Assembly (NCBI RefSeq): GCF_002836775.1
Contig: NZ_PJAQ01000066.1
Coordinates: 186,001 to 250,000, forward strand
Length of the DNA stretch: 64,000 bases
Source: Colwellia sp. 12G3
Lineage (GTDB): Bacteria; Pseudomonadota; Gammaproteobacteria; Enterobacterales; Alteromonadaceae
Direction of reading: 5' to 3'
The translations under genes and the position numbers were made by a program. Below are positions 1 through 64,000 of the stretch, in pieces. The first letter of the stretch is position 1; each line of letters opens with the position of its first letter. The notes beneath the pieces are model-generated. The model made no database searches. It was not told the DNA's origin and worked only from the letters and a program-made list of their open reading frames with translations.

Positions 1-497
1 AGTTTCTCATATAACTCACCTAGCACGCCTAACGAAATAAATCCCATGCCTAAATACGTGGCTAAAGATATTTTTTTGTATTTATTAGCAAATTTTATTT
101 TGAAAAGAATGCCCGCAATAGCAAAAAGCCAAATAAAAGCCAGCAGAGTATAACCAAGCGAACCGGCTAATGTGATAGCGAATAAGGGGGTATAAGTACC
201 AGCAATAAGTAAATATATTGCACAATGGTCAAGCAACTTAAATAAGGCTTTAGCACGCTTATTCGTTAAGCTATGGTATAGGGTTGATGCGAGAAATAAC
301 AAAATCCCGCTCGTTGCGAAAACACTAAAACTAACTATCCGGCCAGTATCGTCATGGCCATTATTTAATAATAAAAAAAATGCGAAACAACTTAATAATA
401 GGCCCAAAGCATGGCTGATAGCATTGAGGGTTTCTTCACTTTGACTATAGGAGTTTACTTGAAGAGTGGCTGAAGAAAAATTTTTCTGATCAGTCAT
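1..497 (-). CDS. Hemolysin III / PAQR family membrane protein (3' part outside window)
   Basis: The reading frame opens with an ATG whose complement lies at 495-497 and stays open to the window edge, giving about 165 residues; the C-terminus is missing. Several hydrophobic helices follow a polar N-terminus of about 20 residues. The motifs seen are SEETLNAISHALG near the start, LYHS about residue 75 and LLDHCAIYLLIAGTYTP about residue 90. These His/Asp/Ser positions mark the hemolysin III (YqfA/TrhA) branch of the PAQR family of seven-helix inner-membrane proteins, which have a presumed metal site. Family members influence membrane energetics and fatty-acid balance; actual haemolysis is rarely shown. 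The gene is transcribed toward the window edge, so its downstream neighbour cannot be seen. Confidence 0.85.
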   Translation of the reverse strand, partial: MTDQKNFSSATLQVNSYSQSEETLNAISHALGLLLSCFAFFLLLNNGHDDTGRIVSFSVFATSGILLFLASTLYHSLTNKRAKALFKLLDHCAIYLLIAGTYTPLFAITLAGSLGYTLLAFIWLFAIAGILFKIKFANKYKKISLATYLGMGFISLGVLGELYEK

Positions 498-584
498 AAT
501 GAGCTGCATTATTAGGTTCAGTGTGTGAGTCTACGCTGAGTGCTAATACAATACAAAGCAAAAAAATAAAGATAAAGTCTATCT

Positions 585-606
585 AAGGCTAAAGCGTTTT
601 AGCCTT
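585..606 (-). terminator. Possible terminator of the EF-hand gene
   Basis: A 9-bp perfect stem (AAGGCTAAA / TTTAGCCTT) with a 4-nt loop lies just past the stop of the EF-hand gene. The T-tract on the minus strand is weak and interrupted, so termination efficiency is uncertain. Confidence 0.4.
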
Positions 607-631
607 GGAAGCTTGGTTAAGCAGCCGTTAG

Positions 632-850
632 TTAAAGTGCTAACTCAATAACCATATCTTTCAATTCATCTTTAGAGATCGAATTACTGTGATTTTTATC
701 AAAACGGTTAAAAATGGTTTCGCACATGCGAATGCCTTTGTCTTGCAGTAAAACGTCAATCAGTTCAACAAATTCAGAGCGACTAATTACGCCGTCTTTA
801 TCTTCATCAAACACTTCAAATAACTCATCTACCCACTGATTTAAATCCAT
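632..850 (-). CDS. Small EF-hand calcium-binding protein (72 aa)
   Basis: Two EF-hand loops are visible in 72 residues. The first, at residues 15-26 (DEDKDGVISRSE), has all canonical ligands including the central Gly and the last Glu. The second, at 51-62 (DKNHSNSISKDE), lacks the central Gly but keeps Asp, Asn, Ser and the final Glu. I chose the ATG at 850 because an AGGA sits 6 nt before it; an in-frame upstream start at 892 would add 14 residues without a comparable site. There is no signal peptide or membrane segment, so it is probably a cytoplasmic Ca2+ sensor or buffer of calmodulin-like design. The partner is unknown. It is transcribed toward the hemolysin III gene with 135 nt between them. 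Confidence 0.8.
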   Translation of the reverse strand: MDLNQWVDELFEVFDEDKDGVISRSEFVELIDVLLQDKGIRMCETIFNRFDKNHSNSISKDELKDMVIELAL

Positions 851-1198
851 ATGTAATCCTAACCACTCATTTAAAAAGATATGACTAAACAATATCGCTT
901 ATTTAGGCGTTTGTGAATGTCTATTTCAAATTTTTTAGTCTAGTGCTGGATTAAATTGCTATTTGTTCATTTATTGATTACTTGCTAGTTGTTCATTGGT
1001 TGATTTTTATGAAACGCTAACATTTTGTGGAAGTAATCGAATTAATTTAGTTATATCTGCACTCGATGTAGCTATATAAATTAAAGTATTATTAATATTT
1101 ACCTTACAATCAGCGCCTTAGTTTAAATTTTGTTTTTTTTGTAATAAATCTGTAAACACTAAGACTAACTGTTCAACGCTTTATTAAGGAAAGATAAT
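851..1198. other. Intergenic region between divergent EF-hand and peptidase genes
   Basis: AT-rich stretch of 348 nt between divergent genes, so it must hold promoters for both. An AAGGA ribosome-binding site sits just before the ATG at 1199. I see no operator palindrome, repeat or RNA structure that I would defend. Confidence 0.5.
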
Positions 1199-2641
1199 AT
1201 GAAAGTAACGTGGAAAAAGCTTTTGACGCTAAGTTTGTTGTCAATGACGGCAATGAGTTGGGCAAATGATAATAAATTAACGCTAGAAAGTTGTCATTTA
1301 GGAGAAATACGTTCACAAGTACAATGTGGCAAGCTTGAAGTACCAGAAAATTATCAGAAGCCTGACGGTGATAAAATATCGGTAAATTTTGCCGTATTGC
1401 CTGCTATTGATGATAGTGAATACAAAACGCCACTCATGTTTTTAGCGGGTGGTCCAGGTCAAGCTGCGGTTGAATTAGCTACAGGACTTAATCGTGTATT
1501 TAGAGAAGTACGCAAAACACGCGATATTATTCTAGTGGATCAACGTGGTACTGGTGAAAGCAGTGGATTATCGTGTGAGTTTGAAGCGGTAGATAATGTT
1601 TATAGCTCTTTACCCGATGCACTTAATCCTCAAGAAGTAAAAGATTGTGTCGCCCAATTTAAAGGCGATGTCACTCAATACAACTCTGAAAATGCTATTC
1701 GTGATTTTGATGCTGTGCGCGCAGCGCTAGGTCATGAAAAATTAAATATTTATGGTGGCTCTTACGGTACACGTGCTGGCTTAGTTTTTATGCGTATGTT
1801 CCCTGAATCTCTTGATAGCGTGATACTAGATAGTGTTGGCCCAATTGAAGTACCTATTGGTATGTTTGGTCAAAGTGGTGCGCGTTCCTTTAATTTATTG
1901 ATTGAGAATTGTAAAAGTAGTGACGCTTGTCATAAAGCTTTCCCTGATTTGGCTGAAGAATTTCAAGCGGTTAAAGCACGTTTAGCTAAAGAACCCGTCA
2001 GCATCAATATTTTACATCCGCGCTTAGGCACACCAACAAAACTTGTACTCGATAATACTAAATTTACCGGTAACTTGCGTTTTCAACTTTATGGTATGGA
2101 AGGGCGATCAATGGTGCCACTCGTGATTCATCAAGCTTTTTTAGGTAATTATCAACCGTTAATTGGTTTGATGGCACGCACAGAGGGTGAGCAACTTGTT
2201 TATACTGGTTTACTCTTCAATATTGTCTGTAATGAAGACCTACCAAGGCTATCAGCACAGGATAAAGCGGCTGATGCGAATAATAACTTTGATGGTAAAG
2301 ATAGTCACTTAGCGTGGAATATGGTTTGTCCATTCTTTCCTGAATATCGTCCTAGTGAAGACTTTTACCAAAGTGTCACTGCCGATATCCCAACGTTAAT
2401 TCTATCGGGCAATTTAGATCCGGTAACACCACCAAGTAATGGCGAATACTCAGCAAAATCTTTACCTAATAGTCATCACATTGTTGTTGAAAATGCTTCG
2501 CATACTGTGGCAATGAGTACGTGTGCTAATGATATTGTGAATGAGTTTTTAACCAGCAAAGCGCCTAAAAATCTTGATGAATCATGTTTAAAAGATATTC
2601 CTCAAGAAACTTTTATGACCAGTGTTAATGGTATTCAATAA
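1199..2641 (+). CDS. Secreted alpha/beta hydrolase, S33 tripeptidyl/prolyl aminopeptidase type
   Basis: A 480-residue protein with a signal peptide (basic start, hydrophobic stretch 8-18, cleavage near SWA-ND at 22-23). The alpha/beta-hydrolase fold is marked by the oxyanion loop GGPGQ (84-88), DQRGTGES (114-121), the nucleophile elbow GGSYG with Ser188, the acid Asp407 in SGNLDPVTPP, and His435 in NASHTV. The C-terminal part matches the TAP-like extension of the Streptomyces tripeptidyl aminopeptidase group. The expected activity is release of N-terminal residues or tripeptides from peptides in the periplasm or outside. A 70-nt gap separates it from an ABC exporter pair in the same direction, so co-transcription is likely. 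The exact substrate cannot be read from sequence. Confidence 0.88.
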   Translation: MKVTWKKLLTLSLLSMTAMSWANDNKLTLESCHLGEIRSQVQCGKLEVPENYQKPDGDKISVNFAVLPAIDDSEYKTPLMFLAGGPGQAAVELATGLNRVFREVRKTRDIILVDQRGTGESSGLSCEFEAVDNVYSSLPDALNPQEVKDCVAQFKGDVTQYNSENAIRDFDAVRAALGHEKLNIYGGSYGTRAGLVFMRMFPESLDSVILDSVGPIEVPIGMFGQSGARSFNLLIENCKSSDACHKAFPDLAEEFQAVKARLAKEPVSINILHPRLGTPTKLVLDNTKFTGNLRFQLYGMEGRSMVPLVIHQAFLGNYQPLIGLMARTEGEQLVYTGLLFNIVCNEDLPRLSAQDKAADANNNFDGKDSHLAWNMVCPFFPEYRPSEDFYQSVTADIPTLILSGNLDPVTPPSNGEYSAKSLPNSHHIVVENASHTVAMSTCANDIVNEFLTSKAPKNLDESCLKDIPQETFMTSVNGIQ

Positions 2642-2711
2642 AGTACTTTGCTTACTAAAAATTATTAAGAATTCACGGAAATGAAAACAATTATGTTTAA
2701 AGGAAAAAGAA

Positions 2712-3467
2712 ATGATTGAAGTAAATAATCTACATAAAAGCTTTGTTGATAAAAAAGATAAGAAAAATACAGTGAAAGCACTAGATGGACTTTCTTTCAC
2801 CGCTAAAGATGGTGAGATCACCGGCATTCTAGGCCCTAATGGCGCTGGAAAAACAACGTGCCTACGTACACTCTATGGTTTACTTTCTGCCGATGAGGGT
2901 TTCGCAACCATTGATGGTATTAGTGTTACTGAAAATCCCCTTGCTGCACGTGCCAAATTGGGCATTTTCCCTGACAAATTTGGTTTGTATGAGCGACTTA
3001 CAGCCTACGAGCAGATAGATTACTTTGCTAGTCTTCATGGCATGCGTGGGCAAACAAAAAAACAAGCAATAGAGCAAGTGATTCAAGATTTAGAGTTGGG
3101 TGATTTAGCACACCGTAAAACGGTTGGCTTTTCTCAAGGCCAACGGATGAAAGTTACTCTAGCGCAAGCGTTAGTTCACCAACCACAAAATTTTGTTCTG
3201 GATGAACCTACTCGTGGATTAGATGTAATGAGTACGCGTATTTTACGTAATCATTTAGCTAAGTTTAAAGCCAAAGGTCATTGTATTTTATTCTCGTCAC
3301 ACGTAATGCAAGAAGTCGCCGCTTTGTGCGATAGAGTGATTATTGTAGCCAATGGAAAATTAGCAGCACAAGGCACCCCTGAAGAGTTATGTGAGTTAGC
3401 GGGTGAAAAGAATTTAGAAGAAGCCTTTGTTAAATTAATTGGTTCGGATGAAGGAGTAGCCGCGTAA
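2712..3467 (+). CDS. ABC transporter ATP-binding protein, NatA-like
   Basis: A 251-residue nucleotide-binding subunit. Walker A is GPNGAGKTT (41-49), Walker B with the catalytic Glu is NFVLDEPTRGLD about residue 155-166, and the H-loop is in LFSSHVMQE. The signature is FSQGQRMKV instead of the canonical LSGGQ, a variant common in the NatA/CcmA-like exporters. An AGGAAA sequence precedes the ATG. The stop codon overlaps the ATG of the following permease by one base (TAATG), so the two are translationally coupled and form one ABC-2 type exporter. The substrate is unknown; NatAB in Bacillus exports Na+, but sequence class alone does not establish that here. Confidence 0.9.
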   Translation: MIEVNNLHKSFVDKKDKKNTVKALDGLSFTAKDGEITGILGPNGAGKTTCLRTLYGLLSADEGFATIDGISVTENPLAARAKLGIFPDKFGLYERLTAYEQIDYFASLHGMRGQTKKQAIEQVIQDLELGDLAHRKTVGFSQGQRMKVTLAQALVHQPQNFVLDEPTRGLDVMSTRILRNHLAKFKAKGHCILFSSHVMQEVAALCDRVIIVANGKLAAQGTPEELCELAGEKNLEEAFVKLIGSDEGVAA

Positions 3468-4642
3468 TGAATCTGCATTTATATCAGTTAAAAGCACTTA
3501 TTTTAAAAGAATATAAGGAAGCTTTTCGTGACAAACGTGCCTTAACGGTGGCATTAATGATGGCAATTTTGGCACCTATTATGATCATGGTAATGTCAAA
3601 AATAATGATTGAAAAATTAGTAGATGAACCGCCTGTTTACGTCAAGTTTACTGGCGCTGAATATGCGCCAAAATTAATAATGCATTTGGCAAAGAATAAT
3701 TTATTAAATTTTATCGACGTACCTGAAGATGAAAAATCCGCGTGGGAACAACGTAATATTGCGATTGAAATTCCAGAAGACTATGCTGCTGATATGGCTG
3801 AAGGTAAGCCAATAGAACTGCATTTACAAGCTGACTTTACTGATAAGGCTGTTCAACCCCCCGTTAGGCGTATTAATAATGAGGTAAGAGAGTTCTCTTT
3901 ATCCATAGGCTATAAACGCTTATTACTTCGTGGCGTCGATATTCGTCTATTAAACCCCGTGAAACTAGTAGAGCAAGACACAGCGAAGCCTGATGCAACC
4001 TTTATGCTGATTTCAATGATGCTTGGTCTTTATTTGATGTTAGCAGCCTTTATGTCTGGTTTATCCGTGGCCATTGATTCAAGCGCTGGTGAGCGTGAGC
4101 GTAATGTGCTTGAAATGTTACTCTGCCAGCCAGTAAGTACGTTAAAAATAGTCTTGGCTAAATTGATAGGTGCTTCGACAATTTCGGTCATTGGCGTGGT
4201 ATTAGTGTTAGTACTTACGTCGATTTCTGTTGGTTTTGTTGATTTAACTAAAATTGGTGCAACCTTTAGTTTAGATATGTCGACGGCAGGTGTATTACTG
4301 TTGTTGCTTTTGCCTATTTGTTTCTTTGCTTCAGCATGTCAGTTGTTTGTGGCATTTCAAACAAAGAGCTTTAAAGAAGCGCAATCAACAGTCGGTATGC
4401 TTATTGGTATTCCCGCTTTTATTCCTTTCGTTGTTTCAATGATGGATGATCGCCCTCAGTGGTTGCATTGGCTGCCGTTAGCTGGGCAATCACTTATCAT
4501 GGAAGACATATTTAAAGGCGTTGAAGTGAATTGGTTAGCTATGTTGGCGACTAGCGGTGTAACTATTGCTATCACTGTTGCTTTAGTCTTAGCGTTGGCA
4601 AAAAAGCTGAAGTCAGAAAAAGTGGTTATGGCATTAAGCTAA
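3467..4642 (+). CDS. ABC-2 type permease, NatB-like
   Basis: A 391-residue permease. One helix lies near the N-terminus (about 27-48), followed by a soluble loop of about 130 residues, then five helices between about 175 and 385. This topology and the motif GERERNVLEMLLCQPV are typical of the NatB/ABC2_membrane_3 family. It overlaps the ATPase gene by one base and should form the membrane pore of the exporter at 2712-4642. The large external loop distinguishes it from simple six-helix ABC-2 permeases and suggests a periplasmic part. The sigma-factor gene follows after 50 nt in the same direction. Confidence 0.88.
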   Translation: MNLHLYQLKALILKEYKEAFRDKRALTVALMMAILAPIMIMVMSKIMIEKLVDEPPVYVKFTGAEYAPKLIMHLAKNNLLNFIDVPEDEKSAWEQRNIAIEIPEDYAADMAEGKPIELHLQADFTDKAVQPPVRRINNEVREFSLSIGYKRLLLRGVDIRLLNPVKLVEQDTAKPDATFMLISMMLGLYLMLAAFMSGLSVAIDSSAGERERNVLEMLLCQPVSTLKIVLAKLIGASTISVIGVVLVLVLTSISVGFVDLTKIGATFSLDMSTAGVLLLLLLPICFFASACQLFVAFQTKSFKEAQSTVGMLIGIPAFIPFVVSMMDDRPQWLHWLPLAGQSLIMEDIFKGVEVNWLAMLATSGVTIAITVALVLALAKKLKSEKVVMALS

Positions 4643-4692
4643 ACATTAAGACAGGTAATAACTGAATAAGAGATGATCCAAAAGCAACTATT

Positions 4693-5328
4693 ATGTTAAA
4701 TTCTAGTAAATTAATAATACCAAAAACAGAATACCCCTATGTTACGGCGCAGGGAGTTAACTGTCAGGAAAGCGAATTGGATCATCATTCAGTTAAGTCG
4801 CAAGTTACAGATAATCAAGTAGTATTCACCGAATGGATGACGGAGCATGAAAAATTGCTACGTCATATCATTACTGGCTTTGAAGCAAAGATTGCCATTC
4901 AAGATGAGCTATTCCAAGAGATCGCGTTAAACATTTGGCGTGCCTTACCTAAGTTTCGTCAAGACTCGGCAGTAAAAACCTTTGTTGCACGCATTGCTCA
5001 TAATGTATTAGCGACGCACGTTGCTAAAGCAGTCAAAACGATTAAAGCTGATCAAGACTTGACGGAGATCAGTCGAGAGGCTGAAAAAGATCATACGCAC
5101 CCAACCCCTTACCAGTCACTTAATAAGAGTCAACGACAGCAAAAATTAGCTAGCGCGATTCGACAATTAACACTCGAACAACAGCAAGTTATTACCCTTG
5201 CTTTAGAGGGCATGAGTTATCAAGATATTGCTGAAGTGTTAGCCATAACCACTAATTTAGTGGGTGTTCGTTTACAGCGCGCCAAATCGGCATTAGCACA
5301 ATTGTTGGAGGGATCAGCAAATGGATAA
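4693..5328 (+). CDS. ECF-type RNA polymerase sigma factor
   Basis: A 211-residue sigma-70 family protein. The region-2-like segment runs about 45-115 (ELFQEIALNIWRALPKFR, then TFVARIAHNV, the usual -10 recognition helix area). The region-4 helix-turn-helix runs about 155-205 (LEQQQVITLALEGMSYQDIAEVL). The first 45 residues are polar and not part of the fold. An internal ATG at 4837 would remove them, but conserved sigma residues begin close to it, so I keep the longer start; no strong ribosome-binding site supports either. The last 8 nt overlap the next gene, a membrane protein that is a good candidate for its anti-sigma partner. The target promoters are unknown. Confidence 0.82.
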   Translation: MLNSSKLIIPKTEYPYVTAQGVNCQESELDHHSVKSQVTDNQVVFTEWMTEHEKLLRHIITGFEAKIAIQDELFQEIALNIWRALPKFRQDSAVKTFVARIAHNVLATHVAKAVKTIKADQDLTEISREAEKDHTHPTPYQSLNKSQRQQKLASAIRQLTLEQQQVITLALEGMSYQDIAEVLAITTNLVGVRLQRAKSALAQLLEGSANG

Positions 5329-6049
5329 AATACCAGGTCAAAATGAAAATACAGTACCAGTGGTCGAGCCCAACAAGCTCGAAACCGAGCATGGGGTTGT
5401 TGTTAAAACAAAATCGATTGATGTACATTCCTTACCACAAAAAAAACGTTTGTTAGAATCAGAAAAAGATAGCAAGTCCCCTCCATTAGATAAGCAACCA
5501 CTAGATGAAAGCTGGCTATTACTCTCTCAAGACTGGCAAAGTCAGCCGTATGAAAAAACAGATATTCCAGCACTGTTGAAGCAAACTAAAAAGCGTACCT
5601 TGCTTGCTAAATCTTTATTGGTAATAGATGTAATTGCCACCTTAGGTCTTATCATTGCGTTACTTGTTGTTTTATACCAAGGAGGTTGGGGCACAGCCAC
5701 CATTGCTTACCTCGCTTTTGGCAGCATAATGTCGGTAGCTTTTGTTTATTATGAAATAAAAATACGCTTACGTATTTGGCAACAAAGTTGTGATAGTCCA
5801 GACAAAGCTGTTGCTAATGCTATTGCGGGGGTAAAGTCATCAATCAGCTATATTAAGTTAATAAAGCTGTCTTGCTGGTTATTGTTACCTGTTGTCAATT
5901 GGTATGTCTATGTCATGATTGAAGAATCAGAGAAGTCACCTTGGCCACCTTTCTTTGCTATCAATACTTTTATTATAATCATGTGGCTGATTACCCACTG
6001 GTTTCATAAAAAACGTGCTAGAGAATTATCACAGCTTACTGCTGTCTAG
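5321..6049 (+). CDS. Four-helix membrane protein, putative anti-sigma partner
   Basis: A 242-residue protein with a polar, probably cytoplasmic N-terminus of about 95 residues, followed by four hydrophobic helices at about 97-122, 128-147, 177-198 and 207-226 and a short basic tail. GGAGGG lies 8 nt before the ATG, inside the end of the sigma-factor gene, and the two frames overlap by 8 nt. Overlap with an ECF sigma gene plus a cytoplasmic domain tethered to the membrane is the usual layout of an anti-sigma factor. I see no zinc-type HXXXCXXC motif of classical ZAS anti-sigma factors, so the role is inferred from position alone. Confidence 0.6.
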   Translation: MDKIPGQNENTVPVVEPNKLETEHGVVVKTKSIDVHSLPQKKRLLESEKDSKSPPLDKQPLDESWLLLSQDWQSQPYEKTDIPALLKQTKKRTLLAKSLLVIDVIATLGLIIALLVVLYQGGWGTATIAYLAFGSIMSVAFVYYEIKIRLRIWQQSCDSPDKAVANAIAGVKSSISYIKLIKLSCWLLLPVVNWYVYVMIEESEKSPWPPFFAINTFIIIMWLITHWFHKKRARELSQLTAV

Positions 6050-6057
6050 TGTTTGTA

Positions 6058-6323
6058 TATACCCAAACAACCTCAAGATGCTCGTTTCAGGACGGCTGGG
6101 TGATTCATAATCAAGGCGCGTATTTTACTAAGGGTAATTCCCTTAATTACATACGCAACGATGAATATGATTTGCTCAGCCGTCCCCACAGGGCTGGTTT
6201 ATAAACGCTTTATGCTACGTTATTGATTTCGATAAGGGAATAACCATTCTTTTCAATCAATGCCTTGCTTAAAGGCGTTTATAATTCCAGCTGAATCCTG
6301 CATCTTGAGGTTGATTGGGTATA
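6058..6323 (-). repeat. Dispersed ~265-bp palindrome-ended repeat, copy 1
   Basis: The ends are inverted: TACCCAAACAACCTCAAGATGC at the left edge is answered by its near reverse complement at the right edge, finishing at GGGTATA. Read on the minus strand, it lines up over its whole length with the copies at 19399-19662 and 62318-62631; shared landmarks are CAGCTGGAATTATAA, AAGCGTTTATAAACCAGCCC and GTGCCTTGATT/GCGCCTTGATT. There is no coding capacity. It is a MITE-like non-autonomous element or intergenic repeat family, placed right after the sigma/membrane protein operon. Confidence 0.85.
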
Positions 6324-6392
6324 ATATCTGTCTAGTCATAAAAGCAAAAATATGACTTCTATTTGTGAAATAGATCAGTAAGTAATTACCGA

Positions 6393-6437
6393 AAAGGCAT
6401 CATCACTTTTTATCGTGATGATGCCTTTATCGTTTTA
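6393..6437 (+). terminator. Rho-independent terminator downstream of repeat copy 1
   Basis: A perfect 14-bp stem (AAAGGCATCATCAC at 6393-6406 with its complement at 6415-6428), an 8-nt loop and a downstream CGTTTT. It probably ends the 1199-6049 transcript; the repeat at 6058-6323 sits between the last stop codon and this hairpin. Confidence 0.8.
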
Positions 6438-6838
6438 AATTGGCTATTCGTGTTGATATTAGTACTGTCATAATATTCATGTGTCTAATTAATAATTTGC
6501 ACTTAACTTGTTATTTCTGTTTATTATTCGGATTGTGAGTGTTAAGTCTGCTTTATATTCGTTGTAAGTTGTTTTTTTATTGGTTATAGTTTGTTTGCTT
6601 GTTTTGGTGAAAACTTTTATAGCACTTCTACGTGCTATTACTTAATAAATTACGCTATAGCACAGTGTAAAATGCACTAACGCGAGCCCGTTTTGCCGTG
6701 TACATACAGGCAAAAATCAGGCAAAATACTGCCACTAATTTTGTGTGTCTACGTTATCGAACTAAGTAGTTAAGTTTACTCATTAGATAATTAGGGCACA
6801 GTTTGCAGCCTTGGGCTGAAATACTTAAGGAATAAACC
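6438..6838 (+). other. Long leader/promoter region of glyA
   Basis: About 400 nt without a gene precede glyA. It contains short hairpin-capable segments (TAGCACTTCTACGTGCTA at 6619-6636; GGCAAAA repeats around 6710-6725) and ends with an AAGGAA ribosome-binding site. In enterobacteria glyA is controlled by MetR and PurR, but I find no convincing PurR or MetR site here and no recognisable riboswitch core. Confidence 0.4.
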
Positions 6839-8098
6839 ATGTTTACTCGTGATATGAATATTGCTACTTTTGATCCAGAACTTTATGAAGCAATGAGCAA
6901 TGAAGTTGTTCGTCAAGAAGAGCATATTGAATTAATTGCTTCTGAAAACTACTGTAGCCCGCGCGTTTTAGAAGCACAAGGCTCTCAGCTTACCAATAAA
7001 TACGCTGAAGGTTACCCTGGCAAGCGTTATTACGGCGGTTGTGAGTATGTTGATATTGCTGAGCAATTAGCCATTGACCGTGCTAAAGAATTATTTGGTG
7101 CTACTTACGCGAATGTTCAACCACATGCTGGTTCACAAGCTAACGCAGCTGTATTTCAAGCGTTAGTTACACCAGGTGGTAAAGTATTAGGCATGAGCTT
7201 AGCTCACGGTGGTCATTTAACTCATGGCTCACATGTAAGTTTCTCTGGTAAGTCTTATGAAGCGTTCCAATATGGTCTTCATCCTGAAACGGGCGATATT
7301 GATTATGAAGAATTAGAACGTTTAGCTTTAGAACACAGACCAGAAATGATTATTGGTGGTTTCTCTGCATTCTCAGGTGTTGTTGACTGGGCACGTATGC
7401 GTACTATTGCTGATAAAATTGACGCTATTTTCTTCGTTGACATGGCTCACGTAGCTGGTTTAATTGCTGCTGGTCTTTACCCTAGCCCATTACCACACGC
7501 ACATGTTGTTACGACAACTACGCATAAAACATTAGCTGGACCACGTGGCGGTTTAATCGTTTCTGCTTGTGATGATGAAGCTATTTATAAAAAGCTTAAC
7601 AGCGCAGTTTTCCCTGGTGGCCAAGGCGGCCCATTAATGCACATTATTGCTGCTAAAGCGGTAGCATTTAAAGAAGCATTAGAACCAGAATTTAAAGTTT
7701 ACCAGCAAAATGTTTTAGACAACGCTAAAGCGATGGTTGCCGTATTACAAGAACGTGGTTATAAAGTTGTATCTAATGGTACTGAAAACCACTTATTGTT
7801 ACTTGATTTAATCGATAAAGATATTACGGGTAAAGATGCCGATGCTGCTTTAGGTAAAGCACACATCACAGTTAACAAAAACTCAGTACCAAACGATCCT
7901 CGCTCTCCGTTTGTTACATCAGGTTTGCGTTTAGGTACTCCTGCGATTACTCGTCGTGGTTTTGGTATTGAAGAAACTAATGCATTAACTGGCTGGATTT
8001 GTGACATTCTTGATGACATCAATAATGATGATGTTATTACGCGTGTTCAAGGTCAAGTTAAAGCGTTATGTGCACGTTTCCCAGTTTACCAAAAATAA
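6839..8098 (+). CDS. glyA: Serine hydroxymethyltransferase
   Basis: A 419-residue, full-length cytosolic enzyme that interconverts serine plus tetrahydrofolate with glycine plus methylene-tetrahydrofolate, the main source of one-carbon units. The pyridoxal-phosphate lysine is Lys230 in [14 protein letters not shown]. Other family marks are ELIASENY (31-38), the Gly/His-rich stretch [10 protein letters not shown] (121-130) and [13 protein letters not shown] (200-212). An AAGGAA lies 6 nt before the ATG. It stands alone between a long leader and a palindromic repeat plus terminator, so it is probably monocistronic. Confidence 0.98.
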
Positions 8099-8110
8099 AT
8101 AGATAGTACC

Positions 8111-8235
8111 TAAGTCAGCATAACTTGTTGGTGTAAGACAAAATTTAGGCGTCAAAAGCACTCATTGACTAACGTCAACTCCGTGCTTCTTTCTTTAAAT
8201 TTAGCCTTACACCTTAAAGTTATTACTGACTTGCT
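8111..8235. repeat. Large imperfect palindrome downstream of glyA
   Basis: Two arms of about 50 nt are imperfect reverse complements. Landmarks AAGTCAG, ATAACTT, GGTGTAAG and AAATTTA in the left arm are mirrored in the right arm. The centre holds a further perfect mini-hairpin TTGAC-TAAC-GTCAA. The whole could fold into one long RNA or cruciform stem. It is unlike the other dispersed repeat in this window and occurs once here. It may be another intergenic repeat family or an mRNA 3'-end stabilising structure. Confidence 0.7.
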
Positions 8236-8337
8236 ATAACGAAATAATTGTAAAGTAAGTTAGTAGTCAATGAACGTCATTCTCGAAGTCTTTAGTCGGG
8301 AAGCCACTTTGTTTAGCTTAATCACTTGTTTTATATT

Positions 8338-8369
8338 AAAATGGTCGCCTTGAGCGGCCATTTTTTTTG
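8338..8369 (+). terminator. Rho-independent terminator between glyA and nrdR
   Basis: An 11-bp stem (AAAATGGTCGC / GCGGCCATTTT, one T-G pair) with loop CTTGA is followed by an eight-T run. It lies 35 nt upstream of the nrdR ATG and closes the glyA transcript. Confidence 0.82.
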
Positions 8370-8403
8370 TCCGTAAACTACTCTTCATTACCGTAGGTAA
8401 ACC

Positions 8404-8901
8404 ATGTATTGTCCATTTTGTTCAGCAAATGACACAAAAGTCATTGATTCACGTTTAGTTTCTGATGGCCATCAAGTACGCCGACGTCGAGAATGTTTAG
8501 CTTGTCATGAACGTTATACTACGTTTGAAAGTGCTGAGTTGGTTATGCCACGCATTATCAAACGAGATGGCAGTAGAGAGCCGTTCAATGAAGATAAAAT
8601 GCTGAGTGGCCTAACACGCGCTTTAGAAAAACGTCCGGTTAGCATGGAGCAAATAGAATTGGCTGTTAATAAGCTCAAGTCTCAAATGCGCGCCACCGGT
8701 GAACGAGAAATCAGCAGTGAAATGTTAGGTGACTTAATTATGGCGCAGCTAAAAGAATTAGATAAAGTCGCTTATTTACGTTTTGCCTCAGTCTATTTGT
8801 CTTTTGAAGATATCAGTGAATTTGCCGATGAAATAACCCGTTTAGGTAAAGAAAAAAACGGTAAGGCAAAAAAAATCAAAGCAACGAAAGCAGTGAAGTA
8901 A
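8404..8901 (+). CDS. nrdR: Transcriptional repressor NrdR
   Basis: A 165-residue repressor of ribonucleotide reductase genes. The N-terminal zinc ribbon has CPFC (Cys3, Cys6) and CLAC (Cys31, Cys34) with the DNA-contacting RRRRE before the second pair. The ATP-cone domain spans about 48-138 and binds dATP/ATP to set repressor activity. A lysine-rich tail (about 150-165) extends past the usual family end. It heads the riboflavin cluster nrdR-ribD-ribE-ribBA, a widespread gammaproteobacterial arrangement; ribD starts 1 nt after its stop. Confidence 0.97.
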
Positions 8902-8902
8902 T

Positions 8903-10129
8903 ATGAAGGCCAGTGTGACTAACAACAAACAAACGTTTACTACACAAGATCATCTCTTTATGTCACAGGCTATTGAGTTAGCTAAAAAAGGACACTTCAC
9001 TACTTCACCTAACCCTCGAGTTGGCTGTGTCTTAGTGAGTTATAAAGACGGTATAGGTAAAGTTATTGGTACAGGTTATCACCAAAAGGCAGGGCAGGGT
9101 CATGCAGAAGTTAATGCTTTAGCTGAGGCCAAAGTAAATAATGCCACATTGATCGAAGGAGCTACCGCTTATGTTACTCTTGAGCCTTGTAGTCATTTTG
9201 GCCGAACGCCACCTTGTGCCAAAGCATTAATTGATGCCAATGTTGGTCATGTTATTGCGGCCATGGTTGATCCCAACCCACAAGTTTCTGGTAGTGGTTT
9301 ATCGCTATTAGAAAAAGCTGGTATCCAAGTGCAATTTGGTTTGCTAGAACAAAGCGCTAAACAGCTTAATGTCGGCTTCATTCATCAAATGATAAATAAA
9401 CGTCCTTATGTGCGTTGTAAATTAGCAGCAAGCCTTGACGGTAAAACAGCTATGGCCAGTGGTGAAAGCAAATGGATCACCTCAAGCGAAGCACGACAAG
9501 ATGTGCAACGTTTACGGGCTCAAAGCTGCGCTATTATTACCGGAGCAGATTCAGTGTTGTTTGATAATGCTAAAATGACGGTTCGATGGTCTGAACTCGG
9601 TGAGTTAAAAAATACTTACCCAAAAGAAGCCGTTCGCCAACCCTTACGTGTTGTTATCGATAGTCAAAATAGGCTAACAGTAAACTTGGCAATATTCGAG
9701 CATGAGTCGCCAATGTTAATCATTAATGGCAAGGTTACTGCTAAAGTTGAAAATAAACTTGAGCTACATCTTGAAAACTTACCAAAATGGCCTCATTTCG
9801 TAGAACATGTACAATTACCTTTGGTGGAAAACTCTCAAGGTAAATTGAAAATAAATTTAAAAGCGTTGTTAGAATATTTAGCTACGCGAGGACTCAATGA
9901 TATTTTAATTGAGTCAGGCGCACAATTAACTGGCGCCTTTATTGAGCAAGATTTAGTTAATGAACTTATTCTTTATCAAGCGCCAAAGTTAATGGGTGGT
10001 GACGGTAAAAATTTAGTGGAAATGCCCGGTATATCAAGGCTAAATCAAGCCAAGGCATTGACCATTAGTGATATTCGTATGGTCGGTGGCGATATTCGCA
10101 TCACGAGCCAATTAACACCGAATAAATAA
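8903..10129 (+). CDS. ribD: Bifunctional riboflavin deaminase/reductase RibD
   Basis: A 408-residue two-domain enzyme for steps two and three of riboflavin synthesis. The N-terminal zinc-dependent deaminase carries HAEVNAL (His67, Glu69) and PCSHFGRTPPC (Cys96, Cys105). The C-terminal reductase begins about residue 160 (RPYVRCKLAASLDGKTA) and contains ESGAQLTGAFI about 333. It is longer than the roughly 370 residues of the E. coli enzyme, with extra residues at the start (about 12) and in the reductase domain. Only one base separates it from the nrdR stop, so translation is probably coupled. Confidence 0.96.
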   Translation: MKASVTNNKQTFTTQDHLFMSQAIELAKKGHFTTSPNPRVGCVLVSYKDGIGKVIGTGYHQKAGQGHAEVNALAEAKVNNATLIEGATAYVTLEPCSHFGRTPPCAKALIDANVGHVIAAMVDPNPQVSGSGLSLLEKAGIQVQFGLLEQSAKQLNVGFIHQMINKRPYVRCKLAASLDGKTAMASGESKWITSSEARQDVQRLRAQSCAIITGADSVLFDNAKMTVRWSELGELKNTYPKEAVRQPLRVVIDSQNRLTVNLAIFEHESPMLIINGKVTAKVENKLELHLENLPKWPHFVEHVQLPLVENSQGKLKINLKALLEYLATRGLNDILIESGAQLTGAFIEQDLVNELILYQAPKLMGGDGKNLVEMPGISRLNQAKALTISDIRMVGGDIRITSQLTPNK

Positions 10130-10157
10130 ACACACAAAAAATTAAATAGAGAAGTCT

Positions 10158-10844
10158 ATGTTTACAGGAATTATCGAAGCTATTGGTACTATAAAGGCCA
10201 TCAATGTTAATGCCCAAGGTGCTCGTTTAGTTATTGCTACTAATAGCTTGGACATGAGTGATGTTAAACTGGGTGACTCCATCGCAACAAACGGTATTTG
10301 TCTGACCGTAGTTGATTTTAATAACGTTAAAGGTAATGGCAGTTATAGCGCAGATGTTTCTAATGAAACGCTGCAGCGTACTGGGTTCGCAAGCTATCAG
10401 GTTGGTAGTAAAGTAAATCTAGAAAAGGCTATGTTGGCAAGTACACGTTTTGGTGGTCATATGGTTTCAGGGCATGTAGATGGAGTCAGTGAAATATTAG
10501 CTATCAATAATAATGGTAATAGTATTGAATACTGGCTAAGTATGCCACATGATTTAGCGCACTATATCGCAGAAAAAGGCTCTGTAACTATTGATGGTAC
10601 TAGCTTAACGATAAATGCGCTTGCTGAGGATGGATCAAAAGGTAAGTTTCGATTAACAATAGTGCCACACACAGTAAAAGAGACAATTTTTGCTCAGTAT
10701 CAAGTAGGTAGTAAAGTAAATATAGAAGTAGACTTAATTGCTCGTTACTTAGAGCGCCTACTGACTAAACCCCCTGCAGAAGAGCATGCACCAAAATCAA
10801 ATATTGATGAAGCTATGTTAGCAAGAGCAGGCTTCTTGAAATAA
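10158..10844 (+). CDS. ribE: Riboflavin synthase, alpha chain
   Basis: A 228-residue enzyme that dismutates two lumazines into riboflavin. The two tandem lumazine-binding barrels show the typical starts MFTGIIEAIGTI and, about residue 100, GGHMVSGHVDGV. Each repeat has the SLTI/CLTV signature (GICLTVVDF; GTSLTINAL). The C-terminal tail after about 205 is longer than in E. coli and looks disordered. It lies 28 nt after ribD in the same operon. The symbol used for this enzyme varies (ribC in E. coli, ribE elsewhere). Confidence 0.96.
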   Translation: MFTGIIEAIGTIKAINVNAQGARLVIATNSLDMSDVKLGDSIATNGICLTVVDFNNVKGNGSYSADVSNETLQRTGFASYQVGSKVNLEKAMLASTRFGGHMVSGHVDGVSEILAINNNGNSIEYWLSMPHDLAHYIAEKGSVTIDGTSLTINALAEDGSKGKFRLTIVPHTVKETIFAQYQVGSKVNIEVDLIARYLERLLTKPPAEEHAPKSNIDEAMLARAGFLK

Positions 10845-10919
10845 AAGAAATAATTACGTCGTAACAACAAATAAAGCCATATTGGCATCAATGACAGCAC
10901 TCCCGTATAAGAGGCAGAA

Positions 10920-12029
10920 ATGAACTTAAATACCCCGCAAGAAATCATCGCAGACATCGCCTTAGGTAAGATGGTTATTTTAATGGATGATGAAGACAGA
11001 GAAAATGAAGGCGACTTCATTATGGCCGCTGAAAAAGTGACCCCTGCAGCGATTAACTTTATGGCAACTCACGGTCGTGGTTTAATTTGTATGCCAATGA
11101 GTCGTGAAAAATGTGAAACATTAAAACTGCCATTGATGGTCGATAAAAATGATGCACAGTTTAGTACTAACTTTACTGTCTCTATTGAAGCAGCGACCGG
11201 TGTAACTACGGGTATTTCGGCTGCTGATCGTGCCACGACAGTACTTGCCGCAGCAAATAAAACAGCGACACATCTTAGTATCGTGCAACCGGGTCATATT
11301 TTCCCATTAATTGCTAAAGATGGTGGCGTATTAAATCGTGCTGGTCATACTGAAGCCGGTGTTGATTTAGCTCGCATGGCGGGTTTTGAGTCAGCAGCTG
11401 TGATTGTTGAAATTTTAAATGAAGATGGCACTATGGCGCGCCGCCCTGATTTAGAAATTATTGCACAAAAGCATGATATCAAAATGGGCACTATTGCTGA
11501 TTTAATTGAATTTAGAAATGCTACCGAAACAACGATTGAGCGTGTTTCTCAATGTAAGTTGCCAACCACTTTTGGCGAGTTTGATTTAACCGTCTTTAAG
11601 GATACTATTGATGGTCAAGCACATTTCGCGTTAACTAAAGGCGAAATCAAAGCCGATCAACCAACGTTAGTACGTGTCCATTTAGAAAACACTTTTAGAG
11701 ATTTATTATTCAGTCAGCGTGAAAGTGTTGCGACTTGGCCAATGGCAAATGCGCTAGAAAAAATTGCTAAAGAAGGCGGCGTACTTGTCTTACTTGGTAA
11801 GCATGAGTCACCGACTGAACTCATTAACTTGGTAGAGAAATATGCCAAGATTGATGCTGGTGAAACAGTAAAAGAAATCAATCGTCATGTTGGCTCACGA
11901 AATGTTGGTGTCGGTTCGCAAATATTGGCTAACTTAGGCGTAAGTAAAATGCGTTTATTAAGCTCGCAAACTAAATACCATTCACTGTCAGGTTTTGGTT
12001 TGGAAGTAGTTGAGTATATTGCTGACTAG
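10920..12029 (+). CDS. ribBA: RibBA-type protein: DHBP synthase with degenerate GTP cyclohydrolase II half
   Basis: A 369-residue fusion. The N-terminal half (about 1-205) is 3,4-dihydroxy-2-butanone-4-phosphate synthase with its acidic metal site [11 protein letters not shown] (21-31) and [13 protein letters not shown] about 141-153. The C-terminal half follows the RibA layout ([32 protein letters not shown] at the end). However, the cysteine zinc ligands of the usual CLTGD...LRCDCG stretch and the EGRGIGL loop are absent. This half is therefore probably not a working GTP cyclohydrolase II, as known for RibBX-type proteins. A separate ribA must exist elsewhere. The gene ends the operon at a strong terminator; no ribH-nusB follows. 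Confidence 0.93.
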
Positions 12030-12053
12030 TTCATAGCTCTTTAAATGTTTTTT

Positions 12054-12096
12054 AAATGGCGGTATATGTTGTAAACATATACCGCCATTTTTCGTT
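12054..12096 (+). terminator. Very strong terminator of the riboflavin operon
   Basis: A 17-bp perfect stem (AAATGGCGGTATATGTT at 12054-12070 with its complement at 12074-12090) on a 3-nt loop is followed by TTCGTTTT. Confidence 0.88.
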
Positions 12097-12204
12097 TTAT
12101 GCCATTGCTATTGTTACATAAGCAGTTTACTTAAATATTGGTCATAGGCATTATGGCTTATCAATAAATATATCAACCAAGATACCTATAAATTAAGGCT
12201 TAAC

Positions 12205-13395
12205 ATGAAGCGCGTATTTCCAATATTTACTTTTCTTTGGCTTATAGCAAGTACAACAAACCTTAGTGCTAACGAACAAGTTAAGTTAACCATTGAAGAG
12301 CAGCGCGTAGAAAAAGCGCAACAAGCTATGCCAATGTTAAAAGACTACTTTGACTGGTCTGCTTTTAAAAATAATTGGTCCAAGGTTAGTAACTTGGCCA
12401 TTGCGCAACGTGCTATGAACCAACTTGGCGATGAACTTTGGCAATACAGTAAGCAACAAGCCCAATTAGGCAAAATTGTAGACGATAGACCTTTATATTG
12501 GACCAGATTAGCCATTCATTCTTTTATTAAATCAACACCTGTTAGCTTTACTCAAACGGAGTTAAAAATTTTAGTAGAAGCCTTTGAAAAAAGCTCTCGT
12601 GGTTACAGTGATATGGGATATGTAAAGAAGACCGATAAACGCATATTTCTAACAGGCTTTGATCCCTTTTTACTTGACCGAAATTTAAAGCAGTCTAACC
12701 CTTCGGGGTTAGCTGCTCTATTACTTGATGGTAAAGTTATTGAGTATCAGGGCGTAATCGAAGGTGTTAAACAAACGATTACGGCAGAAATTAATACTGT
12801 TATGGTACCTGTGCGTTACAGCGACTTTGATCAAGGAGAAATTGAAAGTTTACTTGCCCCGTTTTATGCGCTCAATAGCGTTGATTTGATTTCTACTCTA
12901 TCAATGGGGCGAAGTGATTTTGATTTAGAGCATTTTCCAGGTTTACGACGCAGTGCAACAGCACCAGATAATGTTAATGTCTATACTGGTGCGAATAAAA
13001 CTAATCCCTTGATACCGAGTTTACTTTCAGCGCCACTAATCGGTGATGAATTTGTACTGTTTAGTTTGCCTTATCAAGCCATGATGAAAGCAAAAGGTAG
13101 CTATAAAATTAATGATAATCGTGGTGTAACAATACTTGTATCAGATAAAGCCGAAGATATTACCGCTAATAGCTTATCTGAGCTGACCGATAAAGTATCA
13201 GTACAAGGTGGCGGCGGTGGTTATCTATCGAACGAAATTTCCTACCGCAGTATTGTCTTGCGTAATAGACTTGGCTCGACCATTCCTACGGGGCATATTC
13301 ATACTCCTCGTATTAGTGGTTTTGACGTTGAAACAAACCGAAAAATAATTGCACAAATTGAAGCTATGTTAGTACAAGCTTTAGCTGAAATATAA
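12205..13395 (+). CDS. Exported pyroglutamyl-peptidase-I-like protein with Ser in place of the catalytic Cys
   Basis: A 396-residue protein with a signal peptide (1-22, cleavage near LSA-NE) and an N-terminal region of about 120 residues outside known C15 enzymes. From about 146 it follows pyroglutamyl peptidase I: IFLTGFDPF (147-155), NPSG (165-168), SMGRSDFDLEHF about 233-244 with Glu242 at the catalytic acid, and GHIHTP with His366 at the catalytic base. At the nucleophile position the family motif YVCN reads YLSN, so Ser342 replaces Cys. It may be an inactive binder or a serine variant. It is 13 nt upstream of a PepSY membrane protein, and the three genes 12205-14939 look like one operon. 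Classical C15 enzymes are cytoplasmic and about 210 residues, so both size and export are unusual. Confidence 0.72.
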   Translation: MKRVFPIFTFLWLIASTTNLSANEQVKLTIEEQRVEKAQQAMPMLKDYFDWSAFKNNWSKVSNLAIAQRAMNQLGDELWQYSKQQAQLGKIVDDRPLYWTRLAIHSFIKSTPVSFTQTELKILVEAFEKSSRGYSDMGYVKKTDKRIFLTGFDPFLLDRNLKQSNPSGLAALLLDGKVIEYQGVIEGVKQTITAEINTVMVPVRYSDFDQGEIESLLAPFYALNSVDLISTLSMGRSDFDLEHFPGLRRSATAPDNVNVYTGANKTNPLIPSLLSAPLIGDEFVLFSLPYQAMMKAKGSYKINDNRGVTILVSDKAEDITANSLSELTDKVSVQGGGGGYLSNEISYRSIVLRNRLGSTIPTGHIHTPRISGFDVETNRKIIAQIEAMLVQALAEI

Positions 13396-13408
13396 AGGAA
13401 GAGTAGTC

Positions 13409-14185
13409 GTGTCTTTACATAGAACGAGTAGAAAATATCATAAATGGTTGATGTTATTTGTTGGCCTGCAACTGCTAACCTGGTCCATAACGGGTACTTA
13501 TATGGTGCTATTGGATATTGATTATATTCATGGCGATACCTTAGTCGCTAAGAAGCAGCAAGTCCTAGCCCCTGATCAAGTGAAATACTCTTTTAAAGAG
13601 TTATTGGTAGCATATCCCGAGGCAACACAAATAGAACTCGGCTTTATGTTAAACCAAGCAGTTTACCGCTTTAATGTTGATAAAAAGAAGGTACTTATTT
13701 CTGCGCTTGATGGTCAGCAACTATCACCAATAAACGAGCAATTAGCTATTTCTATCGCTCAAGATACATACGACAATAAAAAGGTCACTATAGCCAAAGT
13801 TCAGTTGCTGCAAAATGATGCTCCTAACGAGTTAAGCCGTAGACACTTGCCGGTATGGCGAATTGATTTTGATGATTTTGCCAGCCCTAGTTTTTATATT
13901 AGTGCTAACTCCGGGCAATTAGTGACTAAGCGACATACCTACTGGCGATTATTTGATTGGATGTTTTCCTTTCATGTGATGGATTACATCGATGGGGAGG
14001 CTGATAATAAGTTATTATTGCTATTTACTGTGCTGGCTTTTATCGCTAGCCTATTTGGCTTAGTGCTCACTTATTATCGCCTTGCTCCTCACTCCCGTAA
14101 TCCTAAAAACTTAGCTTCAAAAAATAAACAGGATAGAGCAAAGCATAAACGCACTAATACAGAGACCGCCAATGAAACACGTTAA
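13409..14185 (+). CDS. PepSY-domain inner-membrane protein A
   Basis: A 258-residue protein that starts with GTG after AAGGAAG. A first helix (about 13-36, HKWLMLFVGLQLLTW) is the PepSY-associated TM signature, a PepSY-like periplasmic region follows, and a second helix lies about 198-222, before a basic cytoplasmic tail. PepSY membrane proteins act as small membrane-bound modulators, often linked to proteases or to iron reduction; a role here is not established. It lies 13 nt after the pyroglutamyl-peptidase-like gene and overlaps the next gene by 14 nt, so all three are likely co-translated. Confidence 0.75.
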   Translation: MSLHRTSRKYHKWLMLFVGLQLLTWSITGTYMVLLDIDYIHGDTLVAKKQQVLAPDQVKYSFKELLVAYPEATQIELGFMLNQAVYRFNVDKKKVLISALDGQQLSPINEQLAISIAQDTYDNKKVTIAKVQLLQNDAPNELSRRHLPVWRIDFDDFASPSFYISANSGQLVTKRHTYWRLFDWMFSFHVMDYIDGEADNKLLLLFTVLAFIASLFGLVLTYYRLAPHSRNPKNLASKNKQDRAKHKRTNTETANETR

Positions 14186-14939
14186 TAAGCATAAATCAAA
14201 GCTATTTAAGCTCTCAACAGTTAAGTCATTGCATAAATGGCTATCGCTTTTAGTTTTTATACAGCTGTTTATCTGGCTTGGTACTGGTTTGTTTTTTAAT
14301 TTGATGGATCACAATAAAGCGCGAGGCAATCATAATAAGCAGGCCATCGTCATTCAAAAAATTGATAACCAGCGTTTACTAAGCGCTAACTCAATCATTA
14401 CAAGCAGTAGTAAACCAGTGAGTGATGTTGTTTTGGTTCAGCGACTAGGTCAGCCTTACTATTTATTAGCGCATGACAAGGGCTTGTATAGCCACTTTAA
14501 GAGCAATTATAGCTTGGTTGATGCCTATAGCGGAATAGCGTTAGTCATTGATAAAAGTATCGCAAGTAAGTTAGCGCAAGCAAGCTATAAAGGCACAGGT
14601 GACATAAGTGGTGTCGTTAAACTGGAACCGCCGATTGCAGATATGCTCAAAGAAAAAAATACTGTTTGGCAGGTTAATTTCTTAGATGACTTAGAGACGA
14701 GTGTTTATGTGGATGCGAGTTCAGGACGTTTAGTTGGGCATAGTAATGAGGATAAACGCTTTGTTGATTTCTTCTTTATGTTGCACTTTATGGATTACCC
14801 TTTTCTAGGTGAGGGCTCTGTTGGTGGTTTTAATAATGGCCAAATTACTTTCTTTGCCTTATTAACATTAATCTTTTGCTTAACTGGTTTTATTTGGGTC
14901 ATTGAATTATTAAGGAAAGGTCGCTACAAGTTTAGTTGA
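14172..14939 (+). CDS. PepSY-domain inner-membrane protein B
   Basis: A 255-residue paralogue in layout of the preceding protein: LHKWLSLLVFIQLFIW (about 20-35) as first helix, a soluble periplasmic part with WQVNFLDDLETSVYVDASSGRLVG (a PepSY-type ending; compare WRIDFDDF...ISANSGQLV in the neighbour), and a last helix about 224-246. The two proteins are divergent enough that the tandem is old. The overlap of 14 nt with the upstream frame suggests a fixed ratio, so a heterodimer is possible. The operon ends at the terminator at 15061-15101. Confidence 0.75.
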   Translation: MKHVNKHKSKLFKLSTVKSLHKWLSLLVFIQLFIWLGTGLFFNLMDHNKARGNHNKQAIVIQKIDNQRLLSANSIITSSSKPVSDVVLVQRLGQPYYLLAHDKGLYSHFKSNYSLVDAYSGIALVIDKSIASKLAQASYKGTGDISGVVKLEPPIADMLKEKNTVWQVNFLDDLETSVYVDASSGRLVGHSNEDKRFVDFFFMLHFMDYPFLGEGSVGGFNNGQITFFALLTLIFCLTGFIWVIELLRKGRYKFS

Positions 14940-15060
14940 GACAATGCATTGTTAGAGAGTTGAATCATGTTCATGCAATATCGGTAATTTATTGACGAGT
15001 AGTTCACGCCGTTAGCCTTTTTGATCTAAGCGTTTTTTGACTTTCTTAAACTGCAGACAT

Positions 15061-15101
15061 AAAAAAACGAAGGACGAGTTAAACTCATACTTCGTTTTTT
15101 T
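15061..15101. terminator. Bidirectional terminator between PepSY operon and cspA
   Basis: A 12-bp perfect stem (AAAAAAACGAAG with CTTCGTTTTTTT) holds an inner GAGTT/AACTC stem. A-rich on one flank and T-rich on the other, it serves both convergent genes. Confidence 0.88.
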
Positions 15102-15122
15102 AGATTAGCTTATAAGTTAAAC

Positions 15123-15332
15123 TTATACAGCTAGTACGTTTTCTGCTTCAGGGCCTTTTTGACCTTGTTTAACAGTAAAAGTAACTGCTTGACCGTCAGC
15201 TAGAGTACGGAAACCGTCTCCAGAGATAGCGCTGAAGTGAACAAACACGTCAGGACCATTTTCTTGCTCTATAAAACCGAAACCTTTAGTTTCGTTGAAA
15301 AATTTAACTTTACCAGTAACTGTATCAGACAT
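15123..15332 (-). CDS. Cold-shock protein of the CspA family
   Basis: A 69-residue single cold-shock domain that binds single-stranded RNA/DNA and melts RNA secondary structure. RNP1 KGFGFI (16-21) and RNP2 VFVHF (29-33) are intact. An ACAGGAAAA ribosome-binding site precedes the ATG. About 490 nt without a gene lie upstream, so a long regulatory 5' leader as in E. coli cspA is possible. Which paralogue (cspA, C, D, E) this is cannot be told from the protein alone. Confidence 0.95.
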
Positions 15333-15760
15333 ACTAACATTTTCCTGTAATCATAAAATAATATTGTGGTTCTAGCCCAATATTAGGTAGAAACCGTTTT
15401 CACCCGAGTAAGTGCCCTCTACCAAAAAGTACAGGAAGAGGAAGGAAACAAACCATATTCGACACAATCATTGCTTCAAACAATAGTTTGCATTGTCTAA
15501 ATCTGCCTGTGTAGAATAATCACTATATCAATACACTATGTGCATCAGATAGAAAACCTACAACAAAAGTCAGTATAAACCTTCATCTGCAACGCAAGAA
15601 CTCAACGCGAAAGTAGTCTAACATAGTTGTTTTTAATTTGCTTTATAAAAAATCAGATTAGTTCAATTTTTCTTTCTGTAAATGAGAGTGGCTATCAAAG
15701 CCAATCTTAATAGTACTGGAGGTTGATTTGGAAGAGAGTAGGCAGTGGAAAACAATAATA
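15333..15760 (-). other. Gene-free region upstream of the cold-shock gene
   Basis: It contains the promoter and probable long 5' leader of the cold-shock gene, read on the minus strand. I could not fix a promoter with good -35/-10 spacing. No repeat, tRNA or small ORF is convincing. The part beyond about 15620 borders the valS terminator. Confidence 0.4.
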
Positions 15761-15787
15761 ATGACGGCTATTTAAGGTAGCCGTCAT
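15761..15787 (-). terminator. Terminator of valS
   Basis: A 10-bp perfect stem (ATGACGGCTA / TAGCCGTCAT) with a 7-nt loop lies 40 nt past the valS stop. The longer T-run is on the plus strand side, with only TATTATTG on the minus side, so it may work best in the opposite direction. Confidence 0.65.
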
Positions 15788-15827
15788 TTTTATTTTTTAG
15801 CTTATCTATTTAACTTATCTTTTTATA

Positions 15828-18683
15828 TCAAAGCGCTGCTATTTGCTCTTTTTGCTCTTGCATTTTAGCCAGTGCAGATTCAGCTTCCGCGAGTTTCGCT
15901 TTTTCTTTATCAATAACCGCTGCAGGTGCTTTAGCAACAAAACTGTCATTGCTAAGCTTGCCACGTGTTCTCGCCGCATCTTTTTCAAGCTTGTCCATCG
16001 CTTTATCTAAACGAGCCAGTTCAGCTTCTTTATCAATTAAACCAGCCATCGGAATAAGTACAGATAAATCACCAACTAAAGCAGATGCTGAGGCTGGACC
16101 TTGCTCGTTTACGGCTAACACGGTAATGCTTTCAAGTTTTGCTAGTGAACTTAAGAATTGTTCATTCTCATTTAAACGACGTTGATCGTTGTCATTTACA
16201 TTCTTAAGTAATACGGGCAATTCTCTGCTTGGCGATATGTCCATTTCACCACGGATATTTCGAATGGCAATGATGAATTGTTTAACCCACTCTAAATCGT
16301 CGATGGCTTGCTGGTCACAATTATTTTCGTTAAATTGTGGGAAAGCCTGAATCATGATTGAATCACCCTGTTTACTAAAATTACTTAATGGCTGAACACG
16401 CTGCCAAATGGTTTCAGTAATAAACGGCATGATAGGGTGCATTAAACGTAACAAACCTTCTAAAACGTTTACTAAGGTATGACGGGTGCCACGCTGTTGC
16501 GCTTCATTACCTTTAAATAATACTGGCTTAGTAAGCTCTAAATACCAATCACAGAACTGGTTCCAGGTAAATTCATACAAAGCTTGTGAGGCAAGATCGA
16601 AACGATAAGTATCAAAAGCTTCATGGACCGTTTTTACTGTTTGCTCGAATTGGCCTATGATCCAACGATCCGCAAGCGATAATTCCATTTCGCTTCCGTC
16701 TTTTCCGCAATCAAATTCTTCGGTATTCATCATAACGTATCGGCTAGCATTCCATAACTTATTGGTAAAGTTACGGTAACCTTCAAGACGCTTCATATCC
16801 CAGCTAATATCACGACCCGTGGTCGCAACAGACGTTAAAGTAAAGCGTAAAGCATCAGTACCGTGAGCTTCGATACCTTCTGGATATTCTTTTTTGGTAA
16901 GCTTTTCAATTTTCGCAGCCAACTTAGGCTGCATCATATTACCGGTACGTTTCTTCAATAAATCTTCAAGAGAAATACCATCAATCATATCTAACGGATC
17001 AACAACGTTACCTTTTGACTTACTCATCTTATCGCCATTTTCATCGCGAATAAGACCGGTCATATAGACTTTCTTAAAAGGTATTTGCGCTTTACCATTT
17101 TCATCTTTGTTGAAGTGCATAGTCATCATGATCATGCGAGCAACCCAGAAGAAAATGATGTCAAAACCTGTTACCAATACATCGGTAGGGTGGAACGTTT
17201 TTAAATCTTCAGTTTCTTTTGGCCAGCCTAATGTGGAGAATGTCCATAATGCTGATGAGAACCAAGTATCAAGTACATCTTCATCTTGTCTTAACTTCAT
17301 ATCAGCAGCAATGTCATTATTTGCACGAACTTCTTCTTCTGTTCGGCCTACATACACTTTACCATTTTCGTCATACCAAGCTGGGATTCTATGTCCCCAC
17401 CATAATTGGCGTGAAATACACCAATCTTGAATGTTATTCATCCATGAAAAATACATGTTTTCATATTGTTTAGGTACAAATTCAATTTGACCATCTTTAA
17501 CTGCTTCAACAGCAGGACCCGCTAATTTTTCAACACGAACATACCATTGGTCAGTGAGAAGTGGCTCAATGATAACGCCAGATCTATCACCGTAAGGAGC
17601 AACTAAATCATGGTCTTTTACTTCAACGAGTAATCCTAATTCGTCAAACTTAGCGACGATAGCCTTACGGGCAACAAAACGGTCCATTCCAGCAAATTCT
17701 GCGGGTAATGCAGCATCGTATGCATTACAGGCTTCACCTTTAGTATCATAAACTTCAGCAGTGGTTAAAACAGCCGCGTCTTTATCAAAAATGTTGATTT
17801 GTGGAAGCGCGTGACGCTTACCCACTTCATTATCGTTAAAGTCATGAGCAGGAGTGATTTTTACACAACCCGTGCCTTTATCCATATCGGCATGATCATC
17901 GCCAACAATCGGAATTAATCGGTTAACTAAGGGTAATAATACTTGTTTGCCAATGAGGTCTTTATAACGAGGATCTTCAGGGTTTACTGCAACACCTGTA
18001 TCACCAAGCATAGTTTCAGGTCGTGTTGTGGCAACCACTAAATAATCAAGACCTTCCGCTGTTTTTGCACCGTCAGCTAATGGGTAACGCAAGTGCCACA
18101 TGTGGCCTTTTTTGTCTTTATTTTCTACTTCTAGATCAGAAATAGCAGTATGGAATTTTGGATCCCAGTTGACTAGGCGCTTTCCACGGTAAATAAGATC
18201 ATCTTCAAATAAGCGTACAAAAACTTCTTGTACTGCTTCAGACATACCGTCATCCATAGTAAAGCGTTCGCGAGTCCAATCGATAGAGTTCCCTAAGCGG
18301 CGCATTTGTTTGCCAATAGTGCCGCCAGATTCTTCTTTCCATTCCCAAATTTTATCGATAAAACCTGTCCGACCATAGTCATGGCGCGTTTTACCTTCTT
18401 CTGCGGCAATTTTACGTTCAACGACCATTTGTGTTGCGATACCAGCATGATCGCAACCGGTTTGCCATAAGGTATTTTTACCTTGCATACGTTGATAACG
18501 AATAAGGGTATCCATGATGGTTTGCTGAAAAGCATGACCCATATGTAAGCTACCAGTAACATTCGGTGGTGGAATAGCAATACTGTAACTTTCACCTTCA
18601 CCCGTTGGGCTGAAGTATCCTTGCTCTTCCCAGCTAGTATAAAGGGACTGTTCAATATCGGTAGGGTTAAAGGTTTTTTCCAT
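15828..18683 (-). CDS. valS: Valyl-tRNA synthetase
   Basis: From the ATG at 18683 the enzyme is 951 residues, the same as in E. coli, and begins [12 protein letters not shown]. An in-frame start at 18734 would add 17 residues with no family match, while GGA lies 7 nt before the chosen ATG. The class I signature HMGH lies in [14 protein letters not shown] (about residue 43-56) and KMSKS in [11 protein letters not shown]. The editing domain, anticodon-binding domain (about 650-800) and C-terminal coiled coil (about 880-951) are present. The gene attaches valine to tRNA-Val. holC lies upstream on the same strand, the usual pepA-holC-valS order. Confidence 0.98.
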
Positions 18684-18876
18684 CATTTTATCCGGTAATA
18701 GGTTTAATAGTTGTTCGATATTTTGTTGCCGCAAGTTTATTAGTAAAATTATCAGTAATCTTTACCAGTAAAAGTTCAGCAAAGTAAATGCAACGTTTAT
18801 TGAATTAGGTCTTTGTTTTGTGTTTATCTCATCTTCTAGTTTGTCTTTGTGCGAGCTATTGTATAAAGAGAAGCCG

Positions 18877-19362
18877 CTAACTAGTGGAATCTCCTGCTAC
18901 AGAGGCGGGCATTGTTACCGCTTGGTTATCAACTTGAAAACCCTGTTGTCGGCAAGTTTTAAAGCGTTCTCTCGCTTGTTGTTTACGTGTTTCATCACTG
19001 GGTACAAAATCAACAATAAATTGAAATTGGTTGGCAAAGTTAGGTACTTCACTATTTAAATTAATAAGCACAGGACGTCGCCCTTGTGGTGTTTGATAAC
19101 CTATCTCAACAATTGCGCCTTGTTTTGGACCTTCACCAACTAGGTTGTGTGGTACAAAACTGTCGCTATCAAATGCCCAAAGCATCTCATCAATTTGTTC
19201 AGCATGTTGCTGGTCTTGTGCATAAATATAGACACGCTGATTTTGACGATAAAAATAACTGGCTTGCAAACAAGCATGATACATCGCAGAACGAGTATCT
19301 TCTTCTTTCTCATCTGTTACATCATCCTTAAGTAGATAAAACATTACTTGGGTTTGCATCAT
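18877..19362 (-). CDS. holC: DNA polymerase III subunit chi
   Basis: A 161-residue subunit that links the clamp loader (through psi) to single-strand-binding protein. The family core is clear: MFYLLKDD at the start, QQHAEQIDEMLWAFDSDSFVPHNL (about 50-73) and FIVDFVPSDETRKQQARERFKTCRQQGFQV (about 114-143). A C-terminal tail of about 15 residues goes beyond E. coli HolC. There are two adjacent ATG codons; the first is used here. It lies between pepA and valS, but a dispersed repeat and a hairpin now separate it from pepA. Confidence 0.93.
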   Translation of the reverse strand: MMQTQVMFYLLKDDVTDEKEEDTRSAMYHACLQASYFYRQNQRVYIYAQDQQHAEQIDEMLWAFDSDSFVPHNLVGEGPKQGAIVEIGYQTPQGRRPVLINLNSEVPNFANQFQFIVDFVPSDETRKQQARERFKTCRQQGFQVDNQAVTMPASVAGDSTS

Positions 19363-19398
19363 TCTTGCCTAATTAAGTTCGCCTAATTTAAGTATAAC

Positions 19399-19662
19399 TA
19401 CCCAAGCCACTTGAAAATACAGGGTTCAGCTGGAATTATAAGCGCTTTTAGGCAAGGCGTTGATTGAAGATAATAGTTATTCTATTGTCGAAATCAAAAA
19501 CGTAGCCTAAAGCGTTTATAAACCAGCCCTTTGGGTAAGCCGGAGCAAACCATACTCATCGTTACATTTGTTTTTAAGGGAACAACCATTAATAAAAAAT
19601 GTGCCTTGATTCTGATTCGCTCAGGTTTCCTGAAACAAGTATTTTCATGTGGTGTAGGTATA
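19399..19662 (+). repeat. Dispersed ~265-bp palindrome-ended repeat, copy 2
   Basis: It shares its full length with the copies at 6058-6323 (inverted) and 62318-62631. The sequence runs from TACCCAAGCCACTTGAAAATACAGG to CATGTGGTGTAGGTATA; the terminal inverted repeat is more worn than in copy 1. It sits exactly against the pepA hairpin at 19661-19690, within the normally tight pepA-holC interval. Confidence 0.85.
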
Positions 19663-19690
19663 AGCCCGAGTAGTTAACTACTCGGGCTTA
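19661..19690 (-). terminator. Hairpin after pepA, abutting repeat copy 2
   Basis: A perfect 30-nt palindrome (TAAGCCCGAGTAGTT and its complement). On the plus strand it is followed by TTCTTTTTT; on the minus strand, where pepA is read, the expected T-run is replaced by the end of the repeat (TACCTACACC). Its efficiency for pepA is therefore uncertain. Confidence 0.65.
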
Positions 19691-19720
19691 TTCTTTTTTA
19701 TATCAATTTACTCTGGCTAT

Positions 19721-21226
19721 TTACTCGCCTTGTTCTTGTCCAGAACGGTTAAGTAAAAACTGCGTTAGCATACTTACAGGGCGACCTGTTGAGCCTTTGT
19801 TTTTACCGCTTCGCCATGCTGTACCCGCTATATCTAAGTGAGCCCAGTTATATTTCTTAGTAAATTTAGATAAGAAACAAGCCGCAGTAATAGTACCCGC
19901 TTCTTTGCCACCTAAATTGGTAAAGTCAGCAAATGGACTTTCAAGTTGGTCTTGATAGTCATCCCATAACGGCAAGCGCCAAGCTCTGTCGCCACTTTGT
20001 TCTGAAGCATTTAATAACTCATGGGCAAGAGGATTATGACTACTTAGCAGGCCTGTTGCATGTGCGCCTAAAGCAACAACACAAGCACCTGTTAAGGTGG
20101 CTACATCAATAACTGCATCAGGATTAAAACGTTCAACATAGGTAAGTGCATCACATAAAACTAATCGGCCTTCAGCATCGGTATTAAGTACTTCAACTGT
20201 TTGACCAGACATAGTTGTTAATATGTCTCCAGGGCGATATGCGTTACTGCTTGGCATGTTTTCACAGCCAGCTAAAACACCAATAACATTGATGGGTAAT
20301 TGTAACTCAGCTAATGCATGCATAGCACCTAATACACCTGCAGCACCACCCATGTCATATTTCATTTCGTCCATGCCAGCGCCTGGTTTTAATGAAATAC
20401 CACCACTGTCAAACGTTAAACCTTTACCCACTAATACCAATGGCTTCGCATCATCTGCACCACCATCATATTTAATGATGCTCATTAATGATTCGTTGAC
20501 GGAACCACGACCAACAGCTAAGTATGAACCCATACCAAGCTCTTCCATTTCTTTTTCGTTAACAATCGTCGTCGTAACGTTGTCATAATCATTTTCAAGA
20601 ATCTTGGCTTGTTCAGCAAGATAAGCCGGATTACAAATGTTGGGTGGCATATTAGCAACATTTTTACAGGTAGTAATACCTTCTGAAATGGCTAAAGCAT
20701 GAGTAACTGCCCGTTCACCAATAGGTAGTTCACGGCGCGTTGGTACATTAAAAATAATTTTACGTAAAGGACGACGAGGCTCTGCTTTGCGGGTTTTCAA
20801 ACTGTCGAAACTATATAAACCATCTTGTGCTGCTTCAACTGCCTGGCGCACCTTCCAATAAATATCGCGACCTTTGACGTGTAATTCAGATAAAAAGCAT
20901 ACGGCTTCCATTGAACCTGTTTCATTTAAGGTGTTAATTGTTTTGGTAATTATTTGACGGTATTGACGTTCATCAAGTTCTCTTTCTTTACCACAGCCAA
21001 CTAATAAAACGCGTTCACTTAAGATATTAGGCACGTGATGCAATAATAACATCTGCCCTGATTTACCTTCTAAATCGCCTTTGCGTAAAAGGTTGCTAAT
21101 GTAGCCTTCACTGATTTCATCAAGCTGTTCGGCTGTACCGCTAAGTCTGCGTGGTTCAAAAACACCAACAACAATACAAGCGCTACGTTGTTTTTCGGGA
21201 CTGCCGCTTTTTACACTGAACTCCAT
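19721..21226 (-). CDS. pepA: Leucyl aminopeptidase PepA
   Basis: A 501-residue M17 di-zinc aminopeptidase that removes N-terminal residues, especially Leu. It is nearly collinear with E. coli PepA from [13 protein letters not shown] onward. Metal and catalytic motifs include [13 protein letters not shown] (about 265-277) and the family signature NTDAEGRL (about 347-354). In E. coli, PepA also binds DNA and serves site-specific recombination and carAB control; that second role cannot be judged here. It is divergently transcribed from lptF with about 250 nt between them, a conserved gammaproteobacterial arrangement. Confidence 0.98.
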
Positions 21227-21474
21227 GACTTTTCCTTTTACAATTTTATAAGGTGTTTATTTAGCCTAATACCAATCTGTTTGGTATAACTTGCTAAAAT
21301 AAGTAAAAAATAGCACTCTTGTCTATTCAATTGATATCGCTAAGGGCTATAATTATAGTCGCACTCACCAATATTAGTTAGACACTGACTATATAGTTTA
21401 CTTATGAAAACGACAAGTTTACTCAATATTTGCCAATATGTCAGAAAAAAACTAAGTTTTTACGGGATCTTTTT

Positions 21475-22650
21475 GTGATCATTTTTCGTTATTTATTAAA
21501 AGAAGTCGCCAAAACACAATTAGCTGTGTTTTTTGTGTTGATGACTATTTTTATCAGTCAAAAATTTGTCCGTGTGCTAGGTGATGCTTCAGAAGGAAGT
21601 ATTCCTGGGCAACTGGTGATGACTTTTATCGTCTTAAAAATACCTGACCTTGCCGGGTTTATTCTTCCTCTTAGCTTATTTTTAGGTGTTTTACTTGCTT
21701 ATGGCCGTATTTATGCGGACAGTGAAATGACCGTACTACATGCCTGTGGTGTTAGTGAGTGGTATGTTGTGCGAGTGACGTTAGTGCTGGCGGTTATTAC
21801 TGCTATTCTTACGGGTATTTTCACTTTATACCTTGCGCCGCTAGCTTCGGAATACCAATATACTGTTAAAGAAGAGCTCGCAGCCGATTCAGGGCTGAGT
21901 GCGTTAGTTTCTGGGCGATTTCAACAAACGGGTAATCAAGATGCGGTGGTTTTTATTCATGATAAAGACCGAAAAACCAATAGCTTCAATAAGGTATTTG
22001 TAGCTCAGTTACCTAAGGGTGACAATACTGAGGCAAGTATTATCAACTCGAGTTTAGTGTACGCTAAAACTGGTAAGGTTTTTGAAGATGAGCAGGGCTC
22101 TCAACAGTTAGTGCTTGGTGATGGTATTCGTTACCACAGAGATATTGACAGTAAAGAATTCCAGTCAGTGGCGTTCGACAAATATTATATACAAATTAAA
22201 GATCAAGAAGTTGAACATCAGCACCGAAAATTAAGCGCCTTAACAACGCTGGAGTTGTATACCAATATTCCTCCCGAGTTAGATTCAGCTTATCGCGCAA
22301 CTATTCAATGGCGCATCGCTTTTCCTTTAGCTTGTATTATTCTTGTTTTTATCGCCGTGCCGTTAAGTGTGGTTAACCCAAGGCAAGGGAAATTTGCCAA
22401 AATGCTACCAGCCTTGATGTTGTTTTTAGGGTATTTATTATTGCTAACGTCAATGCGTTCAGCTATTGAAAAGAATGCGATTCCAAGTGTGGTTGGGTTG
22501 TGGCCTATACACATAAGTGCCTTATTTGTCGGGGTTATGTTGTTAATGAAAGAGCGAAGTAGTGGGCGAATTATCAAAGCTAAATTGCCAAGCTTTAGGA
22601 ATAAAAAGCATAAGTCGGCTGATAGAACTGATCAAGGCGAGAAACATTAA
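21475..22650 (+). CDS. lptF: LPS export permease LptF
   Basis: A 391-residue inner-membrane permease of the LptB2FG complex that extracts lipopolysaccharide from the inner membrane. I chose the GTG at 21475, preceded by GGGA at 9 nt, because family members start with a sequence like MIIFRYLLKE; a TTG at 21430 would add 15 residues with no match. Six helices, three before and three after a large periplasmic beta-jellyroll (about 110-270), fit LptF. The motif VVNPRQGK in the last membrane part is characteristic. The stop overlaps the lptG ATG (TAATG). Confidence 0.96.
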   Translation: MIIFRYLLKEVAKTQLAVFFVLMTIFISQKFVRVLGDASEGSIPGQLVMTFIVLKIPDLAGFILPLSLFLGVLLAYGRIYADSEMTVLHACGVSEWYVVRVTLVLAVITAILTGIFTLYLAPLASEYQYTVKEELAADSGLSALVSGRFQQTGNQDAVVFIHDKDRKTNSFNKVFVAQLPKGDNTEASIINSSLVYAKTGKVFEDEQGSQQLVLGDGIRYHRDIDSKEFQSVAFDKYYIQIKDQEVEHQHRKLSALTTLELYTNIPPELDSAYRATIQWRIAFPLACIILVFIAVPLSVVNPRQGKFAKMLPALMLFLGYLLLLTSMRSAIEKNAIPSVVGLWPIHISALFVGVMLLMKERSSGRIIKAKLPSFRNKKHKSADRTDQGEKH

Positions 22651-23717
22651 TGCGCATTCTTGATGTTTATATTGGTCGTGTAATCGCCTCTACAACTTTT
22701 GTTACCTTAGCTGTTTTTGTTAGCGTCAGTGGCATTATTAAGTTTGTTGAGCAAATGCGTGCCATAGGACGAGGTAATTATGACTTAGCCCATGCCGCAT
22801 TATATGTACTTTATGCTGTGCCGCGTGATGTAGAAGTGTTTTTCCCTATGTCGGCACTTATTGGCGGTTTGATCGGTATAGGCATGTTAGCGAGTAATAG
22901 TGAGCTCATTGTAATGCAAGCAGCCGGTTTATCACGCTTAGATATTATTAAATCGGTGATGAAAACCGCTGTTTTATTAATTATTGTCAGTATGGCTATT
23001 GGTGAATGGTTGGCGCCCAGCGGTGAAGCGAAAGCACGTGAAATTCGTGCACAAGCGATCTCTGGTGGTAGTTTAATTGCGTCTAAGAATGGTGTTTGGG
23101 CTAAAGACGGTGACTATTTTGTTAATATTGGTGAAGTCTTGGACAAAGGGAAATTAAAGAAAGTACAAATTTATGGCTTCAATGAAAAGTTAAAAATTGA
23201 TAGTTGGCTTTCTGCTAAAAGTGCAATTTATCAAGACAAAAGCTGGTTACTTACTGATGTGGAAGAGTTTGTATTAACTGATGGCGAAATTATCACTAAA
23301 AATCATGAGAAGAAAATTTGGAACTCATCGCTAACACCGAAAAAATTGGGTGTAGTTACGGTTACTCCCGAGTCACTTTCTCTGCGTGGTTTGATTGATT
23401 ACTTAGATTATTTAGAAGCCAATGAACAAGACCCTAGTCGTTACGAGCTAGCTTTTTGGCGAAAGATTATGCAACCATTAACCGTTGCGGTAATGCTGCT
23501 AGTCGCCTTATCATTTATTTTTGGTCCATTACGTTCAGTTTCAATGGGCGCACGTATTATGATGGGGGTATTCACTGGGATTTTATTTTTCATCTCTAAT
23601 GAAGTGCTCGGCTCATTAAGCTTAGTTTATCAATTACCTCCAGTTCTTGGGGCAATGATGCCAAGCCTTATTTTTGTGAGTGTTGCTGGTTATATTATTG
23701 GCAAGAAAGGCGCATAA
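22650..23717 (+). CDS. lptG: LPS export permease LptG
   Basis: A 355-residue partner of LptF with the same six-helix plus periplasmic jellyroll design. The start MRILDVYIGRVIASTT and the segment LIGGLIGIGMLASNSELIVMQAAG (about 70-93) are typical. It overlaps lptF by one base, which fixes the start. A hairpin terminator follows 47 nt later. Confidence 0.97.
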   Translation: MRILDVYIGRVIASTTFVTLAVFVSVSGIIKFVEQMRAIGRGNYDLAHAALYVLYAVPRDVEVFFPMSALIGGLIGIGMLASNSELIVMQAAGLSRLDIIKSVMKTAVLLIIVSMAIGEWLAPSGEAKAREIRAQAISGGSLIASKNGVWAKDGDYFVNIGEVLDKGKLKKVQIYGFNEKLKIDSWLSAKSAIYQDKSWLLTDVEEFVLTDGEIITKNHEKKIWNSSLTPKKLGVVTVTPESLSLRGLIDYLDYLEANEQDPSRYELAFWRKIMQPLTVAVMLLVALSFIFGPLRSVSMGARIMMGVFTGILFFISNEVLGSLSLVYQLPPVLGAMMPSLIFVSVAGYIIGKKGA

Positions 23718-23764
23718 CACCTTTAGTCGCTGTAAAGTGTACTAGGTAAGTTTATTCTAATAAT

Positions 23765-23797
23765 AAACGCTATTCATCATTGGAATAGCGTTTTGTA
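23765..23797. terminator. Terminator between lptG and the RDD gene
   Basis: An 11-bp perfect stem (AAACGCTATTC / GAATAGCGTTT) with a 7-nt loop and TTTTG. It lies between convergent genes, so it can act in both directions. Confidence 0.82.
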
Positions 23798-23824
23798 AAT
23801 CAATATTCTATTGACTACTTCTGG

Positions 23825-24325
23825 CTATAAGCGGCCTCTATTGGCTTCTAGTGAAAGCAATACCACTTCAGTATTTGTTAGTCTGTCTTGTAGACTTAAT
23901 TTGTTTTTTCTATCGAAGAGTACAATCAAACTGCCTAAACCAAGTAGTGTAGGTACTAAGCGTTTAATGGCTGATGTTTTACTTATTAATGAACCATCAA
24001 AGTTTTGCACACGTAACCTCCAGGCCCTCATACCTAATGTTTGACCTTTTATAGCCCAAAAATAAACGAAAAATATACAAACCCATGCGACACACCAGGT
24101 ATTAAAAGCTACTTTGTAAGCAATATGTGTGGCATTCCAATCTATACCAAAGCCACTGCGTGTGATGGCGATTACACCTGCAGCGTCTAAGGCTACAAAC
24201 AACGCAACACAGACATAGCCTGAAAGCATAAAAATTGCGATAACAATAAGTAGATCGTAAATCCATGAGCCAAAGCGACGGCGAAAGCCAGCTCTAGGGA
24301 AAGTTGAAGGTGTTGTTTCTGTCAT
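23825..24325 (-). CDS. RDD family membrane protein
   Basis: A 166-residue protein. The RDD signature appears as AGFRRRFGSWIYDLLIV (12-28), followed by helices about 25-50 and 85-108 (TWCVAWVCIFFVYFWAIKGQTLGMRAWRLRV, the second conserved block). Function is unknown for most members; some are proposed Na+/H+ antiporters. It commonly sits beside lptFG in gammaproteobacteria, here convergent with them, but no link to LPS export has been shown. Confidence 0.88.
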   Translation of the reverse strand: MTETTPSTFPRAGFRRRFGSWIYDLLIVIAIFMLSGYVCVALFVALDAAGVIAITRSGFGIDWNATHIAYKVAFNTWCVAWVCIFFVYFWAIKGQTLGMRAWRLRVQNFDGSLISKTSAIKRLVPTLLGLGSLIVLFDRKNKLSLQDRLTNTEVVLLSLEANRGRL

Positions 24326-24517
24326 TTTGTCATCTTTATATTGTGCTTTTGGAAGCAGGGCGGGGTAACATTTATATTAAGCAGTTTAACAAAGTTTATC
24401 TTAATTGAGTATCCTTGTTAGTTATCAGAAAATTATGACATATTTATTAGCGGTAAATATTGTACCTTGTACACAATTGAGTACTTCAAATGCATTCGAT
24501 AGTGTTAACTATACACG

Positions 24518-24556
24518 AAAAAAACCAAGCCTCTCGTTAGAGAAAATTGGTTTTTT
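24518..24556 (-). terminator. Terminator of the RND efflux operon
   Basis: AAAAAAACCAA and TTGGTTTTTT pair across a 19-nt loop containing a smaller CTCTC/GAGAG-type stem. On the minus strand a seven-T run follows. It lies 38 nt past the stop of the RND pump. Confidence 0.8.
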
Positions 24557-24594
24557 GTATTTAGGATATTTAAAGTTAAGTGACTATTTACTAA

Positions 24595-27500
24595 CTAAGC
24601 TAATGTAGGCTTAGCTGAACTACTGCGAGTATCCGTAATTTTATAAAAGCCACAGTACAGTGCAGGAACTACCGCTAAGGTTAGAATAGTGCCAATGCCT
24701 AGACCAAAGGCAATTACGTTTGCCATGCCGTAAAATAATGGATCCTTACCAATAATCAAAGGCAATAGTCCCATCACCGTGGTGATGGTTGTCATAGCAA
24801 TCGGACGGAGTCGTGTTAAACACGCATCAACCACCGCTTGATAATCAGATTTACCCGACGCTGTTTCAATTTTAATTCTATCAATCAATACAATGGCGTT
24901 ATTGATAATAATTCCCGCTAAACTATATAGCCCTAAGGTAACCATGAAACCAAAAGGTGCTTGCATCAAAAATAGGCCTAACACAGCACCGATAAATGAT
25001 AGTGGAATAGTTAAGGTGATCACTGCCGCTTGTCTAAAAGAATTAAATTGCGCCACCAATAATATTAAGATCAAACCTAATACTATCGGCATGCTGGCAC
25101 CTAAGGCCTTTTGAGCCGCACGTGACTCCTTAATTACGCCATCATATTCAATACTATGATTTAGCGGCAAATCAGCGGCTAAGGCCTGAATTTGGGCATC
25201 AATAATTAACTTAAGATCTTCTGCAGCCACATCAGAGTTTCTCGCTTGAATACTAATAGTACGGAACAAGTCTTCGTGATGAATAATTGAAAATTGATTG
25301 TACGGCGCTAAATTAGCCACTTGAAATAAAGGTACTGTTTGCCCTGTTTTATTCGAGTAAATATTAAGCGTTCTAAGCCTATCCAGGTTTTGACGTTCTG
25401 CTTGCTCTGCTCGTAACACTACGGGAATAACATTATCGCCTTCTCGAAATTCAGTAATCTTCGAGCCGGAGAAGTAAGCTTCTAGCGCTTGGGCAATTTC
25501 TTCAGACGTTAGGCCCGATCGCTTTGCTCTATGCTGATCTATTTGCACATCAATTTTAGTAATTAAATTTTCCCAATCGGTTCGTATATCAAGGGTATTG
25601 GGAACATCGTGTAATACGGCCATTATCTGTTGAGCTTTATTGTAGATAACTTCTTTGTCAGGTCCTTTTACTTGAATTTTAATGGTACTTGAGTCAGAAG
25701 GCCCTAAAAACATTTTTTTAACGCGTGCAGATACGTTAGGAAACTTATGCTCAATTTGCTCATCAAGTTTAAGTACAGTTGCACTGATATCAGTATTATC
25801 TTTAACGTTTAATACCATAAAACCTTTATTTTGTGCCGGGTCTTCAGGGTTAAGCGACATGACAAATCTTGGACCACTAAAGCCAACATAAGCGGAATAA
25901 CTCTCAATAAAACTAAAGCGTTCATCATCCTCTAGCCAAGTGAAAATTTCCTTCATCTGGCGATTAGTTTCAGTAGATGAAGTGCCATTTGGCAAGTCAA
26001 TGTTGACGAGTATTTGGGTACGGTCTGAATCAGGGAAAAATTGTTTAGCGACATACTTCATAGATATTATTGAACCCATAAATAAAGCTAACATAGCCAT
26101 CATAAAGAGTGCTTTATGTTTGAGTAACCAATGTAAAAACATTTCATAATAACGATAAAACTTACCTGGGTCCGGCTTGTGAGATTCGTTGTTTTTAGCG
26201 TTTTTATTTTTAGGTAAGATAATAAAGAAATAACACAATAACGGGGTAACACATAAAGCTAAAATCCAGCTGGTCAACAAGGTAATAAGAATAACAAGTG
26301 AGATGGAACGGGTATATTCACCAGCAACATGTTCAGCCAACATTAGTGGTAAGAAAAATAGAATCGTTGTTACTGATGAACTCAGTAATGGAATTGCCAA
26401 TTCTTTGCTGCCTTGCAACATCGCATTATAACGATCTACGCCATCTTCTAATCGACGTTTGAAATCTTCAGCGATAACAATGCCATTATCAACTAATAAA
26501 CCCAAAGAGATAATAAGCGTTGCTAAGCTCATTCGTTCTAGTTTCATGTCACTAAATTGCATTATGCTCAATGTGGTCAGCATAACAAAAGGTACGATAG
26601 CGCCTACAATTAGACCCGTTCGTAAACCTAAAAATAAAATCACTACTACTAATACAATAGCCAACGTTTGTAATACATTAACTGAAACACCATTAATGGT
26701 TTTTGCTACTTGATCAGCCTGATAAGTGGCAATTTCAAGATTGTAACCAATAGGTAAACTGGATTCAATTTCATTGATTTTTGCTAATACTCTTGGTGCG
26801 TATTCTAAAAGGTTGTTTTCAGGCAACATTGATATGGCAAAAAATATGGCTGATTGACCATTTAAGTAAGCCGTTTTATCGGGTGGGTCGATAAAGTCAC
26901 GGCGCAAAGAGACAACATCTTTTAGCGCAATAAAATCCTCAGTATTTGGAATGCTGATATAAGTATCGCCAATATCAGCGAGACTATTGAAATTACCTGA
27001 GGGTTCAACAATAAAACTGATTGCCCCTGTGTTTACTTGACCACCAGAGCGAACAATATTTTGTTTTTGCAATTCACTGATAAGCGATTGTGGTGAAATA
27101 CCTAACTGAGCAAGCTTGGCATTGGATGCCTCTAGGAATATACGCTCTTCTTGGCGGCCTAAGATTTCAATCTTTTTAGTACCCTCTACGCCATATAAAG
27201 TATCGCGAATATGTTGTGCAATATCGTACATTTCACCGAGATCAAAACCATCTGCGGTTAGTGCTAAGGTGACAACTGAGACATCACCAAACTCATCGTT
27301 AACAAAAGGAGTATGCGTACCGGAAGGCATTTTATTGTGCGCAGCGGTTACTTTATTACGAAGGTTTTGCCAAATATCATCAAGATTAAAGTAACGGTCA
27401 TAAATTTTAACGTGAATTATAGATATGCCGGTAGCCGAGCTAGATTTTATCTCTTTTACCTGTGGTATTTTTCGTATTTCTTCTTCTAGCTTTTTAGTGA

Positions 27501-27687
27501 TTAGCTGTTCTATTCTATCCGGTGCCATACCGGGGAAAGAGGTACTGACAATCGCTTCACGAATAGTAATGGTTGGATCTTCTTGAGCGGGTAGAGTGAA
27601 GTAGGCAAAAAGGCCATTAACAAGTAATACAGCAATAATCAAAAATACGCTTTTTCGGTAGGTAAAAGCCAGTTGGGTAATGTTCAT
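24595..27687 (-). CDS. RND efflux transporter, inner-membrane pump subunit
   Basis: A 1030-residue proton-driven pump of the AcrB/HAE1 class: 12 helices with two large periplasmic loops (about 35-330 and 555-860). The fourth helix carries GLLVDNGIVIAEDF; the first acidic residue of the usual proton-relay pair is kept and the second is Asn. The motif LYGVEG and the sequence EEEIRKIPQVKEIKS near the start are typical of the family. It lies 19 nt after its adaptor gene. No outer-membrane factor is encoded here, so it must borrow a TolC-like channel. Substrates are not predictable from sequence. Confidence 0.95.
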   Translation of the reverse strand: MNITQLAFTYRKSVFLIIAVLLVNGLFAYFTLPAQEDPTITIREAIVSTSFPGMAPDRIEQLITKKLEEEIRKIPQVKEIKSSSATGISIIHVKIYDRYFNLDDIWQNLRNKVTAAHNKMPSGTHTPFVNDEFGDVSVVTLALTADGFDLGEMYDIAQHIRDTLYGVEGTKKIEILGRQEERIFLEASNAKLAQLGISPQSLISELQKQNIVRSGGQVNTGAISFIVEPSGNFNSLADIGDTYISIPNTEDFIALKDVVSLRRDFIDPPDKTAYLNGQSAIFFAISMLPENNLLEYAPRVLAKINEIESSLPIGYNLEIATYQADQVAKTINGVSVNVLQTLAIVLVVVILFLGLRTGLIVGAIVPFVMLTTLSIMQFSDMKLERMSLATLIISLGLLVDNGIVIAEDFKRRLEDGVDRYNAMLQGSKELAIPLLSSSVTTILFFLPLMLAEHVAGEYTRSISLVILITLLTSWILALCVTPLLCYFFIILPKNKNAKNNESHKPDPGKFYRYYEMFLHWLLKHKALFMMAMLALFMGSIISMKYVAKQFFPDSDRTQILVNIDLPNGTSSTETNRQMKEIFTWLEDDERFSFIESYSAYVGFSGPRFVMSLNPEDPAQNKGFMVLNVKDNTDISATVLKLDEQIEHKFPNVSARVKKMFLGPSDSSTIKIQVKGPDKEVIYNKAQQIMAVLHDVPNTLDIRTDWENLITKIDVQIDQHRAKRSGLTSEEIAQALEAYFSGSKITEFREGDNVIPVVLRAEQAERQNLDRLRTLNIYSNKTGQTVPLFQVANLAPYNQFSIIHHEDLFRTISIQARNSDVAAEDLKLIIDAQIQALAADLPLNHSIEYDGVIKESRAAQKALGASMPIVLGLILILLVAQFNSFRQAAVITLTIPLSFIGAVLGLFLMQAPFGFMVTLGLYSLAGIIINNAIVLIDRIKIETASGKSDYQAVVDACLTRLRPIAMTTITTVMGLLPLIIGKDPLFYGMANVIAFGLGIGTILTLAVVPALYCGFYKITDTRSSSAKPTLA

Positions 27688-27706
27688 TAATATTCCTAAT
27701 GCTGAC

Positions 27707-28807
27707 TTAATTAAAACGCTGAATGCTGTTATCTATCAAGCTGACTTGTTGACCATCACGCAAGAAGGCAACACCGGCGTTAGCAATAATATCGCCTTGT
27801 TTTAAGCCCGAGGATATGAATACTTCATTTTTGAAAATGTTTTCTGTTTGGACTTCAGTTTTAATGACTTGCTGACTTTCAGCGTTATAAACAAAAACAT
27901 AAGATTTTTGTGCTAACCCAGCGCTTAAGGCGGTTACTGGAATACGAATAACATCACCTTTATGACCAGTTCTACCTGTACCCGAAAAAGAAAAGTCCAC
28001 TTCAGCGGTCATGCCAGCACGTAGTAAAGGATTATCACCTTGCAATACAGCAGTTACCGGGAAGGCATTAGCAAACTCAGCGCGAGTGCCTATTTCTGTG
28101 ATCTGACCTTGCATGGTTAATTCAGGTAAAACCGGAAAGTTAATAGGCAGAAGAGAATGTTGCTTTAATTCTCGAATAAGGGTTTCAGGTACTAAAATAT
28201 GAACTTCGAGACCATGATTACCCTCAATTTCAAAGAGTGATTCTCCCGGAGATATTTGCTGAGAAGGTTCAAATAATCGTTTGGTAATAATGCCGTCATA
28301 GGGGGCTAATAAAATGCTATCTTGTAAATTTTTACTGGCAATATCCAACTGTGCTTGGGCAACATCGGCGGCGCTTTTACTTGCATCAAAAGTAGCCTTA
28401 GCATTATCAAAGCCCGACTGTGATACAACACCTTGCTTAAGTAATTTTTCATAACGTGTATGACTATTTTCTGCATCAATTAAGGTTGCTTTGGCTTGCT
28501 GATATTGCGCTTGGGCAGACTGAAGTCCCAAATTAAAGTTACGCTGGTTTAATCGAGCAAGTTCTTGCCCTTTAACGACTTCATCACCTAAATTTACTCC
28601 AATGCTTTTAATTTTACCTTGTACTTCAAAACTAAGCTTTGTTGCTTCAACGGGGGCAACAATACCAGACAAAGTACGGATTTGTTCAAAAGGAGTTATT
28701 TCTACTTTTGTCCACATTATCGGACGAATAGGTTTAGTAATTTCTTTAGCTGGTTCATTACAACCAAGGAGTAACAGGGTAATAAATAGAAATGAGAGCG
28801 TGCGCAT
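27707..28807 (-). CDS. RND efflux periplasmic adaptor lipoprotein
   Basis: A 366-residue membrane-fusion protein. The signal peptide ends in a lipobox LLGC (Cys16), so the protein is anchored in the membrane by lipid. The order is a lipoyl half-motif (KLSFEVQGKIKSIGVNLGDEVVKGQELARL, about 58-87), an alpha-helical hairpin (about 95-155), the second lipoyl part (LLAPYDGIITKR), and a beta-barrel. It is the first gene of the pump operon and is read divergently from the tetR gene across a region with two operators. Confidence 0.95.
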   Translation of the reverse strand: MRTLSFLFITLLLLGCNEPAKEITKPIRPIMWTKVEITPFEQIRTLSGIVAPVEATKLSFEVQGKIKSIGVNLGDEVVKGQELARLNQRNFNLGLQSAQAQYQQAKATLIDAENSHTRYEKLLKQGVVSQSGFDNAKATFDASKSAADVAQAQLDIASKNLQDSILLAPYDGIITKRLFEPSQQISPGESLFEIEGNHGLEVHILVPETLIRELKQHSLLPINFPVLPELTMQGQITEIGTRAEFANAFPVTAVLQGDNPLLRAGMTAEVDFSFSGTGRTGHKGDVIRIPVTALSAGLAQKSYVFVYNAESQQVIKTEVQTENIFKNEVFISSGLKQGDIIANAGVAFLRDGQQVSLIDNSIQRFN

Positions 28808-28891
28808 ACGTGTTCCTTCGGATTCTTTTGACTAGGCAAAAGTTCAGGGATGTCCCTATGAGTAAAGTACATTTTACTGAGCTGTACAATT

Positions 28892-28907
28892 GGTACTGCG
28901 CAGTACC
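28892..28907. promoter_or_regulatory. Palindromic operator 1 (probable TetR site)
   Basis: GGTACTGCGCAGTACC is a perfect 16-bp palindrome in the 162-nt divergent region between the adaptor and tetR genes. Its centre is 25 bp from that of operator 2. Confidence 0.82.
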
Positions 28908-28916
28908 GTATATTTT

Positions 28917-28932
28917 GGTACTATGTAGTACC
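28917..28932. promoter_or_regulatory. Palindromic operator 2 (probable TetR site)
   Basis: GGTACTATGTAGTACC has two perfect 7-bp half-sites (GGTACTA / TAGTACC) around TG. The half-site GGTACT is identical to that of operator 1, so both should bind the same dimeric regulator. Confidence 0.82.
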
Positions 28933-28969
28933 AAAGTCAACATTATAATTACAATCACGGTAATCTCAC

Positions 28970-29590
28970 ATGGTTAAAGACAACATTTTAGAAATAACGA
29001 AACTCAGCCCAAGAGGTCGGTTGATATTAGATGCAGCACAAAATCTTTTTTATCATCAAGGTTTTGATGAAACGTCTTTAGCAATGATCATTAATGAGGC
29101 CGGTGGTTCAAGACGCTCTATTTATAATGAATTTGGTAATAAGCGAGGCTTGTTGATGGCTGTTATTCAAAGGCAGGTAAAAGTACAGTCTGAAATTTTG
29201 ACTTCGATAAATAGAGACCTTGAAGCAAAGGAAGCACTTAACCAAGTTTGCATTAAGTTTGTAAAAGGTATGTTATCAGCGGAGTTGATGTCACTATTTC
29301 GCTTGGTAGTACAACAGGTGGTGAAATTTCCTGAACTCGGTGAGATGATTTATCAAAAAGGGCCAATGGCGGGCGTCTTACCTTTAGTGGATTATTTAAC
29401 GTGGCTGACGGATAATAAAGTGTTAAAAATAGAGAACAGTCATTTTAGTGCGCAAATGTTACTTGAAATGGCAAAAGGGCCCCTGCATACCCGCAGCTTA
29501 TTATTACCGCTTAAAGAAGCGACAGATGAAGAAATAACTAACCAAGTTAGTAAGGCAGTCGATATCTTTTTAAATGCCCACAGAATGTAA
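28970..29590 (+). CDS. TetR family regulator of the adjacent RND pump
   Basis: A 206-residue repressor. The N-terminal helix-turn-helix runs about 14-60 (ILDAAQNLFYHQGFDETSLAMII, then GGSRRSIYNEFGNKRGLL), and the C-terminal half is a ligand and dimer domain resembling the AcrR-C class. It is divergent from the pump operon, and two matching palindromes lie between them, which supports autoregulation plus pump repression. No strong ribosome-binding site precedes the ATG; other in-frame starts look worse. Confidence 0.9.
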   Translation: MVKDNILEITKLSPRGRLILDAAQNLFYHQGFDETSLAMIINEAGGSRRSIYNEFGNKRGLLMAVIQRQVKVQSEILTSINRDLEAKEALNQVCIKFVKGMLSAELMSLFRLVVQQVVKFPELGEMIYQKGPMAGVLPLVDYLTWLTDNKVLKIENSHFSAQMLLEMAKGPLHTRSLLLPLKEATDEEITNQVSKAVDIFLNAHRM

Positions 29591-29650
29591 TGCTTTTGCA
29601 CAAATAAACGGCAGTTGAGGCATAAGGGCACTGAACTAATGAAAAACTAG

Positions 29651-29678
29651 TTGCTTACTGTAATAAGTTTCGTATAAT
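29651..29678 (+). promoter_or_regulatory. Sigma-70 promoter of the tRNA-Leu unit
   Basis: TTGCTT and TATAAT are separated by 16 nt. A GC-rich GCCACCC follows the -10 box, which resembles the discriminator of stringently controlled stable-RNA promoters. It is followed by a tRNA-like remnant and then the intact tRNA-Leu. Confidence 0.75.
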
Positions 29679-29706
29679 GCCACCCTCTTAAGCTTATAGC
29701 TAAAGT

Positions 29707-29770
29707 TACTGTATCGCCAAGGTGGTAGATACAAGGGTTTTAAAATCCTTTGCATGGAAAGCATAAATGT
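29707..29770 (+). pseudogene. Decayed tRNA-Leu(UAA)-like remnant
   Basis: GGTGGTAGATACAAGGG and TTTTAAAATCCTTT closely follow the D-arm and anticodon arm of a tRNA-Leu with anticodon TAA. The anticodon stem has mismatches, the upstream part (GTATCGCCAAG) does not fit Leu, and neither a T-arm nor a matching acceptor 3' half follows. It lies directly behind the tRNA promoter, so it is probably still transcribed. Confidence 0.6.
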
Positions 29771-29933
29771 TAAGTTATGAAAAATGCCAGCATCTTCGAT
29801 GTGAGGTTTGATAAGAATTTTATATGTAAGTTTATAGTGGTATCATAATCACCGTGATTTTCTTACAAAGTTTTGCAAAGTTATTTGGATAGCATCAGAA
29901 AATTTTGCAAAGCTTAAACAGCTTGATTCCTTT

Positions 29934-30018
29934 GCCGCAGTGGTGGAATTGGTAGACACGCCGGATTCAAAATCCGGTTTCGAAAGAAGTGACGGTTCAA
30001 GTCCGTCTTGCGGTACCA
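29934..30018 (+). tRNA. tRNA-Leu (anticodon CAA)
   Basis: 85 nt with encoded CCA. The acceptor stem GCCGCAG pairs with TTGCGGT (two G-T pairs). The D-arm is GTGGAATTGGTAGACAC, and the anticodon arm CCGGATTCAAAATCCGG gives CAA in the loop. A long variable arm (TTTCGAAAGAAGT) is typical of Leu, and the T-arm is GACGGTTCAAGTCCGTC. Read on the plus strand with its own terminator. Confidence 0.96.
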
Positions 30019-30025
30019 TATATAG

Positions 30026-30058
30026 AAAGCCCTGATTCGAAAGAGTTAGGGCTTTTTT
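30026..30058 (+). terminator. Terminator of tRNA-Leu
   Basis: AAGCCCTGATTC and GAGTTAGGGCTT form a stem closed by GAAA and followed by a T-run, 8 nt after the CCA end. Confidence 0.88.
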
Positions 30059-30229
30059 ATTTCCGAAAGATAATATTTAAAATAGAGTCGTCATAATCCG
30101 TTATAAGATCTTTTACAATATGCTGGTTTATAATGTATTACACGTTATTGGTTTTTGAAAAACTCATTGTAGCGATATTTATCTGTTCACTTTTTCTTTA
30201 GTTATCAAACGGTATTAAAAGGCTTTTAC

Positions 30230-30508
30230 ATGGCAGCTACGGCGTACGCACTTCACATATTGGTTAAGCACAAAGAAATTGCAGAAGATATTATTGAGCA
30301 GTTAGGTAAAGGCGCTAAGTTTCAAACATTAGCTAAAAAATATTCGTCATGTCCATCGGGTAAAAAGGGCGGTGATTTAGGTGAGTTTAAACGAGGTCAA
30401 ATGGTACCTCAGTTTGATAAAATAGCCTTTAACGGCGCAATATTAGAGCCCCACCTCGTTAAAACTAAGTTTGGTTGGCATGTTATTAAAGTGCTTTACC
30501 GGACTTAA
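30230..30508 (+). CDS. ppiC: Parvulin-type peptidyl-prolyl isomerase
   Basis: A 92-residue single-domain PpiC homologue that catalyses cis/trans isomerisation of X-Pro bonds in the cytoplasm. The whole parvulin fold is visible: [10 protein letters not shown] (7-16), [23 protein letters not shown] (about 31-53), PQFDKIAF and the end [10 protein letters not shown] with the conserved His. There is no signal peptide. It is monocistronic between two terminators. Confidence 0.94.
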
Positions 30509-30604
30509 TTTACAACGAGTTTTTTTCAGAGTACGTTTTTTCAAAATACCTGTCGATTCAAGTCGGCCGCTGGTACACCTACTTTTTTAATAAATATCTA
30601 TAAC

Positions 30605-30635
30605 AAAAAAACCGACAATTAGAGTCGGTTTTTTT
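30605..30635 (+). terminator. Terminator downstream of ppiC
   Basis: AAAAAAACCGAC and GTCGGTTTTTTT form a 12-bp stem with a 7-nt loop and a seven-T tail, about 100 nt after the ppiC stop. Confidence 0.85.
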
Positions 30636-31059
30636 GTGCTTATAATTTGTTGAAATTACTCAACCTTTTAGCGTTTTAGCATTAGAGCACTTTATTGATG
30701 GCGATTCATTCTACTGTCAACCTTATATAGTCGATTTTCGGCCGCTCTCACAGCGATGAGCGACAGTTAACCTTGGTTTAATATATAGCAGCATAGTTAA
30801 AATATCTTACTGATTTTAGTTATAACAGAATATTAAAAATCAAATTAAGTGGAACCAAATAACCGCTTAGCTATACACCATTTTTTATCTTACTATTGAA
30901 CATTAACAGCTACCTACAACGAAATTAGCTTTACCGACATCAACATAACTACTAGTATGAATATTCTCTCTTTAGGTGCATGTGGCCGTTAACGGTGATA
31001 AGTTTACTGTAATTTTTTATTCTGAATTAATACTGTATAGGTTTAATGAGAAAACTATC
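30636..31059 (+). other. Upstream region of the orphan histidine kinase
   Basis: AT-rich, no repeat or RNA gene recognised. It must hold the kinase promoter. A GTG at 30976 is in frame with the kinase, but the added 28 residues do not look like a membrane protein start. Just before this stretch, 30552-30580 resembles a tRNA 3' end (GATTCAAGTC, then TGGTACA). Confidence 0.35.
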
Positions 31060-32613
31060 ATGATGAGTGCCTTTAACATTCTTAATAAGCTAAGTCGACG
31101 TCTGTTGTCTTATATTATATTGTGCAGCATCTTCTTCTCAATATGTTCGACACTTCTTCAATTATATAATTCTTTTCAGAGTGATTTACGATTGTTAGAG
31201 CAACGCTTTGATAATATTGAGCAAAGCTATATCCCTTCAATTGCTACAAGTTTATGGGACTTTAATGAGCCCCTTTTAGCTGTACAGTTAAAGGGGATTG
31301 TTGATTTACCTGATATCAGCTCAGTTAAAATATCCAATGACTTTGAATATCAACGTCAGTTGGGTCAAGCTGACATGAATGTAGAAAAGGTAGTTGAGTA
31401 CCCAATTACTTATTCAGGCAATGTCGTTGGGAAATTGACTGTTTATGCTAACTATCAAGAGATATACAAAAAGCTCTACCAGCAAGCGGGTTTCATTTTA
31501 TTAACCGAGTCTATAAAGATATTCTTACTTACCTTTTTTATTCTATTTATTGTTAATCAGCTCATTACTCGGCATTTATTCCGTATTACTAAGTATGCTC
31601 AGCAACTCGATAGCCATAATCTAGAGCAAGAGTTAACGATATCAAATCGTTATAAAACTAAGGATGAATTAGATGATTTAGTAGACGCGATTAATGTCAT
31701 GCGTATGGACCTACAACGTGAGATTAGTAAACTAGAAGAAGCTGAAAATGCATTGTTGGCCCTTAATGGTGAGCTCGAAGTAAAAGTGCATGATAGGACT
31801 GCTAAGTTGGCTGAAAGTAATAATCAATTGCAGCAGTCTTTTGATGATTTAACACTAGCTAAAGATAAAATTGTACAATCAGAAAAAATGGCTTCGCTTG
31901 GTCAGTTAGTCGCTGGGGTTGCTCATGAAGTTAATACACCTTTAGGTATTTGTGTCACCTCAATTTCGGCATTGAAGGAGCATGTAGATAGTCTACAATC
32001 AGCTATCCGTGATGAAAAATTAACAAAATCTTTTTTAGTCAGTAAATTAAACTTACTCACAGAATACGAAGAAATTATAGAGCGTAGTCTGATTAAGTCA
32101 GTTGAACTTATTCAAAGTTTTAAATCAGTGGCTGTTGAACAGCACACAGATCCTGAAGTTGAAATTAATTTAGCCAAACATGTCAATAATGTAGTCAATA
32201 CAGTTAAAACGATATTTAAAACTAAAAACTATCGTATCAAGATTGAGGTTGATGAAAAATTGAGTTTGGTGACTTACCCTAGCGCCTGGAATCAAATTTT
32301 AACTAACTTTATGGTAAATTCACATATACATGGTTTTGAAAACAGCCGAGAGGGGGAAATATCAATCAGCTTTACTCAGGAGGATGACTATCTAACCTTG
32401 TTATATCAAGATAATGGTAAAGGCATTAATGATGAAGTGAATGATAAAGTTTTTGAACCCTTTATTACCACTAAGCGTGGACAAGGTGGCTCTGGTTTAG
32501 GTTTGAATATAGTCTTTAATCTTGTTGATGCTAAGTTAGGGGGCACGATAGAAAATATTAAAGTGGATAAAGGCGCATGCTTTAAAGTTAAGGTGCCTAT
32601 CCATAGTAAATAG
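31060..32613 (+). CDS. Membrane sensor histidine kinase without adjacent response regulator
   Basis: From the ATG at 31060 it has 517 residues. Helix 1 is about 15-36 and helix 2 about 145-167, enclosing a periplasmic sensor of about 105 residues (SLWDFNEPLLAVQLKGI is like other small extracytoplasmic sensors). A HAMP segment, a coiled coil (about 220-275), the phospho-acceptor His289 in GVAHEVNTPLG, and an ATPase domain (NQILTNFMVNSHIHGFEN, DNGKGI, GGSGLGLNIV) follow. The last motifs fit the DctB/NtrB-like class. No receiver protein lies beside it; the next gene is a solute-binding protein. The start is uncertain: ATG codons at 31060 and 31063 are both plausible. Confidence 0.85.
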   Translation: MMSAFNILNKLSRRLLSYIILCSIFFSICSTLLQLYNSFQSDLRLLEQRFDNIEQSYIPSIATSLWDFNEPLLAVQLKGIVDLPDISSVKISNDFEYQRQLGQADMNVEKVVEYPITYSGNVVGKLTVYANYQEIYKKLYQQAGFILLTESIKIFLLTFFILFIVNQLITRHLFRITKYAQQLDSHNLEQELTISNRYKTKDELDDLVDAINVMRMDLQREISKLEEAENALLALNGELEVKVHDRTAKLAESNNQLQQSFDDLTLAKDKIVQSEKMASLGQLVAGVAHEVNTPLGICVTSISALKEHVDSLQSAIRDEKLTKSFLVSKLNLLTEYEEIIERSLIKSVELIQSFKSVAVEQHTDPEVEINLAKHVNNVVNTVKTIFKTKNYRIKIEVDEKLSLVTYPSAWNQILTNFMVNSHIHGFENSREGEISISFTQEDDYLTLLYQDNGKGINDEVNDKVFEPFITTKRGQGGSGLGLNIVFNLVDAKLGGTIENIKVDKGACFKVKVPIHSK

Positions 32614-32772
32614 TCGCTATGAAAGCAAAGCCAGTGAATATCGAGTATAATCTAAGTTAGCATTGGCTAGTTTTAGTCAAGATAGTTATTGAATAGACTT
32701 AAATAAAAAACGCATCTTAACTGTTTTCAGAAATAACTGCGAAAATTACACCGCCCTTTTTAAGGTAGCTGA

Positions 32773-33576
32773 ATGTTGAGAATATTTGATGTTTTCATTA
32801 TCGCATGTATCATTTTTAGTCTCAGTTTTACCTGTAAAGCGATTGATACTATTAATTTAAGTACTTTCGAATACCCGCCAGAACATTCAAAGTTTTTACT
32901 TCACGAAGGTGTTGTTAGTCACATAATTGCTCTTGCTTTTGCTGAAAGTAATATTAAAGTTAAGTGGCAGTATTACCCAATGTCCAGAGCATTTATGATG
33001 GCGAAATCGGGTAGGGTAGATGCGACTGCCTCTTATGGTTATTCTAAAGAGCGTATTGATGGCATGTACATGAGTGATAATATTATATCCTCAGCGACTT
33101 ATTTTTATCATCTAAAAACGACAGACTTCAATTGGCGTAACATCAACGATTTGGCAGGATTAAAAGTTGGTATCACCAATAAATTAAATTATGGCGATCT
33201 TTTTAATAACGCAGTAAAAGATAATATATTTATCGTTGATAACGCTCAACATGATAATTTAAACTTTAAAAAACTTCTTGCTGGGCGTATTGATATTTTC
33301 CCTATGACTTCAGGCATTGCCGAATACTCACTAATGACAAGTTTCCCTAAGGGAACGTTAGAAAAAATAACCTATAACAAAAAGCCGATTAGAGTTTATG
33401 ACTCTTTTATTTTTTTCCCAAAAAATTTACCGAAAAGTGTATCCCTTTTAGCAAGTTTTAATCAGGGATTACAAAAACTTCATAAAAGTGGCCAATATCA
33501 AAAAATATTATCCAACTACCACAATGGCTATTATTCAACGCCAATAGCCAATAGCGCACAACAAAAAGTTAACTAG
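32773..33576 (+). CDS. Periplasmic solute-binding protein, family 3 type
   Basis: A 267-residue protein with a signal peptide (about 1-23, cleavage near CKA-ID). The fold follows the bacterial extracellular solute-binding family 3 (amino-acid binding type): STFEYPPEHS near the start, VKWQYYPMSRAFMMAKSGRVDATASYGYSKER (about 62-94), and LAGLKVGITNK about 132-142. No ABC permease or ATPase is nearby, so it more likely acts as a periplasmic sensor subunit than a transporter part. It lies 159 nt after the histidine kinase in the same direction and could present a ligand to it; that link is inferred from position. Confidence 0.78.
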   Translation: MLRIFDVFIIACIIFSLSFTCKAIDTINLSTFEYPPEHSKFLLHEGVVSHIIALAFAESNIKVKWQYYPMSRAFMMAKSGRVDATASYGYSKERIDGMYMSDNIISSATYFYHLKTTDFNWRNINDLAGLKVGITNKLNYGDLFNNAVKDNIFIVDNAQHDNLNFKKLLAGRIDIFPMTSGIAEYSLMTSFPKGTLEKITYNKKPIRVYDSFIFFPKNLPKSVSLLASFNQGLQKLHKSGQYQKILSNYHNGYYSTPIANSAQQKVN

Positions 33577-33975
33577 TTAGCACTATATTTAAATGACTAA
33601 AACAACAAGCAGCACTCCGTCCCCAAAAATATCGATGAGATTATTTTTAATTAATTAACGAATAAATCATGTACTAATTTTAATGAAAAACCGACAAAAA
33701 TACTTTTATTGATTTATTAAGTTATTGATTTAAATGTTTTTGTTGTTCATTGTCGTTTTTGTTCGAAAAGTTGTCGTTATTTTACTAGGGGGAGTTTTAC
33801 CAGCTGATACTATCGAATTATGCAAGAGGCAGGAAGCCACGCTAAGCAAAATTATATATTAAGTGAAGCATATAAAAAGAGAACGGATAGTTCATCTAAA
33901 TAGTTAATCAAAACAATAATAATTAGCGTCCTTAATAATAAGGCGACTTAACATTAAAGATATAGTGGAGTACAT
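33577..33975 (+). other. Upstream region of the first subtilase
   Basis: About 400 nt without a gene. It holds the shared 37-nt element at 33752-33788 and an inverted related site AAAAACCGACAAAAA at 33686-33700. The remainder is AT-rich and I see no further structure. Confidence 0.45.
33752..33788 (+). promoter_or_regulatory. Candidate operator shared with the third subtilase gene
   Basis: It contains two GTCGTT half-sites exactly 21 bp apart and ends TTTACTAG. It matches 28 of 37 positions, without gaps, to 62180-62216 read on the minus strand. Both copies lie 140-190 nt upstream of a secreted subtilase gene, in the same orientation. Confidence 0.6.
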
Positions 33976-35808
33976 ATGAAGATTTCTACATTTGCAACAT
34001 CGATAATTGCCCTAGCGGTTACTGCAGCATTTACAGCTCAAGCAGCTGACGACAGATATATCATTAAGGTAGATGAAAGCAAAAAAGGCATTGTAAAAGC
34101 ATTAGCTAAAAAATTAGGTGCTGAATTAAAAGTAGACGGAAATGGTTTCATCGCAGCTTCATTTGCGGGTAAAGATTTAAGCCAAGTTAAAGGTTTATTA
34201 AACAACCCACATGTTCAAATGGTTGAAGAAGATCAACGTCGTATGCCTCTTTCTGTATATAGTGATACTGCTGGTAACCCTATGGGTGCTCAGCTTACTC
34301 CTTATGCTGTTGTTCAATCTCAAGCTGACCAAGTTAATTTTAACGCTGGTGCAGGCATGAAAGTATGTGTTATCGATTCAGGCTTAGATCGCTCTAACCC
34401 AGATTTCTTATGGAACAACATCTCAGGTACTAACAATTCTGGTACAGGTAACTGGGACGAAAATGGTGGTCCACATGGTACTCACGTAGCAGGTACTATT
34501 GGCGCAGCAGATAACAATATTGGTGTTGTTGGTATGGCACCTGGCGTTGATATGCATATAGTTAAAGTTTTTAATGCTGACGGTTGGGGATATTCTTCTG
34601 ATTTAGCTTATGCCGCAAACCGATGTTCTGATGCAGGTGCTAACATCATCAGCATGAGTCTTGGTGGTGGTGGTGCAAACAGCACTGAAGAGAATGCTTT
34701 TCAAGCTTTTACTGATAATGGTGGTTTAGTTCTAGCTGCTGCGGGTAACGATGGCAATAATGTTCGTTCATTCCCTGCAGGTTACTCGTCAGTAATGATG
34801 ATTGGTGCTAACGACAACAATAATGCGATTGCTGATTTTTCTCAGTTCCCTAGCTGTACCGAAACAACAGGCAGAGGTAAGCAACAAACAACAACAACCA
34901 ATGAAACAATTTGTGTTGAAGTAACAGCGGGTGGTGTTGATACATTATCTACTTACCCTGCAGGCATGGCAACGAGTGCTTCAATGAGTGTTGATGGTGC
35001 TGCTTTTGCAACATCCGCAATGGAAAACGCGGGTTCAGTGTCGGGTAATACTTACAACATGGGTACGGCTGAAGCTGTTGATAATGGCGCAAACGGTTTG
35101 ATTTGTGTTATAGAGCGTGGCGTTATTTCTTTCCATGATAAAGTTTTGAACTGTGAAAATTCAGGTGGCGTTGGTGCAGTTCTTTATAATAACGAACCGG
35201 GTATGCTTTATGGTACATTGGGAGATACTAACGCAACGAGTATCCCTGCGGTAGGTGCTTCTCAAGAAGACGGCGCAGCGTTATTAGTAGCCAATACAGT
35301 TGATATTATTATTGGTACTAGTGACTATGGTTTAATGAGTGGTACTTCAATGGCTACGCCAGCAGTATCTGGTATGGCTGCGTTAGTTTGGTCTAACCAT
35401 AACGGCTGTACTGGTACAGAGATTCGTGATGCATTAAAAGCAACGGCTGAAGATAATGGCGCTCCAGGTCATGATGATTACTTCGGTCACGGTATCGTGA
35501 AAGCAAAAGCGGCAAGTGATTACCTAACGGCTAACGGTTGTGGCGGTGGTGTAACTCCTCCTCCTGTAGGCGGCGATATTACAGCTGACGCATCAGCATA
35601 TCGTGCTAAAGGTAAAAACAAAGTTGACGTAACTTGGTCTGGTGCAGCTACTTCAAGTGTCGACATCTACCGTAACAGTTCATTAAGAACAACTACGGCA
35701 AACGATGGTGCGTACACTGATAGCTTCAGAACTTCGGGTTCATTCACTTATAAAGTTTGTGACCAAGGTACTGATAATTGTTCAGCTGATGTAACGGTAA
35801 ACTTCTAA
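33976..35808 (+). CDS. Secreted S8 subtilisin-like protease with PA insert
   Basis: A 610-residue preproprotease. The order is a signal peptide (1-23), an inhibitor I9 prodomain (about 25-90), and a catalytic domain with Asp134 (VIDSGLDRS), His167 (GPHGTHVAG), the oxyanion Asn258 (AAAGNDG) and Ser458 (GTSMATP). A PA domain of about 110 residues (about 330-440, ICVIERG...AVLYNN) is inserted before the Ser. A small Ig/fibronectin-like C-terminal domain follows a Pro-rich linker (about 523-610). It should be exported and activated by removal of the prodomain. It has its own upstream region with the shared 37-nt element and is closed by a strong terminator. Confidence 0.95.
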   Translation: MKISTFATSIIALAVTAAFTAQAADDRYIIKVDESKKGIVKALAKKLGAELKVDGNGFIAASFAGKDLSQVKGLLNNPHVQMVEEDQRRMPLSVYSDTAGNPMGAQLTPYAVVQSQADQVNFNAGAGMKVCVIDSGLDRSNPDFLWNNISGTNNSGTGNWDENGGPHGTHVAGTIGAADNNIGVVGMAPGVDMHIVKVFNADGWGYSSDLAYAANRCSDAGANIISMSLGGGGANSTEENAFQAFTDNGGLVLAAAGNDGNNVRSFPAGYSSVMMIGANDNNNAIADFSQFPSCTETTGRGKQQTTTTNETICVEVTAGGVDTLSTYPAGMATSASMSVDGAAFATSAMENAGSVSGNTYNMGTAEAVDNGANGLICVIERGVISFHDKVLNCENSGGVGAVLYNNEPGMLYGTLGDTNATSIPAVGASQEDGAALLVANTVDIIIGTSDYGLMSGTSMATPAVSGMAALVWSNHNGCTGTEIRDALKATAEDNGAPGHDDYFGHGIVKAKAASDYLTANGCGGGVTPPPVGGDITADASAYRAKGKNKVDVTWSGAATSSVDIYRNSSLRTTTANDGAYTDSFRTSGSFTYKVCDQGTDNCSADVTVNF

Positions 35809-35852
35809 TTTCAACCGACTTAAGTACTTAATTTAGTACATTTTAAGTACTT

Positions 35853-35888
35853 AATATCCAGCTCATTACGTGAGCTGGATATTTTCGT
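35853..35888 (+). terminator. Terminator of the first subtilase
   Basis: A 13-bp perfect stem (AATATCCAGCTCA / TGAGCTGGATATT) with a 5-nt loop, followed by TTCGTTT. Confidence 0.85.
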
Positions 35889-36103
35889 TTAAAGTACTTT
35901 AACTTTTTAAATACTCTCGATGCAGGATTAAAATCATTGTGGTCAGGGTGTGTTTAGTTTATGTTTTGTAGTGATGTGTTTCTTTGTAACCTACTTTTAA
36001 CAATTGTAATGAAAATAGGTTCTACAAGATGTAAATAAATACACCCTAATGTTTTAAAAGTATGTATGTATTTTGAAGATGTATTGGGCATAGGGGAAAA
36101 AAA

Positions 36104-37807
36104 ATGTTGAACAATTCAGTAAGAAAAATAATTAAACCAATTTCATTGTTAGGCTTCGTTGGTATCTCAACTTGGCTTGTCATTATTTCATTAAGCGGTA
36201 CGGTTAATGAGAAAACTCAGTCTTATATTATCAGTTCAGCCGATTACCCGTTATTAAAAGAAAAAGTCTTAGCGCTCAATGCAGAGCCTTCTCATGAGCT
36301 CGCCATTATTAATGCTGTAGCCGTTGATTTGACTCAACATCAGCTTTCCCAATTACAGAAAAGCATTGATGTTAACGTTACTCAAAACCATAAAGTAGAA
36401 TTGTCAGGTGGTAAAGCTTGGGGAAAAAGAAAATGGCAACCCAAATCGGTAGTTAATGACTTAATCGATGCCACATCAGCTCACGCAACGCGCAATTTTG
36501 GCGATGGTGTGACCATTGGCTTTTTAGATACAGGCCTCGATCAATTACAAGGGACATCTACAGGATTAGGCTTATCGACTGATTTATATGGCAGAGATAA
36601 GTTTTGGGGCACTTATGACGCGATAAATAACGCCATCAGTAATTATAGTAATGAAGAAAGCGGTCATGGTACACATGTTGCCAGTATTGCAGGAAACGCT
36701 GACTATGATGTTTACGGAAAAGTTTATGGTGTTGCACCGAACGCTTCGCTAGTAGGTATTAAAGCATTCGATGCTGAGGGCAAGGCTACTTATGCTGACG
36801 TTATCCGTGGTATTGACTGGGCTCTACAAATCAAAGATCAAATTAATCTTAGAGTGCTTAATATGTCGTTCAGTGGACCTGCACGCTCTTATTATTGGGA
36901 AGACCCTTTGAACCAAGCGGTAATGAAAGCATGGCAAGCAGGTATTGTTGTGGTAGCTTCTGCTGGTAATAACGGTCCTGACCCTATGACAATCGGTGTG
37001 CCGGGTAATGTTCCTTACATTATTACTGTCGGCGCGATGACTGATAATTATACTGAGTCAGATGCAACCGATAACAAGTTAGCCTCGTTTAGTGCCGCAG
37101 GACCAACAGTAGAGGGATTTGTTAAGCCAGAGATTGTCGCACCAGGCGGACATTTATCAGGTTTAATGGCTTTTGACACACAAATAGTACAGGAGCATCC
37201 AGAGTTTCATGATGGTGGCCGTTATTTTGAAATGTCAGGCACGTCTCAAGCTGCTGGTGTTGTATCTGGAGTCGTGGCCTTGATGTTGTCACAAGAGCCA
37301 ACTTTGACACCAGACGAAGTGAAATGTCGCTTAATGGACAGTGCTCATGCCGCATTCGATAATAATAGTGAACTTGCTTATAGCGTTTTTCAGCAAGGTT
37401 CAGGCATGGTTAATGCTGCGGATGCCTTAACGAGTACGGCTTCGGCATGTGCGAATCAAGCATTAGATATTGCTCAAGACTTAGAAGGGAATGAACACTT
37501 TTTTGGGCCAGCAAACATTAATAATGACGGAAATTTTTATGTTGAAGGCTTAGGTGATGAATATGTGTGGCGATTGGATGACAGTAACCTAGATGGTGAT
37601 ACCATAATTTGGAGAATGAATTTCGCTAAGAATGCACTAGATTGGAGAAATACTGCATCAACGGATACCATAATTTGGAGAATGAATGTCGAAACTGACA
37701 CTATAATTTGGAGAATGAATCTGGAGTCAGATACAATCATTTGGAGAATGAGTGTAGCTAATAGCACTACCGATATTAATGTTAATAATTGGGTTGAACA
37801 ACAATAG
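36104..37807 (+). CDS. S8 subtilase with tandem DTIIWRMN tail
   Basis: A 567-residue protein whose N-terminal hydrophobic stretch (about 13-31) is a signal peptide or membrane anchor. A short prodomain-like region runs about 38-100. The triad is Asp142 (FLDTGLD), His188 (GHGTHVAS), Ser381 (MSGTSQAAG), with oxyanion Asn289 (SAGNNGP). No PA domain is inserted. From about 485 the tail is dominated by 11-residue tandem units: DTIIWRMN at 499-506, 521-528, 532-539 and 543-550 (last as MS), a worn unit about 510-517, and the related DEYVWRLD at 485-492. Such W-containing C-terminal repeats are reminiscent of other S8 proteins, but I know no assigned role. AGGGGAAAAAAA precedes the ATG. Confidence 0.9.
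   Translation: MLNNSVRKIIKPISLLGFVGISTWLVIISLSGTVNEKTQSYIISSADYPLLKEKVLALNAEPSHELAIINAVAVDLTQHQLSQLQKSIDVNVTQNHKVELSGGKAWGKRKWQPKSVVNDLIDATSAHATRNFGDGVTIGFLDTGLDQLQGTSTGLGLSTDLYGRDKFWGTYDAINNAISNYSNEESGHGTHVASIAGNADYDVYGKVYGVAPNASLVGIKAFDAEGKATYADVIRGIDWALQIKDQINLRVLNMSFSGPARSYYWEDPLNQAVMKAWQAGIVVVASAGNNGPDPMTIGVPGNVPYIITVGAMTDNYTESDATDNKLASFSAAGPTVEGFVKPEIVAPGGHLSGLMAFDTQIVQEHPEFHDGGRYFEMSGTSQAAGVVSGVVALMLSQEPTLTPDEVKCRLMDSAHAAFDNNSELAYSVFQQGSGMVNAADALTSTASACANQALDIAQDLEGNEHFFGPANINNDGNFYVEGLGDEYVWRLDDSNLDGDTIIWRMNFAKNALDWRNTASTDTIIWRMNVETDTIIWRMNLESDTIIWRMSVANSTTDINVNNWVEQQ
37598..37762 (+). repeat. Five 33-nt tandem repeats within the subtilase tail
   Basis: Units begin at 37598, 37631 (degenerate), 37664, 37697 and 37730, each encoding an 11-residue DTIIWRMN-type unit. 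The core ATAATTTGGAGAATGAA is nearly identical at DNA level in four of them, which points to recent expansion or conversion. Confidence 0.88.
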
Positions 37808-37821
37808 CCTGATTAATCCTC

Positions 37822-37849
37822 AGCCGCTGTTACTTCAGCGGCTTTTTTA
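37822..37849 (+). terminator. Terminator of the second subtilase
   Basis: AGCCGCTG and CAGCGGCT pair with a 6-nt loop, followed by a T-run. Confidence 0.85.
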
Positions 37850-37905
37850 TCGCTTTATTTCATACTGAAAATTTTTATATACCATCACTTTATAAGAGCT
37901 GTTTT

Positions 37906-40900
37906 GTGAAAAATATTCTTTTCTTTTTATTATCAATTATCATTAATTTCAGTGCTATTGCACAAGAAATTAAACTATTTAAAAACTTTGGTATTGATAA
38001 TCCAATGTCATACAACTTTGTTAGAACTATTGCTCAAGATGAAGATGGTTTTATGTGGTTTGGTTCATCCGAGGGATTAGACCGTTTTGATGGACACCAA
38101 ACACTTAGCTTCCAGCATGATAGTGCTAAACCCAACTCACTAAGTTCTAGTGTAATCAGTCGAATTCTTATTGATAAACAGCAACGACTATGGGTAGCTA
38201 CTTTCGGGGGAGGCTTGAATTTATATAGAGAAAATAGTCAAGATTTTCTACATTTTACCACTAAAACACACAGCTCAGGACTGACAAATGATAGCGTTAA
38301 TGCATTATTTGAGGATAGTGAAGGTAAAATTTGGGTTGCTACTGAAAATGGTTTAAATGTTCTCAGCTACCGTGAAAAAATTTGGTCAACTCAACAAATA
38401 TTCCAAGAGCTAGGTAACCCTAATAGCCTTACCCACAATACTGTACTCTCAATTATTGAAACCGATAATCAAGAAATTTGGGTTGGAACTAATGGTGGAG
38501 GAATTTCGGTATTTGATCTGCTAGGGAATTTTATTAAATCTATTAAGTATGGCGATCAAAATAGTGCTACTTATGTTAATAAATTTGTTAGTAGTATGTA
38601 TTTAGATATTAATGGGGATATTTGGATAGGTACAGTAGATAGTGGTTTATTAAAATATACACCTACGACAGGAAAATTTACTTATTATCAAAATAATGTA
38701 GATGATCAGTCAACAATTAGCAGCAATGCAATAAGTAATATTTATCAGGATTCAGAACAGAATATTTGGATTGCCACTGATAATGGCTTATCTATTTATA
38801 ATTATAAAACTAATGACTTTAGTCGATACAATTATTCACCAAATAACCCATACAGTATAAGTAATGATTTTGTTCTTACTTTTTTTGAAGATAATCATAA
38901 GATGATGTGGGTCGGTACTTTTTCTGGAGTAAATCGGTGGGATCCTAATATGGCTACCTTCCGACAATATAGTACTCAAACAAATCCAGTCTTAAAAAAT
39001 CACAACATCACTAGTTTTGCTCAATTCGATAAAGATAATTTGTATTTTAGTACCTATAGCGCAGGAATTTATCTTTTGTCACAATATGATAATTCAATTT
39101 CAGCTGTAGATTTTAATGCTTTGTTTTTAGAATATAGAATTATGACTCTGTTTGCTGATGGCAACACTTTATGGGTGGGGACAAGAGCTTCTGGGTTATA
39201 TTCAATAGATTTAGCAACGAATAACGTGACTGAATATAAGCATGATGCTGAAGATAGTAACTCTATTTCCGCTAATAGTATTACAGATATTATAAAAGAT
39301 ATGGATGGTAATCTTTGGGTATCTACTTTTCATCAAGGCATTAATTTATTAAATAATGATGGTACTTTTAAACGTTTTATTAAAAATAAGTCAAACATAG
39401 AAAAAGGACCCGGCAGTAATCATGTTGTACAGTTGCTGGAGGATGATCAGGGCTTTATTTGGCTGGCTACTTTTGGCGGTGGAGTAAGTCGTTTTGACCC
39501 TAGAAATGAAACATTTATTCATTTAAAACATAAGGAAAAAAAACCTAACGGTATCTCAGATGACTTTTCATGGATTATGTTACTGGACAATAATAAAAAC
39601 CTTTGGTTTGGCACCCAATCTTCAGGCCTAAGTATATTAAGTAGAGAAAATCGTTATAGTAACAACTTTGCATTTACTCACCTTGATACTAAAGATGGTA
39701 TGAAAAGTTTGACGGTATATGGCATCACTCAAGATGTTTATGGTGATATCTGGTTTAGTACTAATAAAGGAGTATCTCGTTATTCCATCAATGATAAAAG
39801 TTTTAAGAATTTTAACCTAACTCATGGCCTAGTTGATCTAGAATACACTCATTCTGCAGCGTTTCTTGCAATGGACAACACAATATATTTTGGTGCAGGC
39901 AAAGGGATGAATAGTATCAATCCGGGAAAAATTAATACCAAACTTTTTTCGCCAGAAGTTCGATTAACCAGTATTCTAAAGTTAAATGAACCTATGTCCT
40001 TAGGGAGTAAATTATCTGAATTAAGACAATTAGAACTTGATTACAGTGAACAACTTATTTCGTTTGAATATGTAGGCTTAAACTATGCGGACCCTAAGTC
40101 AACGCGCTATAAATATCGTTTGAAGGGCTTTGATGAAGAGTGGATTGATGCAGGTAAATCAAGACGAGCCACTTATACTAACTTACCTTCAGGTAGTTAT
40201 CAGCTGCAAGTTGTTGCAAGTAATGGCGACAACATCTGGAGTGACCCTGGTTTATCACTCGATATAACAGTGAAACCAGCGCCTTGGAATACTTGGTGGG
40301 CATATGTACTTTATGCAGCATTGATTGCGTTATTGTTGTTAGCATATTCGCGTTTTTTAAACCGAAAATTACTTATTGAACAGCAACAAAAAGAACTTTT
40401 CAAGCGTCAAGTTAAAGAGAAAACACAAGAATTTCATTTGAAAAATGTGGAACTTGAACAGGCAAACCAACAGCTAGAAGATGCTGCAACGGTGGATAAA
40501 GTGACAGGTGTTAAAAGTCGCCGATATTTAGACATTTATATCGAACAAGCCAGTCAACTTATGTCTCAGATTCATGAAAATATCCTGCCAGTACAACGTA
40601 GTATATTGCCACGTTTATACCTTGTAATGATTAAGCTAGATAACATCGAGCAAGTAACAAATAGCCAATTGGTCGACCTGACAGACTTGTTGCTTTATAG
40701 CCGAAATAGTGATGATTTAGTTATTCGATGGGCAGATGATACCTTTGTTATTATTGGTTACGAGAAAGATGATAATGCTCGTGAACTGGTTACTCGTTTA
40801 ACTGATCGCTTTGCACAAGTGTTAGGTCATAGCATTGAGTCAGGTATGGCTTATTCTTTTTACCCGTTTAACTTTGAGCAACCCATGGCGCTATCATGGG

Positions 40901-41067
40901 ATCAAGTGAGTGTGCTTACTGAACATGCATTAAAAGTGGCAAGCACTAACAACATGAGCTGGTTAGGTTTTTATGCCCCTCAGACTCAACCGTTTAACTA
41001 TTTAGATGTCATTCAGCAGCAAAGCATTGACGAGTTAAGTAAACTGGTCAAATTAAAGCAGGGGTAG
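37906..41067 (+). CDS. Propeller / Y_Y_Y membrane sensor with degenerate GGDEF domain
   Basis: A 1053-residue protein that starts at GTG 37906 with a signal peptide (1-19). About 14 two-component-regulator propeller repeats of the type (I/L)W(V/F)(A/G)T..G(L/I) fill residues 40-680, enough for two seven-bladed propellers. A Y_Y_Y domain (about 715-785) precedes one helix (about 798-816), a coiled coil, and a C-terminal diguanylate-cyclase-like domain (about 860-1040). The GGDEF loop in RWGGDEF is replaced by RWADDTF, so synthase activity is very unlikely. In related sensors this periplasmic part is fused to a histidine kinase. The neighbouring convergent gene encodes a kinase/receiver/AraC protein, so the two may be functional partners. 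Confidence 0.9.
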   Translation: MKNILFFLLSIIINFSAIAQEIKLFKNFGIDNPMSYNFVRTIAQDEDGFMWFGSSEGLDRFDGHQTLSFQHDSAKPNSLSSSVISRILIDKQQRLWVATFGGGLNLYRENSQDFLHFTTKTHSSGLTNDSVNALFEDSEGKIWVATENGLNVLSYREKIWSTQQIFQELGNPNSLTHNTVLSIIETDNQEIWVGTNGGGISVFDLLGNFIKSIKYGDQNSATYVNKFVSSMYLDINGDIWIGTVDSGLLKYTPTTGKFTYYQNNVDDQSTISSNAISNIYQDSEQNIWIATDNGLSIYNYKTNDFSRYNYSPNNPYSISNDFVLTFFEDNHKMMWVGTFSGVNRWDPNMATFRQYSTQTNPVLKNHNITSFAQFDKDNLYFSTYSAGIYLLSQYDNSISAVDFNALFLEYRIMTLFADGNTLWVGTRASGLYSIDLATNNVTEYKHDAEDSNSISANSITDIIKDMDGNLWVSTFHQGINLLNNDGTFKRFIKNKSNIEKGPGSNHVVQLLEDDQGFIWLATFGGGVSRFDPRNETFIHLKHKEKKPNGISDDFSWIMLLDNNKNLWFGTQSSGLSILSRENRYSNNFAFTHLDTKDGMKSLTVYGITQDVYGDIWFSTNKGVSRYSINDKSFKNFNLTHGLVDLEYTHSAAFLAMDNTIYFGAGKGMNSINPGKINTKLFSPEVRLTSILKLNEPMSLGSKLSELRQLELDYSEQLISFEYVGLNYADPKSTRYKYRLKGFDEEWIDAGKSRRATYTNLPSGSYQLQVVASNGDNIWSDPGLSLDITVKPAPWNTWWAYVLYAALIALLLLAYSRFLNRKLLIEQQQKELFKRQVKEKTQEFHLKNVELEQANQQLEDAATVDKVTGVKSRRYLDIYIEQASQLMSQIHENILPVQRSILPRLYLVMIKLDNIEQVTNSQLVDLTDLLLYSRNSDDLVIRWADDTFVIIGYEKDDNARELVTRLTDRFAQVLGHSIESGMAYSFYPFNFEQPMALSWDQVSVLTEHALKVASTNNMSWLGFYAPQTQPFNYLDVIQQQSIDELSKLVKLKQG

Positions 41068-41267
41068 GCTGCATAATACCTTGCAAGTCAAATAACAGAG
41101 CATTGTCCAAATTGACAACTAAGTGCATTGCCGACGTTGTCGTTTGTTTAACTAACGGACGGACGCTTCTCGCTACCTTTTGACCAATCAACCGTATGAT
41201 CAGGTTAATACCAATACCCTCACTTGCAAGCTCAGATATGAATTACTAGAGTTAGTTGGCATTATAC

Positions 41268-44200
41268 CTAATCAGGTGTTGAGTCTTCTTGTGCCATTTT
41301 CTGCTGGTATTGTTTTGGCGTGCAATGATAACTTTCTTTAAAGCATCGGCCAAAGTAGGTTTGTGAAGAAAAACCTACATCTAAGGCAATACGGCCTATT
41401 TGTGAACCACTCATCAGTAATTCTCGTGCCTTTTTCAAACGAAACTCTTTGATGAAGTTATTAGGTGTTGTACCGAGTATCACTTTAATTTTTCGTTGTA
41501 ATTGCCGCTCACTCACCGCGAGTTCTTTTGCCAGTAATGATATATCTAGCTCAGGCTCGGTGTAGTGTTTAGCAATAAGCGCTTCGAGTTTATGCAAAAA
41601 TTTATCTTCTAGGCTACTTTGTTCGACTGTCTCTTGCGTTAATTTTGCCACATTTTTCTGACTGGTTGTTTTTCTCTCTGCTTTTTGATCATCGTTAAAT
41701 TGTTGTAAATAGCGTTTTTGTAACTGCTTCCTATTAGCTATTAAGTTTTGAATTCTTGTTAATAATTCATGTTGGTTGAAAGGTTTACTTAAATATTCAT
41801 CAGCATTGAGTTTGAGGCCCTGTAACCTGCTTTCGAGATCAGATCTTGCGGTAAGTAGTATCACTGGAATATGCGCGGTCATTTCGTCTTGCTTTAGTTG
41901 TGTTAATACTTCAAAACCATCAATGCCAGTTAACATTAAATCGCAAACAATTAAGTCGGGGATATATTCTTGCGCTAATTGTAGGCCAAGTTCACCACTA
42001 CCTGCCAGAATGCAATGATGCTGTTGCTCTATAACTTGTTTTATATGACTTTGCATATCGAGATTATCTTCGATTACTAACACGACTTGCTGTGAATGGT
42101 TCGTTTGATTACTTGTTGCAGAGCGCTGTTCTGTTAGTAATGAGGTGACTTCATTCTCGGAGATACTGATCGCTATTTCTGTTTCAATATCCTTTGCTGA
42201 TGCTCGGGGTATTGACAGGCTAAACTTACTGCCATGACCCTGTTCACTTACTAAGGTTATGCGCCAGCCATGCGCTTTTACGAGTTCATTAACAAGTGAT
42301 AAACCAATGCCAACACCGAAGGTAGCATGGTTTTTTACATCGTCTGCTCGTTGAAAACGTTCAAAAATTTTAGTTTGAGAATCTTTATTAATACCTATGC
42401 CTGAGTCGATAATATCTACAATAAGGGTGTCTTGCTCTGCATAAGCATTTACTTGAACAGAGCCGCCTTTAGGTGTGTACTTTATTGCATTGGCAAGTAA
42501 ATTAAATATAATTTTTTCAAAAGCTTGTCCATCACAATCTAACCACAAATCGTCAGGAATATTACTGCTAAAAGTTAAATGACTTTGTGATGCTAAGCGA
42601 GAAAAAGAATCAACAGGCATCATCATTAATGTTTTTAAGCGGTAAGTGCTCAGCGACAGTTGTGGGTTGTCACTTAAACGTGAAAGCTCTAACAGTTGCT
42701 CAACCATACGTACTAGCCGTAAGCCATTACGTTTGGCTGTTGTTAATTCTTCACTTTCAAGTTCATCGGATGTTTTGGTTATGTATCTATCTATGATGCC
42801 ATTTATGATGGTTAGCGGTGTTCTAAACTCATGTGAAATGTTTGCGATGAATTTATCTTTTAATTCTAAGGCTTGCTTTTCAGCATGCTTTCTTACCGAT
42901 AAGTTAATGAACGTTATGACAATAAGTGGCACTTTAGCCCGTTCAGCAAATTGTAACTCTGCTTGTGCTGGAAATTCGGTGCCGTCTGAACGCAGTGAGA
43001 TACATTCAACAGAAATGCCCAAACTTTTACGTTGTAATGAATAGACATTACTTTGGAAGTCAAAAAAGAAGTGCATCTCGTCTTTTTCTGCAAATAAACT
43101 ACTCACAGATATGCCTTTTAATTCTTGTTCAAGACTTTGAAACATCTGCACTGCTGCAGGATTAGCGGATAATATTTCCCCCTTGATAGAGGTAGTTAAT
43201 ATGGCATTATTTGAGGCGCTGACTATCGCTTTGTCTTCACTATTGATCAACGCATCTGCTAAGTCAGTATTTAGACTATTAAGCTGTTGGTGGCTGTTTT
43301 TTTCTGTGAGTAAATTTTTCTTGAGCTTATTAGTGTAACCACGACGCGTAATAGCAATGCTGGATAGCAATATAGAGCCAATAAGTAGCCAAAATAAAAT
43401 GATAATAGATTGTAGGTTTGAATTAACACTGTAAAACAATTTCTGCTCGTAACCATATAAATGAAATGCAGTTGGTATGGTCATAAGCAGTAAAATTGAT
43501 AGTTCTGGGCTGTTTTCCTTCTCAATAGGCTTAGGTAATTCTCTTGCTATTAAGGTGATATTAGCCGTGAGTATTAATAAAAAATAGGGTAGTAAAGAAA
43601 TAAGCTGAAGATAATAGCTGTTGGCGCTAATTAACGTTGAGTTATTATCAAGATAAGCGCTTGCATGGCCTATCAGTAAAAAGCTTGCGCTCAAAGAAAG
43701 TAATGCAAACGTATACCGCCAGAAATTATGCTTACAGCTGTATAAACACCACATTAATTTAACAAGAATCAGTGCATTGATTAGTAAATGAAATAGTAAG
43801 GAGGGCTTAGATGTTTGGTATATTTCCTCCGAAAATTCAGCAGGTAAAAGAATTAAATAACAAAAGCAAATTAGCGTGAAAAATACCGCGGGTACTCGTC
43901 CATTAATATATTTGCTTAGCGGTAAATTACTTAAATGAGGATTGGTCTCTATCGCCAATAAAATAAAGAAATAAATAAAGAGTGAAGCAAAATCTTGATA
44001 TAGCTGTTGGCTAATGCTTGCTGGCGTGCCATTTAATATTTTACTCGCTACTACTACGAGTGTTGCTAACAGTAGGTATTGCCAAAATAATTTAAATGAG
44101 CGAGACGTCTTTTTTTTATAACAAAAAAATAAAAATATACTACTGATAATTTGTACTGAAGATAGGGCAACGTTAGAAATGATGTCCGAAGAAATGGCTA

Positions 44201-44282
44201 GCCAACTAGCAACCAAGTGGTTAGGGATAAAGATGATCAGGCCAGTTAAGGCTAATATTAATTGTCTAATAGCTTTGTGCAA
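41268..44282 (-). CDS. Hybrid histidine kinase with receiver and AraC DNA-binding domains
   Basis: A 1004-residue protein that combines sensor and regulator. The N-terminal half (about 1-315) holds about eight to nine helices without a large periplasmic domain. A PAS domain (about 350-460) follows, then HisKA with His484 in ISHEFRTPL, HATPase (NLLANAIKY, DSGIGI, FGVGIGLSLV), a receiver with Asp781 (VCDLMLTG) and Lys in LSKPF, and an AraC-type helix-turn-helix pair (about 905-1000, LAKELAVSERQLQRKIK; IALDVGFSSQTYFGRCFK). This is the cytoplasmic half of the hybrid two-component class known from Bacteroides, but with a membrane-embedded instead of propeller sensor. It is convergent with the propeller sensor at 37906-41067. 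DNA targets are unknown. Confidence 0.93.
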   Translation of the reverse strand: MHKAIRQLILALTGLIIFIPNHLVASWLAISSDIISNVALSSVQIISSIFLFFCYKKKTSRSFKLFWQYLLLATLVVVASKILNGTPASISQQLYQDFASLFIYFFILLAIETNPHLSNLPLSKYINGRVPAVFFTLICFCYLILLPAEFSEEIYQTSKPSLLFHLLINALILVKLMWCLYSCKHNFWRYTFALLSLSASFLLIGHASAYLDNNSTLISANSYYLQLISLLPYFLLILTANITLIARELPKPIEKENSPELSILLLMTIPTAFHLYGYEQKLFYSVNSNLQSIIILFWLLIGSILLSSIAITRRGYTNKLKKNLLTEKNSHQQLNSLNTDLADALINSEDKAIVSASNNAILTTSIKGEILSANPAAVQMFQSLEQELKGISVSSLFAEKDEMHFFFDFQSNVYSLQRKSLGISVECISLRSDGTEFPAQAELQFAERAKVPLIVITFINLSVRKHAEKQALELKDKFIANISHEFRTPLTIINGIIDRYITKTSDELESEELTTAKRNGLRLVRMVEQLLELSRLSDNPQLSLSTYRLKTLMMMPVDSFSRLASQSHLTFSSNIPDDLWLDCDGQAFEKIIFNLLANAIKYTPKGGSVQVNAYAEQDTLIVDIIDSGIGINKDSQTKIFERFQRADDVKNHATFGVGIGLSLVNELVKAHGWRITLVSEQGHGSKFSLSIPRASAKDIETEIAISISENEVTSLLTEQRSATSNQTNHSQQVVLVIEDNLDMQSHIKQVIEQQHHCILAGSGELGLQLAQEYIPDLIVCDLMLTGIDGFEVLTQLKQDEMTAHIPVILLTARSDLESRLQGLKLNADEYLSKPFNQHELLTRIQNLIANRKQLQKRYLQQFNDDQKAERKTTSQKNVAKLTQETVEQSSLEDKFLHKLEALIAKHYTEPELDISLLAKELAVSERQLQRKIKVILGTTPNNFIKEFRLKKARELLMSGSQIGRIALDVGFSSQTYFGRCFKESYHCTPKQYQQKMAQEDSTPD

Positions 44283-44590
44283 TGGTTATTCCTACTTGGT
44301 GTTCATTAGTTATTATAATTTAAGCCATTCAATCCTTTTAAATAACGCCCTTACTGTAATCTATATTAACACTTTGCTTACATCAAGTTACTAAGTCCAT
44401 CTAATCCCCTAATAATGTAGTTTTTTATTGAATCGCTAAGGCAGCGTAGCAATAAACTTAATTGTCTTGGTTTGGCTGACATTTTTTGATGGTTTACATC
44501 AATACCAACAACTAAATGGTAATCCACAGGTGTAACAGGGGAGCTATTGCTGTAAATTAGCTACTTGCTTACTCTTTTATACGAATCACC
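44283..44590. other. Divergent promoter region between the hybrid kinase and selD
   Basis: 308 nt that must contain both promoters. I see no operator palindrome, repeat or riboswitch. There is no clear Shine-Dalgarno sequence before the selD ATG (ACGAATCACC). Confidence 0.4.
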
Positions 44591-45622
44591 ATGACACCAA
44601 TTCGCTTGACCCAATACTCACACGGCGCAGGCTGTGGCTGTAAAATTTCTCCATCGGTACTTGATGTGATGCTTAAATCATCACTTGCTTTACCTGTAAA
44701 TGACGCACTTTTAGTGGGTAATAGCACGAAAGACGATGCGGCCGTTTTTGATATTGGTAATGATCAAGCCGTGATCTCCACCACAGATTTTTTTATGCCT
44801 ATTGTCGATGATCCTACTGACTTTGGTAAGATTGCCGCCTGTAATGCCATTAGTGATGTTTATGCCATGGGCGGAAAGCCACTAATGGCGATAGCTATTT
44901 TGGGCTGGCCAGTTAATCTTTTAGCGCCAGAAATAGCTCAGCAAGTACTTGATGGCGCTCGAGCTATCTGTGCTGAGGCAGGGATCCCGTTGGCGGGTGG
45001 TCATTCCATTGATGCGCCAGAGCCTATTTTTGGCTTGGCGGTTACTGGCTTAATTAATACTACGGATATTAAGCGAAATAATACTGCTGGTGTTGGCGAC
45101 CTTTTGTATTTAACTAAGCCGTTAGGTATTGGTATTTTAACCACGGCTGAAAAACAAGGGAAACTATTACCTGAACACGCGAAAATAGCGCCACAAGTAA
45201 TGAAAACTCTAAATGTTATAGGACAAAAGTTTGCCGCACTTGAGTCGGTTACTGCTATGACTGATGTTACTGGCTTTGCACTATTAGGCCACCTATTAGA
45301 GGTGTGTCAAGGCAGTGATGTTGCTGCTGTTATCGATTTTAAACAAGTTCCGACTCTTGATTTTGTTCATGACTATATCGACCAAGGTTGTGTGCCAGGT
45401 GGTTGTGAGCGAAACTTTGCCAGTTATGGCGAACATGTGGGGCCGTTAAGCGCTAAACAAAAAATAATTTTGTGCGACCCTCAAACCAGTGGCGGTTTAC
45501 TTGTGGCAGTCAAACCAGCAGGTAAAGAAGCTTTTGAAGCGTTATGCCAAGATAATGGTCTGAGCCTGCAACCTATTGGCGCGCTTGTTGCCCCAACGTC
45601 GCCAACAGTGAGTTTATTATAA
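44591..45622 (+). CDS. selD: Selenide, water dikinase (selenophosphate synthase)
   Basis: A 343-residue enzyme that makes selenophosphate from selenide and ATP. The N-terminal catalytic loop SHGAGCGCK has Cys15 and Lys18, aligned with Cys17 and Lys20 of E. coli SelD; no in-frame TGA is present, so this is the Cys form. The AIRS-type ATP-binding motifs are visible ([11 protein letters not shown] about 136-146; DPQTSGGLL about 297-305). It overlaps mnmH by one base, which points to tRNA 2-selenouridine as the use of selenium. No selA/selB is seen in the window. Confidence 0.97.
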
Positions 45623-46776
45623 TGAGCATAGATAGCTCAGGAAATAATACCTCTGGAAAAAACACTTCAGCAACAGATCGAATCGACAGCAGCGATTTTC
45701 GCAGCATCATTCGTAATAAAATCCCTTTAATGGATGTACGCGCACCCATTGAATTTGAAAAAGGGGCTTTTGAACAGTCGATTAATCAGCCATTAATGAA
45801 CAATGATGAACGAGAACAAGTAGGTCTTTGTTATAAAAACAAAGGGCAAGCGGCCGCCATCACGTTGGGAAATTCGCTCGTTTCAGGGCAGAGTAAAGCC
45901 AGTCGAATGGCACAATGGCAAGACTTTGTACGGGAAAACCCACAGGGTTATTTATATTGTTTTCGAGGTGGTCTACGCTCACAAACGGTGCAGCGCTGGT
46001 TAAAGGAATCAGGACTTAACTACCCACTGATTACTGGGGGCTATAAAGCACTACGCCAGTTTTTATTGAACGAACTGGAGCAATTAGCGTTACATCCATT
46101 TACTATTTTAGCCGGTAATACCGGCTGTGGAAAAACGCCTTTTCTAGCTCATTGCACTAACAGTTTAGATTTAGAAGGAGCTGCGGGGCATCGCGGTTCG
46201 AGTTTTGGTGGTTTTGTTAGTACACAATCAAATCAAATAACTTTTGAAAATAAACTGGCTGAGCAATACATTCGGGGTAACTATTCATTAGATCAACGAT
46301 TGATCTTAGAAGATGAGGGGAGGCAAATTGGTAGCGTTCATTTACCTGAAAGTTTACGAAACGCTATGACATTAGCACCACTCGTGGTGATTGAAGAAAG
46401 CTTAGATTATCGACTTGAGCAGATTTACCAAGAATATATCATCAAAATGACCGGCCAATACCAAGCTGCTTATGGCATTGAACAGGGCTTTCTTGCCTTT
46501 AGCGAGTATCTCAAGCAAGGTTTATTCAAAGTACGAAAACGTCTTGGCACCGAACGTTATGGTCAATTAAACGAAATACAGAGTGCGGCCTTAATTCATC
46601 AAAGAAATAGTCAGCAACAAAATGGTCAATTACACTATCATTTCGATTGGCTAAAACCCTTGCTTAGCGAATACTATGATCCTATGTATCAATACCAGTT
46701 AGGGCTAAAGGCTGAAAGAATTGTTTTTCGTGGCAATAACGCACAATGTTTAGCTTATTTACAGCAAATACAGTAG
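45622..46776 (+). CDS. mnmH: tRNA 2-selenouridine synthase
   Basis: A 384-residue enzyme (also SelU/YbbB) that turns 2-thiouridine at the wobble position of Lys, Glu and Gln tRNAs into 2-selenouridine. The N-terminal rhodanese domain has the catalytic Cys113 in YCFRGGLRS, and the C-terminal P-loop domain has GNTGCGKT (165-172). The first about 22 residues are Ser/Thr/Asn-rich and outside the fold. Its ATG shares a base with the selD stop codon, so the two are translationally coupled. Confidence 0.95.
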
Positions 46777-47038
46777 TTGCTGAAATTGAATCCAGTGTTA
46801 CGCCAAATGTAAATGAACCTGTGATTATAAAGCATCAAATAAATCATTTTATTGATACCACATTAGAACAAACTTTGGTTGAATTAGGGATTGATAGTTT
46901 AATTATTGACTCGCCTAAATAGAATATACACAGCATAAATTTACCGGAGAACAATTGGTGGCGGCTGACTTATTATCACTGTCATTTGGCGGCGCGGATA
47001 TTACTGACACCAAGCAATGCTTACAAAAAAAGAGTTAA
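46747..47038 (+). pseudogene. Broken isochorismatase-like hydrolase remnant
   Basis: Two reading-frame pieces joined by a frameshift. The first (to the stop at about 46919) contains EPVIIKHQINHFIDTTLEQTLVELGIDSLII, similar to the segment before the catalytic Cys of isochorismatase/nicotinamidase-type hydrolases. The second, in another frame to 47038, contains LLSLSFGGADITDTKQCL, like the C-terminal end of the same family. The Cys-containing middle is missing. It directly follows mnmH and overlaps its end. Confidence 0.55.
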
Positions 47039-47069
47039 TCAATTACAGATTAATAGAAGATAAAATAAG

Positions 47070-47107
47070 GTTAGTGGTTATGAGTGAAAAAATCACTAAC
47101 CACTAAC
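47070..47107. other. Strong hairpin after the pseudogene
   Basis: GTTAGTGGTTA and TAACCACTAAC form an 11-bp perfect stem, extended inside by GTGA/TCAC around five A residues. No T-run follows, so it is not a standard terminator. It may be the remaining end of the selD-mnmH transcript or protein-binding DNA. Confidence 0.5.
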
Positions 47108-47222
47108 AATCTCTTGTTGCCCACTCCATGGTTAATTGTTTTACCTTAGAGATCCACTAATTCAGCAATGGCAAGGTAGTTGATACTTAAGTGAATAAAC
47201 GTTTGTATCTTACTGATTTTTA

Positions 47223-47501
47223 TTAAGCTAGATTATTGTTTAGTTGCGATTTAGTCATGATCTCTTCATACATCACTAGACCTGCTTTTATCAGCGAGGC
47301 ATATTCAGGATGGCGCGTTACAATAGCCAATATCTGATGAGTCTCTTCTAGTACTTGTCCTAGGTATTCTAAGTCCTTTTTGTCGAGTACCGCACCGTTA
47401 TCAACCCTTTCTTTAAGCGCTAGCATTTGTGGATAGCGCTCATGTTCAAAACGTTTGAGAATTACCTCGATAACGCCCTGATCTTTCGTTTCTAAATCCA
47501 T
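47223..47501 (-). CDS. Small hypothetical helical protein (92 aa)
   Basis: The ATG at 47501 is preceded by AGGGTG at 6 nt; an upstream in-frame start at 47543 lacks this. The protein is charged and predicted helical throughout (DLETKDQGVIEVILKRFE..., LKERVDNGAVLDKKDLEYL), with no signal peptide, membrane helix or cysteine pair. I do not recognise a family. It is divergent from the sigma-54-type exporter operon and shares its upstream region. Confidence 0.6.
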   Translation of the reverse strand: MDLETKDQGVIEVILKRFEHERYPQMLALKERVDNGAVLDKKDLEYLGQVLEETHQILAIVTRHPEYASLIKAGLVMYEEIMTKSQLNNNLA

Positions 47502-47601
47502 GCTACACCCTATTGAATTACCGTTACCGTAGAGTATGGACATAAAAATTATTATTTCAAATAAGCTTTGTATCGAAAATGCGACTTACGGCAATAAAAA
47601 C

Positions 47602-47619
47602 TGTGTCGTAATTGACACA
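47602..47619. promoter_or_regulatory. Palindromic upstream activator site (candidate for the NtrC-type regulator)
   Basis: TGTGTC-GTAATT-GACACA, a dyad with perfect 6-bp arms, lies 73 bp upstream of the -24/-12 promoter at 47692. That is the usual place for an enhancer-binding protein, and an NtrC-type regulator is encoded at 52445-53845. Confidence 0.7.
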
Positions 47620-47691
47620 CCCCATCATCTACTCAATAATCGCGTTTAAATAAAATAGATTATAATCATGTGTTTATGGTTTTTTTTGTTC

Positions 47692-47706
47692 TGGCACAAG
47701 ACTTGT
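47692..47706 (+). promoter_or_regulatory. Sigma-54 (-24/-12) promoter of the HlyD-ABC operon
   Basis: TGGCACAAGACTTGT fits the consensus TGGCAC-N5-TTGC except for T at the last C. The GG and G(C/T) elements have the required spacing. It lies 38 nt before the ATG at 47745, and transcription would start near 47718. Confidence 0.75.
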
Positions 47707-47744
47707 AATAAGTAATCATCGCATTAACAAAGATAAGATGATTC

Positions 47745-49001
47745 ATGGATATACAAAGACAAGCTGTGCAAAAACCACTTTGGAAAAAACACTGGTATGT
47801 TTTACCTCTTGTTATTCTACTTATGGGCACTTATTCATTAAGAAATGTTTTAGGCAATGCTTCTTACTTTATTGAAAGAAATACGGTTGTTATTGCTAAG
47901 GTTGAGCAGGGCGACTTTCGGGTGAATGTGCGCGCAACAGGCGTGTTAAAACCGCTAAATATTCGTTGGGTCTCATCTCAAGTCTCTGGTAGAGCAGAAC
48001 AGGTTTTTGTTAAAGCTGGCGCGAAAGTCAATAAAGGTGATGTGCTAGTACAATTATCTAACCCTGAATTACATCGTAATTTAGAAAAAGCACGTTGGGA
48101 GCTAGAAGCAAAAAAAGCAGAAAGTCATGTTGCCTTTGTGATGCTAGAGTCTCAGATGGTTGATTTAGAAAATTCAGTATTGTCTGCAGATTATAGCTAT
48201 CAATCTGCGAAACTAAAATTAGATGCCGAAACCGCATTATTAGCCCAAGGTAACGCAACAGTTTCAGCACTTGAATATCAACGCAGTCAATTAACTGTTA
48301 AGCAGCAAATGCAATATTGGCACGCTCAACAACAGAAAGCTGAAAAAATGAAAGCAAATATGGCAGCAACAAAAATTGCACAGCAAGCCCGTATTGGCTT
48401 AGTTGAAAATAATTATCAACGCGTTAAAGAGCAAGTTGCAGCATTGCAAGTGAAGGCATCAACCTCTGGTGTGGTTCAACAGGTATCACTAGAACTCGGT
48501 GAACGTGCTCAAGTAGGGGATAGTGTTGCTTTAGTGGCAGATCAAAATACCTTGTTTGCAGAATTACAGGTTCAAGAGGTGAGAGTAAGGGATATTGCCC
48601 TAGGCCAATTAGTGACCATTGATACGCGCACCAGCGAAATTGTTGGTGAAGTGATACGCATCGATCCTGCGGTAAAAGCAGGCATGGTGTTAGTTGATGT
48701 CAAATTAACCAGTGATTTACCAACGGAAGCCCGCCCTGAATTAACGGTTGATGGCTTAATTACTATTAGCCATATTGAAAATGCTTTGTATGTAAAACGT
48801 CCAGTATATGCACCAAGACATACAAAAACAGGTTTGTATAAATTAAGCGTAGATCAGCAATTTGCCAGTAAACACTTGGTTGCTTTAGGACAGAGTTCGG
48901 TGAATAAAATTCAAATTATTGATGGCTTGCTGGTTGGTGATGAAATTATTATTTCTGATACCTCAAGCTGGCAAGAGCATCAAGAAATAAAGATTAATTA
49001 A
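47745..49001 (+). CDS. HlyD-type periplasmic adaptor of an ABC exporter
   Basis: A 418-residue membrane-fusion protein anchored by one N-terminal helix (about 17-34). The lipoyl half-motifs are RWVSSQVSGRAEQVFVKAGAKVNKGDVLVQL (about 65-95) and, after a long coiled-coil hairpin (about 95-235), VKASTSGVVQQVSLELGERAQVGDSVALV. A beta-barrel domain follows. It is the first gene under the sigma-54-like promoter. With the ATPase and permease downstream it should form a MacA/MacB-like tripartite pump using a TolC-type outer channel not encoded here. Confidence 0.92.
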   Translation: MDIQRQAVQKPLWKKHWYVLPLVILLMGTYSLRNVLGNASYFIERNTVVIAKVEQGDFRVNVRATGVLKPLNIRWVSSQVSGRAEQVFVKAGAKVNKGDVLVQLSNPELHRNLEKARWELEAKKAESHVAFVMLESQMVDLENSVLSADYSYQSAKLKLDAETALLAQGNATVSALEYQRSQLTVKQQMQYWHAQQQKAEKMKANMAATKIAQQARIGLVENNYQRVKEQVAALQVKASTSGVVQQVSLELGERAQVGDSVALVADQNTLFAELQVQEVRVRDIALGQLVTIDTRTSEIVGEVIRIDPAVKAGMVLVDVKLTSDLPTEARPELTVDGLITISHIENALYVKRPVYAPRHTKTGLYKLSVDQQFASKHLVALGQSSVNKIQIIDGLLVGDEIIISDTSSWQEHQEIKIN

Positions 49002-49103
49002 CCGTAGCTATTAAATAGTTACTCAATAAATCGTTACTTATACTCACATTTAATAAATTAAAGTCAGCAAAAACTTACTTGCTGATACGATATGGAAATA
49101 ATT

Positions 49104-49835
49104 ATGACTGCACTCATCACCTTAAACAATATTAGTAAAACATTCTTAACTGAAGAAATAGAGACACGCGCCTTAAACAACATTAACCTGGTGATTAATA
49201 AAGGTGAATATATTTCCTTAAGTGGTCAGTCAGGTTGCGGGAAATCAACCCTGTTATCGCTATTAGGGCTACTAGATTCGCCAAGTGCTGGTCATTATCA
49301 TTTAGGCGAAGCGGATGTATCTTCTTTAACGCGAAATCAACGAGCTAAAATACGAAGTGAACAAATAGGTTTTGTTTTTCAATCCTTTAATTTAATTTCT
49401 GATCTCACTGTTTTTGAAAATGTGATGTTACCATTGACCTATCAATCAGGTTTATCAAAAGCTGAAATAGTCGAAAAAGTTGAAAGTGTATTAGCTAAAG
49501 TGGATATGGCTCACCGAAAAAGCCACTATCCTTCACAACTTTCTGGTGGTCAACAACAGCGTGTCGCCGTTGCTAGGGCCTTAGTGAATGACCCCGCGAT
49601 AATTTTGGCCGATGAACCAACAGGTAACTTAGATTCGAAAAATGCTGAAGCGGTATTACAACTCTTTGACCAACTTCATCAAGAAGGCGCAACTATTTGC
49701 ATGGTAACCCATGATGCAGCGTCAGCGAAAAGAGCGAGTCGTTGTTTAGAAATGTTTGATGGACAATTGATCAAAGACAATATCAATCATGACCGTCAAA
49801 CAATCCTTAAACCAGTTGTATTGGCTGCGGGCTGA
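49104..49835 (+). CDS. ABC exporter ATP-binding protein, MacB/LolD type
   Basis: 243 residues from the ATG at 49104; GGAA lies 7 nt before it, while the in-frame ATG at 49092 lacks a site and adds only four residues. Walker A is GQSGCGKST (41-49), the signature LSGGQQQR about 145, and Walker B LADEPTGNLD about 165-175. This is the MacB/LolD/FtsE branch that powers mechanotransmission-type pumps. It lies between the adaptor and the permease in the same operon. Confidence 0.95.
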   Translation: MTALITLNNISKTFLTEEIETRALNNINLVINKGEYISLSGQSGCGKSTLLSLLGLLDSPSAGHYHLGEADVSSLTRNQRAKIRSEQIGFVFQSFNLISDLTVFENVMLPLTYQSGLSKAEIVEKVESVLAKVDMAHRKSHYPSQLSGGQQQRVAVARALVNDPAIILADEPTGNLDSKNAEAVLQLFDQLHQEGATICMVTHDAASAKRASRCLEMFDGQLIKDNINHDRQTILKPVVLAAG

Positions 49836-49851
49836 GCTTAGGAGAATTATC

Positions 49852-52275
49852 ATGTCGATGTTAATAGATATTAAATATGCTTTTCGTTTGTTATTCAAAG
49901 CGCCTAAATTCACCGCGATGACCTTAGGTGTATTAATAGGTGGATTATCGATTAGTTTGTTCACTTTTTCATTTTTGTACTCGGTAATGTATAAAACATT
50001 ACCTTTACCTGAGGGGGGGAGTGCCAAAGCCATAGCGATATATTTTGATGATAAATATCGCTATATTACTGGTTTTGAATACCAAAATGTAAAAGATAAA
50101 TTAGAACATTTTGATGAGTTTGGGATTTATAATAGTCAAGATATAAGACTGAGTGTTGGGGAATCAGGTAAAAACTATCTTGGTAGCTTAGTGCGACAGG
50201 GGTTCTTTGAATTTAGTCGAACTTCTCCCATTATTGGCCGAACGATTCAAGCAGCAGACACTAGTGAAGGAGCAAGTCCTGTAGCCTTAATTAGTTATGA
50301 ACTTTGGCAAGAAGAATTGCACGGCGATGAAGACGTTTTAGATAAAACGATGATCTTTAATGGTGTAATCACTCAAATTATTGGTGTTATGCCGCAAGGG
50401 TATTTTTTCCCAAATTCTTCAAAGATTTGGCTACCGTTAAAGGATAAATTATTAACGATGACGCCAGAGGTTAGTGGAAGATATTATTCTTATGCTCGCT
50501 TGAAAGAAGGCTCTACTGTTGAACAAGCAGGATTAGAGCTAGGGCAAGCGGTTAATCAAATTTATCAGCAACATGTTAAGTTGTATAATCTTCCTAAATT
50601 AGTAAAAACCGCTAGAGTGCTAACTTTTCAGATGGCACAAACAGGTGACGAAGGAAACATTGCTTTTACCTTTTTAAATGCAGTTTCTTGGCTTATCTTA
50701 TTATTAGCCTGTATTAATGTTGGTAATTTGTTATTAGCGCGTACTATTGAACGCCAAAAAGAAACAGCAATTCGTGCAGCACTTGGTGCAACAACATCAC
50801 GACTCGTTAGCCAATTAATGTGGGAAGGTATTATTATTTCGACTATTGGTGGTGTTTTGTCATTATTATTAGTGGGGGCTGCGTTGGATTACACTGAAAT
50901 CCTGCTGCATTCCTGGTTGCCTAATGGCGGTTCATTTTGGTGGCATTGGGGCATGGATTTACCCACGTTATTAATGGGTATTGCCTTTACAGTAGTAACC
51001 ATATTATTGTCGGCCTTTTTACCAGCATGGCGCTCAGCTGGGCAAGACATTAATACTACTTTACGCGATGGTACCCGTGGTGCTCAAAGTAAAAAAGCAG
51101 GACGAATTTCGAGAATACTGGTGACCGCACAAGTCTTTTTAGTGGCGACCTTAATGCTAATTGGCTCTGTTTCTGGCTATATATCATATAAATTTATCAA
51201 CCTAGAAATGGGCGATAATTACACTGATGTGATGACAGCAAGGATGTCTATTCCTGAAAATAAATACCCTGAGCTAGCTCAGCAATTAGCATTATTCACC
51301 TCGTTAAAAGAAAGAATTAAACAGCATCCTCAGATTGTGAATGTTGTGGCAAACAATTGGCTAGGTCAATCAACCGTAACTTTGGATGGAAGAGATTATG
51401 CTTCAGAAGAGAGTAAACCTAAAATTGATACCATTTCGGTTATCGGTGATATGGAAACTGTAGGTGTTAATTTGGTTGCGGGTAGGGGATTTAGCCACCT
51501 TGATAAGTTAGGTCAACGTAAAACGGCATTGATAAGCCAATCAATGGCTAAGCGATATTGGCCAGGAGAGTCCCCCTTAGAGAAAAGTTTTCAGATAGAC
51601 GTTGATGATAAAAGCGAAAAAGTTTTTGTGGTGGGTGTTGTTACTGACCGTATGAATCCATCAACACTTTTTAGTCGCTTAGACAGTGCAGATGAAATTT
51701 ATCTATCAGGATTACAATTTATCAGTAGTTTTCAAATTGTTTATTACCGTATTGTGCCAAATACACCTAACGCGGAAGAAATTTTCTATCAAGCAATGTT
51801 TGATACTGACCGCTCTATTGAAATGACTTATTCAGTGCAGTTAGCCAGTAAAAATAGAAATATGATGCGAGATTCAATGCGCTTAATGTCAAACGTAACC
51901 TTTGGTACAGGCTTTTTTGCTTTATTATTAGCCATGGTTGGTATTTACGGTTTAACCGCAAACTCTGTAGCTCAGCGAACTCATGAAATAGGTATTAGGC
52001 GTGCTGTTGGTGCTAGTGATAGACACATTACTATGATGTTTTTAAAGCAGGGTGCTCGACAGTTAGTTATTGGCCTGGGATTAGCGGTCGCACTATTTGC
52101 GTTACTCGCTTTTGGCTTTCATCAATTTACTGAAGAACTGTTTCCCGTGTTTTTCTACTTTGGTATTGCTCTAACTGTTGTTGTTGGACTATCTGCGACG
52201 GTTATGCTTGCTATGTATACACCAACCAAACGTGCCGTTAAAATGGAACCGAGTATAGCACTACGTTACGAGTAA
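49852..52275 (+). CDS. MacB-type ABC permease with tandem FtsX domains
   Basis: 807 residues from the ATG at 49852, which follows AGGAG by 8 nt; an in-frame ATG at 49789 lies inside the ATPase gene and adds no membrane sequence. There are two copies of the periplasmic core plus FtsX layout. Helices lie about 20-42, 280-305, 330-355, 385-410, 430-450, then a second periplasmic part (about 455-690) and three last helices (about 695-795). The motif ERQKETAIRAALGA (about 303-316) and its repeat HEIGIRRAVGAS mark the FtsX coupling helices. Eight or more helices make this the large permease class, possibly working as one chain in place of a MacB dimer. Confidence 0.9.
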   Translation: MSMLIDIKYAFRLLFKAPKFTAMTLGVLIGGLSISLFTFSFLYSVMYKTLPLPEGGSAKAIAIYFDDKYRYITGFEYQNVKDKLEHFDEFGIYNSQDIRLSVGESGKNYLGSLVRQGFFEFSRTSPIIGRTIQAADTSEGASPVALISYELWQEELHGDEDVLDKTMIFNGVITQIIGVMPQGYFFPNSSKIWLPLKDKLLTMTPEVSGRYYSYARLKEGSTVEQAGLELGQAVNQIYQQHVKLYNLPKLVKTARVLTFQMAQTGDEGNIAFTFLNAVSWLILLLACINVGNLLLARTIERQKETAIRAALGATTSRLVSQLMWEGIIISTIGGVLSLLLVGAALDYTEILLHSWLPNGGSFWWHWGMDLPTLLMGIAFTVVTILLSAFLPAWRSAGQDINTTLRDGTRGAQSKKAGRISRILVTAQVFLVATLMLIGSVSGYISYKFINLEMGDNYTDVMTARMSIPENKYPELAQQLALFTSLKERIKQHPQIVNVVANNWLGQSTVTLDGRDYASEESKPKIDTISVIGDMETVGVNLVAGRGFSHLDKLGQRKTALISQSMAKRYWPGESPLEKSFQIDVDDKSEKVFVVGVVTDRMNPSTLFSRLDSADEIYLSGLQFISSFQIVYYRIVPNTPNAEEIFYQAMFDTDRSIEMTYSVQLASKNRNMMRDSMRLMSNVTFGTGFFALLLAMVGIYGLTANSVAQRTHEIGIRRAVGASDRHITMMFLKQGARQLVIGLGLAVALFALLAFGFHQFTEELFPVFFYFGIALTVVVGLSATVMLAMYTPTKRAVKMEPSIALRYE

Positions 52276-52285
52276 ATTTTCAACT

Positions 52286-52327
52286 AAGCTAACCGATAAC
52301 ATTAATATCGTATCGGTTAGCTTTTTA
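52286..52327 (+). terminator. Terminator of the ABC exporter operon
   Basis: AAGCTAACCGATA and TATCGGTTAGCTT form a 13-bp perfect stem with a 12-nt loop and a T-run. The regulator genes downstream therefore need their own promoter. Confidence 0.85.
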
Positions 52328-52444
52328 GATCTTATCTTTTTAAGATAATAAACCTTCTAACTATCTAATTCTTGTTCCTTTCTTTACTATTATCTAAAGT
52401 GAAGAGCTAACCTCGACAACTTAACTACTTATGAATAGGCGCTT

Positions 52445-53845
52445 GTGAATAAAAAAATACTTATCGCCGATGATGATATGAATATCATTGCCAGTTTAAA
52501 ATTTGTTTTAGCCGACGAAGGCTTTGATATTTTAGCTGTCACTACGCCACAAGCAGCTTTAGATAATTTAAAAACTCAAAGTGTTGATTTAATTCTACTT
52601 GATATGAATTTTCAGCAAGATACGACATCAGGCGCTGAAGGCGTTCAATTAGTTGAAGCAATCACTGCACTTGAGCTTAATATTCCTATTATTGTGATGA
52701 CGGGTTGGGCGACCATTGATATAGCGGTTGAAGCTATGCAAGCGGGCGCTAAAGACTTTATTCAAAAGCCTTGGAAAAATGAACGCATGCTCAGCGCAAT
52801 TGATAATCAATTAGCGTTAGCAAAATTAGATAAAAAAGCGCAACGACTCAGTCAGCAAAATCAGCTGCTCACCTCACAAGCCCACCCAGGAAGTCGAGCA
52901 GGCATCATTGCCCAATCACAATCTATGCAAGCACTCTTATCAACCCTTGATGACTTAGCAAAAAGTGATATGAGCATTTTATTAACCGGTGATAATGGTA
53001 CTGGTAAAAGCATGCTTGCGGCGTATGTACATAGTGTTTCTGCCCGAAAAAAACATTCATTTGTACCCGTTAATATGGGCGCAATACCTGAATCACTGTT
53101 TGAAAGTGAAATGTTCGGCCATGTAAAAGGAGCGTTTACTGATGCCAAAGAAAGCCGTATTGGCCGCTTTGAAATGGCTGAGCAAGGCACCTTATTTTTA
53201 GATGAACTTGCCAATATCCCTTTTGCTCAACAAGCTAAATTGTTGCATGTGCTCGAGGCGCAACAATTTGAGGCGGTGGGTAGTAGTAAATCATTGCATG
53301 CTGATGTCCGTATTATTTCGGCAACTAACAGTGACTTATTGGCTGATATTAAAAATAATAGTTTTAGGCAAGATCTGTATTACCGGTTAAATACTATTGA
53401 ATTAAGAGTACCATCATTAAGTGAACGCGTTGAAGATATCCCCGCGCTCGCTGCGCATTTTTTACTATCTTTTAGTACTAAGTATCATCGGGCTTGTCCT
53501 ACACTCTCTGAGCAAGCCATTACAGCAATGCAGGAATATAACTGGCCGGGCAATATTCGTGAACTTAGCCATATGATGGAGCGGGTACTTTTTACCTGTA
53601 AAAAAGACAGTATTGATACTGCTGAGTTGATGTTAACTGGCGCTAATGATGATGTCGGTAACAATAACAATAACAATAATGCTGAATCTTTGGAAGATCC
53701 TACCTTAAGCTTGGATGAAATAGAAAAAAAAGCGCTGATAAAACGGCTAAAGTTTCATCATGGAAATGCCACCGAAACCGCTAAGTCTTTAGGTTTAAGC
53801 CGAAGTGGTTATTATCGACGTTTGAGTAAATATGAACTGGATTAA
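52445..53845 (+). CDS. NtrC-family sigma-54 response regulator
   Basis: A 466-residue regulator that starts at GTG. The receiver domain has Asp53 (LLDMNF), the AAA+ domain has Walker A GDNGTGKS about 180 and the sigma-54 contact loop reads GAFTDA where GAFTGA is the textbook form; this variant is frequent in one subfamily. The C-terminal Fis helix-turn-helix is NATETAKSLGLSRSGYYRRL (about 442-461). A poly-Asn linker (about 408-414) precedes it. It overlaps the kinase gene by 14 nt. The exporter upstream has a sigma-54-like promoter and a dyad site, so it is the likely target. Confidence 0.95.
   Translation: MNKKILIADDDMNIIASLKFVLADEGFDILAVTTPQAALDNLKTQSVDLILLDMNFQQDTTSGAEGVQLVEAITALELNIPIIVMTGWATIDIAVEAMQAGAKDFIQKPWKNERMLSAIDNQLALAKLDKKAQRLSQQNQLLTSQAHPGSRAGIIAQSQSMQALLSTLDDLAKSDMSILLTGDNGTGKSMLAAYVHSVSARKKHSFVPVNMGAIPESLFESEMFGHVKGAFTDAKESRIGRFEMAEQGTLFLDELANIPFAQQAKLLHVLEAQQFEAVGSSKSLHADVRIISATNSDLLADIKNNSFRQDLYYRLNTIELRVPSLSERVEDIPALAAHFLLSFSTKYHRACPTLSEQAITAMQEYNWPGNIRELSHMMERVLFTCKKDSIDTAELMLTGANDDVGNNNNNNNAESLEDPTLSLDEIEKKALIKRLKFHHGNATETAKSLGLSRSGYYRRLSKYELD
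53660..53680 (+). repeat. AACAAT microsatellite in the regulator linker
   Basis: About three and a half AACAAT units encode the seven-residue poly-Asn run between the AAA+ and DNA-binding domains. The reading frame is kept at any multiple of three. Confidence 0.75.
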
Positions 53846-55220
53846 AGCACGTTGGCAATTATTCTTGGGTAAGTCAAAAACTCAACGCAGCCATAACCAA
53901 CACCAATTATTACTGTTGGTGTGTATACCGTGTTTTGTCATCACAGCCATCGCGCTTTTCTTAACACCTATGTCAGGCTATTTAATTGCCTTTATTCTTA
54001 TTGTTTTATTTCTGCTGTGCAGTTTTGTCATGGTGGCGAGTAGACAAAATTCACAGTATCAAATCCGCACGTTATCTAACTTAATCGAATCGATGATTGA
54101 TGGTGACTACACGCTAAGAGGGCGATTACAAACCAATCAAGCGTTTCAAGAACTACTCAATTCAGTTAATATTTTAGCGGACACTTTATCGAAACATAAA
54201 ATTGAAGCCAAAGAATCACGTTTGTTATTAGAACGTATCATGGAACAAATGGATGCCATGGTCTTAGCAACCGACGAACAAGGCTTTGTCGTTATGGCGA
54301 ATGCTTCGGCACATAAACTTGTCTTGGGAGAGGTCGACAATAGAAGCAATGTCGGCAAAGTTCAATTATCGACTTTACCTATTGGTGCTGAAATTATTAG
54401 CGCCAATGCGGGCATTATTGATTTTAAAGAAGGGCCAATTACCGGTGAACATTTTTTATCGAAAGAATCTTTTTTAAGTGATGGTAAACAGCATCAACTT
54501 TATACCCTGACGAATGCCGAACGTTTATTGATGGAGAAAGAGCGTAAAGCTTGGCAGAGCCTGCTTAGGGTATTAAGTCATGAAATGAATAATTCATTAA
54601 CCCCTATTGTTGCCATTAGTCAATCAATGCAAAAAAAATTACAAAGGGCCGATAGCGAAATAGTTAAAGCGCCGTTACTTGAGGGTATAAACATTATTAA
54701 TGAACGGGCTGATTCGTTAAGCCAGTTTATTGCCAGTTATAGTCAACTATCTCAGTTACCCCAACCCAATAAAACATCCTTTAAATTGGCGGTAATGGTT
54801 GAAAAATTGGCAACACTTTATCCTTTGTGCCAAGTATATTGTCACCTAGATCCCGAATTATTAATTGAAGCGGATAAAAGTCAGCTTGAACAAGTGCTGA
54901 TAAATTTATTTAAAAATGCGGTTGAAGCCATGAGTAATGCCGATGAAAAAATCATTGAGATTAACAGTTCGCAAGAAGGCCATTGGCAACACATTAGTAT
55001 TCGAGATTTGGGTACGGGCATCGCTAATTTAGCTAATGTCTTTGTGCCATTTTACACAACAAAACCTCAAGGCAGTGGTATTGGTTTAGCACTATGCCGA
55101 CAAATTTTATTTAATCATAACGGCTCGATTACAATAGATAATTACCAAGATACTCATCAGGGTACCCATCAGGTTAAGCAAGGTGTTGAGGTGGTTTTAT
55201 CTCTACCTTATGTTGCGTAA
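53832..55220 (+). CDS. Sensor histidine kinase paired with the NtrC-type regulator
   Basis: A 462-residue kinase with two helices (about 24-46 and 48-70) and almost no periplasmic loop, so the stimulus is probably membrane or cytoplasmic. A HAMP-like segment, a PAS domain (about 130-225), His250 in VLSHEMNNSLTPI, and an ATPase domain (NLFKNAVEAM, DLGTGI, GSGIGLALCRQI) follow. The HisKA sequence with NN after HEM is of the NtrY/PgtB-like class. It overlaps the regulator gene by 14 nt, so the two are made together. Confidence 0.93.
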   Translation: MNWIKARWQLFLGKSKTQRSHNQHQLLLLVCIPCFVITAIALFLTPMSGYLIAFILIVLFLLCSFVMVASRQNSQYQIRTLSNLIESMIDGDYTLRGRLQTNQAFQELLNSVNILADTLSKHKIEAKESRLLLERIMEQMDAMVLATDEQGFVVMANASAHKLVLGEVDNRSNVGKVQLSTLPIGAEIISANAGIIDFKEGPITGEHFLSKESFLSDGKQHQLYTLTNAERLLMEKERKAWQSLLRVLSHEMNNSLTPIVAISQSMQKKLQRADSEIVKAPLLEGINIINERADSLSQFIASYSQLSQLPQPNKTSFKLAVMVEKLATLYPLCQVYCHLDPELLIEADKSQLEQVLINLFKNAVEAMSNADEKIIEINSSQEGHWQHISIRDLGTGIANLANVFVPFYTTKPQGSGIGLALCRQILFNHNGSITIDNYQDTHQGTHQVKQGVEVVLSLPYVA

Positions 55221-55527
55221 TAGTATCGCTCTACAGATGATTTTTTAATTTTATTACCACCACTTGAACATAAAATTCCAGCACTAAGCTGGTTTTTTAC
55301 CTCTGATATTATTTCCTTTTATTATCGTTTTTTTGCATTTTGTTACCCTGTTCTTCAACAATATCCCGTCTACATTATCAATCATTATTTAACGATATAA
55401 CACAAAGAGCTTAATATATTGTATACATTATCCTTTTCGTGGTGTATAAAATGAACAGGCAAGGATATGCAAACAGCTAAAAATAAACTCTACATGGATG
55501 TGATAATAAAAATAAACCGGAGATAAC
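55221..55527. other. Intergenic region before the collagenase-like gene
   Basis: 307 nt, AT-rich. No clear terminator for the two-component operon and no repeat. A CCGGAGATAAC ribosome-binding region precedes the ATG at 55528. A sequence TTATTATCGTTTTTTTGC at 55319-55336 is only weakly like the half-sites upstream of the subtilase genes, and I do not claim it. Confidence 0.4.
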
Positions 55528-56727
55528 ATGACGAGTAAAATACAAAAGTTCTTGCCATCATTATTGGCTACTTCACTAATATTAATCGCTAATTCGGCAA
55601 CCGCTGGAAAGCCCACTGAAGAAAGTTTGTTACCACTAACACATACCTGCAGCAGTACATTAAAATTTCGAGCTCAAGATATGACCACAGATCAATTTAG
55701 TGATTCTTGTGCTCAGGTTGGCGTTGAAGAAGGATATTTTCATTCAAGATTAGAGACTAATGAACTAGCGGTTTCTAATGACTTAAATGAAGATTTACTG
55801 ATGGTGATCTTTGATGATTATACCCAATACAATCGTTATGCGGGTCGACTTTACGGTATAAATACCAATAATGGTGGTATGTACATCGAAGGCGATGCAA
55901 CTGATGCTAATAATCAGGCTGCTTTTTATGCTCACGAAGCCGATTGGTTACGCCCTGAATTTCATATCTGGAATTTAAAGCATGAATATGTGCATTATTT
56001 AGATGGTCGTTTTAATTTAAAAGGCAACTTTTCTGATTACCCAACGACAACTGTTTGGTGGTCTGAAGGCTTAGGCGAATATATATCATTAGAAAATTCA
56101 AACGATGAAGCTATCGCATTGGTTAATACTAATGGTGGCAACCGCAGCTTAGATGAGGTCTTTAATACCAGTTACAGTAATACCTCGGACGAAATATACC
56201 GTTGGGGGTATTTAGGCGTACGTTTCATGTTCGAAAATTACATGAATGATGTTCGTACTATTAGAGCATCAACAAGAAGTGGTGACTGGACTAATTATCA
56301 AGCTACCTTAAATGCAGCAGGTGCAACATATGAGCAAGAATGGCAAAACTGGCTAGTAGATTTAGCGGGCGGCACTACAACTGAGCCACCTATTGATCCA
56401 CCAACTGAACCACCTACAGAGCCAACATCTGAGGTATTATTAGCGCAATCTATTAATGGCGATAGAAGAAGTTGGAGCTACTTTGAAGTGTCGCCACAAT
56501 CGGCTGGCTCTTTAGTTGTGAGCATTTCTGGCGGTACTGGTGATGCGGATTTATTTGTTAAAGTGGGCAGTAATCCAAGTACAAGTTCATACGATTGTCG
56601 TCCATATCAATCAGGTAATGATGAAACTTGCCAACTTGATGTAACCGGATCTGACACCATTTATATCGGTGTATATGGCTATAGAGCTTATGCAAATATT
56701 AATTTGAGCGCGACTGCTTCTTATTAA
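55528..56727 (+). CDS. Minimal M9 collagenase-like metalloprotease with PPC domain
   Basis: A 399-residue secreted protein with a signal peptide (about 1-26). The zinc site is HEYVH (His152, Glu153, His156) with the third ligand Glu180 in WWSEGLGEY, and the context HYLDGRFNLKGNF matches Vibrio-type microbial collagenases. A Thr/Pro linker (about 284-300) leads to a C-terminal PPC domain (about 310-399) with GGTGDADLFVKVG and YDCRPYQSGNDE. Vibrio M9 enzymes carry a large N-terminal activator domain and are about twice as long; it is absent here. The activity may be on gelatin or small peptides rather than intact collagen. A terminator follows. Confidence 0.88.
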   Translation: MTSKIQKFLPSLLATSLILIANSATAGKPTEESLLPLTHTCSSTLKFRAQDMTTDQFSDSCAQVGVEEGYFHSRLETNELAVSNDLNEDLLMVIFDDYTQYNRYAGRLYGINTNNGGMYIEGDATDANNQAAFYAHEADWLRPEFHIWNLKHEYVHYLDGRFNLKGNFSDYPTTTVWWSEGLGEYISLENSNDEAIALVNTNGGNRSLDEVFNTSYSNTSDEIYRWGYLGVRFMFENYMNDVRTIRASTRSGDWTNYQATLNAAGATYEQEWQNWLVDLAGGTTTEPPIDPPTEPPTEPTSEVLLAQSINGDRRSWSYFEVSPQSAGSLVVSISGGTGDADLFVKVGSNPSTSSYDCRPYQSGNDETCQLDVTGSDTIYIGVYGYRAYANINLSATASY

Positions 56728-56750
56728 TTGATCGGTATTAGCATTGATTA

Positions 56751-56788
56751 ACCATTATTCATTTTGTGCTGAATAATGGTTTTTTTAA
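56751..56788 (+). terminator. Terminator of the collagenase-like gene
   Basis: An 11-bp perfect stem (ACCATTATTCA / TGAATAATGGT) with an 8-nt loop is followed by seven or more T. Confidence 0.87.
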
Positions 56789-56806
56789 TAATTACAGGAG
56801 GTTTTG

Positions 56807-57637
56807 ATGATTTATCGTCTATTACTGTTAGTTACTTTTATGATTAGCCCAACCTCGGTTAGTGCTAGTTCCCTCGAACAAATTAAAAAATATAATCAAG
56901 AATACAGTCAGCAATTAAAACAATATTTAAATGCTGAAAGTGAAGATCATACGCTGATTAGAAATGTTGAGCATCAATACTTACATGGCCAGGGTATTGT
57001 TTTTTCAATTGAAAGTAATTTCTCCCAAGTAGAAGAATATTTGTCTGAGCAAAATAAAGACACATTAAGCAATGACCTAGATGCGCTAGTGGAAAAGAAG
57101 CCCACAAGTAACAGCCATCTTGAACTGAATGAATTACGCCTGCAGGCGAAAAATTCAGCGCACTATGAGTTTTCACTAAGTAAAAAGATAAAGTCACTGA
57201 AAAACAAGAGTAAACAGGCTAGTTCAGAAGAAGAACAAAATAATATTGATAAGATATTACGCAAGGCTCAAGATGAAATGAGGCAGGTTGTTGCACAAAG
57301 AAAAGTGCTAGCTGAGTTAATGAGTAATAAGCGTATGGAAGCAGCCATGCATACTGAAAATTCAGTATCTGCGCCTGAAGTATCAAACGCTGACAATGAT
57401 GTTAGTCAGTTGCAACAAAAGCTTTTATTTAAGAGTATGAAGCTGCTATGTGTAAATGACAACTTTGTTGAAGCATTAACGAGTGGGGAGAATATTAACC
57501 TTATATTGAAAGGCAATGATGAGGCGAATCAATTAGCGCTTGTTACTGTCATTTCTCGAGCTACATTAGTGCAGTGTTATCAACAACAAATAGAGGCGAA
57601 CGAGGCTATTAAAGTCAGTACTCAATATCACTATTAG
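56807..57637 (+). CDS. Secreted helical protein of unknown function
   Basis: 276 residues from the ATG at 56807, which follows AGGAGG by a good distance. A signal peptide (1-20, cleavage near VSA-SS) precedes a charged, almost entirely helical protein with likely coiled coils about 95-175 (NELRLQAKNSAHYEFSLSKK; EEEQNNIDKILRKAQDEMRQVV). Two cysteines near the C-terminus (in KLLCVND and VQCYQQ) could form a disulphide. No family is recognised. It follows the collagenase-like gene after a terminator, so it may be regulated apart. Confidence 0.65.
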   Translation: MIYRLLLLVTFMISPTSVSASSLEQIKKYNQEYSQQLKQYLNAESEDHTLIRNVEHQYLHGQGIVFSIESNFSQVEEYLSEQNKDTLSNDLDALVEKKPTSNSHLELNELRLQAKNSAHYEFSLSKKIKSLKNKSKQASSEEEQNNIDKILRKAQDEMRQVVAQRKVLAELMSNKRMEAAMHTENSVSAPEVSNADNDVSQLQQKLLFKSMKLLCVNDNFVEALTSGENINLILKGNDEANQLALVTVISRATLVQCYQQQIEANEAIKVSTQYHY

Positions 57638-57892
57638 TGGTGATATTGTCAGGTGTTTTCATTGCGAGTTAAACTCGGCTTTGATGGATTACTAACCCGT
57701 AATTAAACTATTTTATTACAGGTGAAGTCAGCAGTTCTTCTGGCCTGAAACGACAATAAACCTTGTTAAGAACGTGCTAGTTGGGAAGTTTTTAAGGGGC
57801 GTGGGTCAACTATTATGAGCGACTTTTACTCATGTCGTGGATAATAAGTACGGGTAAACAATTATATTTTAATAATATATGGGGTAAAACTA
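57638..57892. other. Convergent intergenic region
   Basis: About 250 nt between a plus-strand and a minus-strand gene, followed by the hairpin at 57893-57930. Apart from short chance inverted repeats I see nothing. Confidence 0.4.
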
Positions 57893-57930
57893 AGCACTTA
57901 TTCTGTGTATGAAAAAACATAATAAGTGCT
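57893..57930 (-). terminator. Terminator of the DUF3718 gene
   Basis: AGCACTTATT and AATAAGTGCT pair across an 18-nt loop; on the minus strand TAGTTTTACC follows. Confidence 0.65.
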
Positions 57931-57947
57931 ATTGTTTACTCGCATAA

Positions 57948-58301
57948 TTATGACTCTGTAAAGGTCACATTGATTTTATCAGTAACGGCTACATCAGTAA
58001 TACTAACGTCACCAATACTTTTTTGTAGTTGAGCCGCAGTTTTCGTTGCGCCATTTTTTTCAGCAAACGTAATAATATCATCACCATTACACATCACTTT
58101 TAAGGCAACAGTTTTACCTTGTAAACGGTAAGATTTTAGTGCTGAATTCAATTTGAATACTTTATTGCTTTGAGCTGCTTTACATACATCAACTAATGCA
58201 GTGTCCATAAATGACGTAGTAGTTGCTTGGCTTGGTAAGCTGAATGCTAATGCAGGAACAGCTGTAACTAATGCGATAAGAGTTGTTTTAATTGTAGTCA
58301 T
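57948..58301 (-). CDS. DUF3718 family secreted protein
   Basis: 117 residues from the ATG at 58301, preceded by GGAGA at 6 nt; an in-frame start at 58349 would add 16 residues without a site. A signal peptide (about 1-27, cleavage near SQA-TT) is followed by a compact domain with one Cys pair (Cys39 in DVCKAAQ and the Cys in VMCNGDD). The sequence LVDVCKAAQSN...LKSYRL...VALKVMCNG is characteristic of DUF3718, a small exported family of Shewanella and Colwellia relatives with no assigned function. Confidence 0.8.
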   Translation of the reverse strand: MTTIKTTLIALVTAVPALAFSLPSQATTTSFMDTALVDVCKAAQSNKVFKLNSALKSYRLQGKTVALKVMCNGDDIITFAEKNGATKTAAQLQKSIGDVSITDVAVTDKINVTFTES

Positions 58302-58920
58302 GGTATTCTCCAAATGTTTTAGTTTACGAAACATTATTGCTTCGCTCATATTTAAAATTATTTTTCTTCTTTGTGATTAGACTGTTACAAGTGCTGTGCC
58401 ACTCTTGAATACTATTTTATTTCATTGATAAATAAGGTTTTTGTTTCACGGTGGAATAAATTACATTATCAGGATATTATATGTCATGCGATTAAGTGGT
58501 TTAATTGACCACAGTGATGGCTAAATTAACCATGGGGGTAAGTTACTACAAATGAAGTTATGTTAAAGTGTTTGATGGTGTAATATTGGGTGTTTAAATG
58601 TTTTCGTTACCGGTCTCTTTGAGCCGGCGTTGACTTAAGTAGACCTAAAGCGGAACTGATAGCTAATGTCTCCTCTGGGCACTGAAAATCAAAAAAACAT
58701 CTAAAAAGCAAAAGTTTCCTGTGATAGTGAGGGGATCAGTTCCTTTTAGCTGATATCATCCCCTTAACTACAAGGAAGTACCGAGAATAAAGTACCAAGA
58801 GTAAGTGATCGGCAGTAACAAACTAAGCTAGTCACGTTAAAGTCCTTAATAACGACTATTAATTTATATCTCATCAAAACTAATCCATAACTAATCGATC
58901 ACTAAGCTGTCACTAATTTT
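58302..58920 (+). other. Long gene-free region with competing hairpins
   Basis: About 620 nt. At 58652-58660 GGAACTGAT can pair with ATCAGTTCC (58735-58743), which overlaps another stem formed by GGGGATCAG (58731-58739) with CTGATATCATCCCC. Another hairpin is at 58612-58629 (CCGGTCTC-TTT-GAGCCGG). No ORF or known RNA family is recognised. It may be an RNA gene or the leader of the exonuclease gene. Confidence 0.4.
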
Positions 58921-59532
58921 ATGAATGCAAACTCTTTAATAATTCTCGATTTTGAAACAACAGGTCTTTCACCCGATAATGGCGATAGAGCCATTGAGAT
59001 AGGCGCGGTAAAACTTGAAAATGGTGTGGTAACTGAGCGCTTTCAAGAGTTGATGTATCCGGGTCGACCCGTCAGTTATTTTATTGCCGATTACACTGGC
59101 ATCACCAATGAAATGCTTAGTAAAGCAGCACCATGTGATGAAGTGATGCTGCGTTTTGCCGACTTTATTCAAGGGCAAAACCTCGTCGCTCATAATGCCT
59201 CGTTTGATAAACGTTTTTTAGACAGTGAGCTAAAGCGCATATCGTCAGGTTATGATGGTCAGTTCGCTTGTTCGTTATTACTCTCTCGTCGATTATATCA
59301 AAGCGCACCGAATCATAAGTTAGGCACATTGATTAACTATAAAGGCATTGCCTCAAATGGCAGTTTCCATAGAGCGTTATACGATTCTGAAATGACGGCA
59401 AAACTCTGGTTAGCCATGTTAGATGATATTCAGCACGAAGCGGGTATTGATGCAGTACCTTTCTCATTGATCCAAAAGTTAACTAAAGCAACTAAAGCGA
59501 ATGTTGGTAAGGTTTTAGCTAGTTGTCGTTAA
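58921..59532 (+). CDS. DEDDh-type 3'-5' exonuclease, DnaQ-like
   Basis: A 203-residue exonuclease. Exo I is LDFETTGLSP with Asp10 and Glu12, Exo II NLVAHNASFDKRFLD, and Exo III HRALYDSEMTAKL with the His and Asp. No DNA polymerase-binding tail like that of the epsilon subunit is seen, and the C-terminus (about 175-203) is a short basic helical extension. This class includes single-stranded DNA and RNA trimming enzymes (RNase T, ExoX-like). The substrate is not predicted. It is monocistronic and ends at a bidirectional terminator. Confidence 0.9.
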   Translation: MNANSLIILDFETTGLSPDNGDRAIEIGAVKLENGVVTERFQELMYPGRPVSYFIADYTGITNEMLSKAAPCDEVMLRFADFIQGQNLVAHNASFDKRFLDSELKRISSGYDGQFACSLLLSRRLYQSAPNHKLGTLINYKGIASNGSFHRALYDSEMTAKLWLAMLDDIQHEAGIDAVPFSLIQKLTKATKANVGKVLASCR

Positions 59533-59602
59533 ATCGTTATTCTCAGCATACTGAAGCGCTATTAATTGCTAGTATTTATTTTTTAGCTACTTCAATATAA
59601 AG

Positions 59603-59638
59603 AAAACCCGATGCAAGTTGCCTTGTATCGGGTTTTTA
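59603..59638. terminator. Bidirectional terminator between exonuclease and third subtilase
   Basis: AAAACCCGATGCAAG and CTTGTATCGGGTTTT form a 15-bp stem (one G-T) with loop TTGC. A- and T-rich flanks serve the convergent genes. Confidence 0.88.
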
Positions 59639-59665
59639 GTTTGACTTACTAAGTCATGATTTTAC

Positions 59666-62038
59666 TTATGGGTTATAAGTTACGTCTAAGCTAACACCGC
59701 TTGCTGCAGAGTAACCGTAAACACCTATATGCCAAGTATCAGCTACTGGATTAGTAAATGCACAGGCTTCAGTGTTGCCACTTTTGTACGGACGACAGTC
59801 ATAAGTTGATGAAGTAGGTTGAGAGCCACGTCTAATATACATATCCGCATCACCCGTACCGCCACTCATAGCAAAATCTAATGTTGCCATGCCTGCAGGA
59901 ACGTCAATGGTGTAGTATGTCCAAGCTCTTCGAGCAACGCTAATATCTGTTACTGAAGCACTGCCACCAGTAGCGCCGCCACCCGTAGTCGGCTCAGTGA
60001 AACTACCTGTTAAGCTAACACCGGTAAATGCTGAGTAAGCAATCACTTTAACATGGTAAGTACCCGCTTGAGCGCTAGCGATTGGGCAGCTTTCTATGTT
60101 GCCACCTTTATAAGGACGACAATCATAGCTAGTACTTGTTGGTGCTGAGCCAAATTTAACGTAAAGATCAGCATCACCTGTACCATCAGCCATAGCAAAG
60201 TTTAACTCAGTGGCACCAGCAGGAACTTCCATAGTAAAGCTAAGTTCTGTGCTTGAGCCAAGATTAGTTTTCGCTACACCATTAGTAAGGGTATTGCCTG
60301 TTGGTGGTGGAGGAGGAGTTGTACCGCCGCCACAACTCGCTGCTAACGCATCAGACGCTGCTTTTGCTTGTACTAAGCCAAAACCTGTTTTGTCATCACG
60401 ACCTGCTGCACCTAAATCAACCGCAGTATTTTTTAATGCACTACGTACATCGTCGGCAGTACAGTTCGGGTTATTGCTCCATACCAATGCGGCAACACCA
60501 GTTACATGAGGCGTAGCCATAGAAGTACCATTGTAATAGGCATAATCTTGCGAGCCATTAACGGTTAAGCTAGCGTTAGTTCCTAATTGAGTCATTAGTT
60601 GTTGACCTAATGCACGGCTAACAGAAACGGTTGGCACGGTTACATCTGTATTTGCATCAACTAAGAAAGGATTTTGTAAGCCAGGTCGAGTACTGTCACT
60701 ATAAACGATAACAGCAGAGGCGCCGGCATCAGCACACGCTTTCGCAGGGTTGATTTCAGGGTAGTTACTACCCTTTTGGTTATCATTACGCTCAGCTAAA
60801 CAAATGTTGCCATTGACGTTTGAACAGCTGTAGCTGCTACCTGAAATGGTACAGCTTGATAATACGCCATTGGCAGCACCATCAACATTGCTAACAACGA
60901 AGTTACCAGCACTTTGTATGTAATGCGTTTGAGGAACGACACTGTCATTACCATAAGTTGTTGAACCGACAGTAATAAAACCTAAACGACCGTCACCAGC
61001 AACTGTTGATAAAATAGCTTCACCAGGTGCAGATACTTCAACTTGACTCGTATATTGTGAAAATTCAGCATGTTGGTTATTGCTGTCTAAAGCGCCAACA
61101 GCCATTACCACGTCGTAAGACGCTGGATATGAGAGAGTAGCGTCACCATCATTACCAGAAGCGGCAATTAATAATACGCCAGTATCGGCAGCAGCTTGTA
61201 ATGCATTTTTTTCAGTAACACTTGAACCTGCACCACCTAAACTCATATTAACAACTTTAGCGCCATTGCTTACACAAGTATCCACTGCGTCAGATAAGTC
61301 ACCAGAGTAACCCCAACCTGCTTCGTTAAATACTTTAACAATATGAAGGTTAACGTTAGTGCTTGGTAAAATACCGACAACACCTTCGCTGTTATTTACG
61401 CCAGCAATAGTACCTGCTACGTGCGTTCCGTGAGAACCACCGTTTTGATACCAGTTACCTGTACCTGAGTTATTCGTACCCGATGCATTATTTGCATTTA
61501 AATCAGGGTTAGATTGTTCGTAACCTGAGTCAATAATACACACTGTCATGTTCGATGCATCAGTGTCTGTTAATTGATCAGATTGAGTTTTTGATATGCC
61601 CCAAGGTTGGTTTTGCGCCATTAAAAAACGTTGATAATCTGGTTCAATCGATACAACAGAAGGGTGTTTGCGTAGTTTCTCAATGAATTTTTCAACATCT
61701 TTTACCGAATGCATTTCATCAAGCGCGATTACGTGGCTATTATTTTTTAATATTTTAACGTGCTTTAAATTTAAGCCGATTTTTTTAGCTAGACCTGGAG
61801 GAACCGTCTTACCTTGCTTCTTGTCTTTAAAGGTAATAATTAATCTGTCAGTGTAATCAGTACGTGCAAGTTTTTGCTCTGCTCGCCACTGTGCAAAATT
61901 TAACGTTGAAGATTGTGCCGCAGTCACTTTGTTTACTTTATTAAGTTGCGCCTGAGGTGCTGCATTACTCGCGGCACTAGTCACGGCTAAAACTGATAAG
62001 GCTATGGTACTTAGTACAAGCTTGTTATTATTTTTCAT
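59666..62038 (-). CDS. Secreted S8 subtilase with PA insert and two PPC domains
   Basis: A 790-residue preproprotease: signal peptide (1-27), an inhibitor I9 prodomain (about 60-140, with SVVSIEPDYQRF), a catalytic domain with Asp170 (IIDSGYEQS), His203 (GSHGTHVAG), oxyanion Asn296 (AASGNDG) and Ser506 (GTSMATPHV), and a PA domain of about 110 residues (about 370-480). A proline linker (about 573-580) leads to two PPC domains (about 590-685 and 695-790), each with GTGDAD(L/M)Y and YDCRPYK. It is a relative of the first subtilase at 33976-35808, but has a different C-terminal cargo. Both genes share the 37-nt upstream element. PPC domains are usually removed during secretion or help bind insoluble protein. 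Confidence 0.96.
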   Translation of the reverse strand: MKNNNKLVLSTIALSVLAVTSAASNAAPQAQLNKVNKVTAAQSSTLNFAQWRAEQKLARTDYTDRLIITFKDKKQGKTVPPGLAKKIGLNLKHVKILKNNSHVIALDEMHSVKDVEKFIEKLRKHPSVVSIEPDYQRFLMAQNQPWGISKTQSDQLTDTDASNMTVCIIDSGYEQSNPDLNANNASGTNNSGTGNWYQNGGSHGTHVAGTIAGVNNSEGVVGILPSTNVNLHIVKVFNEAGWGYSGDLSDAVDTCVSNGAKVVNMSLGGAGSSVTEKNALQAAADTGVLLIAASGNDGDATLSYPASYDVVMAVGALDSNNQHAEFSQYTSQVEVSAPGEAILSTVAGDGRLGFITVGSTTYGNDSVVPQTHYIQSAGNFVVSNVDGAANGVLSSCTISGSSYSCSNVNGNICLAERNDNQKGSNYPEINPAKACADAGASAVIVYSDSTRPGLQNPFLVDANTDVTVPTVSVSRALGQQLMTQLGTNASLTVNGSQDYAYYNGTSMATPHVTGVAALVWSNNPNCTADDVRSALKNTAVDLGAAGRDDKTGFGLVQAKAASDALAASCGGGTTPPPPPTGNTLTNGVAKTNLGSSTELSFTMEVPAGATELNFAMADGTGDADLYVKFGSAPTSTSYDCRPYKGGNIESCPIASAQAGTYHVKVIAYSAFTGVSLTGSFTEPTTGGGATGGSASVTDISVARRAWTYYTIDVPAGMATLDFAMSGGTGDADMYIRRGSQPTSSTYDCRPYKSGNTEACAFTNPVADTWHIGVYGYSAASGVSLDVTYNP

Positions 62039-62179
62039 CTGATATTGACTCCATCATTTGTGTTTAACGTTTATTACAGCAGCCCTATGACTAATGTTTT
62101 ACGTATTATTTTTATGAGGTAGTTTAAGACTTTAGCAAAAACCAACGTTTATCAGATTGAATCTTTAGGCACTATTTAA

Positions 62180-62216
62180 CTAGTAAATTACCGACAGGTT
62201 TTAACAAAAAACCGAC
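62180..62216 (-). promoter_or_regulatory. Candidate operator shared with the first subtilase gene
   Basis: Read on the minus strand it has two GTCGGT half-sites 21 bp apart and ends TTTACTAG. It matches 33752-33788 at 28 of 37 positions. It lies about 140 nt upstream of the subtilase start at 62038, in the same orientation as the other copy to its gene. Confidence 0.6.
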
Positions 62217-62317
62217 GTTTGTTTATGCGAAACTGTTGAAAATAGGAGGCTGGCTGTGTTTTGTCGCTTTTATCTGAAAAACTGTCATGCTTTTTATGAA
62301 GGACGTTTACTCATAAA

Positions 62318-62631
62318 TATACTCGTTCCTCTTGAAGATGCAGGTTTCAGCTGGAATTATAAACGCCTTTAGGCAAGGCATTGATTGAAGAGAATAGTTA
62401 TTCTATTGTCGAAATCAATAACGCAGCATAAAGCGTTTATAAACCAGCCCTTTGGGGAAGCCTGAGCAAAACATACTCATCGTTACATTTGTTTTTAAGG
62501 ACGCTACATGGATGGTGTTGTTAGAGAATGCAGGAGCACATTCTCCTGAGTGACCCTTAACAAAAAAATGTGCCTTGATTATGATTCGCTCAAGTTTCCT
62601 GAAACGAGCATCTTCAAGTGGAGCGGGTATA
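62318..62631 (+). repeat. Dispersed palindrome-ended repeat, copy 3, with expanded centre
   Basis: It begins TATACTCGTTCCTCTTGAAG and ends CTTCAAGTGGAGCGGGTATA, a good terminal inverted repeat. It is homologous to copies 1 and 2 except for about 50 extra bases near 62510-62560, which carry a small hairpin CAGGAG-CACATT-CTCCTG. A 79-codon frame inside (62415-62654, minus) is not a gene. It lies between the M35 prodomain-like gene and the third subtilase. Confidence 0.86.
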
Positions 62632-62732
62632 ATAGCGATTTGAGTAATCATCATTTCTAATTGACTTTATAAAAAGTAACAAGGTTTAAAGGTGGCGTTT
62701 TCTACTAAGCGAACCGTATTTCGCTTAATTTT

Positions 62733-63236
62733 TTATTTGGACACTTTAATGCTGAGCTGGTTAGTTGAACATTGGTTTGTTAAAGACACTTCATGGTGCA
62801 GGTAATGCCAATTTTTTGGGGCTAACTGAACGGTATATTCGCCCGGCGTTATTGAATAGGCTTGTGTTAAATCAAGTGTTATTTCTACTTTGTCTTTCGC
62901 TGAGAATACTAAATAATCTTCAATAGACGGGCTAGAACGTTTTACCATCATGCCGTTATAAACTAACAGCTCACCGACATGATCTTTAATGATAAATAAA
63001 TCGGATAAAAAACCTTCAAACGGGGTATACCAGCTTAAGAGCTGTAATTTATGTTCAGTTAAGTTTGTTACGGTAAAGGTAAGATAAACACCGTGACTTA
63101 ACTTTTGCTCTACGGATGCTGATATTTCGCATCGAAAAGGCTCAACACCTACAGTTTTAATATCCACAGGTGTATGTCCTTCGACTGAATGAGTAATAAA
63201 AATGAATAAAATGATAGCAAAAAATGATTTTTTCAA
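62733..63236 (-). CDS. Stand-alone M35 prodomain-like protein, putative inhibitor or chaperone
   Basis: A 167-residue secreted protein; TTG start at 63236 after GAGAAG, signal peptide about 1-20. Residues 30-150 follow the layout I recall for the N-terminal propeptide of bacterial deuterolysin-like M35 proteases: LSWYTPFEGFLSDLFIIKDHVG, LVYNGMMVKRSSPS, then LDLTQAYSITPGEYTVQL. It lies 97 nt after the stop of an M35 protease gene on the same strand. A free prodomain could act as a folding helper or a periplasmic inhibitor protecting the producer. The function is inferred. Other explanations include a fragment of an ancient duplicated protease. Confidence 0.7.
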   Translation of the reverse strand: MKKSFFAIILFIFITHSVEGHTPVDIKTVGVEPFRCEISASVEQKLSHGVYLTFTVTNLTEHKLQLLSWYTPFEGFLSDLFIIKDHVGELLVYNGMMVKRSSPSIEDYLVFSAKDKVEITLDLTQAYSITPGEYTVQLAPKNWHYLHHEVSLTNQCSTNQLSIKVSK

Positions 63237-63333
63237 AAGCTTCTCGTTGGCTAAAGAACAAAAATCCAGACAAAGAGTTTTATCTGGATTTTCTATTATA
63301 GCTTATTTATTTTTCAGTTTTATTCATAAGTCA
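63237..63333 (-). terminator. Hairpin between the M35 protease and its prodomain-like gene
   Basis: AATCCAGA (63263-63270) and TCTGGATT (63283-63290) form an 8-bp stem with a 12-nt loop. On the minus strand TTTTGTTCTTT follows, so it may end most transcripts of the protease while allowing some read-through into the downstream gene. Confidence 0.65.
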
Positions 63334-64000
63334 TTAATTTTGATTTGGCGTATTTTCCGCAAAATATTCATGACTATCCGCATTGTTTAACGCTTGATCA
63401 GGATCTGAATTCGCTAAGCTCTGTGCACCAGATTGGCCATAAACAACATCATCTGTACCAGCAACGGCATTAAAATGACTTAACTCATGAATAATTGTGC
63501 CAGCTCTAGAGTCAGTACCTAATTCATTAGCACTCCAAAAAGCGTTACACATATAAACTTTATAAGGTTGATTTGGGTAAACATAGGCAAAGTACGATTT
63601 TTTACAACTACAGTCAAACGTAATTGGCTTAGTATCTATCGCATCATTTATCGCATCAAAGTGGGCAACGGCAGTGTTGTAGCGAGCAGATGTCGCATTA
63701 CCAAACCAAGTGTCGTAACGTGAAGACGTATTATTTGCTGAATGAGCATTTAAGTATGAAACAGAGCTATTTGCTATTTGGTCTGCAGCACCTAAAGCAC
63801 TAATAAGTTCAGTTTTTTGTCCTGCACTACAGCGACCAGTAAAACAAGTTCCACCGATACAGTCACTAGAAGTTCCACCGCCAGGTTTACCTTTGTTCGC
63901 TGTTGTTCCCTTTGATTCAAAACCTTCTAAATAAATATAAGCAGCATTTGATTGCAGTTTTTCAGCTTTCTTTTGCTGGCCTTTATTGCTAAACAAATGG
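63334..64000 (-). CDS. M35 deuterolysin-type metalloprotease (5' part outside window)
   Basis: The frame is open to the window edge, so the N-terminus (signal and prodomain) is missing; about 222 residues are visible. The zinc site is HELSH, about 55 residues before the end, with the M35 extension GTDDVVYG about 12 residues later (aspartate as third ligand). Cysteines are frequent (SSDCIGGTCFTGRC; FDCSCKK; YMCNAF), as expected for disulphide-linked Lys-N-like enzymes. The last residues are NADSHEYFAENTPNQN. Members of this branch cut before Lys and are secreted. It is followed by a prodomain-like gene. Confidence 0.92.
   Translation of the reverse strand, partial: HLFSNKGQQKKAEKLQSNAAYIYLEGFESKGTTANKGKPGGGTSSDCIGGTCFTGRCSAGQKTELISALGAADQIANSSVSYLNAHSANNTSSRYDTWFGNATSARYNTAVAHFDAINDAIDTKPITFDCSCKKSYFAYVYPNQPYKVYMCNAFWSANELGTDSRAGTIIHELSHFNAVAGTDDVVYGQSGAQSLANSDPDQALNNADSHEYFAENTPNQN

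Follow-up and report, generated by a model that had tools for sequence, protein, structure and literature searches.

The two 37-nt elements A and B, found upstream of two subtilase genes of Colwellia sp. 12G3, are probably operators of a secreted-protease regulon, and the protein binding them is likely to be an AraC-type hybrid kinase, a single polypeptide whose gene lies in the same window (the whole 64,000-nt stretch of contig C11 analysed here, part of the 5.06-Mb source genome G000; Table 1). This reading draws on the motif, its fixed spacing and position, its recurrence before peptidase genes, and its association with the kinase gene by co-occurrence and linkage. Secretion of the proteins was judged by eye from their N-termini.

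Table 1. Features of the window and its edge (window coordinates unless a contig is given)
Feature	Position	Strand	Remarks
Decayed B-type element upstream of subtilase A	33673..33697	-	Matches R2 (13.7 bits) only over model positions 1-25
Element A	33752..33788	+	Predicted tandem operator; half-sites 33752-33766 and 33773-33787; ends in CTAG; 39.2 bits with R2
Extended -10-like sequence TGATACTAT	33805..33813	+	Putative promoter of subtilase A; CTAG-to-TACTAT distance 19 nt
Subtilase A	33976..35808	+	610 aa; S8 and PA domains
Third subtilase	36104..37807	+	Member of conserved cluster
Reg_prop/Y_Y_Y/GGDEF protein	37906..41067	+	Member of conserved cluster
Hybrid kinase, candidate regulator	41268..44282	-	1004 aa; membrane N-terminus, PAS, histidine kinase, receiver, AraC-type HTH
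Subtilase B	59666..62038	-	790 aa; S8, PA and PPC domains
-10-like sequence TTCAAT	62156..62161	-	Inferred, weak; 18 nt after CTAG
Element B	62180..62216	-	Predicted tandem operator; half-sites 62216-62202 and 62195-62181; 35.6 bits with R2
Decayed A-type element upstream of subtilase B	62261..62294	+	15.1 bits with R1, 11.4 bits with R2
M35 peptidase gene, 3' part	63334..63996	-	Start at G000:C11:250392, just outside the window

The elements and their motif

Subtilases A and B are paralogues (38% identity), and the nearest relatives of A (80-93% identity) occur in Colwellia and one Thalassotalea. Direct comparison of the two elements recovered the 28 of 37 ungapped identities reported by the first-pass annotation, and the GTCG(T/G)T half-sites that it placed 21 bp apart were seen at offsets 0 and 21 of both; the distance from the 3' end to the start codon, 187 nt for A and 141 nt for B, agrees with the 140-190 nt claimed. 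The A/B pair ranked first, with 28 matches against 27 for the runner-up, among 780 pairs of upstream regions taken from 40 of the 41 listed ORFs of the window (one ORF was excluded, its upstream sequence being too short). With a profile of the full element the next best place in the window scored 14.8 bits, compared with 39.2 for A and 35.6 for B, both of which belong to the training set of that profile. The full 37-bp motif is specific, but the bare pair of half-sites is not enriched: GTCGKT-N14..16-GTCGKT occurs at 9 places in the source genome and its reversed pattern at 33, so that the short GTCG signature is unspecific and the signal resides in the full motif. A search with GTCGKTNNTTTACTAG, allowing one mismatch, was also tried as a genome motif and abandoned, as it gave 3 places against 8 for the reversed control and nothing useful past the two known sites.

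In relatives the element follows the consensus GTCG-N6-T-N3-AA-N5-GTCG-N7-RCTA, that is, two tandem half-sites 21 bp apart, each roughly TGTCG-N6-TRCKA and arranged as direct repeats. The 17-nt spacer between the GTCG blocks is fixed in 38 of 38 sites (20 A-type and 18 B-type loci), all of them selected for a block recognisable in alignments or in upstream sequence. Self-similarity and conservation were assessed on 57 stretches of 117 nt, reduced to 41 with identities below 70%: the self-similarity of the profile is 0.57 at offset 21 and at most 0.35 at the remaining offsets from 10 to 30, and conservation in the 41 thinned sites is confined mainly to positions 0 to 38, the outer columns holding at most 0.43 bits. 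Both GTCG blocks rank among the most conserved columns. Two direct half-sites at a distance of about 21 bp are the layout expected of an AraC-type tandem operator, and this is what was found.

Recurrence before peptidase genes

A strict pattern, composed after the Colwellia, Pleionea and CG22 sites had been seen, was applied to 394 genomes of the order and found 18 places in 10 of them. Whether the motif also precedes other hydrolase genes had been raised as a check, and the answer is affirmative: 17 of the 18 sites lie before peptidase or peptidase-like genes and one before an AraC-domain hybrid kinase gene. The genes 3' of them comprise 14 S8 genes, one M4 gene, one small M12/M10-like gene (below the Pfam cut-off), one shortened A-like ORF and the kinase gene. 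A length control, the same pattern with the last gap one base longer, gave 5 places in 5 of the 394 genomes; three of these fall inside ORFs, one has no ORF nearby, and no peptidase family was found in any gene after them. The shortened A-like ORF (L156, in G135:C148) has 186 aa, is 73% identical to A over 146 aa, and joins N- and C-terminal parts without the middle, which reflects either a real deletion or an assembly fault.

The profile R2, built from 52 sites, was applied to 24 kinase-positive and 16 other genomes picked by handle. A place at E < 1e-3 was present in 22 of the 24 and in none of the 16 (best value 0.0027, in G120), and in 19 of the 22 positive genomes the sites or their A/B orthologues were in training, the exceptions being G257, G189 and G345. 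Six R2 places are neither training sites nor situated before A or B; five of them precede peptidase genes (M4, S8, S8, M35 and S8, at 88-372 nt) and the sixth a gene for a 477-aa protein without a family. Kinase-positive genomes also hold 19 weaker places (1e-3 < E <= 0.1), nine of which were examined: five precede peptidase genes (M6, S8, S8, S8 and S9), and the other four lie inside PhzF, at a place with no 100-aa ORF within 450 nt, before an SpvB-like gene and before an Ig-domain gene. That some weaker matches in kinase-positive genomes fall inside a gene or before non-peptidase genes counts against the regulon reading. A tenth weak place is the degraded site of G010, visible in the alignment. 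The 16 kinase-free controls gave 12 places at E <= 0.1 in 11 genomes; among the six examined, four fall within ORFs, one precedes a helicase gene and one has no ORF nearby, with no peptidase gene downstream of any. A profile match in G008 (L139) lies within a PhzF-like gene and was set aside as chance.

The source genome has a third place, before a small M10-like gene, which scored 20.7 bits with R1, a profile that had not seen it, and 26.4 bits with R2, in whose training it was included; the 58% identical relative of this gene in G278 likewise has a strict site. The small M10/M12-like proteins (L137:2047-2841, minus strand, and L161:1634-2410, plus strand) read QEIGHVFGLGH where we take HExxHxxGxxH to be expected, and their putative peptidase activity is uncertain.

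A weak element (14.1 bits, E 0.34) precedes the start of the M35 gene by about 115 nt, at about G000:C11:250508-250544 on the minus strand, just beyond the window; its second half has GACG in place of GTCG, and a better element is found before the M35 gene of G171. Between B and the M35 gene a short gene (62733-63236, minus strand) resembles the N-terminal domain of the full-length G171 M35 protein (28% over 110 aa, E 1e-8); its product may be a free-standing pro-domain or an inhibitor.

For the third subtilase no element was found in the window, and its G189 relative (61% identity) carries a weak one. The gene has a 33-nt tandem repeat (37670-37755) that encodes TIIWRM-type units at the C-terminus, and GFIWRT repeats, in large number, close the relatives from G189 and G065. 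In both of these genomes a gene of the third-subtilase type has an M4 gene as its divergent neighbour; in G189 each of the two is preceded by an element (G189:C147:5714-5933), and in G065 a weak element precedes the M4 gene (G065:C2:186690-186724). The adjacent Reg_prop/Y_Y_Y protein, with GGDEF at its end, adjoins the third subtilase in most element-bearing loci and is possibly a second signalling output.

The candidate regulator

The hybrid kinase carries HisKA, HATPase_c, Response_reg and HTH_18 domains above the Pfam cut-offs in one chain, which is the architecture of the HTCS proteins. Its N-terminal 330 residues contain about seven hydrophobic segments and matched no Pfam family; the best NCBIfam match of the kinase, MASE3_PAS_HK, is far below its cut-off (203.9 versus 560), and a structural model of the sensor, computed from three sequences, is all-helical at low confidence (mean pLDDT 50). 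At E <= 1e-135 the kinase is found in 17 of 394 genomes, including all 10 that have a strict site, a nesting with P = 9e-16 if the genomes are taken as independent, which, being related, they are not. Among 41 relatives, a kinase match at E <= 1e-100 was obtained in 11, that of G030 over the C-terminal half only; the 10 with a full-length kinase coincide with the 10 in which B (at least 80%) and two strong sites each (E <= 6.7e-5) occur, and the remaining 31 gave no site better than 0.006, the place at 0.009 in G036 being the CG22 site. G257, G345 and G189 are kinase-positive without a strict site, and their sites were found by the profile. G065 has the kinase and the weak site before its M4 gene, G326 the kinase and a weak, unconvincing site before an S8 gene, and in G306 and G197, where the kinase is also present (residues 348-995 only in G197), no convincing site was found with R2.

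The gene neighbourhoods also connect the element with the kinase. In the Pleionea locus L022 the order is S8 gene, kinase, site and subtilase A; in G363 and G389 the site lies between the kinase and a subtilase gene, and G389 has an additional site upstream of the kinase gene. In the CG22 MAG a gene for a 527-aa one-component protein (L140:2255-3838, minus strand) is divergent to an A-like gene and its site. In this protein neither a kinase nor a receiver domain was found; it aligns with the hybrid kinase over two stretches, the membrane part at 24% over 264 aa (E 9e-14) and the HTH region at 29% over 212 aa (E 3e-23).

The element could belong to a genuine protease regulon and nevertheless be bound by another AraC protein or response regulator, the kinase being a mere neighbour or acting upstream. 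AraC-type proteins are numerous, the kinase occurs in G306, G326 and G197 with no convincing site, in the CG22 MAG the site accompanies another AraC protein, one of one-component type, and the co-occurrence recorded for the kinase is also expected for its cluster neighbours, the S8 gene at 36104 and the GGDEF gene at 37906. We nonetheless regard this alternative as unlikely, given that the kinase is present in 10 of 10 strict-site genomes, that the site adjoins its gene in Pleionea, G363 and G389, with a site of its own upstream of the G389 kinase, and that the CG22 protein has the membrane part and HTH in common with it.

Divergent loci in relatives and the split in the window

In one scan of the genome contigs, relatives of subtilase A were found at 53 loci. 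The separation of the two subtilase genes by 28 kb, from which the first-pass annotation had started, is not their usual state but a local one: B adjoins A divergently in 16 of the 53 loci (Colwellia and Thalassotalea), with the elements inverted and back to back between them. The inter-element gap measures 55-60 bp in all 16 loci and exactly 58 bp in 11, where gap identity averages 43% compared with 79% for the A sites and 75% for the B sites. A gap of about 58 bp places the element centres about 95 bp apart, or nine helical turns, and the retention of this spacing although the intervening sequence is not retained suggests contact between two putative complexes at the divergent pair.

Scanned over the 53 loci (676 kb), R2 found 36 places at E < 1e-3, most of them training sites, all upstream of A (and B) and distributed over 21 loci. 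The remaining 32 (from Shewanella, Rheinheimera, other Pseudoalteromonas, a Colwellia MAG and others) had no site except one place at E 0.16, one of these loci, L013, holding only 204 nt upstream. Neither a divergent B nor a full kinase was found beside A in these 32, the exceptions being a B-like gene in another orientation in L043 and partial matches in L025 and L047. A CHASE5 kinase with an SBP gene before subtilase A was considered and dropped, as it is present there only in L045 of the 53 loci.

In the window, at both loci, the partner site whose gene is gone is degraded (13.7 and 11.4 bits versus 39.2 and 35.6). The split thus looks like duplication of the whole unit followed by loss of one gene per copy, and sites deprived of their gene would appear to decay. 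The paralogy of A and B, their divergent adjacency in 16 related loci and the degraded partner sites kept at both window copies could also be read to mean that the resemblance of the elements is leftover homology from an inverted duplication that copied gene and promoter together, the very case named beforehand as one that would undo the regulatory interpretation. It is very improbable, since gaps of 58 bp have diverged far more than the sites flanking them, and since S8, M4, M6, M35 and M10/M12-like genes, unrelated peptidase families, and the kinase gene carry the element, which co-duplication with the gene does not explain. The A/B pair possibly arose by duplication; persistence of the element needs selection.

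Promoter context

Downstream of element A, TGnTAnTAT is kept in most A-type orthologues, its TAnTAT following CTAG at an unvarying distance of 19 nt; over all sites the -10 signal is weak (0.2-0.4 bits per column). The CTAG of A-type sites stands at -35 distance from a -10-like sequence, and the element might be taken for the promoter of an alternative sigma factor (CTAG as -35, TACTAT as -10) with no activator site. This is extremely improbable, given that the highly conserved GTCG blocks lie upstream of any -35, that a tandem 21-bp structure is foreign to such a promoter, and that the -10 columns are weak across families. A chance match of two AT-rich upstream regions has a negligible probability: when the two 300-nt regions were dinucleotide-shuffled, two of 500 pairs reached at least 26 matches and one of these reached 28, but chance is refuted by the conservation of the elements among orthologues and by their recurrence in genomes of distant lineages.

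Proposed mode of action

The dimeric, AraC-like site before secreted proteases that had been suggested from the two elements is favoured by the 21-bp tandem half-sites, the unrelated peptidase families and the co-occurrence and linkage with the AraC-type kinase. We infer that the kinase binds the element and activates transcription under control of phosphorylation and of a ligand. A dimer of AraC domains would occupy the two direct-repeat half-sites on one face of the DNA; as the element lies just upstream of a -10-like sequence, the second half-site would reach -35, and polymerase would be recruited to a promoter that has a -10 but no good -35. Phosphorylation of the receiver would control the action of the AraC domain, and the membrane-embedded part of the kinase would sense a cue. 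With less assurance, we lean towards a so far undescribed marine gammaproteobacterial system in which unrelated secreted peptidases, and sometimes the kinase itself, are switched on directly by a membrane kinase that responds to an external or membrane cue, with inverted dimers about 95 bp apart at the divergent pair and with the same kind of sensor also fused straight to an AraC domain.

Relation to known systems

At the araBAD promoter of E. coli, AraC recognizes the direct half-sites I1 and I2, 21 bp apart, the downstream one overlapping -35, in a region of divergent promoters. The arrangement described here has in common with it two direct half-sites 21 bp apart and divergent promoters, and its downstream half-site may likewise reach -35; AraC differs in being soluble and arabinose-binding, in its half-site sequence and in having no phosphorelay.

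According to a 2013 paper (PMC3878776), the HTCS regulators of Bacteroides combine histidine kinase, receiver and AraC HTH in one polypeptide, their predicted operators are direct repeats spaced 21 bp on average, which is interpreted as a dimer bound to one face of the DNA, their sensor is periplasmic and ligand-binding, of COG3292 or sugar-binding-protein type, and the family is called unique to Bacteroidetes. On that description the present system is alike in the kinase-receiver-AraC chain, in the direct repeats of about 21 bp and in having the regulator gene near target hydrolase genes. Unlike the Bacteroides proteins, with their periplasmic carbohydrate sensor and role in polysaccharide utilisation, it has a membrane-embedded sensor of no Pfam family and is found in gammaproteobacteria, with 17 of 18 strict sites before peptidase or peptidase-like genes. 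Because sensor type and target genes differ, its working would be HTCS-like, but two defining features of the Bacteroides family, as portrayed there, are lacking. XylRA of marine Vibrio, as presented in PMC12125979, is an AraC-domain activator with direct repeats, a LacI-type xylose-binding sensor and xylan genes as targets; the AraC HTH, the two direct repeats before hydrolase genes and the marine gammaproteobacterial host are shared, whereas the LacI-type xylose sensor and the xylan targets are not. The extracellular proteases of Kangiella are discussed in PMC6000758, and looking through its text for the terms AraC, histidine kinase and two-component gave no match.

Meaning for protein use by marine bacteria

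A search of the literature, covering openly licensed papers, found no description of this motif or regulator. The breakdown of particulate protein is driven by the secreted proteases of marine bacteria, and the control of the genes for these enzymes seems, to our knowledge, to be little described. If the proposed reading is true, it would supply the motif, a candidate for the regulator and the target genes together, in culturable bacteria, and protease induction would become directly testable; the one-polypeptide HTCS plan, associated with polysaccharide use in Bacteroidetes, would then extend to gammaproteobacteria and their use of protein.
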